Positions 1 through 44,959 of a stretch of 44,959 bases of DNA are shown in pieces; the first letter of the stretch is position 1; the number at the start of each line of letters is the position of its first letter. The DNA comes from Spirochaetales bacterium (GTDB lineage Bacteria > Spirochaetota > Spirochaetia > Treponematales > Treponemataceae). The notes below the pieces were generated by a model. The model worked only from the letters and a program-made list of their open reading frames with translations, was not told the origin of the DNA and ran no database searches. The translations under genes were made by a program, and so were the position numbers. Location: the NCBI GenBank assembly GCA_016929605.1, contig JAFGIM010000151.1:1-44959 (forward strand), written 5' to 3'.

Positions 1-292
1 GACGTTTGGCAAAAGAAAGAGCAAGATCGCGGGAAAGACAAAGGGCGTCGTACAGGGCCGGCTTGTCTTTTTTCATTTTTTGTTCGGCGTCGGCAAGCAT
101 GGCAGGATCAACTTCAAAGGAAGCAGGATTTGCCCGATCAAAACGAGAAGCACATTCGCGTACCGCCTCATCGCCTCTATCCCGTACCGACGAAAGGATT
201 CCGCGCACTACCTCTACAGCGTCTTCAAGCCGGCGAATCGAATAAAAAGAATCCGGAATTTCCCGGCTCGTTACGGTGCGGATTACAGACAT
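1..292 (-). CDS. hisD: Histidinol dehydrogenase, N-terminal part (runs off window start)
   Basis: Reverse-strand translation from ATG at 292: MSVIRTVTSREIPDSFYSIRRLEDAVEVVRGILSSVRDRGDEAVRECASRFDRANPASFEVDP..., the typical HisD N-terminus; directly downstream of the hisA-IE ORF. Absent from the ORF track because it is partial. Confidence 0.85.
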   Translation of the reverse strand, partial: MSVIRTVTSREIPDSFYSIRRLEDAVEVVRGILSSVRDRGDEAVRECASRFDRANPASFEVDPAMLADAEQKMKKDKPALYDALCLSRDLALSFAKR

Positions 293-307
293 AGGAAATC
301 CTCCTCT

Positions 308-1594
308 CTACTTCTTGTGCCGCTTGTCGAGTTCATCCAGCACATCTTGCCAGCTAACACCCTCGCGGTACATTAACACATTCATAAAATACAAAAGGTC
401 CGCTACTTCCCATACCACATCGTCTTTTCCTTCTGCCTCGATCAGCTCTTCAGCTTCCTCTTCAATCTTTTCCCGAACTCTTTCGGCAGTCAGGGTTGCG
501 GTGTACGAGCCGGGCCGAGGATTGGCAAATCGATCTGCGATGATACTCGAAAGAAAGGGAAGGCTATACGGCCGATCCGCCGTGGTTTGAAAGCACGTCC
601 ATGCCCCCGTGTGACACGTGGGTCCGGCAGGCCGAACTGTGGCAAGAATGGTGTCGCGGTCGCAGTCGACCCGCAAACGTACCACCGAAAGGGTGTTCCC
701 TGATGTTTCGCCCTTTGTCCAAAGCTTTGAACGGGAGCGGCTCCAAAAGGTAAGATTTCCGTTTTCAAATGTTTTAGCCAAGGCCTCACGATTGGCATAG
801 CCAACCATAAGCACTTCGCCACTTTCCGCCTGTGCAACCACAGGAAGCAATGCCTCTTTTTCCCAATCAAGGCAGGAGATAAATCCGTCGGCAAGAGAAA
901 CCTTGCCAGTATACAAGGCCATACCAAGCTGAACATCGCAGCCCAGTCGCTCAAGGGCAACAACCTCATCAACGGTAGAAACACCACCGGCTACAACAAG
1001 CCGGCACGATACCGCCTGACGAAGCTTGGTAACTAGATCAAGGTCTATGCCGGTCATTGTACCTTCGCGCTCTACGCAGGTAAACAACAGCTCGCTCGCC
1101 CATTTTTCAACTGCTTGAGCGCCCTCTACCAAATCAATACCCGCACTCTCCGTCCATCCCTTAACCGCTATCTTTCCATCGCGTGCGTCTACCGACACAA
1201 TAATGCGCTCTTTACCTACAGCCTGGGCAAGAGCATCAAGGAATTCCGCGTTTACGCCGGGACTACCGTCAGAAAGTGTAAACGCAGCAGAACCAATAAT
1301 AATCTTCTGAGCTCCAAGGGAGATAAGTTCCTTTGCTTTTTTTGCATCCCGAATGCCACCGCCCACGCGTACAGATCCCTGGCGCAACAGCCTCTTAAGT
1401 ATCGCAGTGTTAGCGGTTGTTCCGTCGCTTCGGGTGTTTCGGAGCGCGGCATCAAGATCAATAATGGCAACTTCGCCATACCGATCAAATTCTCGTATCA
1501 GTTCATCAGGATTATCCCGCTCGAGCACAAGATCCTTACCCTGGCGAAGCTGAACAACCTTTCCGTCTTTTAAATCAATTGAAGAGATAATCAT
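308..1594 (-). CDS. hisA-hisIE: HisA-HisI-HisE fusion: ProFAR isomerase + phosphoribosyl-AMP cyclohydrolase + phosphoribosyl-ATP pyrophosphatase
   Basis: 428 aa. N-terminal HisA barrel (IDLKDGKVVQLRQG, VGGGIRDAKKAKELISLGAQKIIIGSAA, SVDARDGKIAVKGW, VVAGGVSTVDEV); then HisI (VLMVGYANREALAKTFENGNLTFWSRSRSKLWTKGETSGNTLSV, CDRDTILATVRPAGPTCHTG); then HisE (EEEAEELIEAEGKDDVVWEVADLLYFMNVLM). Confidence 0.93.
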   Translation of the reverse strand: MIISSIDLKDGKVVQLRQGKDLVLERDNPDELIREFDRYGEVAIIDLDAALRNTRSDGTTANTAILKRLLRQGSVRVGGGIRDAKKAKELISLGAQKIIIGSAAFTLSDGSPGVNAEFLDALAQAVGKERIIVSVDARDGKIAVKGWTESAGIDLVEGAQAVEKWASELLFTCVEREGTMTGIDLDLVTKLRQAVSCRLVVAGGVSTVDEVVALERLGCDVQLGMALYTGKVSLADGFISCLDWEKEALLPVVAQAESGEVLMVGYANREALAKTFENGNLTFWSRSRSKLWTKGETSGNTLSVVRLRVDCDRDTILATVRPAGPTCHTGAWTCFQTTADRPYSLPFLSSIIADRFANPRPGSYTATLTAERVREKIEEEAEELIEAEGKDDVVWEVADLLYFMNVLMYREGVSWQDVLDELDKRHKK

Positions 1595-1611
1595 CGTGTA
1601 TTTCCTTAAAA

Positions 1612-2229
1612 CTAGTGTGTAAGGGTACCCTTGGTACTCGGAATCGCACCGCCTGTGCGGGCATCGATAGATACCGCCTGCCGGATAGCGCGAGAAGCGG
1701 CTTTAAACGCAGCCTCAATCTTGTGATGATCGCTGCGCCCGCGTAATATATCCAGATGCAAGTTGCACTTGGCTCCCGCAGTAAATCCTTGCCAAAAATC
1801 ATCGACAGTATCAGTTTGAAACGCGGCAGAAGGATCACCGGAAGCAACAAGAGCTGCTCCGCTCAAGGTAAGAGAGCATTCAAGCCAGGGCCGTCCGCCA
1901 AAATCAACCGCAGCACGGGCGAGTGTCTCATCCATGGGGTAGATGCAAAATCCCGAGCGGAAAATTCCTGCACGCGTACCAAGAGCGCGATCAAAGGCTT
2001 GACCCAAACTGATACCGGTATCCTCCACAAGATGGTGCTGATCTACTTCCAAATCTCCTTGCAAGGAACCGGAAAGATCAAAGAGACCGTGCTTGCAAAA
2101 AGAAGAGAGCATATGAGACAAGAATCCGATGGGACAATCCACCGAACAGATACCTGTTCCATCCAGATTCAGCGTCAGGTTAATCTGTGTCTCCCCGGTT
2201 TTCCGCTCAATGCACGCAATCCGTTCCAT
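1612..2229 (-). CDS. hisB: Imidazoleglycerol-phosphate dehydratase
   Basis: 205 aa; RKTGETQINLTLNLDGTG, GFLSHMLSSFCKHGLFDL, VDQHHLVEDTGISLGQAFDRAL, RSDHHKIEAAFKAASRAIRQA. Confidence 0.95.
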   Translation of the reverse strand: MERIACIERKTGETQINLTLNLDGTGICSVDCPIGFLSHMLSSFCKHGLFDLSGSLQGDLEVDQHHLVEDTGISLGQAFDRALGTRAGIFRSGFCIYPMDETLARAAVDFGGRPWLECSLTLSGAALVASGDPSAAFQTDTVDDFWQGFTAGAKCNLHLDILRGRSDHHKIEAAFKAASRAIRQAVSIDARTGGAIPSTKGTLTH

Positions 2230-2246
2230 CTTGTCTCCTCCGCCGG

Positions 2247-3113
2247 TTAGGGCATTACCTTTCGCAATTCATATTCCAAAATATCAGTAGCCCCCAAGGC
2301 CTTAAGCTTGGGCATCAACAGGGGCACTTCGCTTTTCTTGACAACAATCTTAATAGCATATCCATCATCCCCATAGAGGGGGGCCACCGTCGGACTCTTC
2401 ATGGCAGGAATACCACTGACTAAATCAGAGAACCGGGCCTTGGAAACATTCATCTCGAGCATCACCCGATTACGCGCTGCAAGGGCTGCTTCAAAAAGCA
2501 TCTTGAGCTCCTGAATCTTCTTGCTCTTCTGGGGATTCGCCATAGCCTCTTTAGAGGCAAACATCCTGGTGGAGCTTTCCATGATAGTGTCGATAATTCG
2601 TAAACCATTTTCCTGAAGAGTTCTGCCAGTTGCGGTGTTGTCGATAATCATGTCCGCATCGTCCGGAGGAAACACCTCGGTGGCGCCATAGGTACGGACG
2701 ATAAGATAATTCAGTTTTTCTTTTTTAAGCCATACCTCGGCGTTATTCACATACTCGGTAGCAACAATCATTCGCTTGGATCTAAGGGTCGCGTCATCAA
2801 TTTCGGAAGGAACTGCAGCAACGATGCGGACCTTGTCAAAACCCAGATCCATCACCTCAACCACATCTGCCCCTGTTTCTCGAATCCAGTCAATTCCCGT
2901 AAATCCAATATCATGTGCCCCCAGTTCCAGGAGCTTGCCGATATTCTGAGGCTTCATTACCTTTGCCTCAAGATCATCCTGATTAACTATGGGGCGATAG
3001 GTGCGGTCCGGCAAATAAATAGAAATCCCCGCCTCGGCAAACATAGCCGCGACGTTTTCATAAATACGTCCCTTCGGCAGCAAAATCTTGAGCTTGTCCA
3101 TACAATCCTCCAC
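2247..3113 (-). CDS. hisG: ATP phosphoribosyltransferase, long form with C-terminal regulatory domain (likely start ATG at 3101)
   Basis: KILLPKGRIYENVAAMFAEAGI, IGFTGIDWIRETGADVVEVMDLGFDKVRIVAAVP; C-terminal PTVAPLYGDDGYAIKIVVKKSEVPLLMPKLKALGATDILEYELRKVMP. Confidence 0.93.
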   Translation of the reverse strand: MEDCMDKLKILLPKGRIYENVAAMFAEAGISIYLPDRTYRPIVNQDDLEAKVMKPQNIGKLLELGAHDIGFTGIDWIRETGADVVEVMDLGFDKVRIVAAVPSEIDDATLRSKRMIVATEYVNNAEVWLKKEKLNYLIVRTYGATEVFPPDDADMIIDNTATGRTLQENGLRIIDTIMESSTRMFASKEAMANPQKSKKIQELKMLFEAALAARNRVMLEMNVSKARFSDLVSGIPAMKSPTVAPLYGDDGYAIKIVVKKSEVPLLMPKLKALGATDILEYELRKVMP

Positions 3114-3131
3114 TCTCGTTACAATTTTTTA

Positions 3132-3170
3132 GAAAAAAAAAGCCGCTGTTCCCTGGCGGGCACAGCGGCT
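3132..3170 (-). terminator. his attenuator: intrinsic terminator upstream of hisG
   Basis: Minus strand AGCCGCTGT-GCCCGCCAGGGA-ACAGCGGCT followed by TTTTTTTTT: perfect 9-bp stem plus T-tract, between the leader peptide and hisG. Confidence 0.92.
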
Positions 3171-3196
3171 GCTGTTATATGCTTACAGCGTCACCG
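3166..3196 (-). promoter_or_regulatory. Predicted his antiterminator hairpin (2:3)
   Basis: Minus strand CGGTGACGCTGTAAGCATATAACAGCAGCCG: CGGU/GCCG plus GCUGU/ACAGC pairs; captures the AGCCG needed for the terminator 5' arm. Confidence 0.7.
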
Positions 3197-3202
3197 ATTA
3201 CC

Positions 3203-3262
3203 TCAGCCCGGAATGGCACAGGAGGAAACATGATGATGGTGAAACGCCTTGAAAATATTCAC
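3203..3262 (-). CDS. hisL: his leader peptide, (fM)NIFKAFHHHHVSSCAIPG, with four consecutive His codons
   Basis: GTG AAT ATT TTC AAG GCG TTT CAC CAT CAT CAT GTT TCC TCC TGT GCC ATT CCG GGC TGA on the minus strand, followed by pairing segments and terminator before hisG. Too short for the ORF track. Confidence 0.85.
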   Translation of the reverse strand: MNIFKAFHHHHVSSCAIPG

Positions 3263-3298
3263 GGGAATAGTAAAACATGAATGGCTAAATGGTGTCAA
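3263..3298 (-). promoter_or_regulatory. Putative his operon promoter
   Basis: Minus strand TTGACA - 18 nt - TTTACT (17 nt to TTTTAC), 6 nt before the leader GTG. Confidence 0.6.
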
Positions 3299-3313
3299 TA
3301 CAGGATTCTCCGT

Positions 3314-3347
3314 TTGACAGACAGGACGGACTGCCGTACGATAAGCC
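3314..3347 (+). promoter_or_regulatory. Putative argA promoter
   Basis: TTGACA (3314-3319), 17 nt spacer, TACGAT (3337-3342), then 5 nt to ATG at 3348. Confidence 0.6.
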
Positions 3348-4670
3348 ATGATGCATACAGAACGGATTCGCGATGTAATCCGCTACATACGAAAATTCAA
3401 GGGTTCTACCATTGTTATTCAAATTGACGATTGTCTGGTAGATGCCTCTCTTTTCTCAGGACATATTCACGATCTGGCACTCCTGTATGAAACTGGAATT
3501 CGCATTATCCTGGTTCCCGGCGCTAAAAATCACATCTCGCAGGTCCTCGATTCCTACGGAGTACAATGGACAATGCACGACGGTGTTCGAGTAACAAGCG
3601 ACGAAGGAATGAACTTTATCAAAATGGCGGCCTTTGATATCTCTAACCGTATCATGACACGGCTATCAGGCGAAAAACTCACCGCTGTCATTGGCAACTG
3701 GGTTCGTGCGCGTGGCCGGGGCGTTATAGACGGTCTTGATTACGGAAGCGCTGGCCTGGTCGAGAAAATTCAAATCGAGTCCCTTAACCGTGCCCTGGAC
3801 GACGGCTTTATTCCCATTATCCCCTGTATCGGTTGGACTTCCACCGGTAAACCCTACAATATCTCCTCTACAGAGCTTGCCGTCGCCACCGCAATAGCGG
3901 TAAAGGCAGAGAAACTGTTCTTTGTCGCCAAGGGAGCGACTATCTCGATTAACGATTACGATCTCCTTCCCACCACAGCCGCATCTCCGGAAGGCCGACT
4001 TGCCGCTATCTCGGTAGACGATATTCCTGCCTTTATTACGGCAAATAAAGATGTGGTAAATCCGGCCTTTCCCACCGAGACGCTTATTGAGCTTTTGGAA
4101 CAGGGTCGCGACGCCTGCCTTGGAGGGGTAACCCGCTCGCACATCCTGGATGGAAACATCGATGGGGTCTTACCCGCGGAGGTTTTTTCCGATCTGGGAT
4201 CGGGAACCATGATATTCAAAAACAATTATGGTACCTTCCGACCCATGACCAGGGACGACATCCCTGCGGTCCTATCCCTTATGAATCCCTTTGTAGAGAA
4301 AAAGATCCTTTTACCCCGTTCCTCCGAGGAGCTTGAGCAAAAAGCCCAAGATTTTATGGTATACGAGATTGATGGCGGAATCCGTGCCTGCGCAGCCCTC
4401 CATGTATATCACGGCAATACCGGAGAAATAGCCGCCCTGGCGGTGGACGAAGCCTATGCCCACATGGGAATTGGCCCGCGTCTCATGAACCTACTCATTG
4501 AACGGGGTAAAAATGCAGGATTCAAGGCAATTTTTGTGTTAACTACACAAACAGCAGACTGGTTTGAGCGTTTTGGATTCAAATCAGCCGAAATCGCTCG
4601 TCTTCCAGCTGAACGCAAGGAAAAATGGAGGGCAGATCGAGGATCCAAGGTTCTTTTTTTAGATTTCTAA
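3348..4670 (+). CDS. argA: Amino-acid N-acetyltransferase (N-acetylglutamate synthase), kinase-like + GNAT domains
   Basis: 440 aa; AAK domain (LVPGAKNHISQVLDSYGV, IPIIPCIGWTSTGKPYNISSTELAVATAIAVKAEKLFFV) plus C-terminal GNAT (GEIAALAVDEAYAHMGIGPRLMNLLIERGKNAGFKAIFVLTTQTADWFERFGF). Confidence 0.9.
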   Translation: MMHTERIRDVIRYIRKFKGSTIVIQIDDCLVDASLFSGHIHDLALLYETGIRIILVPGAKNHISQVLDSYGVQWTMHDGVRVTSDEGMNFIKMAAFDISNRIMTRLSGEKLTAVIGNWVRARGRGVIDGLDYGSAGLVEKIQIESLNRALDDGFIPIIPCIGWTSTGKPYNISSTELAVATAIAVKAEKLFFVAKGATISINDYDLLPTTAASPEGRLAAISVDDIPAFITANKDVVNPAFPTETLIELLEQGRDACLGGVTRSHILDGNIDGVLPAEVFSDLGSGTMIFKNNYGTFRPMTRDDIPAVLSLMNPFVEKKILLPRSSEELEQKAQDFMVYEIDGGIRACAALHVYHGNTGEIAALAVDEAYAHMGIGPRLMNLLIERGKNAGFKAIFVLTTQTADWFERFGFKSAEIARLPAERKEKWRADRGSKVLFLDF

Positions 4671-4731
4671 ATTTTTTTCTTGTTTTTTACAAATACCGGA
4701 CCTATCATTCCTTTGTATATAAAAAGGAGTC

Positions 4732-5835
4732 ATGAGTATGTCCGAAGCCGATCCCGCTGCCCGAATTATCCTTGAAGATGGTACTGAATTTGAAGGCGTT
4801 TCCCGAGCCTGGCATCACTCTTCTGCCGGAGAGATTCTTGTGTATACGGGAGAAACCGGGCTTCCAGCCCTCCTCACCGATCCAGCCCTGAAAGGTGCAA
4901 TCCTGGTGTTAACCCGTCCAGTTGCGGGCGTTACCGGCATACCGGACGAAGAAAACGACACCCTCGCCCTTGGCACTACCGTTGAATCAGCAGAAGTTCA
5001 AATCGCCGGATTAGTATGCTCATCCCTATCCCTGGAAAGTTATCACTATCGTTCAAAAAAGACCCTTGCCAGATGGCTTAAACGCCACCAAATCCCCGTT
5101 ATCAGCGGTATAGACACCTCTGCCCTGGTTCGCCGAATTAACCTCAGGGGCAATCTACGGGCAAAGATTCTGGTATCCCAGGCCCCGGACATTTCTTTTA
5201 GCGCTGCCAAAACCGGGGAGGTTGCGCTTCAATCATCGGTAAAACGAACAATTGTATACGGTACCGGACCCAAACGCATTCTGGTCATCGATTGCGGGGC
5301 GCGTAACTCTGTCATCAGAAGCCTGGTTACCCCTCGAACCTCTGTTATCCGCGTCCCGGCCGCATCGGACTGGAGCTCCCTTGACTGTGACGGCATTGTC
5401 GTTGCCGGGGGACCTGGGGATCCAACCACCTGCGAAAAGGCTATTTCCATCCTTTCACAAAAACTCTCACTATCAATCCCTATATTCGCAACAGGCCAAG
5501 GGGCAGTTATCCTGGGAATCGCAGCTGGAGGAGCGGCCTATCGTATGGCCCGTGGGCACCACAGCCCTTCTGTACCCTGTGTCTGCCTGGAAACAGGCCG
5601 CTGTTATCTAACCGCTCAAAATCATGGATATGGAATCCGTTCAGACTCCCTTCCTTCCGGATGGGATCCGCTCTTTCTTAATAACGCAGATCAATCCCTC
5701 GAGGGCTTCTCCACAAAAAAAGGCCTAATCAAGGGGGTTCTCTTTCAGCCGGAAGGCCACCCCGGTCCACATGAAACGGATTTTCTTTGGACAGAGTTTG
5801 TACAGCTTGTAGACAATGGAGGACCCCAGGCATGA
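4732..5835 (+). CDS. carA: Carbamoyl-phosphate synthase small subunit-like protein lacking the glutaminase Cys/His
   Basis: CarA fold signatures (ILEDGTEFEGV, GIDTSALVRRIN, GGPGDPTTCEKA, LTAQNHGYGI, PGPHE), but nucleophile elbow is FATGQGAV instead of GICLGHQ and catalytic His position reads Gln. SD aaaggag upstream. Confidence 0.85.
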   Translation: MSMSEADPAARIILEDGTEFEGVSRAWHHSSAGEILVYTGETGLPALLTDPALKGAILVLTRPVAGVTGIPDEENDTLALGTTVESAEVQIAGLVCSSLSLESYHYRSKKTLARWLKRHQIPVISGIDTSALVRRINLRGNLRAKILVSQAPDISFSAAKTGEVALQSSVKRTIVYGTGPKRILVIDCGARNSVIRSLVTPRTSVIRVPAASDWSSLDCDGIVVAGGPGDPTTCEKAISILSQKLSLSIPIFATGQGAVILGIAAGGAAYRMARGHHSPSVPCVCLETGRCYLTAQNHGYGIRSDSLPSGWDPLFLNNADQSLEGFSTKKGLIKGVLFQPEGHPGPHETDFLWTEFVQLVDNGGPQA

Positions 5836-8800
5836 AGCACTATCGCATCACCACACCAAAAAAAGTTCTTATCCTTGGCTCCGGAGCTCCACGAATCGGA
5901 CAAGCAGGAGAATATGACAACGCGGGCCTTCAAGCCCTCCGAGCCTTAAAAGATGGCGGCATTGCCACCGTACTTATCAATCCCAACATGACTGCTGTTC
6001 AAACATCGGCTAGTGCTGCCGATTCAATCTATTTTTTACCAGTTACTGCAGAGTTTGCCGCAAAGGTAATCGAAAAGGAACAACCTGACTCTCTTATTGT
6101 TTCCTATGGAGGAAAGGACGCTTTGTATTGCGCCCTGGAATTGGAAAAAGAAGGGATTCTGGAAAAACATTCAATTCAAATTCTGGGCACCAGCCTTAGT
6201 AATCTCGCCCTGGCGGCCAATCGCGACGAGTTTTCTCGTGCGATGAAGGCTGCCGGAATTCCTACCCCGGCATCGTTCCCCGCTGCAACCGAGGCAGAAG
6301 CAATCGAGCTTTCTAATGGTCTTTCATTTCCCGTCCTTATGCGCACTAACGGTAGCGATGAAGCGGAACTATGCAACACCCCGCAAGAACTCTCCGCCTA
6401 TTTTAACGCACACGGGCCCTTGATCCTGGAAGAATGGCTCGGAGGATGGAAGGAGATTGAATGCGTAACCGTCCGGGACGCAATGGACAACTGTGTCCTT
6501 TCCTGCACGCTGGAATGTCTCGATCCGGTTGGCATCCATTCAGGTGATTCTATTGTGGTTTCTCCCTGTCAAAGCCTTACCGACTGCGAGCTGCAAGCCA
6601 TCCGCGATACTGCCTTTGCTACAGCCCGCGCTCTTGGGGTAATTGGAGAAGTGAGCCTTCGTTTTGCCAAAGATCCCGCTTCTGCGGCCTTTCGTCTCCT
6701 GGAAGCAAATCCACGAGTATCCCGCAGCACGGCCCTGGCATCCAAAGCGACAGGAGTTCCCCTCGGCTACCTCTGTGCCCGCATAGCCTTGGGTTTTTCC
6801 TTATCCGAAACCGAAAACAAACTCTCCGGAACTGGATATCTTTGTTCAGAGCCAAGTCCGGACTATCTGGCCATCCGCATGCCCCGATGGGATTTTTCAA
6901 AGTTTAGCGGGGTCGACCCACACCTCGGTCATCGAATGAAGTCAGTTGGGGAAGCCTTGGCCTTTGGCAAAACCGTTCCCGAAGCCCTCCAAAAAGCCGC
7001 ACGTATGACAGTCCCTCGCTCAGACGGTATTGCCTGTCACCCCTTTACCTTCCGGAATATCCGCGAAGAACTAAAAAACCCGACAGATCTTAGAATATTC
7101 GCCGTATACAGCGCGCTTGCCCAAGGATGGACCGTAGAGCGTATTCACAAACACACCAGGATAGACCCCTGGTTTATCGCTGAACTCCTTCCCATACTGG
7201 ACATCGAAAACCGTCTGCGCTCGGCAAAATCCGCAAGCGATAAAGCCCTGCTCGCACAGGCTAAACAAGCGGGCTTCTCTGATAACCAGATTGCCCTCTG
7301 CATCGGAACCAGAGCGGAAAAAATCAGGGCTCTTCGCCGTGAGCTATCCCTACATCCCTTTATCAAGCAAATAGATGGCTCGGTGACTGAACACCCCTCA
7401 AAAAGCAACGTGCTCTATATGACCTACAATGCCGCATGCGACGACGTACAACCGTCAGGGAAAGGAACGGTTGTTGCGGGTTCAGGGGCCTACCACATTG
7501 GCTCAAGCCTTGAATACGATTGGTGCTGCTATCATGCTCTTAAAACCTTAAAAAAATCAGGAATTTGGGCAATTGCAATCAATAATAATCCGGCCGCGAC
7601 TTCTACAGAAAGTCAGGCAGCCGATCGTGTGTATTGCGAGGAACTTAGCCTGGAGCGAGTTCTGGATATCATGGAGGCTGAACAAGCGGACAACATCCTC
7701 ACTTCTTACGGTGGGCAGGTTGCAGGGGAACTGACCATGCCTCTCCATCGAGCAGGGATATCAGTGGGGGGAACTGACGCTGCGGATAAAGACCGAGCAG
7801 AGAATCACCACAAATTTTCCGCCCTGTGCAATGAACTTGGCATTAAGCAAAGCGAATGGGCACAAGCGCTCTCTCCCGCCTCTGCACGGGAGTGGGTCGC
7901 AAAGACCGGCTTCCCTATACTCGTTCGGCCCAATGGCGTAGAGGAGGGTCCTGCGCTTAGTGTTGCATGGGATCAAGACAGCTTTGAGGACATTATTACC
8001 AAGGCGGGCATCATAGATGCCGAAAACCCGGTAATCCTTTCGCGGTATATTGAAAACTCACGAGAAATTGAAATCGATGCGATAGCGAACAACGGTGAAA
8101 TTCTGGTGTACGCGATCAGCGAGCACATAGAAAACGCCGGTGTACATTCAGGAGACGCGACCGTTGTTCTTCCCGCACAACGCATTTATCTTTCCACCGC
8201 GCGGGCCGTTAAAAAGGCTGCACGGCGAGTTGCAGAGCGACTCAATATCACAGGCGCCTTTAACCTTCAGTTCCTTGCAAAAAGTGACGGCATTATGGCT
8301 ATTAGCTGCACAGCCCGAGCAAGCCGCTCTTTACCCTTTTGTTCCAAGGTGTTTGGAACTGACATGGTAGAAATGGCAGTACGCGCTCAGATGGGCCTGG
8401 AGGTAAAGCGGGTGGACGGCTCGCAGCTTGATCTTGACTACGTTGGGGTCAGGGCTGCGCAATTTAGCTACTCCAGATTAAAGGGAGCAGACCCGGTCGC
8501 AGGCGTTACCATGGCAAGCACCGGGGAAGCCGGATGCCTTGGCCGAGGTGTTCGCGATGCGTTTATGAAGGCCTTTCTTTCAACCGGATACCGCATCCCC
8601 ATGCGTACGATTTTGTTATCAACCGGACCAATCGAAGACAAGGTTGATTTTATCGACAGCGCCAAAAAACTATTAGCGATGGGATATCGCCTTGCTGCCT
8701 CTGGAGGCACTGCCCGATTCCTTAAAAACAACGGGATTTATGCACAACCTTTGGCATGGCCTCTAGAAAACAAAAAGCCGAATATTGAAGATGCACTTCG

Positions 8801-9005
8801 TTCTGGCGATATTGATCTGGTAATTAACATACCCAAAAACAACCGCGAAGTGGAGCTTAAAAACGACGCGATTATCCGCAGTCTTGCCGTGGATCTTGAC
8901 ATACCCCTTATCACCAATATCAAGATCGCAAAGCAGTTTATCGACTCTCTTGAATGGTACAAAAACCGAGGCCTTGAAGTTAAAAGTCGGGAGGAATATC
9001 GCTAG
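5832..9005 (+). CDS. carB: Carbamoyl-phosphate synthase large subunit-like protein (two ATP-grasp halves + MGS domain), divergent
   Basis: KVLILGSGAPRIGQAGEYDNAGLQAL, EANPRVSRSTALASKATGVP, YHIGSSLEYDWCCYHAL, YGGQVAGELTMPL, MGS domain (LLSTGPIEDKVDFIDSAKKLLAMGYRLAASGGTARFLKNNGI). Likely start ATG 5832 overlapping the carA end (ORF track opens upstream at 5787). Confidence 0.87.
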   Translation: MKHYRITTPKKVLILGSGAPRIGQAGEYDNAGLQALRALKDGGIATVLINPNMTAVQTSASAADSIYFLPVTAEFAAKVIEKEQPDSLIVSYGGKDALYCALELEKEGILEKHSIQILGTSLSNLALAANRDEFSRAMKAAGIPTPASFPAATEAEAIELSNGLSFPVLMRTNGSDEAELCNTPQELSAYFNAHGPLILEEWLGGWKEIECVTVRDAMDNCVLSCTLECLDPVGIHSGDSIVVSPCQSLTDCELQAIRDTAFATARALGVIGEVSLRFAKDPASAAFRLLEANPRVSRSTALASKATGVPLGYLCARIALGFSLSETENKLSGTGYLCSEPSPDYLAIRMPRWDFSKFSGVDPHLGHRMKSVGEALAFGKTVPEALQKAARMTVPRSDGIACHPFTFRNIREELKNPTDLRIFAVYSALAQGWTVERIHKHTRIDPWFIAELLPILDIENRLRSAKSASDKALLAQAKQAGFSDNQIALCIGTRAEKIRALRRELSLHPFIKQIDGSVTEHPSKSNVLYMTYNAACDDVQPSGKGTVVAGSGAYHIGSSLEYDWCCYHALKTLKKSGIWAIAINNNPAATSTESQAADRVYCEELSLERVLDIMEAEQADNILTSYGGQVAGELTMPLHRAGISVGGTDAADKDRAENHHKFSALCNELGIKQSEWAQALSPASAREWVAKTGFPILVRPNGVEEGPALSVAWDQDSFEDIITKAGIIDAENPVILSRYIENSREIEIDAIANNGEILVYAISEHIENAGVHSGDATVVLPAQRIYLSTARAVKKAARRVAERLNITGAFNLQFLAKSDGIMAISCTARASRSLPFCSKVFGTDMVEMAVRAQMGLEVKRVDGSQLDLDYVGVRAAQFSYSRLKGADPVAGVTMASTGEAGCLGRGVRDAFMKAFLSTGYRIPMRTILLSTGPIEDKVDFIDSAKKLLAMGYRLAASGGTARFLKNNGIYAQPLAWPLENKKPNIEDALRSGDIDLVINIPKNNREVELKNDAIIRSLAVDLDIPLITNIKIAKQFIDSLEWYKNRGLEVKSREEYR

Positions 9006-9010
9006 CGCTC

Positions 9011-9046
9011 TGGTACAATAAAAAAAGTTCCAGTATAGTCGTCGCC
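9011..9046 (+). promoter_or_regulatory. Putative promoter of MATE gene
   Basis: TGGTAC - 17 nt - TATAGT (9034-9039) - 7 nt - ATG 9047. Confidence 0.4.
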
Positions 9047-10447
9047 ATGACCCATACTAAATACCTCGGCTCGGCCTCGTTTTACCGGCAGGCACTCTCT
9101 CTTGGCCTTCCGGTGATGTTACAAGTTCTTATACAGAATCTTGTCTCACTTATCGACAACTTTATGGTTGCCGGCCTTGGCGACGTTAAAATGAGTGGGG
9201 TGAACATTACCAACACCCTGCTCTTTGTCTTTTTTGTCGCGCTTAACACCCTGGTGTCCGCCGGTGGAATTTTTATGTCCCAGTTCAACGGCGCAAAAGA
9301 CGAGCGGGGAATGCAAAACACCTTCCGCTTTAAGCTTATCGCGGCAATGGGCCTTGCAGGCCTCTTTATCATGATCTCTACAGTCTTTCCTGCGCAGATC
9401 CTTGGCCTTTTGGTAAACGTTAACACCCAGGGACCCGAGATAGTCGTTCAGGGAAAAATCTATCTGAGTGTCATTACCCTAACCTTTCTCCCCATCGCCA
9501 TCTCGGTAGCTATTGGTTCCTCCCTAAGGGAAATCGGCATCGTCCGTCCTCCGCTTGTTATCACCGTCATCGCAACCCTCATCAATACCTTCTTGAACTG
9601 GGTGCTTATTTACGGAAATCTTGGCGCACCTCGATTGGAAGTTGCCGGAGCTGGCTATGCGACCCTTATAGCTCGCATGTGTGAGCTTATCATGTTTATC
9701 GTCTATATCCGAAAAACCCGGCCCGCATTTTACATCAAAGCGCGAACCGTTTTTATGGTTAATCTCAAGCTCTTTATTTCCATTCTTAAAAAGGGGGGTA
9801 TCATCTTCCTGTCGGAAATGTCGTGGGTAATTACGGAAACCGTCATGATCGCGGCATATAACGGACGTGGCGGAGCCGAGATTGTTGCTGGAATGGCTGC
9901 TGCATGGGCTATAGCCAATATCTTCATGCTTGTGTTCGGAGGCATACACACCGCCGTTGGCGTTATTGTTGGTGGAACCCTGGGACGAAACGAACTTGAG
10001 CTGGCTCAAGAGCAAGCCCGCTGGCTCAGAACAGGCGCGATCATCATGGGTGTCTTTGTTGCAATTATCGAAGCCTTTTCGGTCTTCATTATTCCCATTG
10101 TATTCGGAAATCTTTCCGTCGACGCCCAACAAGTCACCAGGGGCATGCTCTGGGTTATCTCGTTCTATATGCCGCTGTGGACCTATCTTAACGCACAATT
10201 CGCAACTGCCCGCTCAGGAGGAGACGCTATAATGGGTGCCTGGGTAGACGGAAGCGTGAACACCATTGTATTCCTCCCCGCCATCTTGCTACTAACCTTT
10301 TTTACCGGCCTTGGTCCAATTGAGATATACGCCATTGTCAAGATAACCGACTTTATTAAAGTCGCCATCGCCCACTGGCAATTACACACAGGCAGATGGA
10401 TCAAGAACCTGGCGAACGAGCATCGTCAAGATCCGGTGAGCATCTAG
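9047..10447 (+). CDS. MATE family efflux transporter
   Basis: 466 aa, 12 TM-like; LGLPVMLQVLIQNLVSLIDNFMVAGLGDVKMSGVNI, repeated halves. Confidence 0.92.
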   Translation: MTHTKYLGSASFYRQALSLGLPVMLQVLIQNLVSLIDNFMVAGLGDVKMSGVNITNTLLFVFFVALNTLVSAGGIFMSQFNGAKDERGMQNTFRFKLIAAMGLAGLFIMISTVFPAQILGLLVNVNTQGPEIVVQGKIYLSVITLTFLPIAISVAIGSSLREIGIVRPPLVITVIATLINTFLNWVLIYGNLGAPRLEVAGAGYATLIARMCELIMFIVYIRKTRPAFYIKARTVFMVNLKLFISILKKGGIIFLSEMSWVITETVMIAAYNGRGGAEIVAGMAAAWAIANIFMLVFGGIHTAVGVIVGGTLGRNELELAQEQARWLRTGAIIMGVFVAIIEAFSVFIIPIVFGNLSVDAQQVTRGMLWVISFYMPLWTYLNAQFATARSGGDAIMGAWVDGSVNTIVFLPAILLLTFFTGLGPIEIYAIVKITDFIKVAIAHWQLHTGRWIKNLANEHRQDPVSI

Positions 10448-10577
10448 CGGAACAATGAGAACAACAGCCTGAACAACCGCCTCCCTGCCCACCGTTCGCT
10501 TTTGATCTACGGAACACCGAAACTATCGAAAGCCCGGCCAGGCAGGCGAGTACTATACCAGCAATAAATGTAGCCAT
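10401..10577 (-). CDS. Small FeoB-associated-type Cys-rich membrane protein (58 aa)
   Basis: Minus strand: MATFIAGIVLACLAGLSIVSVFRRSKANGGQGGGCSGCCSHCSARCSPDLDDARSPGS*; single TM + basic stretch + CxxCCxxC; SD GGAGG 6 nt before ATG. Below the ORF-track length cutoff. Confidence 0.65.
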   Translation of the reverse strand: MATFIAGIVLACLAGLSIVSVFRRSKANGGQGGGCSGCCSHCSARCSPDLDDARSPGS

Positions 10578-10588
10578 AAAACACCTCC

Positions 10589-10600
10589 GGGTTATAACCC
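10589..10600. promoter_or_regulatory. Perfect 12-bp palindrome GGGTTATAACCC upstream of the Cys-rich small ORF
   Basis: Direct reading; overlaps the edge of the SD region. Confidence 0.35.
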
Positions 10601-10695
10601 TTATTTAAGTTTACTAAAGCTAACAAAATGGGTCAAGGTAATCCGAAGTTTTAATAGCGAAAAAATCCGGATTCGGATACACTACATATCATTCA

Positions 10696-11811
10696 ATGAT
10701 CCAAGTAGTACAAGAAAACGACAAGTACCTTACCGACCAGCTTATCACCTGCATCGGAAACAAACGTAACCTTCTCCCCTTTATTGGCAAGGCCCTGTCT
10801 CTGGTACGCGAACGTGAAGGTAAGTCCGCTCTTTCCTTTTTTGATGTTTTCTCAGGATCAGGTATCGTTTCCCGCTACTTCCGGCAATTCGCTTCCTGTA
10901 TCGTCGCAAACGACTTGGAGCCGTATGCCACAACCATATCCCGTTGCTACCTATCCCCCTCATCCCTTATGCGTTCTCCTGAATTTATCGCGGTATGGCA
11001 AAGTATCCGCAACAAACTCGATCATGAACCACTACTGCCAGGACCACTTTCACGTCATTATGCGCCACAAGATGACACACACATCGGGCAAGGAGAGCGC
11101 GTGTTTTATACCTCGCGAAACGCCCGATACCTTGATACCGCGCGAGCACTGATCGCTCAAGCCCCCCTGCAATGGCAAGACCTCCTGCTTGCCCCCCTCT
11201 TGTCCGAAGCATCCATTCATGCAAACACCGCAGGAGTCTTTAAGGGTTTTTATAAAAACGCAGAAACAGGCGTCGGCACCTTTGGAGGAAAAAAAGGAGA
11301 CGCCCTTTCACGAATAATGGGTAACATACACCTTGAATTACCAGTAACCAGCGCTTTTGACTGTCCGGCAATCGTATTATCGGGAGATGCAAACGAGGTA
11401 AGCCGTATCGCCCCGGAGGTTGATATTGCCTACCTTGACCCCCCCTACAACCAACATCCCTATGGATCGAACTATTTTATGCTTAACTTGTTGGTGGATG
11501 GCAACGAACCCGAAAAACCATCAGCGATTTCAGGTATTCCCGCACACTGGAATCGTTCCCGATACAACAAACGTATCGAGGCGGCCCTCGCGCTTGAAGA
11601 CCTTGTGTCTTCCCTCAAGGCATCCTATCTGCTTATCTCTTTTAACTCCGAAGGATTTATCTCGCGAGGCATAATGGAAACACTCCTGCAAAAATTCGGA
11701 GAGGTGCACATCATGGAAACACCCTATAGTGTTTTTCGGGGAAGTCGCAATCTTGCAGGAAGGGAAAAGCAGGTTACAGAGTACCTCTACCTGGTTAAAA
11801 AAAATGCTTAA
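10696..11811 (+). CDS. D12-class DNA adenine-N6 methyltransferase
   Basis: Cofactor-loop region FDVFSGSGIVSRYF, catalytic DPPY in IAYLDPPYNQHPYGSNYFMLNLL, KxYL(T)DQLITCIGNKRNLLPFI at N-terminus. Confidence 0.88.
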   Translation: MIQVVQENDKYLTDQLITCIGNKRNLLPFIGKALSLVREREGKSALSFFDVFSGSGIVSRYFRQFASCIVANDLEPYATTISRCYLSPSSLMRSPEFIAVWQSIRNKLDHEPLLPGPLSRHYAPQDDTHIGQGERVFYTSRNARYLDTARALIAQAPLQWQDLLLAPLLSEASIHANTAGVFKGFYKNAETGVGTFGGKKGDALSRIMGNIHLELPVTSAFDCPAIVLSGDANEVSRIAPEVDIAYLDPPYNQHPYGSNYFMLNLLVDGNEPEKPSAISGIPAHWNRSRYNKRIEAALALEDLVSSLKASYLLISFNSEGFISRGIMETLLQKFGEVHIMETPYSVFRGSRNLAGREKQVTEYLYLVKKNA

Positions 11812-12446
11812 GAAAGTCCATTTCTTGGACACACATCATTAATGCAACAACTATCGCACAAGGGTTTACGGGCAGTGCATACATACCGTCCATGGAGCAA
11901 GAGCCAGTGATGCGCACTATGTATATACCGAGCGGGAATCTTGGAGATCAAATCCTCTTCCATAGCGCGAACTGAGTCGGCAACGCTTAAACCAATCCGG
12001 GGGGCAATCCGCCACAGATGTGTGTCCACGGGGACAGTCGCTTGCCCAAACACCACATTTAAAATGACGCTTGCTGTTTTTGGTCCTACCCCCGGTAAAC
12101 CCTCCAACTCCTTACGCGTAGAAGGAATCTTTCCTCCATACCGTTCAAGGAGCATTGCGCTTAGGGCAATAATATGGCGAGCCTTTGTTGGATAGAGATT
12201 AACTGATGAGATAAACGTTTTAAGGCCTTCTTCTCCCAGATCAACCATGGCCTGTGGATTATCCACTAACGCAAATAAAGGCCCGGTAGCGCGGTTAACA
12301 CCCTTATCTGTCATCTGAGCCGAAAGGACTACCGCCACCAGAAGTGTAAAATCATTCACGCTTTCCAGCTCGGTCTTTGGTTCCGGATTCGCCCTGGACA
12401 AACGCATAAACACCTTTTCAATCCCTCGTGCATCAAGCATTCTCAT
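11808..12446 (-). CDS. nth: Endonuclease III (likely start ATG 12446; ORF extends to 12482)
   Basis: HhH LEGLPGVGPKTASVILN, catalytic VDTHLWR, Fe-S loop C-x6-C-x2-C-x5-C (CTARKPLCDSCCINDVC). Confidence 0.93.
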   Translation of the reverse strand: MRMLDARGIEKVFMRLSRANPEPKTELESVNDFTLLVAVVLSAQMTDKGVNRATGPLFALVDNPQAMVDLGEEGLKTFISSVNLYPTKARHIIALSAMLLERYGGKIPSTRKELEGLPGVGPKTASVILNVVFGQATVPVDTHLWRIAPRIGLSVADSVRAMEEDLISKIPARYIHSAHHWLLLHGRYVCTARKPLCDSCCINDVCPRNGLS

Positions 12447-12501
12447 GCTCCGAGTGTAGCCCGTGTTCCGTAAAACGCTCAATACCTGCTATACTCCGTC
12501 C
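12447..12501. promoter_or_regulatory. Divergent overlapping promoters for nth and the ABC-F gene
   Basis: nth (minus): TTGAGC (12482-12477) - 18 - TACACT (12458-12453) - 6 nt - ATG. ABC-F (plus): weak -35 near 12466, TATACT 12490-12495, 6 nt to ATG 12502. Confidence 0.55.
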
Positions 12502-14421
12502 ATGAACCTTTTGTCTGTTAGCCGCCTTGCCCGTTCCGCACGGGAGGGTTTATTGTTTTCGCAGGTAACCTTTGGGATTGATGAGGGAGAAAAAGTTGCC
12601 CTGATTGGCCACAATGGCTCCGGTAAAAGCACCCTCTTGGCGTGCATCGCAGGCCTTCTGGATCCAGACCAGGGTCAATCCGTAATAAACAAGGAAGCCG
12701 GGTGCTCCTTCCTTCCGCAAAATCCGGTCTTCCGTCCGGAAGATTCAATCCTGGACCATGTATTCAGCTCCAACAGTCCCTCTTTGTCCGTAATTCGCGA
12801 TTACCGTGCCCTGTGCGATCGGCTTGCCACTCAGGAAAATCTCTCCGCAACGCTTTCGGATACCCTTGCCCGAGTTACCCATCGCATGGATGAAGGGAAC
12901 CTGTGGAATTGGGAATATCGTATCGAATCCATCCTGACAAGCCTTGGCATTACCGACCTTTCCCGAAAAATGGGGGAACTGTCTGGTGGAATGCTTAAAA
13001 AGGTTTCACTCGCGCAGGTGCTGGTAGAAGACACGCGACTACTGTTGATGGATGAGCCGACTAACCATCTAGATATTGAAACCATTGCCTGGCTCGAGAA
13101 CTACCTCTGCGAAACAGAACGCAGTGTGCTCATGGTTACCCACGACCGCTACTTTCTTGATGCGGTGTGCACCTCTATTTATGAGTTGGACAATCGCGTT
13201 CTTACGCGCTACGAGGGAAACTTTTCTCGCTATCTGGAGAAAAAGCAAATTGAAGAAGAAATAGCAGCCAATACCGAAACCCGCATAGAATCGGTATTAC
13301 GCACAGAGCGTGAATGGCTAATGAGAGGCCCACAAGCCCGTGGAACCAAGGCCAGGGCGAGGGTGGATGCCATCCGCAAAATGATTAACCGTGACAAGCG
13401 GGAAGTTAAGACAGAATACGCCTTTGAGGTAACCGGCAGACGCATGGGTGGAAAAGTATTGACGGCCGAAGGCCTTTCCAAATCATTCCCTGCTCCTGGA
13501 GGAACCAAAACCGTTATAAAGGATTTCTCCTGGACCTTTACCCCGGGAGAGCGCATTGGAATTTTCGGATCAAACGGTTCTGGCAAAACCACGCTCCTAA
13601 ACCTGTTATCCGGGGAGCTGGAGCCAGATCAGGGCATTGTCTCACGCGGCGAGACAATGGTCTTTGGGTATTACCGACAAAACCCCGAGCTATCGTTTCC
13701 GGATCAAACGGTACTGGAATATATTCAGGATACCGCCGAACTTATCCGCCTTGCAGACGGCAGGGATTTAACCGCGTCACAACTGCTGGAACGCTTTGGT
13801 TTTACGGGAAAAGTTCAACACTCGCCTGTTGCCACCCTGTCGGGGGGAGAAAAAAAGCGAGTCTATTTAGTGCGTATCTTAATGAGTAATCCCAACTTCC
13901 TGATACTGGACGAACCAACAAACGATTTTGATATCTATACCATGGGTGTTCTTGAATCCTTCCTGTCCGGTTACAAGGGATGCCTCCTTGTAGTCTCGCA
14001 CGATCGTTTTTTTATGGATCGTGTCGCAGAAACCCTTTTTATTCTGGACGATGAAGGAACGATACGTCACGTTCCCTTTTCTACAAGCGACTATCTTTCC
14101 TACCGGGCAGCCGAAGAAGCAGAACGCACTCAAAAAATCGCAGCAGAAAAACGAAACCGACCAATAGAGAGCACCGCAATTTCTACCGACTCATTAGATA
14201 CCAAACCCAAAAAACGGAGCTTCAAAGAGCAAAAGGAATTCGATCAGATAGAAACGCGTATTGCAGAGATGGAGGAGCAAAAGGGAACGATGGAAGCCCT
14301 TCTCTCAGGCGGCGAAAGTGATCACCAAAAGATTCGCACTATTGCCGAAGAGTATGAAAAGCTCTCCCGGGAGCTGGAAAGTGCGTATGAGCGATGGGAA
14401 CACCTCGCCTCTCTCTGCTAG
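12502..14421 (+). CDS. ABC-F family ATP-binding protein (ORF from 12463; likely start ATG 12502)
   Basis: Two ABC cassettes (GHNGSGKSTLL/LSGGMLKKVSLAQVL/LLLMDEPTNHLD; GSNGSGKTTLL/LSGGEKKRVYLVRIL/LILDEPTNDFD), no TM, C-terminal coiled coil. Confidence 0.93.
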   Translation: MNLLSVSRLARSAREGLLFSQVTFGIDEGEKVALIGHNGSGKSTLLACIAGLLDPDQGQSVINKEAGCSFLPQNPVFRPEDSILDHVFSSNSPSLSVIRDYRALCDRLATQENLSATLSDTLARVTHRMDEGNLWNWEYRIESILTSLGITDLSRKMGELSGGMLKKVSLAQVLVEDTRLLLMDEPTNHLDIETIAWLENYLCETERSVLMVTHDRYFLDAVCTSIYELDNRVLTRYEGNFSRYLEKKQIEEEIAANTETRIESVLRTEREWLMRGPQARGTKARARVDAIRKMINRDKREVKTEYAFEVTGRRMGGKVLTAEGLSKSFPAPGGTKTVIKDFSWTFTPGERIGIFGSNGSGKTTLLNLLSGELEPDQGIVSRGETMVFGYYRQNPELSFPDQTVLEYIQDTAELIRLADGRDLTASQLLERFGFTGKVQHSPVATLSGGEKKRVYLVRILMSNPNFLILDEPTNDFDIYTMGVLESFLSGYKGCLLVVSHDRFFMDRVAETLFILDDEGTIRHVPFSTSDYLSYRAAEEAERTQKIAAEKRNRPIESTAISTDSLDTKPKKRSFKEQKEFDQIETRIAEMEEQKGTMEALLSGGESDHQKIRTIAEEYEKLSRELESAYERWEHLASLC

Positions 14422-14428
14422 TCTTGAA

Positions 14429-15196
14429 TCACCGCTTATCGCGGTCGGCAAGCCGGGCAAGCATAGAGGAGGGATCATAGCGGGCCGTACACACTTGAAT
14501 CTTGCCCGTATCTGTTTCCCACAGGGCATACCAGGCAGGCCATAGTGAGTCTTGGCCTATTCCATCGGCCCCATATTCCGGTCTCATAATGTAGCGAGGC
14601 CAACCAACGCTACCGGGATTAAACAAATATGAATCGGCGACAAAGGATTTCCCTATGTCCGGATACCCCGCTATCGCCCCGGTAGTCGCTCCCGGCTTCC
14701 ATAGGGCACACTCGTGGGTATGCCCAAAAAAGCAGCGGTGGAAGCCACTTGCTTCCATCCGGCTAAAAGAAAGGTTCGCGGATGCTTTATCAAGGATATA
14801 CCCCGTAAGAGGCTCGATAGGGGAACCATGAACTGCATACACACGCTCAGCGCCAAATTCTGCATAACCCTGCGGTAATAAACTGGATAGCCATTCCATG
14901 GATTCCATGGACAAAAGACTTGCCGAGCGTTTAATCGATTCCTGTGCCTCTGTGTTAAACCAGGTAAGCGCAAGACCTCCGCCAAGAGCCGCGTCATGAT
15001 TCCCTGCAAGGACAAGAGATTCCTCCAAATCAAGAGAAATATCCCGAAGTCTCTGCACACAGGCTTCGTCATCAGGGCCATACCCCGTTATATCGCCTAA
15101 ACACACCAGTCCATCTACACTTTGCAACGTTTCATCAAGAACCGCGGTAAGGGCGTCCAGGTTAGCATGTATATCAGAAACCAGCAGTATTTTCAT
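14429..15196 (-). CDS. Metallophosphoesterase family protein (likely start ATG 15196)
   Basis: MKILLVSDIHANLDALTAVLDE, CLGDITGYGPDD, LAGNHDAAL, FFGHTHECALW, NPGSVGWPR. Confidence 0.9.
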   Translation of the reverse strand: MKILLVSDIHANLDALTAVLDETLQSVDGLVCLGDITGYGPDDEACVQRLRDISLDLEESLVLAGNHDAALGGGLALTWFNTEAQESIKRSASLLSMESMEWLSSLLPQGYAEFGAERVYAVHGSPIEPLTGYILDKASANLSFSRMEASGFHRCFFGHTHECALWKPGATTGAIAGYPDIGKSFVADSYLFNPGSVGWPRYIMRPEYGADGIGQDSLWPAWYALWETDTGKIQVCTARYDPSSMLARLADRDKR

Positions 15197-15223
15197 ACAT
15201 CCTGAAGTATACTCTTCTTGTAG

Positions 15224-15808
15224 ATGCAAAACAGCCCTGCCAAGAATCTTTCCCGTTTCCTCACCGACCGCTTCAGTTCCGAATGGAAACTGCTTACGGA
15301 AACAGAACGGTATCTATCCAACACCCCGGAAGCCCCCCTGTACGAGTCACGCTTCCGCCTCTGGCGAGAGAAGCTAAACCGCATTTCCAGGGGTTCAACC
15401 GAGCTGATAAGCCTTAGAAGCGAGATTGTCGATCTAAGAAAAGAACTTCGTCTTAAAGGTTATGACCTTTCTCTGGGTCTACAAACGCTCGTCCTGGAGG
15501 GATTTCGTGACGACACCGCCATGGCAGAAGGATTTTCCCGGGTAGTGCTCTGCTTTACCAATGTGGGCCTCTTTTTCCATACCGGCAGCGCAAATCACAT
15601 AGCCCTGGCCCAGGAAATGGACATACGGCTTCATACACTCAAAGGCATCACCTCTCGAGAAAGCCATTATCTGTGGTATGCCCGCACCGCACAGGGGCTT
15701 ATCCTATCTGGAGGAGCTACAGAAACAAAAGAATCGTTTCTCAGACTGGAAGCGCTGGTCACCGCCAATCCCCTCAAGCTGTTATCAGCCCTTAAGGACT
15801 TGCGATGA
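15224..15808 (+). CDS. Hypothetical protein (194 aa)
   Basis: Intact ORF divergent to the phosphoesterase; no recognised family. Confidence 0.7.
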   Translation: MQNSPAKNLSRFLTDRFSSEWKLLTETERYLSNTPEAPLYESRFRLWREKLNRISRGSTELISLRSEIVDLRKELRLKGYDLSLGLQTLVLEGFRDDTAMAEGFSRVVLCFTNVGLFFHTGSANHIALAQEMDIRLHTLKGITSRESHYLWYARTAQGLILSGGATETKESFLRLEALVTANPLKLLSALKDLR

Positions 15809-15890
15809 AGATATTTTACCAAGTGAAATTTGATTCTTAAGCAAAACAGGAATACAATAGGGAAACAATGAATCAAAAAAGAGGCTTCTC

Positions 15891-17798
15891 ATGAAACTAT
15901 CTCCCCTGGCCCGCAGAGTAAACCGTCTTTCGGTTCTATCATTCTTTATCATTCAAATCTCCACGGTTATTGCCAGTGAGGTTTTTTCACAGATGTTTAA
16001 CCCCACCAAAAACCTTGATTATATGGGGCGTTTACATCTTGCGGCCAATCCCAAGCTTGCATTGTTTATTATCCTGATCTGTAGCGCTACCGGCTTTCTT
16101 ATCTGTGCCTATCTAAAACCCCTTTGGATTGAACTGGAAACCGCGGAAGAGCGCCGCACCCCCAAAAACTCTGCCCGAGCGCGAATGGTCGCGGTTCGCC
16201 TACCCTGGACGCTCATGCTATACAATGCCGTACTATGGACCTTTGCAATAATCCTTTTTTATTACCTTAACGGCGGATCAATGCCCTCCGGCCTGCCTTT
16301 TTTTTGGGTCCTTGTTATCAAAATAACCGAGGCCCTTGCAGGCACCTTGATCAACTCCTTTATCATCGATGCTCTACTTAAGGAACCCAAGCAGCTTCTC
16401 AATATAACCAAGCTCAACGTTCGGGAACGCGATCACTTTGTGGAACTCAAGAACATCATCATCCCCCTCTCTGGCGGTCTTATCATCCTCTCTCACCTCG
16501 CCTTTGTTACCTGGTTTTTCCTTATCCGGGAAAGCGGGTCGATGGGACCTCAAAACCCGGTCTTTTCAATCGTCCTTGTTGGCTCTCTTGCCCTCGTCCT
16601 TATGTTTTATATCAGCGTTCTTTCAAAAAGGCAGGACACCATCCAGTTTAATCTTCTGGACAGCCAGATTCTCGCCCTTGCCTCCAGTAACTCAGCCGAT
16701 CTGAACCGCAAGGTTTCAATCCTGAATTTTGACGAAACCGGTCACATCACCGAAAGCTTGAATGTATATCTGGAAGTACTTCATCAAATGGTTACCCAGA
16801 TACGTGGCGGATGCGGAACCCTTAAAGAAAACGAATCGGGACTTTCAGCGAGCATGTTCGAGGCAGAAGAAAAACTTAAAGAGATAAACGAGTCCGTTCA
16901 ACGGGCAAATGACCAAATAGCACAACAAATTGAAGCAACCGATGAATCCACCCGTGCGGTTACCGGCATTACCGGAAAAATCCAGGAACTACACGCGGCA
17001 GTAAGTCAGCAAACAGCCAGTGTAGACAATTCCAGCGCCGGCATCGAGGAAATGATAGCCAATATTACCGCAGTGAGCTTAAACGTTCAGCGAGTCCATG
17101 AAACCTGCGAGACCCTGCTTTCATCAGCGGAACGGGGTAAGGGGAAAATTAACGAATCCAACACACTGATCGGAAAAGTTGTGGAAGCATCTGCTCTTCT
17201 TCTGGATGCAAATAAAATGATCGCGGCTATAGCCGCCCAAACAAACCTTCTCGCCATGAACGCTGCTATCGAAGCCGCACACGCAGGAGCTGCAGGAGCG
17301 GGCTTCGCCGTTGTTGCAGACGAAATCCGTTCTCTCGCGGAAAAAAGCTCAAAGCAATCAAACATTGTCAACAGTCAACTTAAAGAAGTACGCTCTGCAA
17401 TCGAAAACGCTGTAGCCTCAGCCAACGATGCGTCTACCGGCTTTGACGAAGTGCTTAACCTGATTAACGAAGTAACGGACATGGAACGGGAAAACGCAGA
17501 AGCCATGAAGGAGCAGAAAACAGGATCAGACCAAGTGGCCCAAACCCTTTCCGAGATGCAACAAACAACCAATACCGTTAACGCCGCCGCAGGAACACTT
17601 ACCGAGGAATCGGTTCATCTCCAAAAAACAATCGAACGTCTTGTTGCCTGTTCACGTCGCGCACGGCAAGAAATGGACGGTATCATGAACGATACCATGG
17701 CAATGAACGCAACCTTTGACGAGGTAAGCGAGCTAAAAGAGAATAATTCACAAATATTCCAACATGTTTCAGAGCAGGTGGGGCGTTTTATCCTCTAA
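15891..17798 (+). CDS. Methyl-accepting chemotaxis protein
   Basis: Membrane N-terminal half and signalling hairpin [44 protein letters not shown]. Confidence 0.95.
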   Translation: MKLSPLARRVNRLSVLSFFIIQISTVIASEVFSQMFNPTKNLDYMGRLHLAANPKLALFIILICSATGFLICAYLKPLWIELETAEERRTPKNSARARMVAVRLPWTLMLYNAVLWTFAIILFYYLNGGSMPSGLPFFWVLVIKITEALAGTLINSFIIDALLKEPKQLLNITKLNVRERDHFVELKNIIIPLSGGLIILSHLAFVTWFFLIRESGSMGPQNPVFSIVLVGSLALVLMFYISVLSKRQDTIQFNLLDSQILALASSNSADLNRKVSILNFDETGHITESLNVYLEVLHQMVTQIRGGCGTLKENESGLSASMFEAEEKLKEINESVQRANDQIAQQIEATDESTRAVTGITGKIQELHAAVSQQTASVDNSSAGIEEMIANITAVSLNVQRVHETCETLLSSAERGKGKINESNTLIGKVVEASALLLDANKMIAAIAAQTNLLAMNAAIEAAHAGAAGAGFAVVADEIRSLAEKSSKQSNIVNSQLKEVRSAIENAVASANDASTGFDEVLNLINEVTDMERENAEAMKEQKTGSDQVAQTLSEMQQTTNTVNAAAGTLTEESVHLQKTIERLVACSRRARQEMDGIMNDTMAMNATFDEVSELKENNSQIFQHVSEQVGRFIL

Positions 17799-17826
17799 AA
17801 GGTGTTCAGTTATGCGGAGGCTTTTC

Positions 17827-18567
17827 ATGAAAAAGGATGTATCCAGTATCTTTCTCGGGCTTATCTTTCTGGCTGCGGGAGTCGCGGTCGGTGGTTCAAT
17901 GCTCGGTTTTTTTGACTTTCAGTTTAGTATGGCCGGTTGGTGGACCATTTTTATCATCGCCCCCGCTCTTATCTCTATTGTTCAAGGCGGATTTAACGCG
18001 GGAAACTTCATCGTTCTGGCCGTTGGCGTATGCTTGCTTTTACGTGCGCAGGGCTATCTTCCCGCAGGCTTTAGCTGGCGACTCATCCTTCCTGGCGTTC
18101 TCCTGATTATTGGAATTCAGCTTTTGTTCGGAGGGCAAAGTAAAACTAAAGTACATTTTTGCGGCTGTTCCTCCACAAGCTCATCCAGCAAACCGTCTTC
18201 AGACACCTCTACAGATAAAACCGCAGAGAGTGACCAAAAGGGAGACTACAAGAGTGCATCAGTATTCTTTAGTGGACAAGATATTCAATATGCCGGAATG
18301 CGTTTTGCTGGAGCGACCTACTCCGCAGTTTTTGGAGGAATGACCGTAGACCTTAGAAACGCCGTACTGGTGGGAGATGTCGTTATTAATGTCTCGTGCC
18401 TGTGCGGTGGTATCGAAATAACCTTGCCAGACAATGTTCAGATAACCACAAACGTGGTCCCCATCCTTGGCGGAACTGAATGTACCTATCGCTCGTCAAA
18501 TGATCCCGGAGCTACCAAAATTTGTGTACGGGGAAACGCTACCCTTGGCGGGGTAACAATCAAATAA
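17827..18567 (+). CDS. LiaF-like / LiaI-LiaF-like TM domain membrane protein (ORF opens 17764; SD-preceded ATG 17827)
   Basis: N-terminal hydrophobic hairpins (DVSSIFLGLIFLAAGVAVGG..., GVLLIIGIQLLFGG); C-terminal repeated FGGMTVDLRNAVLVGDVVINVSCLCGGIEITLPDNVQI; SD gcggagg. Confidence 0.8.
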   Translation: MKKDVSSIFLGLIFLAAGVAVGGSMLGFFDFQFSMAGWWTIFIIAPALISIVQGGFNAGNFIVLAVGVCLLLRAQGYLPAGFSWRLILPGVLLIIGIQLLFGGQSKTKVHFCGCSSTSSSSKPSSDTSTDKTAESDQKGDYKSASVFFSGQDIQYAGMRFAGATYSAVFGGMTVDLRNAVLVGDVVINVSCLCGGIEITLPDNVQITTNVVPILGGTECTYRSSNDPGATKICVRGNATLGGVTIK

Positions 18568-18612
18568 CTTCATGCATATCCGGCGCGTCAACAGTCTTGC
18601 AACGCGCTGGAT

Positions 18613-19467
18613 TTACCTAAGACTACGCGCGCAACTGGCCACCCCGTCGCTACCGCTTCTCAATAAGGCGGTAATAAAAGGCCGACCGATCATAACCTCA
18701 TCTGCGCCAAGGCTGGCGGCAGCACGAACATCCTCAATAGTCCTGATACCACCGTCTACCCATACTGAACCGGTATAACGTTTAATGATTTCTCCATAAG
18801 AGTGTAGAAAATGTGCCGTAGCCCCCCTTCCCACATCTACACGCCCCCCATGATTAGAAACAACAACGATGTCGGGCTTAAGCTCACTCACCAGATCTAT
18901 ATCTGCTTTGGTAAACACACCCTTAACCACAAAAGGAAGCTTGGAATGGTTTTTAAGTTCCTTAAGCATTGTCGCTGTCTTAAGCTCAAGCTGTACCTGG
19001 TTTCGCATCGTTATTATCGCCCAAGAATCGATATCGACACCAACAATCTCCGCAACAGTAGCAGACCACTCCATTCGCTCAAGTATTTTTTGATTTGAGT
19101 AGGGCTTAATAAAAACCGCACCCTTACAACCAGCGCTTTCCAGGGCTTCAATCCCCCACCTTAGCTTTTCGTCCGGATAACCGTCTCCAATGGAAAGACC
19201 CACCGCTGCGTCCCGGCAGGAGCGAATCATATCATGATAATACAATCTCTCGTCGTGATATCCAATATTTTGAATTGCCCCGGTAATCGGAGCCAGACGA
19301 ATGGGTATGGCTTTGACCTCTTCCCTAACATACGATGTCCAGGCGGAACAGTTCTCAATAAAATTTGCATTGTCATACACACCACCCATCCCTGGCAGCT
19401 CTCCAATACAACCCTTGCCATCACAGATATCGCATAAATGACACTTAAAACCGGTTTCTCCGCTCAT
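18613..19467 (-). CDS. FMN-dependent alpha-hydroxy-acid oxidizing-type protein with N-terminal Cys motif
   Basis: FVVKGVFTKADIDLVSELKPDIVVVSNHGGRVDVG, VWVDGGIRTIEDVRAAASLGADEVMIGRPF; N-terminal CHLCDICDGKGCIGELPGMGG. Confidence 0.8.
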   Translation of the reverse strand: MSGETGFKCHLCDICDGKGCIGELPGMGGVYDNANFIENCSAWTSYVREEVKAIPIRLAPITGAIQNIGYHDERLYYHDMIRSCRDAAVGLSIGDGYPDEKLRWGIEALESAGCKGAVFIKPYSNQKILERMEWSATVAEIVGVDIDSWAIITMRNQVQLELKTATMLKELKNHSKLPFVVKGVFTKADIDLVSELKPDIVVVSNHGGRVDVGRGATAHFLHSYGEIIKRYTGSVWVDGGIRTIEDVRAAASLGADEVMIGRPFITALLRSGSDGVASCARSLR

Positions 19468-19502
19468 TGCCCCACTATAGATGAGTTTGTACCCTGTATC
19501 AA
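19468..19502 (-). promoter_or_regulatory. Putative promoter of the FMN-dependent enzyme gene
   Basis: Minus strand TTGATA - 17 nt - TATAGT - 6 nt - ATG 19467. Confidence 0.6.
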
Positions 19503-19565
19503 TATAAAAACCCCATGATCCCCTTGACCCAATGCTTTATATGTATTAATACCGTATTATTACCC

Positions 19566-21059
19566 ATGAACCTAGACAAAGAAAGCGGCATGCCGCTATA
19601 TGCCCAAATACGGGATGATATCCACGCCTCTATCCTTCAGGGGATCCTTTCTCCGGGAACCCGGCTTCCTTCCGTACAAGCCATGGCTCACGACAGGCAG
19701 GTAACCCAAGCAACTATTCGCAGGGCCCTTCAGGACCTGATTGAAGACGGACTCGTTGAATCCCATGTGGGACGAGGAACCTTTGTTACCCGTGGTGCTC
19801 ATCCTAATCAATCACACACCCTTTCTGCACGACCCCGGTCCATTCAAATTCCCGATGACTCCCTGTCAAAAAGCATAGAAGAACTTTTATCCCTCTCGTC
19901 AAATTCTGCTTGTATCGCCTTTACCCGGGGCATAGGAGACACCGGAACCCTTCCAGAAGGGATTCTTTCCCGACTGGCTCACAAAGCTCTTTCCCGGGGC
20001 GAATCACTGTTTTGGGATTCAGGCGACAGCCGCGGACTTCCCGAGCTAAGGGAATCCATCTCCCGTATGTACTCAGTAAACGGATATTCCGTGCGTCCCG
20101 AACAGGTGCTTATTACCAGCGGATCCCAACAGGCTATAACCCTGGTTGCCCAACAAGCAGCGCACAATGGAACCCCTGTTTTGTGTGAATCACCGTGTTA
20201 CGCGGGTGTTATCAATTCATTCAATGCCTTTGGGCTTTCTCCCAAGACCCTAAGCCGAGACGAAGATGGCATCCACCCCGATAGTTTGGCATCGGTAACA
20301 GAGCCATCCCTTTTGTATCTATGCCCCCTGGTGCACAATCCCATGGGAACCGATATAAGCCCGGCAAAGCATCAAGGTATTGCTGATTGGGCAACCCGTA
20401 CAGGTTCAACCCTGTTGTCCGACGAAATATTTCGTGACCTTCATTTCTCCAACGACGCACATTCTTGTTCCGAACAGTCAAGCTTTCTTGCCAGGCCCGG
20501 TCTTTCACATGCCATCATTTTAGGATCCTTATCCAAGTCGTTTATATCCGGTTTACGGGTTGGATGGATTGTAAGCTCGGAGGATAAGATTGCGTCTCTT
20601 GCCCGAATTAAGCGAGCGATGGACCTTGGATGCCCGCCTTTAATGCAGGGAATTGCACTCGCCTTTTTAGAAGATGAACATGGCTACAAGGCCCATCGCC
20701 TTCGCATGATAACTCATTACCAGGAAAGACGGGACGCCACCCTTCAAGCCCTCGCAGACAACATGCCCTCAGGGGTAACCTGGACATATCCTTCAGGTGG
20801 CTTTCAATTATGGCTAACACTGCCTCCCGGCGCTTCTAGTCTAACCTTACTCCCGCTCGCAATCGATGCAGGAGTATCATTCCTTCCTGGCCCTTTGCAG
20901 GATTCAGAATATCGCTGTATCAACTCACTCAGACTCTGTTATGGCTCGTTGAGCCCTGCAGAAATATCGGAAGGTATACGACGCCTTGCAAAGGTTATAC
21001 GTATGTATCTTACAGAAAGACATCAGGATCCGATCCCTGCGGGCATCGGAGATTATTAA
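19566..21059 (+). CDS. pdxR: PdxR-type MocR/GntR regulator with aminotransferase-like domain (ORF from 19515)
   Basis: N-terminal wHTH ([63 protein letters not shown]) + class I aminotransferase domain with [15 protein letters not shown]; immediately upstream of pdxST. Confidence 0.88.
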
Positions 21060-21076
21060 ACCAAAAGGAGAGTACG

Positions 21077-21961
21077 ATGGATCAGAAAGAACAATTTGCC
21101 GTTAAAATTGGTTTGGCAGAGATGCTTAAGGGCGGGGTTATTATGGATGTAACCAACGCCGAGCAGGCAAAAATTGCCGAACAGGCTGGAGCCGCCGCGG
21201 TTATGGCCTTGGAGCGAATTCCCTCTGACATACGCAGAGATGGTGGTGTATCACGAATGAGCGATCCCAAGATGATCGCCGAGATTCAGAAAGCCGTTTC
21301 TATTCCCGTTATGGCCAAATGCCGTATCGGACATTTTGTAGAAGCTCAGATTCTCGAGGCCCTCGAAATAGACTTTATTGACGAAAGCGAGGTCCTTACC
21401 CCCGCAGACGACGAGTTTCATATTAGCAAACACCAATTTAAGGTTCCCTTTGTATGTGGATGCCGAAATCTGGGCGAAGCACTCCGTCGTATTGGGGAAG
21501 GGGCTGCAATGATCCGTACAAAGGGAGAAGCGGGTACCGGGAACGTTGTTGAAGCAGTACGCCACATGCGACAGGTAATGGCCGACATTCGCCGCATCGC
21601 TAACATGGACGAAGCCGAACTCATGACCGCAGCCAAAGAACTTCAGGCTCCCTTCGAACTGGTTCTGGAAACTCGCAAGCTCGGAAAACTTCCTGTTCCC
21701 AATTTCGCCGCAGGAGGAGTAGCAACACCGGCCGACGCCGCTCTTATGATGCACCTTGGCGCAGAGACTGTCTTCGTGGGTTCTGGTATATTTAAATCTA
21801 AAGACCCGGAGCAGCGAGCAAAGGCCATTGTTAGAGCTGTTACCCACTACCGCGACCCAAAGGTTCTTCTTGAAGTTTCTACCGGCCTTGGCCCTGCAAT
21901 GGATGGGATTGATATTACCAAACTAGCAGAAGGCGAACGCATGGCAACTCGAGGCTGGTAA
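21077..21961 (+). CDS. pdxS: Pyridoxal 5'-phosphate synthase, PdxS subunit
   Basis: [57 protein letters not shown] aaaggag. Confidence 0.98.
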
Positions 21962-21968
21962 CTAGCTA

Positions 21969-22595
21969 ATGAATCGAATCGTAGGTATCCTTGCGCTACA
22001 GGGTGGTTTTTCTCGCCATGCTCACGTCCTTGCCTCTCTTGGGGTACACGTACAAGAGGTAAGAACCGTGACAGATCTTGCACCCTGCACTGCCTTAATT
22101 ATTCCGGGTGGAGAGTCTACTGTCCTGACTCGGCATCTGATGAGAAGCGGAACAGGGATTGCCGAGGGTACTCCCTGGGAGCCAGGCCCCTTATACACGG
22201 CTATACAAGATTTTGCCCTGCGCTATCCGGTTATGGGTACGTGCGCCGGTCTTATCATGCTTTGTATGACTTCAAGCGACGAGCGTGTTGTGCCCTTGCA
22301 GCTCCTTTCAGTTACAGTTCAACGAAATGGATGGGGCCGTCAAACAGAGTCATGTATTAAGAACATATCTCTTTCTCTTGGCTCCAATCCTCCTGTTTCT
22401 TTTCCTGCAACCTTTATCAGGGCTCCTCGCATCACCGCTATTGGAGAAGGGATTAGCGTTCTGGCTTCCATAGTCGACACTAGGGAAATCGCAGAGCCGG
22501 TGATGGTGCAACAGGGAGGCATCCTTGGGCTAACCTTCCATCCGGAATTAGCCAGCGTTAACCCCCTGATTCATCGATATTTTTTGTCATTATAA
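21969..22595 (+). CDS. pdxT: Pyridoxal 5'-phosphate synthase glutaminase, PdxT subunit
   Basis: GILALQGGFSRHAHVLASLGV, LIIPGGESTVL, GTCAGLIML (Cys retained), FHPEL. Confidence 0.97.
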   Translation: MNRIVGILALQGGFSRHAHVLASLGVHVQEVRTVTDLAPCTALIIPGGESTVLTRHLMRSGTGIAEGTPWEPGPLYTAIQDFALRYPVMGTCAGLIMLCMTSSDERVVPLQLLSVTVQRNGWGRQTESCIKNISLSLGSNPPVSFPATFIRAPRITAIGEGISVLASIVDTREIAEPVMVQQGGILGLTFHPELASVNPLIHRYFLSL

Positions 22596-22596
22596 A

Positions 22597-22629
22597 AAAA
22601 GGGAACCGGTTATCCCGGTTCCCTTTTTT
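22597..22629. terminator. Bidirectional intrinsic terminator between pdxT and the convergent membrane gene
   Basis: aaaaaaa-GGGAACCGG-ttat-CCCGGTTCCC-tttttt; A-tract and T-tract flank the stem. Confidence 0.9.
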
Positions 22630-22643
22630 CGTACGTATGCACC

Positions 22644-23234
22644 TTATACGTTAGATGTCAATGTCTTATAAATGTAGGCTCGGATGCCAATTCCAGCAAA
22701 GATAGCCACTATCATTACAGCAAGAACGAGTAAACCACCAATGCCAGGAATCTTGGAAAATACACCGCTTAAAATACCTGCGCCAAGCAATACAACGAAT
22801 TCAGAAAGGAAGATAGCCCACTTGTTTCCATAGGTTATTTTATTGCTCAGGGATATCGCTTCCATAGGATTCTTTTCTTTATCCACAGCCAATAACAAGG
22901 CTAAACTCCAGGCTATGGCAAGAACAATTCCAGGAATAATAAGAAAAACAAGGGCCGCCCCAACACCCATTGAAACAAAACCGCTTGTCAAAAAGAACTC
23001 ACCCATGTATTTACGATACTGAGGATTAAAAATCTCGGTCATTGAAATCGACTCGCCCTTACTGGCCTTTGCAACAATACCAACAACCATACCAATAGTC
23101 GTTCCGATATTCAAATACGGGATCCAGATAGTCAGGATCCAAAGCAGGGTGTTTACTAAAATGGGGACCATGTTCACCATTCCAATACCAATACCCTCTT
23201 TAACGACCTCTACAACAGACAATTTTTTATCCAT
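22644..23234 (-). CDS. Hypothetical multi-pass membrane protein (DUF4013-like)
   Basis: 196 aa with several hydrophobic segments; SD aggagg before ATG. Confidence 0.7.
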   Translation of the reverse strand: MDKKLSVVEVVKEGIGIGMVNMVPILVNTLLWILTIWIPYLNIGTTIGMVVGIVAKASKGESISMTEIFNPQYRKYMGEFFLTSGFVSMGVGAALVFLIIPGIVLAIAWSLALLLAVDKEKNPMEAISLSNKITYGNKWAIFLSEFVVLLGAGILSGVFSKIPGIGGLLVLAVMIVAIFAGIGIRAYIYKTLTSNV

Positions 23235-23310
23235 AATGAATCCTCCTTAGGAAACTATACATATAGTCTATCACGAGCGCTCTCTTGTCTGCAATTTTTT
23301 TCTTTCTTTC

Positions 23311-23341
23311 TTGACTCTCCCGTTACGGCAGACTGTACGCT
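23311..23341 (+). promoter_or_regulatory. MerR-type promoter/operator for ABC exporter operon
   Basis: TTGACT - 19 nt spacer - TACGCT with perfect inverted repeat CCGTTACGG (23320-23328) inside the spacer. Confidence 0.55.
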
Positions 23342-23347
23342 TGAATT

Positions 23348-24067
23348 ATGGAAACACTACTAAAGGTTCAAGGCCTTACAAAAAAGTACGGACCGCACAC
23401 TGCGGTCGCAGGGGTTACTTTCTCCGTGAACAGGGGAGAGATATTCGGTTTAATCGGTGCAAATGGCGCGGGTAAATCCACAACCATCGAATGCATTGTG
23501 GGAACAAAAAAGCCTGATAAAGGGTCCATAACAATCCTTGGTGTGGACGGAATCGCACAGGGTAAATCCATTTGTGGCCGGATCGGTTTTCAATTCCAGG
23601 AAACGCCGTATCAGGACAGAATCCTTGTTAAGGAAGCCTGCAGGGTAACATCATCACTTTATACAAATCCACTGCCCTGGCACGAAGTACTCACCCGGGT
23701 CGGACTTCAAGAGAAAGGCAACATGGAGGTATCCAAGCTCTCGGGGGGAGAAAGACAAAGACTTTCTGTTGCATTGGCCCTTATCCCTAATCCGGAGCTT
23801 GTCTTTCTTGATGAGCTTACAACAGGGCTGGATCCAAAAGCCAGACGATCCATGTGGAAGATGATAGAAGAACTGAGGGACAGGGGGGTATCCATAGTTA
23901 TAACATCCCATTTCATGGACGAAGTAGAATACCTGTGCGGAAGAATCGCGATAATGAAAGAAGGTGTTTTTATAGCGCAAGGGACCCCATCGGAACTTAT
24001 TGCAATTCATCAAAAATCAAATCTGGAAGAAGTGTTCTTGCAGTATATGGACAAGGAGGAACTATAA
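23348..24067 (+). CDS. ABC transporter ATP-binding protein
   Basis: Walker A GANGAGKST, signature LSGGERQRL, Walker B LVFLDELTTGLDP. Confidence 0.95.
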   Translation: METLLKVQGLTKKYGPHTAVAGVTFSVNRGEIFGLIGANGAGKSTTIECIVGTKKPDKGSITILGVDGIAQGKSICGRIGFQFQETPYQDRILVKEACRVTSSLYTNPLPWHEVLTRVGLQEKGNMEVSKLSGGERQRLSVALALIPNPELVFLDELTTGLDPKARRSMWKMIEELRDRGVSIVITSHFMDEVEYLCGRIAIMKEGVFIAQGTPSELIAIHQKSNLEEVFLQYMDKEEL

Positions 24068-24789
24068 TGAATATTAAAGCTTTCACAACTATACTTTCTA
24101 CAGAAACCCATCTAGCCCTTCGGCAAGGGGACATGCCTTTTTTCGGGATTATCTTTCCTGCAGCTCTCATGTTGCTTATGGGTTTTCTTTCCAGTCCAGA
24201 AGGACTGATAACCGCATTTTGCGGAATATCGGTAATAGGAATATCAGCTTCTGGATTAATGGGTATCCCTCTAACATTCTCGAACTATAGGCATGCTGGA
24301 ATCTTGAAACGGTTCAAAGTTACACCAGCAAGCCCTGCGATCCTCCTTCTTGCAGTTGGAACCCTACAAACTCTGTTTGCCCTTGTCTCGGGACTTAGTG
24401 TTTTTGTCATCGCTCATTTGTTTTTCTCCCTGAGCATCCCTGGCAATCCCTTTTCTTATATTCTTACCTTTATCTTTGTTCAGTTTAGCGTGTACTCCCT
24501 CGGAGTGCTCGTAGCAGCTCTTGCGCCGAATATCAAGATTGCAAACATTGTTTGCATGCTATTGTACTTTCCAATGCTTCTTCTTTCAGGTGCAACAATT
24601 CCTTACCACATACTTCCAAAAGGACTCACATTGATTACGGATTATTTTCCGCTCACACAGGGAATAATCCTTCTGCAAAAAGCAGCCACGAACCAACGTT
24701 TTGACGGGGATATATTCAGGATTGTACTTATAACGGTGATTGCATTAGTATGTTATCTTACCGCGCTTAAAACATTCCGCTGGGAATAG
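24067..24789 (+). CDS. ABC-2 type transporter permease (start ATG 24067, inside ORF 23854-24789)
   Basis: MNIKAFTTILSTETHLALRQGDMPFFGIIFPAALMLLMGF..., six hydrophobic segments, NIVCMLLYFPMLLLSGATIPYHILPKGL. Confidence 0.88.
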   Translation: MNIKAFTTILSTETHLALRQGDMPFFGIIFPAALMLLMGFLSSPEGLITAFCGISVIGISASGLMGIPLTFSNYRHAGILKRFKVTPASPAILLLAVGTLQTLFALVSGLSVFVIAHLFFSLSIPGNPFSYILTFIFVQFSVYSLGVLVAALAPNIKIANIVCMLLYFPMLLLSGATIPYHILPKGLTLITDYFPLTQGIILLQKAATNQRFDGDIFRIVLITVIALVCYLTALKTFRWE

Positions 24790-24800
24790 GAGGATCGAAA

Positions 24801-25619
24801 GTGTACCGGATTGGACAATTTTCTCGCTTTACCAGAATTACCATTAAGGCCCTTAGATTCTACGAAGAAGAGCGCTTAATCACACCAAGCTGGACCGATC
24901 CGGTAACGGGTTATCGTTATTACACTACCGATCAACTTCCTCGCGCTCACAAAATTATGTCGCTACGGCAATGTGGTTTTTCCATTCCACAGATACGAAA
25001 TATACTGGCAGGAAAAAACATCGCCACCTATTTTGAAGAGCGAAAAAAGGAACTGGAAAAAGAAGTTCAAGAATCTTCCCGACAACTTTCCTCGATTATT
25101 AACTATATGGAAAGCCTTGGCAAAGATCCAACCAGTGTGTATGAAGTAGTAATAAAGGAACTTCCCCGAGTCTTGGTGTACAGCAAACGTATGATAGTAG
25201 AATCATATAATAGTTACTTTACCGTAATCCCCAAGATTGGCGAAGAAATCGCCGCGGCGAATCCTGATCTTGTTTGCGTTACTGATCCCCCATACTGCTT
25301 TATCATTTATCACGACGGTGAATACAGAGACCACGACATTGACATGGAATTCTGCGAAGCGGTTACCGATTGGGGGATTGCACCTCCAGGTATCGTTTTT
25401 AAAATAATGAACCACGTTCCTCGTGCTGCATGCATCCTTCACAGGGGCTCATACAATCGCCTTCCCTATGCCTATACAGCCGCATGTAAGTGGATCGAAG
25501 ACAATGGCTATCTTATAGCGGACAATCCCCGTGAATCGTATATCGACGGAATTTGGAACAAACCCAACGAGGATGACTGGCTTACAGAATTACAAATCCC
25601 CTTGGTTTCCAACTCTTAG
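24801..25619 (+). CDS. MerR family regulator with GyrI-like effector-binding domain (GTG start)
   Basis: MYRIGQFSRFTRITIKALRFYEEERLITPSWTDPVTGYRYYTTDQL; C-terminal GyrI-like region. Confidence 0.9.
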   Translation: MYRIGQFSRFTRITIKALRFYEEERLITPSWTDPVTGYRYYTTDQLPRAHKIMSLRQCGFSIPQIRNILAGKNIATYFEERKKELEKEVQESSRQLSSIINYMESLGKDPTSVYEVVIKELPRVLVYSKRMIVESYNSYFTVIPKIGEEIAAANPDLVCVTDPPYCFIIYHDGEYRDHDIDMEFCEAVTDWGIAPPGIVFKIMNHVPRAACILHRGSYNRLPYAYTAACKWIEDNGYLIADNPRESYIDGIWNKPNEDDWLTELQIPLVSNS

Positions 25620-25630
25620 CAACAAGCTAC

Positions 25631-26593
25631 CTAAAAAATCCAGGTTAAGCTGGCAGCAAGCCGATAGAATTCAAAATCACGAGGATCATCCCGATCAACT
25701 TCTCTCATCTGATACCAATCATATTGTGTGCTTGAATCTGTATAATTTTTCTTGGTTCGAATCTGTGCTAATACACCAAGAGCGAGCTTATCCGAAAATA
25801 GATACTCTCCTGCAAGGCCAAGGGTAAAGCGGGAGTAAGAATCTCCCCACACCTCTTTTCCAGGAGTGTCGTACAATCTTTTTTCTTGTTCAAACACCAG
25901 TGCGATTACATTTAACTTAAAGGGCATCTGATAGCCAAGCACATGCGTCGCTAAATATGTCCATCCATTTCGCTCTTCCCCAATATCATGTTCATATTGC
26001 CAAGAATCATTTTTATCAGCACAGGTCAAAGCCCTATAACGCAGGGAATTAAAACTACGGAAAACTACATGAGTCCATTTCCCTGGATATAATGCACCCA
26101 GGTCAAACTGTACAGCAGCCCCCAATTGAGTCCCCCACACCATACCCATAAAGGGAGATCCTTCAAACCTTGCGCTACCATCTGGCTTACCAAGTCTATC
26201 AAGGCCGGGTTTATTAAAACTCACCCCGGACGCTAAAGGGATGTCCCATCCAGACCCTGCAAAACTTACCGCTGATATTTCAAACACTGCTAAAGGCTTC
26301 CAAACGGTTTCCAACATACCGTTTACAGAAACGGGAGATACGTCCGCGCTCAACACAAACCGAATGTTGTTTCCCTCCGTCAAGGCTGAATCCCCAACCA
26401 AAAAAGGAAAGATGAACTCACCGGCTACCCTGATTTGTGTTTCAGCTCGTGTAGTTAAACGAAAAGAAAGACTTACCTGATCAAGGACTCTCTCATCCGC
26501 AAACACGTATGTTGAAATACAAAACAGAATCAAGAAGTATATTTTTACATCACATAGTCTTTTTTTTACCTGGGGGAAACCCGAAAATTTCAT
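25631..26593 (-). CDS. Predicted outer-membrane beta-barrel protein with signal peptide
   Basis: N-terminal KKRLCDVKIYFLILFCISTYVFA-DE; alternating hydrophobic/aromatic strands; terminal aromatic SLTWIF. Confidence 0.55.
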   Translation of the reverse strand: MKFSGFPQVKKRLCDVKIYFLILFCISTYVFADERVLDQVSLSFRLTTRAETQIRVAGEFIFPFLVGDSALTEGNNIRFVLSADVSPVSVNGMLETVWKPLAVFEISAVSFAGSGWDIPLASGVSFNKPGLDRLGKPDGSARFEGSPFMGMVWGTQLGAAVQFDLGALYPGKWTHVVFRSFNSLRYRALTCADKNDSWQYEHDIGEERNGWTYLATHVLGYQMPFKLNVIALVFEQEKRLYDTPGKEVWGDSYSRFTLGLAGEYLFSDKLALGVLAQIRTKKNYTDSSTQYDWYQMREVDRDDPRDFEFYRLAASLTWIF

Positions 26594-26686
26594 ATACAAA
26601 CTCCATTTATATACTATCAAAAACCCGCTTTTTAATCGAGACTACCGCATAGGCAAGACTGCTGATAGAAGTTATACTGTCCTACC

Positions 26687-28306
26687 GTGAAATATGAATT
26701 AACCATTACCCTTTCTCCAGAAGACCAGGATAACCCTGAACGAATTACAGAAGCTCTTTTAAACGAGCTTACCAAGCAAAACGCTTCCCCGCGCCCACGC
26801 GCCACGGATATTACTGCCTATATTCTTCAAAAAAAATCCATAGATGCTCGTCATGGACGGATTAAGGTTTATCTTAAATACACTGTCTACATAGGCGAAA
26901 CGCCTTCAGCTTCTACACAAAACCTCGTTCCTGCCTGGCGACAAGCAGACCCTGCCAAGCAGGTTGTCATTGTTGGTTCTGGCCCCGCAGGTCTTTTTGC
27001 CGCCCTTACCTTGCTTGAGCAAGGTGTTACGCCAATAATCCTGGAACGAGGCAAGGAAACCCCAGAAAGAAAACGGGACATCGCAGATATCACGCGGCTT
27101 GGAAGCGTAAATCCGGACTCGAACTATTGTTTTGGAGAGGGAGGAGCGGGAACCTTCTCGGACGGTAAACTATACACACGTTCAAACAAACGTGGAGACA
27201 TCTCGCGCATTCTTTCAATCCTTCATCATCACGGAGCAGATGCCTCTATCTGTACCGAAGCTCATCCTCATATAGGAAGCGATCTGTTACCAGGTATTAT
27301 CAACGCTATCCGTGCCACAATTGTCAGTCACGGCGGAATCTTCAAGTTTAACACCCGATGCACCAACTTTATACACCACAAAGGTATTCTCAAAGGTGTA
27401 ATTGCAACCTCAGTAGATCACTCCGAAGAAATTCTGTGCGATTGTGTTATTTTGGCTTCTGGACACTCTGCGCGCGACATCTATCACATTCTATCTGATC
27501 TTGAAAATGACGAGGGTATACAAGGCCCTCTACTTGAGGCAAAAGGCTTTGCTATGGGAGTGCGGATTGAACACCCAAGAGACCATATCGATGCAATTCA
27601 ATATCATGGCAAACGATCCCAGCTCGATCTACCTGCAGCAAGCTACCGTCTCTCTGCGCAAATTCAAGAAAGAGGGGTGTACTCGTTCTGCATGTGTCCC
27701 GGAGGACTCATCGTTCCCAGTATGACCGAGGACGGCCTGCTCTGTGTAAATGGAATGTCCCCTTCTGGAAGAAACTCTCGTTGGTCAAATGCGGCTATAG
27801 TAGTTGAGATTCGAAGCGAAGATATTCCGACAGGGAAAGGCTGCGAAAAAGATGCCCTACGAGGGCTTTACTATCAAGTGGATTTTGAGCGAGAGGCTGC
27901 AAGACAAGGGAATAAGGCAGCAGCTCCAGCACAACGCCTTGTTGACTTTATAGACTCAAAACAGAGTACAAGCCTCCCCGAATCTTCCTACAGCCCTGGC
28001 TTAGTATCTTCCCGATTAGATCAATGGCTCCCCACTCATATACTAAGTCGCCTCGCCCCTGCATGTATGGAGTTTAATCGATTCATGAAGGGCTTTATCT
28101 CTCCCGAAGCTATTCTTGTTGCGCCGGAAACCAGAACCTCTTCTCCAGTTCGGATTCTTAGGGATCCACAGACCTGCGAGTCGCCAGCTCTTTCAGGGCT
28201 TTTCCCTGCAGGGGAAGGCTCCGGATACGCAGGGGGCATCGCATCTTCGGCAATGGATGGAGAAAAGGCCGCACGAGCGGTGTTGGCGAAAAAACACTGG
28301 CAATAA
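26687..28306 (+). CDS. FAD-dependent dehydrogenase (COG2509-like)
   Basis: VVIVGSGPAGLFAALTLLEQGVTPIILERG, CFGEGGAGTFSDGKLYTR, GLFPAGEGSGYAGGIASSAMDG. Confidence 0.9.
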   Translation: MKYELTITLSPEDQDNPERITEALLNELTKQNASPRPRATDITAYILQKKSIDARHGRIKVYLKYTVYIGETPSASTQNLVPAWRQADPAKQVVIVGSGPAGLFAALTLLEQGVTPIILERGKETPERKRDIADITRLGSVNPDSNYCFGEGGAGTFSDGKLYTRSNKRGDISRILSILHHHGADASICTEAHPHIGSDLLPGIINAIRATIVSHGGIFKFNTRCTNFIHHKGILKGVIATSVDHSEEILCDCVILASGHSARDIYHILSDLENDEGIQGPLLEAKGFAMGVRIEHPRDHIDAIQYHGKRSQLDLPAASYRLSAQIQERGVYSFCMCPGGLIVPSMTEDGLLCVNGMSPSGRNSRWSNAAIVVEIRSEDIPTGKGCEKDALRGLYYQVDFEREAARQGNKAAAPAQRLVDFIDSKQSTSLPESSYSPGLVSSRLDQWLPTHILSRLAPACMEFNRFMKGFISPEAILVAPETRTSSPVRILRDPQTCESPALSGLFPAGEGSGYAGGIASSAMDGEKAARAVLAKKHWQ

Positions 28307-28307
28307 T

Positions 28308-30155
28308 TCAGGGAAGTATCGTGGGGCAGGGACACTCAGAAATTGGCGCCGGCTCAGACAGATAAAATCCCTGTAAAAAATCTATTTCCATATTTCTCAA
28401 CGACTCAAACACTTGAATATCTTCTACAAACTCCGCAACGGTTTTTTTGTTGGACTTCTTGCAAAAATGAATAATGCCCTCTACCAAAAGACGGGCATTA
28501 TCATCCGTTTTTATCTTGCGAATAAGAGAACCATCAATCTTGACTATATCAATGGGAAGATTTATCAAATTGCAATAATTTGAATAGCCCGTACCAAAAT
28601 CATCAATGGCAATCTTAAACCCATAATGTGATATATAATCTATAAACCAGATGCATTTATCCAACTCGACCAATTCATCACTTTCCAGAATTTCAAAAAT
28701 TATTTTTCCTTGTTTATGTCGAATCAATGAATACACTTCATCAACCAAGGTGATAAACGCTGGCCGAACAATATCTGTAATAGAAATATTGATTGAGATA
28801 TCAACATCGAATTCACATATAGCTTCTGCGGATTTACGTAAAATAAAATCAGTCAAATACTGATAAAACCCTGTCGATTTTGCCACATCCAAATAGGGGT
28901 AAATCGAAGAATACTCTCCATTTTTTTGTTTTATTCGTAACAGCGCTTCATACCAGACAATCTCTTTTCCATCAGAGGAAAATACCGGTTGAAACACGGC
29001 CTTAAAGCTGTGGTTTTCGCGATTGTTTATTAACTCGGTAAATCGAATTGCATAAATATAGGCGCTTTCTTTCTCTGTATTATCATTTTCAAAAATACAG
29101 ATTACCGAATGCCCGCGCTCTGCTTTCTTGAGTGCAACATCGGCACGAGATAGCGGGGTCTCGCAATCTCCCGGGCTTACTAGGGCTCCACCCACCCGAT
29201 ATACCAATTTAATTCTATCCCGTTCCCAGGGAAGAGACTCTAGCTCAAGGGATTGAACAACATCACTCAAGCGCTGAGAAGCATCAGCGATCGTTACATT
29301 CACGGATGTTTCAATTAAAATACCATATTCATTATACTTAAGCTGATAGGTGGTATACCCGTAGCGATGTTCATACTTTCTCAATTTTTGTGATGCAAAC
29401 TGCGAAATAATATCAGAAAACTCATAGCCAAACAGAGCTACCAGATTACTGAAGTTTTCAATTTTGATAATAGCAAATACATAACCCTTATCGCTTTGAA
29501 TACTATGGCACAGGGCTTCCTTGTTTGGCAAACCAGTAGTTGGATCAAAAACCAGCATGTCGGTAAGACGAGCGACGAGTGCTTCCTGGCGACGCTCTGA
29601 ATACCAGGCAAGAATAAAAATAATTACAGAGGTTGCAAGGGCGGATACAAGGGAATTTACATCGAATGCCTGATGGGACGTTAGTTCAAAGAAAGAACTA
29701 ATGGTATACGTGAGGAGGAAAACAACAAGAGATGCAAAATACCATATGGGCCCACGAACAGAGCCACGTAACTGGTTAGACAATACGGGTGCTACTGCAA
29801 GTAAAAAAACACATACCAGTTGACCGACAGGAATAAACAAGGAAAGTGATAATCCTGCTGATACCTGAATCAGGGAGATAAAAATCATTGCCTTGATTCG
29901 TTTGTATTTAATCAAGACAAATAATTCAAGGGCTAAAACAACAAATATCGTAAAGGACGCAATTAGCAGAAGCATATCTTTATGGATAACTGATGTAATG
30001 AACCAGGCAAGGGGAAGAACCAAACTTACCGCCCAGGTGCACAACATGAGGTAATATCGATATTGTCGCGTATCAGCTCTAATTGTCTGATACCACTGAG
30101 TTCTGCGATAATTAAAATGTCCTAGCCCAGTTTTTCTAAACTTCTTGTCCAGCAT
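28308..30155 (-). CDS. Membrane protein with degenerate GGDEF and intact-looking EAL domain
   Basis: GGDEF position reads KYNEY; EAL motifs EALLR, DDFGTGYSNY, KIDGSLI, EFVED, QGFYLSEP retained. Confidence 0.92.
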   Translation of the reverse strand: MLDKKFRKTGLGHFNYRRTQWYQTIRADTRQYRYYLMLCTWAVSLVLPLAWFITSVIHKDMLLLIASFTIFVVLALELFVLIKYKRIKAMIFISLIQVSAGLSLSLFIPVGQLVCVFLLAVAPVLSNQLRGSVRGPIWYFASLVVFLLTYTISSFFELTSHQAFDVNSLVSALATSVIIFILAWYSERRQEALVARLTDMLVFDPTTGLPNKEALCHSIQSDKGYVFAIIKIENFSNLVALFGYEFSDIISQFASQKLRKYEHRYGYTTYQLKYNEYGILIETSVNVTIADASQRLSDVVQSLELESLPWERDRIKLVYRVGGALVSPGDCETPLSRADVALKKAERGHSVICIFENDNTEKESAYIYAIRFTELINNRENHSFKAVFQPVFSSDGKEIVWYEALLRIKQKNGEYSSIYPYLDVAKSTGFYQYLTDFILRKSAEAICEFDVDISINISITDIVRPAFITLVDEVYSLIRHKQGKIIFEILESDELVELDKCIWFIDYISHYGFKIAIDDFGTGYSNYCNLINLPIDIVKIDGSLIRKIKTDDNARLLVEGIIHFCKKSNKKTVAEFVEDIQVFESLRNMEIDFLQGFYLSEPAPISECPCPTILP

Positions 30156-30239
30156 GTGGATAAATAGTATGGGTGACTCGCATATTTGTCAACAATTTCT
30201 CCATTATCAACAAAATGAATGGGGGATATCAAAAAAAAA

Positions 30240-30262
30240 GGGGATTGCCTTGGGCAATCCCC
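30240..30262 (-). terminator. Intrinsic terminator downstream of the M16 peptidase gene
   Basis: Minus strand GGGGATTGCCCAAGGCAATCCCC followed by TTTTTTTT. Confidence 0.9.
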
Positions 30263-30287
30263 GCTAACACACACGATACAATCAGTA

Positions 30288-33098
30288 TTATTTCCCGGCG
30301 GGAACTAGATATGCTTCAACCCGCTGATCATTTTTGAAAAAACGGCGAGCCATATCTCTAAGCTGCTCTCCACTAAGTCGGGATAGGACCTCGTCAGTAT
30401 TACCAATAGTGCTAAGGTCTCTTCCCCTCATTAATTCCTGGGTTATTCGATAATGCCAGAATCGGTTGTTTTGCAATCCGCTTTCCTGACTTCTTCGATA
30501 GGTTTCCCTCAGCTTTAGCAAATATGACTCAGGAATCGGATCTCCCTTAAGCCAGTCAAGCTGTTCCAGTATTGCTTGTACCAACTGTTCCTCTCGACCC
30601 GGCTCACAACCAAACTCAATACCTATCAGATATCTGGGTAATGGATATGAGGTAATCATACCGCTTACTTGCACCCCATAGGTACCACTTAGTTCCTCTC
30701 GCACTACTTCCCTTAAGCGAATATCCATAAGTAAGGTAAACAGGTCAAATAGATCGTAGTCTATTTCCTTTTTCCCTACCTTTCCGCCAAATCCAAGAAA
30801 TACGGAAGATTTCTCCTCCAGGCCCATGGAAATACGTTCTTTAACAATCTTTTTAGGGAACGCCGGTTTTACTGCTTTCGCTTTTTCCTTCTTCCCCGTT
30901 GCAGGCAAGGTTGCAATATAGCGTTCGCAATACTCTTTAAGAATTGTTTTATCAAAACTACCAGTAAACACAAAGGTAAAATCATCTGCGCCGGCAAATC
31001 GTTGACGATAGATTTGTTCTGCTATGGTCCTGTCCATTCGTGAGACAAAATCGCTTGTCAGGTTGGATTGACGAATTGAATCCCCCCACATCAATCTTGT
31101 TTTCAAATCCGCAAATACCTGGGCAGGGACGGAAGATCGATTTTTCGCAACTGTTTCAAGCTGCGCATATAATGCAGCCCAGCCCTTCTCCGAAAAATCA
31201 GGTGCCATGAATTGTAGATGTACTAACTGAAAAAGTGTTTCAAGGTCTTCTACGGATGAATATCCAGACAAACCTTCGTAACTTTCTTCTGCCCATGCCT
31301 GCACAGATACTGATTTTCCGGCAAGTTTCTTTTTTAGAGCTGTAGGAGAAAATCCGTTTATACCGGACATTTCAACATAGTCAGGAGCAAAAGCTGCCGA
31401 CGGAAATTCGGCGTCGCTAACCAACGAGGTGCCGCCGCCGCTAAATGCTCCAAAATGAATTTCGTTCTCCTTAAATGTAGTGGGAAAAAGAACAACAGTT
31501 GCCCCGTTTGACAAGGTCCATTGTATAACACCCTTATCTCCCAAAGACTTTGTCTTGATAACGGAGCCAATTTTTTTAGTTCCATCTGGCTCACTAAATA
31601 AGGGGCGAGATAAGTCTTCTTCAACATATGGTTCAATAGGAACAGGGCTTTGCCATTTTTGCCATGTCTCCAGCAACTCATTCTCTGCGGGTATGTCTGG
31701 GGATTGCTCGGGTGCGGTTACAAAAAGGAGTGTCCCACGGCGGGTAAACCTTCCTTTTATGGACTCAAGAAGCTCTTCTCGCGTTATTGTAGGAATTATT
31801 TCCTGATGCAATCGGTAGCGCTCATCAAGAGAAGGGAAAGCATCTCCTGAAAGCATTGAAGACAACAATGATCCCGCCCTTGCCGCTGAATGCGTCTTGT
31901 CCCGATCCAACCAAAGCTGTTTAATCCTGTCTAAAGAGCTTGCCTTTTCTCGCTCAAGTTCTGCATCAGTCGCCCCAAAAAGAATATACCGGTCAAGTTC
32001 AGTTAAAAGAAGAGTAAAAGATTCATTAAACCTTTCTGCCGAAGGAACCATCGCCACATAAGAAAACTGTGTCTGCCGTAAAATTCTTCTAACACCATTT
32101 TCGCTAGCCAAGAACAATGGATTGGCTTCATAGGTTTTCTCGGATAGCCGCTTATTTAAAATAGACACCGCAAGCGATTCTACTGTTCGCTTCCGATAAT
32201 CTTCAAGAGTCCGCAATCGTTGAGCCGGGAACTGCTCCAGAATTTGAACTGTCGTATATGAAATTTCAGGATCACGGATAACCAATACGGCCGGATCCAT
32301 TTGAAGAGGAACTGGATACTCCTGTTTAGCTCGGGTCGCTTTACTTGCAGGAACTGTTGACAGCGCCTTATTGATGGCCTTATTCATTGAATCCACGTCA
32401 AAATCACCCACGGCAATAACTGACATATGGTCGCTACGGTACCAATCCCGATAAAAATCCATAATTCGCTCACGGGAAATAGTCCTTACAATCTCTGGAT
32501 CTCCTATAGGCCTTCTTAGAGCATAGCGGGAATCGCGAAAAAGAAGCGGAATCTGCTTGTCTTGAACTCGCCCATTAGCCCCCCGACCCATTCGCCATTC
32601 TTCTATCACAACTCCTCGTTCTTTATCCAGCTCATCTGGATCAAAGGTTATTGCACAAGCCCAATCATGTAATACCAAAAGGGACTTTTCTATAATTGCA
32701 GGATTATCTGCGGGGATTTCCAACATATATACAGTTTCATCAAAAGAGGTATACGCATTAACCTCAGGGCCAAAGGCCATACCAATTGACTCAAAATAAT
32801 CAATCAATTCATTTTTCTTGAAATTAGCTGTTCCATTAAAGGCCATGTGCTCAATCAGATGAGCAATGCCAGATTGATCATCATCCTCCAGCACAGAACC
32901 TGCTCGAACTGCCAAACGGAGCATAATCCGGTTAGCAGGCTCCTTGTTTTCTATCAGATGAACGGTCATTCCATTGTCTAAAACAGAACTAATTACAGAA
33001 GGATCTTCTGCTATTAGGGCACTGTCTTGGGCGGGCAAACCGACCAACAAGCTACAAAGGAACACAGCTAAAAATAAAGCAAACCTAATAGAGCGCAT
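30288..33098 (-). CDS. M16 family zinc metallopeptidase (exported; likely start ATG 33098)
   Basis: HLIEHMAFNGTANF (HxxEH), two M16 halves, signal peptide MRSIRFALFLAVFLCSLLVGLPAQ. Confidence 0.93.
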   Translation of the reverse strand: MRSIRFALFLAVFLCSLLVGLPAQDSALIAEDPSVISSVLDNGMTVHLIENKEPANRIMLRLAVRAGSVLEDDDQSGIAHLIEHMAFNGTANFKKNELIDYFESIGMAFGPEVNAYTSFDETVYMLEIPADNPAIIEKSLLVLHDWACAITFDPDELDKERGVVIEEWRMGRGANGRVQDKQIPLLFRDSRYALRRPIGDPEIVRTISRERIMDFYRDWYRSDHMSVIAVGDFDVDSMNKAINKALSTVPASKATRAKQEYPVPLQMDPAVLVIRDPEISYTTVQILEQFPAQRLRTLEDYRKRTVESLAVSILNKRLSEKTYEANPLFLASENGVRRILRQTQFSYVAMVPSAERFNESFTLLLTELDRYILFGATDAELEREKASSLDRIKQLWLDRDKTHSAARAGSLLSSMLSGDAFPSLDERYRLHQEIIPTITREELLESIKGRFTRRGTLLFVTAPEQSPDIPAENELLETWQKWQSPVPIEPYVEEDLSRPLFSEPDGTKKIGSVIKTKSLGDKGVIQWTLSNGATVVLFPTTFKENEIHFGAFSGGGTSLVSDAEFPSAAFAPDYVEMSGINGFSPTALKKKLAGKSVSVQAWAEESYEGLSGYSSVEDLETLFQLVHLQFMAPDFSEKGWAALYAQLETVAKNRSSVPAQVFADLKTRLMWGDSIRQSNLTSDFVSRMDRTIAEQIYRQRFAGADDFTFVFTGSFDKTILKEYCERYIATLPATGKKEKAKAVKPAFPKKIVKERISMGLEEKSSVFLGFGGKVGKKEIDYDLFDLFTLLMDIRLREVVREELSGTYGVQVSGMITSYPLPRYLIGIEFGCEPGREEQLVQAILEQLDWLKGDPIPESYLLKLRETYRRSQESGLQNNRFWHYRITQELMRGRDLSTIGNTDEVLSRLSGEQLRDMARRFFKNDQRVEAYLVPAGK

Positions 33099-33121
33099 GA
33101 ACACCTCGTCAGTATAAAAAA

Positions 33122-33152
33122 ATAGGACGCAGACACTGTAGCATCTGCATCC
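33122..33152 (-). terminator. Intrinsic terminator downstream of the second MCP gene
   Basis: Minus strand GGATGCAGA-tgctacagtg-TCTGCGTCC then TATTTTTTT; 9-bp stem with one G-U. Confidence 0.75.
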
Positions 33153-33180
33153 CTAGTATAACAATAGAACCGTGAATTAA

Positions 33181-35286
33181 TTACGAAACCGAACTAACTT
33201 TAAATCGTTCAATATCAACTTGAATAATACCTGCTGTATCCTTATTTTGAACACCAAGCTCGCTAATCTGTTGAATTGCCTTATTCATCTCGGCAATGCC
33301 GGAAATAATTTCGGTCATCCGGTCATTAACATCGACGGTAATATCTTTAAGCGCGGTAAACACCTCAAGAAGGCGACTGTTTCCCACACTCATTTCGGTT
33401 GATCCTTGTTCAACCAAAACAGTAATATCCCTCATCGAAGTCAGAGCCTCAAGAATTTGGGTACTTCCCGCGTTTTGTTCTGTCATTGCGCTATTAATCT
33501 GTCTTACTAGATTAAACACTTCTCCTACAGAAGAATCAATTTTTTCAAAGGCCTTGGTCGTTTGGATTGAACGATCGTCAACGTTTCCAATAAGACCTTT
33601 TACTTCGCGAATTGTACCGTTAATGGCCTTAGCTTGCTTAGCCGCATCCTCTGCAAGCTTGCGAATTTCGTCCGCTACAACCGCAAATCCCTTGCCAGCG
33701 TCTCCAGCATGAGCAGCCTCTATTGCAGCGTTCATGGCCAAAAGATTTGTTTGACTGGCAATAGTGGAAATCAAGCTGGTTGCACTCGATAGATTGTCAG
33801 AACTTTGTATAACTTGCTTAACTAACTCCGCAACTCCGGCTAGACATTCCTTACCCTCATCAGCATGAGCCTGTAGACCATTTACGAATGTTTCGGTTGT
33901 ACCGGTCATTCCCGATACAGAGGCAAAGTTGGATATCATCTGTTCAATAGCAGCCGAGGATTCAGTTACCGCTGCTGCCTGATTCTTTATTGCCAAAGCC
34001 AGGGAATCAATATTGCGAGCCATTTGTTCAGTTACAGACGCAGTTTCGGAAAGACTTTCCTGTTGCTCACTCATACGACCCTGAGTTACGATTACATTTG
34101 ACTGTATTTGACTTATTCCGGCAGCGGTTTCCGTGCTATTGCTTGAAAGATTCTCACTTACCTCGTTTAAGGTTAATACCCCTTTTGATATAGCACCTAC
34201 TGCCTGTTGCACAGAATCAAGAAGGTCGTTTAATCCTCTGGACATCTGGGCAACCTCATCCTTGCCCTTTACCGGGATTCGCACGGTAAGATCTCCCTTT
34301 GATGCTTGAAGAACCACGCGATTGATCGTTAAAAATCGGCCTATCAGAGCTCTGTGTAGAAAGAAAGAAAGTACAAGTCCTATCATAATAAGAGCGGCAA
34401 ATCCAAGTAGATAACTGACTCTATTAGTTGTATGTGCAACCAACAAAAGGTCCTCGCTATACAACGATACACCAATTACCCACTCCGTTGCCTTCATACG
34501 TTTAAAAGAAAGATATTTTTGATAAATCTTGCGACTATCACTTCCCTTGCTCCAATAATACCCAATAAACCCGCTTTCTTGAGAATCATTGGTCATTTCC
34601 TGTATAAAACCATATTCACTCAAATCAACACCAAGAAGTGCTTTATCTGGATGCCCAACAATATGGCCAGCACGATCAACAATAAAGGGGTATCCCTGCC
34701 TGCCCACCTTTAGATGATCAAAATATTCTGTTTTAAGTAAATCGCTACCGATTATCGCTATCAGATATTTCCCAATATCCGGTCCATTTTCAACTCTTAC
34801 ACCTACCGCAATACCAAAGCCCCTCCCCTTAATCAATTCAAAGGGATAAGGGTCTGTAAAAAAAAGAGAGCCCAAAGCAAGGTTATTATCAAATACAGGA
34901 ATACCAGCAAGGGATTTACCGGTTAAACTTGTATCTTCTGCTGCAAGAACCTCAAAAGAAGCCTGGTCAACCAACATAACATCAGAAAAGAGCGTTTCCC
35001 GCGTTTTAATCAGTCCCAAAAGCGGACTCATTTCCACGGGTCTTGCCGCATAAGACTTAAGAGCCGAAAAAGATGCATTGATTCTGGTATCAAACATCTC
35101 GGCAAGCAAATTGGCCTGTTGCATTGTATTTAATTTTTGCTCTTCAAGTACTCCCCGAGTAATAAATCGAGACTGAACTCCAAAAAGCACAAGTAACACA
35201 ATTAGCACAGCACTGATGACAATCAAGGTTGTTTTTATTATAAGACGTTTCCCGTCGATAAAAGACTTCTTCTCTGCGTACACCAC
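33181..35286 (-). CDS. Methyl-accepting chemotaxis protein with periplasmic sensor and HAMP (ORF opens 35307; likely GTG start about 35286)
   Basis: Periplasmic sensor between two TMs, HAMP ([34 protein letters not shown]), hairpin [41 protein letters not shown] ggagg upstream of GTG. Confidence 0.94.
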
Positions 35287-35360
35287 AAATACCACCTCCT
35301 TCAACAAGCTGGAGATTAGTATACGTCATGGATAATCGACGGTCAAACGAAAAGATATTG

Positions 35361-36536
35361 CTACAAACGCCGCTCCAGGCCTAATAAGCGATACCCCTTT
35401 GACTTACTGTCAAGCAATCCCTTAAACAAAGAGCGGGCTTCTTGACCAATGCGGTGCATCAATGAACTTTTTGCACATATAACACATATCCCTCCCGGCC
35501 TTGTTATTCGAGCTATATTAGCAACTAAATGCACATGGGAATCTTCTATGGCTTCTTTGTCGTACATAAGAACAACTGAGTCATATTGATCTTCTAATGC
35601 GAAGAGTCCCGGAAGATGCCTCACCAAGTGTTTTTGCTGACAGATTTCTTCAAGAGCCAAAGAAGTGGCTCTAAGCGCAAGTAAATCCCGATCAGTTATA
35701 GTAAGTGAATCAATAACATGCCCTTTTTCAATTGATATCACTACGGGAATATGTCCTTGACCTGGATGTACTATAAGTGTAGACCCGAAAATAGGTAGGC
35801 GAGCAAGGGAAGAAAGCAGTAATTCTGTACCATAGCCAAGACTGTCAAACTCCGGTAATCCGTACACCGGGCATAGTTTCCAGGATATGCCTTTATATGA
35901 AAAACTTTCTTGACCCCTGGAATATACAGACATATCAAATGCAACAGTCTTTTTGCTGTTTGCTCTATAATGAAATACGGAATAGTCATATGTCTTCTTA
36001 ACATATAGTAGCGAAGACCCTGTCGCCGCGATTGCATTTTCCACTAAAGCAGAAAGCGGCTCAACAATAACTACAGCAACACGCCCTTTCTCGCTGCATA
36101 TAGAAGAAAATTCAGCAATCATTTTTTCTATTACAGCATTTCCTGCTTTTGCGGGTATATTGGACATCACAAGATCATAATCTCTATACACAACATCACT
36201 GGTTCCCAACGAGCCAAAACAACATATATTGGAAAAACCATTCTGCTTGATGTTATGTTGGGTAAAGGCAAGTGCAAGCGCATCTCTATCAACACAATCC
36301 ATACGTTGCAAAGATATGTGCGAAAGTAGGGATAATGCCAAAACTCCAGTTCCACAACCAACATCAAGGGCTTCCGTAATATCATTGACAGGACATTCAT
36401 TGACAATGCTTTGTAAAAGCATTAAAGATCCTGAATCAACCTCAAAGCTACTAAATAGTTCTTGAGATGTTGCAATGTGCAACTTTTTGCCATAAAAAGT
36501 GTAACCGAATTGCTTGTGAATATACGGTGTAATCAT
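35361..36536 (-). CDS. Class I SAM-dependent methyltransferase (RsmC-like)
   Basis: ITEALDVGCGTGVLALSLLSH, YDLVMSNIPAKAGNAVIEKMI. Confidence 0.8.
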   Translation of the reverse strand: MITPYIHKQFGYTFYGKKLHIATSQELFSSFEVDSGSLMLLQSIVNECPVNDITEALDVGCGTGVLALSLLSHISLQRMDCVDRDALALAFTQHNIKQNGFSNICCFGSLGTSDVVYRDYDLVMSNIPAKAGNAVIEKMIAEFSSICSEKGRVAVVIVEPLSALVENAIAATGSSLLYVKKTYDYSVFHYRANSKKTVAFDMSVYSRGQESFSYKGISWKLCPVYGLPEFDSLGYGTELLLSSLARLPIFGSTLIVHPGQGHIPVVISIEKGHVIDSLTITDRDLLALRATSLALEEICQQKHLVRHLPGLFALEDQYDSVVLMYDKEAIEDSHVHLVANIARITRPGGICVICAKSSLMHRIGQEARSLFKGLLDSKSKGYRLLGLERRL

Positions 36537-36937
36537 GTATTTGTTTCAATATCCTTTATCTTTGATATCTCAATTTTCAATGCTCCAATCGATAGTATCA
36601 GTTCTTGAAGAGATAACAACAGCGATATAAATAAGAGCAATAAACTGGTACCAAAAAATATTTCAGCTATAAGTATCTGTGCAATAAAAATCATAAACAT
36701 GGAAAGCACACAAAATAAAAAACTTAACACACCTGCAATCTGTGTGTACTTAATTATTTTTAACCTAATCTCAAAATTGTGGATTTGTCTTAATAAACCA
36801 CTTTCATGATGCTCACCATACATAGCAATATATTGCCGGATTAACGCAGCTAGGGCTAAAAAGCGATTTGTATATGCCAGCATAAACAAAGATATTGCCG
36901 AAAATAATAACGCCGGAGTACTTAATTCAAAATTCAT
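36533..36937 (-). CDS. DUF2721-like membrane protein
   Basis: STPALLFSAISLFMLAYTNRFLALAALIRQY pattern with two further hydrophobic segments. Confidence 0.7.
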   Translation of the reverse strand: MNFELSTPALLFSAISLFMLAYTNRFLALAALIRQYIAMYGEHHESGLLRQIHNFEIRLKIIKYTQIAGVLSFLFCVLSMFMIFIAQILIAEIFFGTSLLLLFISLLLSLQELILSIGALKIEISKIKDIETNT

Positions 36938-36959
36938 TAGTATCCTCCCTGTAAGTGCT

Positions 36960-37349
36960 TCATATAGTTATCTCAAGAGAATTACCCTCTGGATCAAGAA
37001 CAATACTTTCATAATATCCATCCCCGGTTCTTCGGGGTCTTCCCGCGATTGTATACCCATCCTCTTCAAGTCGGCTTGTCAATACATCAACACTCTCTTC
37101 TGATCCTACGGAAAACGCTATATGTGCAAAGCCTGTTAAGCAAAGATGATTCTCGTTTTCTTTAATACATACATCTGAGGTGTGCATTATTTCAAGGCGC
37201 GTGCCATTAGTAAAACGTAAAAAATAGGAAGAAAACCCTTTAACCGGGTTTTCATAGCGTGCCGATCGGACTGCATTGAAATAGGTTTCATAAAATGAAG
37301 CAATCTTTTCTAAATCAACGCACCACATACCGATATGTTCAATTTTCAT
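36960..37349 (-). CDS. VOC/glyoxalase family protein
   Basis: MKIEHIGMWCVDLEKIASFYETYF, HIAFSVGSEESVDVL, YYESIVLDPEGNSLEITI. Confidence 0.9.
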   Translation of the reverse strand: MKIEHIGMWCVDLEKIASFYETYFNAVRSARYENPVKGFSSYFLRFTNGTRLEIMHTSDVCIKENENHLCLTGFAHIAFSVGSEESVDVLTSRLEEDGYTIAGRPRRTGDGYYESIVLDPEGNSLEITI

Positions 37350-37364
37350 TGGCAGTAGTACTCC

Positions 37365-37628
37365 TTACCTTGAAGGCGTTGTATATTCTTCTAACTTCTG
37401 TAAATACTTCATTGCTTCTTCATCACTGGACCCGCACATCTGTTTGCTAGGAGTAAAATTTTTGCACACCGCTGGATAGATAGGACTGCCGTAAATAAGA
37501 CATCTGTTGCTATTATTCAGATTTACACAACGCACCCCGGCAGGCTTGCCCTCCGGCATACCCGGAAGAGCAGAAGAAATTGAAATATAGATACAACATA
37601 CTGCACAACCAGGCCTGCATTCCATGTC
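37365..37628 (-). CDS. YkgJ-type cysteine cluster protein
   Basis: MECRPGCAVCCIYISISSALPGMPEGKPAGVRCVNLNNSNRCLIYGSPIYPAVCKNF. Confidence 0.85.
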   Translation of the reverse strand, partial: DMECRPGCAVCCIYISISSALPGMPEGKPAGVRCVNLNNSNRCLIYGSPIYPAVCKNFTPSKQMCGSSDEEAMKYLQKLEEYTTPSR

Positions 37629-37636
37629 CATTGTAA

Positions 37637-38443
37637 TCATGAAAACAAAAGCAAGCTTGCGGCCATAATAATCATGCCTGCAATAACGCCGCCAATAGCC
37701 AGATGATGCTCTCCGAATTCTTCAGCAGTGGGCAGCAATTCATCAAGCGATATATATATCATAATACCCGCCACACTGGCAAAAACCACCCCAAAAGTAA
37801 CATCAGTAAAAAAAGCCCGAAGAAGAAAATAGCCTACAAGAGCGCCAACCGGCTCTGCAAAGCCAGATAAAAAAGAAAGAACAAAGGCCTTGCGCCTGCT
37901 CTTTGTCGCAAAATAGATGGGCGCTGATACAGCCAACCCTTCAGGGATATTATGAATTGCAATTGCTACGGCAATACTAATACCAAGTGTTGGATTAGTT
38001 AAAGCGCTCATAAACGTAGCAAGACCTTCCGGAAAGTTATGTATCGCGATAGCCAGCGCGGAAAAAGCCCCCATACGCATAAGCTTTGCCTTGTCCTTTT
38101 CCGATGCTTCCTCAATCTTTTTTGGAACATTAAACTCATGCGGGTTTTCATAAGAAGGGATTACTTTATCAATAAGAGCAATCAATGCCATTCCCCCAAA
38201 AAAGGAAACAACAGTCCAAAGATAGCCAGCTCTGTCTCCAAGCGTTTCGCTCAATGAACTTCTTGCCTTTACAAAGATTTCAACCATAGAAACATAAATC
38301 ATAACGCCTGCCGAAAAGCCCAATGCCACGGTCAGCATCCTCTGATTAAATTTCTTGGACATCAAACCAACAAGACTGCCTACACCTGTAGACAATCCTG
38401 CAAAAACAGTCAAAGAAAAAGCAAATAAAACTGAGTTATTCAT
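37637..38443 (-). CDS. zupT: ZIP family zinc transporter
   Basis: IAIHNFPEGLATFMSAL, IAIHNIPEGLAVSAPIYFAT, 8 TM-like segments. Confidence 0.94.
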   Translation of the reverse strand: MNNSVLFAFSLTVFAGLSTGVGSLVGLMSKKFNQRMLTVALGFSAGVMIYVSMVEIFVKARSSLSETLGDRAGYLWTVVSFFGGMALIALIDKVIPSYENPHEFNVPKKIEEASEKDKAKLMRMGAFSALAIAIHNFPEGLATFMSALTNPTLGISIAVAIAIHNIPEGLAVSAPIYFATKSRRKAFVLSFLSGFAEPVGALVGYFLLRAFFTDVTFGVVFASVAGIMIYISLDELLPTAEEFGEHHLAIGGVIAGMIIMAASLLLFS

Positions 38444-38458
38444 GATTACCGCCTTAAC

Positions 38459-39274
38459 TTAATGAGAATTCTTGAAAACTTCCCAAAGCAAAATGCTTCC
38501 TGCACATGATACATTAAGTGAATTAACATTACCACACAAAGGTATTCGCAATATATAATCGCAACATTCCTTTAATGCGACACTCATGCCCTTTGCTTCA
38601 TTGCCCAAAATAAGACATATGGGTCTATCCAATTTGTGTTCAATCAAGGATACCTCTCCTGTTGAGTCGGTACCAACGAATTCCATACCATTAAGCTTCT
38701 TTTGGGTTTTTTTCCAGTCCATCAATTCTTGCATAGATTGAATATGCGCTATCTTTGTATGAAAGACACTACCAAGGCTTGAACGAATTGATTTAGGATC
38801 ATAGCAATCTATCCCATGGCCAATAATTAATACCGCATCAACTCCAAATGAATTCGCGGATCTAACAATAGAACCAAAATTACCTTGGTCGCTCGGACGA
38901 TCAAAAAGCAAAACAAAAGGTTTTTTCGGCATAGGAATATCTTGAATACGTACATGTTGAAATACCGCAGTTACAAGTAATTCTGCCGGCTCAGCCCGAT
39001 CGCAGACTTTTTCGTATAACGGTCGGCTTAACTCAATAAGCCTGGCATCTGAGTGTTGGGCAGTCACTTCTCTTGCCCATCCAGAAAGACTTGCTACATC
39101 AGAAGTAATAAGTCGTGTTACTTTTACTCCAGCTGCCAATGCCTGCTTGATGGATTCAATCCCTTCTATAAAAATCTCGCCATTCTTTGCTCGTTTTACC
39201 CGATTAGTCTTTAGCGACTGGATAATTTGATATTCATCATTTTCAGTAGAAATAGTTACAATATTCATCAGCAC
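38459..39274 (-). CDS. TrmH/SpoU family RNA 2'-O-methyltransferase
   Basis: FVLLFDRPSDQGNFGSIVRSANSFGVDAVLIIG, CLILGNEAKGMS, RIPLCGNVNSLNVSCAGSILLWE. Confidence 0.93.
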   Translation of the reverse strand: MLMNIVTISTENDEYQIIQSLKTNRVKRAKNGEIFIEGIESIKQALAAGVKVTRLITSDVASLSGWAREVTAQHSDARLIELSRPLYEKVCDRAEPAELLVTAVFQHVRIQDIPMPKKPFVLLFDRPSDQGNFGSIVRSANSFGVDAVLIIGHGIDCYDPKSIRSSLGSVFHTKIAHIQSMQELMDWKKTQKKLNGMEFVGTDSTGEVSLIEHKLDRPICLILGNEAKGMSVALKECCDYILRIPLCGNVNSLNVSCAGSILLWEVFKNSH

Positions 39275-39304
39275 CTTTTTATAAAAAAGATTGTCATTCT
39301 GGCT

Positions 39305-39829
39305 TTACTGGCAATTCCCTTGTTCTGGCTTTACCTTAAAGTCCGGTTTTAAAAATCGATACATTCTGACCCTTCCATTATTCGTGTATGTATAGAGCGA
39401 ATAGTCGAATGGAGCATTTATGGAGTACATTGGCATGTGATATATATCTTTAGTGGTAATAACACCGATTTTCTCCCTGTTAATGTCTACGATAAAATAA
39501 TACTGTTTGAACAAACCAGTCCCTATTATGTGCTTATCGTGAATAATAGCAGCAACTACCGTTGAACTGCTTGGTGTACGAGCTTGAATAACTAAAGGTT
39601 TAAGAAACTGTAGTTCTATTACTACAAGAATACTTACTACAGCAAAAACAAGAAACACCGGATTCTTCTTTTTTCGCAAGTAATCAAGGCCTACATATAG
39701 TAAGTACAATGCCAACAGAATCACTAAAACACTTACTAAGGGCGAAGTAATTGCTTGTGCAATACGAGGATGAGAAATAAAAAAGTCGATATCAACAGGG
39801 GCTTTTATAAAAGCATCAGTGTTACTCAT
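39305..39829 (-). CDS. Hypothetical membrane protein
   Basis: 174 aa ORF with two predicted TM segments. Confidence 0.6.
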   Translation of the reverse strand: MSNTDAFIKAPVDIDFFISHPRIAQAITSPLVSVLVILLALYLLYVGLDYLRKKKNPVFLVFAVVSILVVIELQFLKPLVIQARTPSSSTVVAAIIHDKHIIGTGLFKQYYFIVDINREKIGVITTKDIYHMPMYSINAPFDYSLYTYTNNGRVRMYRFLKPDFKVKPEQGNCQ

Positions 39830-39895
39830 TGTTTATTCTCCAAGTACTAAAAAAGTTTATACATCCTATCAAATTCTAATACAAGTGGCTTATTT

Positions 39896-40498
39896 TTATC
39901 GAGCAAGCTCTTTTATCGCTTTAAGATCATCCATTACATGCTTTATCATAACAAATCTCTCGCGAATATTGATTATTCTTCGGTCTATTTGTATTCGCCC
40001 ATACAACGAAAGTTCTTCATCATTACATTGTGAAAAACGCTTTAAAAACTCAATTTTTACTACAGTAAAGGAAATAGCCTGAAGCACGTTTTCATATATT
40101 GTTTTTTTTGTTTCTAATACTTCAACCCCATTCCTATTCTTAACAATCTTTTTATGACTATTATTGATGCGGCCTTTAGCTTTTAAGAAATCAAATAAGC
40201 CCTGCCGATCCTTCTCTTCTGCAAAAAGAATCGAAAATCCTATCTGGGTATCAATCTTATCAATAAAGCTTCTAAAGGCTTCAGTGTTAATATGCACACT
40301 TGCAATGTTCTTCTCATTGATGCAATTGAGTACTTCCATGTTAGAAATAACTTCTAAGTAATACGCCCTAAGGTAATTGTCCGCTGAAAGTTGTTTTGCT
40401 TTTATAGAATCTACTTTCATCATAACCCGGTCAACAAACCCAAGAACTGATCCCGCAGTAGTCAGTGCTGAATTAGTCATTGCCAGTACATCACTCAT
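39896..40498 (-). CDS. Hypothetical protein (200 aa)
   Basis: Intact ORF, helical; no recognised family. Confidence 0.6.
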   Translation of the reverse strand: MSDVLAMTNSALTTAGSVLGFVDRVMMKVDSIKAKQLSADNYLRAYYLEVISNMEVLNCINEKNIASVHINTEAFRSFIDKIDTQIGFSILFAEEKDRQGLFDFLKAKGRINNSHKKIVKNRNGVEVLETKKTIYENVLQAISFTVVKIEFLKRFSQCNDEELSLYGRIQIDRRIINIRERFVMIKHVMDDLKAIKELAR

Positions 40499-40623
40499 AT
40501 ATATCCTTCCTTATTACCACCTAATAAAATTCATGCGCCTATCAGTTTTTACTTATTACACCAGGTGTATAAGCCTCTGTAAATGGAATCAACACAATAT
40601 CTCGCATTGAAAACACTCCCTGC

Positions 40624-41412
40624 CTATAATCTTTCTTTTAAGAAACTTAAAAAGTCGTTCCTGAATAATTTTTCGCGCCTCATGTAATCTGATTCAGACG
40701 CTAATTCTTGTGCATATAGTCTATTTATCAACTCTTCATACTTGGGAGGTACATACTTAAGGGAAAAACTATAATATAGACGTCTATCTTCCGCAGGAGC
40801 ATATACACTATTCTTATAAAATAAACATTGAATCATTATGCGAATTGAGCTGTTAAGATTTTCATGCAATTGCAGAAAAGCATCCCTTCTATACCATCTA
40901 TCTATCTTATATTCTGAAAGCAAGTATTCAATATAGCCAATACTTTCATCAAGACGTTTTTTAATATCAAGTATGGAATATTTGTGAATTATTTCCAGCT
41001 CCTTACGATATGCATCATCTTTATCCCAAAGTAGTACAGACTCCATAAGAGCAAACTTCCGAGGCTCCTCAAATGTTTGAAACAAACGATAATCAACAAA
41101 TTCAGTAAAAAGTATTTGATAGTGAGCATTATCGACAGTAACACAATGATACGGAATATCAGGCTCTTCATCTTGGCCAAACAGTTGTTCAGGTAATATG
41201 TTACTGCCGGGCTTTTTCATTACTGTCAGATCTACCATACCCCCATACTTTCCTGGATAGTAATCCCCTCGCGCAACACTCCCAGATAACAATATTGTCT
41301 GGATCTCACTTTTATCCAAAGAGTTAACAAACTCGCGGGTACTTGCTATCAATCCATTTACCAGCGATGCCTGTTTCTTTACTACTGTTTCTTTATTAAT
41401 GAAAGTATTCAC
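40624..41412 (-). CDS. Nucleotidyltransferase-domain protein
   Basis: LLSGSVARGDYYPGKYGGMVDLTVM (GSxxxGD...D motif). Confidence 0.75.
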   Translation of the reverse strand: MNTFINKETVVKKQASLVNGLIASTREFVNSLDKSEIQTILLSGSVARGDYYPGKYGGMVDLTVMKKPGSNILPEQLFGQDEEPDIPYHCVTVDNAHYQILFTEFVDYRLFQTFEEPRKFALMESVLLWDKDDAYRKELEIIHKYSILDIKKRLDESIGYIEYLLSEYKIDRWYRRDAFLQLHENLNSSIRIMIQCLFYKNSVYAPAEDRRLYYSFSLKYVPPKYEELINRLYAQELASESDYMRREKLFRNDFLSFLKERL

Positions 41413-41414
41413 TT

Positions 41415-41906
41415 CTATATAACTCCACCATTAGTCATCTCTTTCTGACGTACAAAATCCATATAATAGAGCTTTTCCCAGTGATTGATATTTAATATGC
41501 CTTTTGTAAGCCGAATAGCCAGTATACAACAGTTTTCATCTTTTTCGTTATTGGCCTTATCATACCATGGAGCGAATGCTTCGCGAAGCTTCTGGCGCAA
41601 ACGTGCATTATTTGGATCCATGACCCACCCAATATTTTCCCCAATGCCACTAGCAGTAAACATCTCGGAAACCGAAGCAACTGAAACATAGGGATTTCTC
41701 TCTATCTGAATCATTTTATTCGATTTTGCATGTGTTGTAATATAAAAAACCCTGTCTTCGTAATAAGCGTCCACCCCACGAACAACTGGTAAAGGCAATC
41801 CATTTTCCTGTTGATCACAAGCCATAGTAGCAAGAGCGATTATGTTGTCCTTTCCTTTTCCAAATTTCTCTTCAAGTAATGCACATCCATCTTCATAGTC
41901 GCTCAT
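41415..41906 (-). CDS. Pyridoxamine 5'-phosphate oxidase-like FMN-binding protein
   Basis: YEDRVFYITTHAKSNKMIQIERNPYVSVASVSEMFTASGIGE... Confidence 0.8.
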   Translation of the reverse strand: MSDYEDGCALLEEKFGKGKDNIIALATMACDQQENGLPLPVVRGVDAYYEDRVFYITTHAKSNKMIQIERNPYVSVASVSEMFTASGIGENIGWVMDPNNARLRQKLREAFAPWYDKANNEKDENCCILAIRLTKGILNINHWEKLYYMDFVRQKEMTNGGVI

Positions 41907-41964
41907 GATAATTATCTCCTTTTATCAAAGGCTACAATGATTATTAAGTAGTCTACTTACTATA

Positions 41965-42459
41965 TTAAGGAATCAAATCTTTAGTAACTACGAAATCAGT
42001 CCATTCTACATCACTCAACTCCATCATGCTTTCCGCTTTTGATAATCCATTTTTCTTGTAAAACGGAATCGCATCATCATTAGCGTTTATAAAAAGTATG
42101 ATATTCTTATCTCCTCCAGCCTCTTCCCTTGCTATCTTTATCATGATGGACCCAATGCCATTTTTAATGTAATTCCTATCAACAGCCAAATCCGTTATCA
42201 TTAGCCAATATGCAAAATCAGTTAATCCAAAACAAACACCAACAATTTTACCCCTCTCATCTACTGCCAATAAACTAATTTGAACATTATTCACCAATTT
42301 CTGTATTCGCTCCAAGAATCGCTCTTTTGGATATTGAGAACCCAAATCTGACCTGGTAAGAAACTCTATATAATCGCTCGCACTGACAGACTTCTTTACA
42401 ATAGCAATTGTCCCCCTGCTGGTGGATATTTTTTGTATAACATTAGTAACCATAAACAC
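41965..42459 (-). CDS. GNAT family N-acetyltransferase
   Basis: LMITDLAVDRNYIKNGIGSIMIKIAREEAGGDKNIILFINANDDAIPFYKKNGL. Confidence 0.85.
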   Translation of the reverse strand: MFMVTNVIQKISTSRGTIAIVKKSVSASDYIEFLTRSDLGSQYPKERFLERIQKLVNNVQISLLAVDERGKIVGVCFGLTDFAYWLMITDLAVDRNYIKNGIGSIMIKIAREEAGGDKNIILFINANDDAIPFYKKNGLSKAESMMELSDVEWTDFVVTKDLIP

Positions 42460-42501
42460 TCCTCGTATTTAATTTAGATAATTATAGTATCGGTATTATT
42501 A

Positions 42502-42648
42502 TCATTCTAAGTATGACAACAGTATGTCAGTATTTCTATAATTGTAATCAAATATCTTATCTGGCATAATACCAAATCCAATTGAAACAGCAAGATATTT
42601 TGCCTCTTGTCTATAAGAGTTGATTGTTTCCCATTGCAGCCTTGTCAT
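42502..42648 (-). CDS. Possible small protein (48 aa)
   Basis: MTRLQWETINSYRQEAKYLAVSIGFGIMPDKIFDYNYRNTDILLSYLE*; 12 nt after the upstream gene, weak SD AAGGG. Below ORF-track cutoff. Confidence 0.4.
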   Translation of the reverse strand: MTRLQWETINSYRQEAKYLAVSIGFGIMPDKIFDYNYRNTDILLSYLE

Positions 42649-42660
42649 ACTAACCCTTTA

Positions 42661-43098
42661 CTACTTATTGTCTCTTTTCTTAATCTTGAAATTTTTCAAG
42701 GGTCCGTTTTCCGCTTGTAATGACTCCATTATGGCGTTTATTACCTTTTCTTCATAGAAATCAAAGTTTCTATCAGAAGCATATTCCAAGTAAAGGGTTT
42801 TGTTCTCATAATTATACCCAAAATAAAAAGCCCCGGCTGTTTGCTCATTATCCTCCAAGCTTTCTTTCAAAAACGAATGGCTAATCACATATGAATCAGT
42901 ATAAGCTTCAAAGTAATTAGGACCTTTTATTAAAATACCCCTCCCCCACTTTGTACCAAAAGGCCAAAGCTGCTGATGGGAGTCCGCATAATTTTTATTT
43001 GTAACAATAGCACTAAAACCTATGCAAATATGTTCAATTACCAAATTGACTTCGCGACTACTCATTACAACCTCATTGACTTCCACTGGCGAATACAT
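42661..43098 (-). CDS. Hypothetical protein (145 aa)
   Basis: Intact ORF in same-strand run. Confidence 0.6.
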   Translation of the reverse strand: MYSPVEVNEVVMSSREVNLVIEHICIGFSAIVTNKNYADSHQQLWPFGTKWGRGILIKGPNYFEAYTDSYVISHSFLKESLEDNEQTAGAFYFGYNYENKTLYLEYASDRNFDFYEEKVINAIMESLQAENGPLKNFKIKKRDNK

Positions 43099-43110
43099 TC
43101 ATTAACTACA

Positions 43111-43656
43111 TTAATTGGAATCTTCAAAGTGAATAGAGGATTTACTTACAAACGAATAGTACGTAATTTTTTTGTCAATAATTTTCTTATGATCAAAATA
43201 TTTTTCCAAACCATTCCAAACAAAAAACCATGAGGGTATTAGCATAAACTCTTTAAAATACTCAAAGGTGTATTTTGAAAGAAATAGTGCAACAAATAAA
43301 AAAAGGATCCCAATACATTCAAAGTAAATAGCCTTAACCATGATTTCCTTTTTTCTTCTTTGATTTCTGATATATCTATTTTTAAAAAAATCCTTTAATC
43401 TTTTTTCAATAATCTTTTCAGATACCCCATTCCTTTCTTGTCCAGGTATTAGCAAACAAATTATTACGTTCTTTCTATTAAGCATTTTGTACGTTCTCAT
43501 TCGTAACTCATTTAAAAAATCTGAAGAAATATATCTTTCTTTATAATCTCGTATGTCGAAATCAGAAAAAATATCATCAAAAGTATCAATTGCTATCTGA
43601 ACTCTCATATCAAGCTCCTGTAATTCAAATTTTCGAAATCTTTTCAGCATCTGCAA
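43111..43656 (-). CDS. Hypothetical membrane-anchored protein (181 aa)
   Basis: Helical N-terminal region, then one or two hydrophobic segments. Confidence 0.6.
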   Translation of the reverse strand: MQMLKRFRKFELQELDMRVQIAIDTFDDIFSDFDIRDYKERYISSDFLNELRMRTYKMLNRKNVIICLLIPGQERNGVSEKIIEKRLKDFFKNRYIRNQRRKKEIMVKAIYFECIGILFLFVALFLSKYTFEYFKEFMLIPSWFFVWNGLEKYFDHKKIIDKKITYYSFVSKSSIHFEDSN

Positions 43657-43711
43657 TACATACTTTTTTACTTATCATAGTTTCTTCATATGTATTCCAA
43701 AGATTGATTAC

Positions 43712-44530
43712 TTATTCCCGTCGATTTTTTTCCATCCATTTTACCGAAAAGTCAATCAAAGTCCTTTGCGAAAACAACAGGCTTTTTGCCTTACCAATAA
43801 ATCCATGCATACATTCATTTGTAACTTTAAACTCTTTTCCTATTTGAATAAAATCATCAGAGTAATAAAGGATATCCTCATACTCATACCATTCTTTCAC
43901 CCCATTTATTACGAGAGGAAAACCATCTTTTACGATTCTTTTCCCTGAACAATTAGCCTTATACTCTGCTAGATGAAACGATGTGTTTTTATCAAAATCA
44001 ACACCAATTAACAATACATATCCATCAAGCTCATACAGCCTACCAAGTGGACTTTGATCATTCTGTGGATAATCAAAGTGTGTATCTTGAAGAAGATAAT
44101 CCGAGTTTCTTCCCCATGCGCAAAAAGATGCACTTGGATGATTACTTCTTCTTACACCTGCTTGTTTTCTAAATGATTCAGCAATTTTACCCATCCCTCT
44201 CGTTGGTGTTAATCCATTATCAAATACAGGCATTTCCTTTCTAATTATCTCCCACCAGGACTCAGGTACAGGAGGGTTGCCCCAATGTGCTGGATCAGAT
44301 ACATCGGAGGAATGAGCTGGCATTATCAAAGCACCACTCTGGGTAAGAATATGTTCAAGAGCCTGTATCACACTAACAGCTCCACCACAAACCCAGCCTA
44401 TTGAACTTAAGGAAGAATGAACTAATAGATTCATCCCAGGTTTAATACCAATATTTGTAAAATCCCTAAGCATCGACGTGTAAGTAACGGGCCCGTGTTC
44501 TGAATTCATAATCACAGATTCTTCAGACAT
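43712..44530 (-). CDS. AAC(3)-family N-acetyltransferase (aminoglycoside 3-N-acetyltransferase-like)
   Basis: FTNIGIKPGMNLLVHSSLSSIGWVCGGAVSVIQALEHILTQSGALIMPAHSSDVSDPAHW, RSNHPSASFCAWG, LDGYVLLIGVDFDKNTSFHLAEY; SD ggaggt before ATG 44530 (ORF track opens at 44554). Confidence 0.9.
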   Translation of the reverse strand: MSEESVIMNSEHGPVTYTSMLRDFTNIGIKPGMNLLVHSSLSSIGWVCGGAVSVIQALEHILTQSGALIMPAHSSDVSDPAHWGNPPVPESWWEIIRKEMPVFDNGLTPTRGMGKIAESFRKQAGVRRSNHPSASFCAWGRNSDYLLQDTHFDYPQNDQSPLGRLYELDGYVLLIGVDFDKNTSFHLAEYKANCSGKRIVKDGFPLVINGVKEWYEYEDILYYSDDFIQIGKEFKVTNECMHGFIGKAKSLLFSQRTLIDFSVKWMEKNRRE

Positions 44531-44575
44531 AGCACCTCCATATGCCTCAATCACAATACTTTATTCTATCCAGGA

Positions 44576-44959
44576 TTATAAACTGCGACAGTATCTAAAA
44601 CCAAAAAAATAATGGGGAATATAAGGATGTGCATTATGGAATCTCCTTGTTACGCAGCTTTCATATGCTTCATCCGTCCAAGATCCACCCCGTAACACCC
44701 TGTCAGTCCCATATTGTGCACCAGAAGGATTCTTTACTTTTTCTGGGTATATAGTATAATCATATAAATCGTATAACCACTCCCAAACACCACCAGACAT
44801 ATCAAATAAGCCTAACGTATTTGGTAGTTTAGTACCAACTTCATGAGTAACTCCATTCGAATTTCCCTTATACCAACCATATGCATCTAGATTTTTATCT
44901 ATAAAGATATGCTGTTTTGAATTGTATACAAGTTGATTTTGTACCGAGCCTGTTCCAGA
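44576..44959 (-). CDS. SUMF1/formylglycine-generating-enzyme-like domain, C-terminal part (runs off window end)
   Basis: Reverse translation ...NLDAYGWYKGNSNGVTHEVGTKLPNTLGLFDMSGGVWEWLYDLYD...DRVLRGGSWTDEAYESCVTRRFHNAHPYIPHYFFGFRYCRSL. Confidence 0.85.
   Translation of the reverse strand, partial: SGTGSVQNQLVYNSKQHIFIDKNLDAYGWYKGNSNGVTHEVGTKLPNTLGLFDMSGGVWEWLYDLYDYTIYPEKVKNPSGAQYGTDRVLRGGSWTDEAYESCVTRRFHNAHPYIPHYFFGFRYCRSL

Follow-up and report, generated by a model that had tools for sequence, protein, structure and literature searches.

The DNA upstream of hisG in a Spirochaetales bacterium raises the question of whether a spirochaete controls its histidine genes by ribosome-mediated attenuation, and of how the leader peptide would be translated when its start codon follows the promoter almost immediately. 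The analyzed stretch, called the window here, comprises positions 1–44,959 (44,959 nt) of contig JAFGIM010000151.1 of assembly GCA_016929605.1. Its host belongs to the Treponema group, and thus is a spirochaete, the case for which the initial annotation had called the occurrence notable. On the minus strand, to which all window coordinates refer unless stated otherwise, a promoter, a 19-codon open reading frame (ORF), and an intrinsic terminator follow one another between 3298 and 3132, and the hisG start codon is located 31 bases downstream. The sigma-70-type promoter (3269–3298) consists of TTGACA (3298–3293), an 18-bp spacer, and TTTACT (3274–3269). Six nucleotides, ATTCCC (3263–3268), separate the −10 box from the start codon, so that the predicted 5′-UTR has a length of about 0 nt. 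The hisL-like leader ORF (3203–3262; MNIFKAFHHHHVSSCAIPG) starts with GTG at 3262 and ends with a TGA stop codon at 3203. Its four regulatory codons, CAC CAT CAT CAT (3230–3241), lie within segment 1 of the leader RNA. The terminator, formed by segments 3 and 4 (3132–3170), was predicted by folding as a hairpin, AGCCGCTGTGCCCGCCAGGGAACAGCGGCT (3170–3141), with −22.6 kcal/mol and a subsequent U-tract, and the T-run after the hairpin extends to 3133. The initial annotation had placed the promoter, the leader ORF, the His codons, and the terminator correctly to the base.

The predicted first regulated gene is hisG, encoding ATP phosphoribosyltransferase (2247–3101; TIGR00070, TIGR03455), with an ATG at 3101 and a Shine-Dalgarno (SD) motif, GGAGG, at 3107–3111. 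It is followed by hisB (1612–2229) and a hisA-hisIE fusion gene (308–1594), both identified by NCBIfam models. The fusion ORF has 428 amino acids, matched by HisA over 2–235 and by HisIE over 239–427. The last ORF (2–292), which runs off the window, we take to be the start of a hisD-like gene. On the plus strand, a divergent argA-like gene has a promoter of its own (3314–3350; TTGACA, 17 bp, TACGAT, and 5 nt to the ATG at 3348) and also looks leaderless. The two promoters stand back to back, with 15 bases between their −35 boxes.

The distribution of the element was analyzed by sampling hisG-upstream DNA from 60 related genomes, from 80 named GTDB loci, and from about 70 further loci in a survey of the phylum. 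In 73 hisG-upstream loci, an ORF with a His run precedes an intrinsic terminator; these loci were reduced to 57 distinct leaders after duplicates and one doubtful match had been dropped. About 56 distinct relatives carry leader and terminator ahead of hisG. Both elements are present in all 12 sampled genomes of the window's genus and in four families of the order (f1, f3, f4, and f5). The leader peptides vary outside of the His run, which is retained in all relatives with a leader, and thus the His run itself is the part that is conserved. It is this conservation, and not the single window sequence, that lifts the element beyond chance. The initial annotation had made its reading depend on the conservation of the His run and the stems in close relatives; both are conserved, and the reading was not refuted. 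About 12 relatives of the same order have no leader in the sampled hisG-upstream loci, showing that it is not essential. One locus (L016, genome G021) appears to carry a decaying leader, MNIQLLYEYHHCAVSVSENDR, with just two adjacent His codons, while promoter and terminator are still there. In the hisG-upstream DNA sampled from other spirochaete orders and classes, no convincing leader was found; a leader ahead of another first gene would escape this sampling, which covered hisG-upstream DNA alone. One weak His-rich match outside of the order (L162) was judged to be due to chance, having a weak terminator (−10.2) and a poor promoter.

The alternative RNA structures proposed in the initial annotation were not supported to a uniform degree. 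As a whole, the window leader has a more stable fold than its dinucleotide shuffles (z = −2.4). The terminator showed clear covariation: in 13 close relatives, 11 consensus pairs were found, 5 of which were changed on both sides, and a set of 35 sequences contained more pair types. Pairing analysis identified segment 2 (CGGUGACGCUGU, 3185–3196) as a partner of either the His codons in segment 1 (1:2) or of segment 3 (2:3). Segment 3 (ACAGCAGCCGCUGUGCCC, 3158–3175) is, according to the folding, common to antiterminator and terminator. The 1:2 stem joins the His codons to a stretch downstream of the stop codon that contains GGYG (GGUG in the window). In the window, GGUGA can pair in two nearly equal registers, with GCG..UCACC or with UCAUC from the later His codons, and the second of these has been added to the original proposal. 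Compared with dinucleotide shuffles of the post-stop stretch, the 1:2 pairing was not significant for the window sequence alone, but highly significant for 34 sequences combined (Fisher p ~1.6e-11). The own partner was, on average, stronger than foreign partners (−17.5 versus −15.1 kcal/mol). Therefore, the overlap of this stem with the His codons is supported collectively. Segment 2 begins 6 nt past the leader stop codon in the window, and the GGYG element lies 4–7 nt past it in 12 of the 13 close relatives. Given the size of the ribosome footprint, segment 2 would thus be covered once the ribosome has reached the stop codon, as the mechanism requires. In L040–L050 (families f3 and f4), a complementary stretch follows the His run in the same ORF, for example CATCATCACGGC ... 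GCCGTGATG. In these loci, the leader ORF thus seems to include segment 2, a topology unlike that of the window's genus.

The 2:3 antiterminator was the least supported of these structures. The window has only a weak 2:3 stem of −9 to −10 kcal/mol, which on its own does not exceed shuffles. When the RNA expected to be exposed by ribosome stalling at the His run was folded, bases of the terminator arm were paired in 34 of 34 sequences. On average, the exposed stretch formed 8.4 pairs with the arm, compared with 6.7 in shuffles (Wilcoxon p 1.6e-4), but the combined single-sequence tests reached only marginal values, with p 0.034 for the number of pairs and 0.006 for the energy. Own 2:3 duplexes were no better than foreign duplexes across species, no species-specific covariation was found, and RNAalifold returned a consensus of only 4 bp (−0.97 kcal/mol) for the sequence that extends to the terminator arm. 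An antiterminator excluding the terminator was thus present in all predicted folds and modestly above shuffles. By eye, the stop region of the leader might also pair with the loop of the terminator.

These data also fit an explanation in which translation matters but no specific 2:3 pairing exists, the stalled ribosome simply leaving unpaired or loosely paired RNA that interferes with segment 3. The modest excess over shuffles and the lack of species-specific covariation would be expected in this case. However, the distance of GGYG from the stop codon is kept in the close relatives, the base of the terminator offers a conserved CCG as a pairing partner for GGYG, and the pairing with the terminator arm exceeds that of shuffles over the whole set. 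We therefore regard this explanation as unlikely, and a 2:3 antiterminator as plausible, with only modest computational support.

Next, the start of the leader ORF is considered. The promoter was viewable in 56 of the 57 distinct leaders, as L118 had no remaining upstream sequence, and nearly all relatives have a counterpart of the form TTGACA-17/18-TNNNNT. The best consensus promoter was searched for up to 40 nt upstream of the leader start, with no other spacing imposed. In 48 of 57 distinct leaders, the script found it 5–10 nt from the leader start. Seven further leaders (L003, L041, L042, L043, L086, L087, and L090) were read by eye and have a −35 box and a −10-like hexamer (TTAACT or TTCTAT) 7–10 nt from the start. 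In total, the gap between −10 box and leader start is 5–10 nt in 55 of 56 distinct leaders; in L120, also read by eye, it is 14 nt. A strong promoter at 5–10 nt was present in 61 of 71 real loci, compared with 8 of 1420 shuffled upstream sequences. SD-like 4-mers preceded only 1 of 57 leader starts versus 28 of 34 hisG starts. Transcription usually starts about 7 nt past the −10 hexamer, and with the observed spacing, a 5′-UTR of about 0–3 nt is predicted for the leader. Because of the narrow gap and the near absence of SD-like 4-mers, the leader peptide is probably translated from leaderless RNAs throughout the order, a possibility that the initial annotation had raised for the window. As a point against this, the window leader starts with GTG, while most relatives have ATG, and ATG is usually better than GTG for leaderless initiation.

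It could be argued that attenuation operates as described, but that another promoter provides the leader ORF with a conventional, short 5′-UTR. Promoters were scored only if they matched the consensus and lay no more than 40 nt upstream, and the transcription starts are predictions from the sequence, which leaves some room for this explanation. Nevertheless, almost all relatives have a near-consensus promoter within the same narrow range of spacing, and 56 of 57 leader starts have no SD-like element, which makes this explanation quite improbable.

The genomic background is consistent with the leaderless reading. A leaderless promoter pattern had 44 matches in the host genome versus 18 in reversed controls, and a tighter pattern had 31 and 39 matches in two relatives versus 1 and 2 in the reversed controls. 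To judge from these patterns, the lineage seems to be used to leaderless mRNAs. In another spirochaete, Leptospira interrogans, about 440 mRNAs with UTRs of less than 10 nt have been reported (PMC5243855). Relatives that lack the leader often show a leaderless hisG. In six loci without the attenuator (L013, L014, L026, L031, L032, and L037), the −10 box of hisG is located 6–9 nt from the start codon and there is no SD motif, as if the loss of the leader had made hisG itself leaderless.

The third explanation, in which an ORF only incidentally rich in His codons precedes a constitutive terminator, or a T-box or riboswitch senses the tRNA, without any sensing by the ribosome, is very improbable, since the His runs are kept although the rest of the peptide changes, and no Rfam family, T-box included, reached its gathering score in the window or in 20 relatives.

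Taken together, it is highly probable that the element, leaderless start included, controls the his genes by ribosome-mediated transcription attenuation. The best explanation of the sequence data is that the run hisG-hisB-hisAIE-hisD is regulated and that charged tRNA-His is the signal. RNA polymerase would start at the leader start codon or a few bases from it, and a ribosome would load directly onto the 5′-terminal start codon by leaderless initiation. When charged tRNA-His is scarce, the ribosome would stall on the His codons and cover segment 1, and the 2:3 pairing would then hold back the 5′ arm of the terminator and allow read-through into hisG. When tRNA-His is charged, the ribosome would reach the stop codon and cover segment 2, the 3:4 terminator would form, and transcription would stop. 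Without translation, 1:2 and 3:4 would form, and transcription would likewise stop.

The initial annotation had called the element a classical His attenuator. This holds for the leader peptide, the terminator, and the 1:2 pairing, all conserved in the order, but not for the match to the known family and not for the leader, which is apparently leaderless. The Rfam His_leader model (RF00514) did not reach its gathering score in the window or in the 20 relatives and was not among the Rfam matches even at E values of up to 10, and the weak matches at E up to 10 (ylbH, mir-24, and others) were dismissed because they were far below the gathering scores. The enterobacterial his leader (hisL; RF00514), the design of which is described in PMC3896937 and PMC9413887, shares the run of His codons in a short ORF, the alternative stems overlapping this run, and the intrinsic terminator before the first his gene. 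In contrast, the window has four consecutive His codons versus seven in E. coli (PMC3896937), and the stem sequences differ. According to PMC9413887, a study from 2022, his RNA attenuators occur in Proteobacteria, and candidates were added in Firmicutes, namely in the Bacillus cereus group, Peptostreptococcaceae, and Erysipelotrichales. These candidates resemble the spirochaete element in having three to five His codons, a terminator and an antiterminator, and no RF00514 match. They belong to a different phylum, and the passages on them describe no leaderless leaders.

Leaderless leader peptides have been reported in Actinobacteria for leuL, trpL1, and ilvL of Streptomyces lividans (PMC8079986) and for ilvBNC of Corynebacterium glutamicum (PMC11857589), and mycobacterial polycysteine leaderless ORFs appear in a title cited in PMC13236596. 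In these systems, too, the RNA begins at or near the start codon of the leader peptide, but they respond to other amino acids in another phylum, and no his example was found among them. Similarly, the leader ATG forms the 5′ end of the RNA in the Trp-codon attenuator trpL (rnTrpL) of Sinorhizobium meliloti (PMC7298713), but the amino acid is tryptophan and the organism is an alphaproteobacterium. Until a survey from 2010 added a system in bacilli, leader-peptide systems had, according to that survey, been recognized in Proteobacteria and Actinobacteria alone (PMC2965389). A search of the open-access literature retrieved nothing that joins spirochaetes and leader-peptide attenuation, and within the same scope no leaderless leader peptide reported for spirochaetes or for his.

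A second leader peptide that looks leaderless was observed in the host genome and is conserved in the genus. A Leu/Val-rich leader, MNTVIGLVVVLLLVVVLVVVPTWGESLSRA, precedes an ilvB-like acetolactate synthase gene (G000:C6:3173-3210; L316, from 509, plus strand). Its promoter is TTGACA-17-TAATAT with six bases to the ATG, and its terminator (−22.7 kcal/mol) lies 18 nt past the stop codon. Such a leader is present in a total of eleven genomes of the genus and in one genome of another genus (G014). In the equivalents (L270, L272, and L304–L312), the six-base gap leads to the first-listed ATG, and in L309 and L312 to the second ATG. The sampled upstream loci of trpE and leuA contained no Trp- or Leu-type leaders of such a layout. 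We lean towards the view that leader-peptide attenuation in this order operates, as a rule, on leaderless RNAs and serves at least two pathways, his and, via the ilvB leader, branched-chain amino acids. If this is true, the ribosome must load on the 5′-terminal start codon once that codon leaves the polymerase.

The spirochaete element is set apart from the classical his attenuator by its lineage and its conserved leaderless start, and the leaderless leader is a more notable part of the observation than the attenuator itself. The conserved spirochaete set represents an independent case of his attenuation that is absent from Rfam. The leaderless start over four families lets one ask whether ribosomes initiate on leaderless RNAs rapidly and regularly enough to be coupled to the polymerase for attenuation, and the about 56 natural leader variants may be used for this question.
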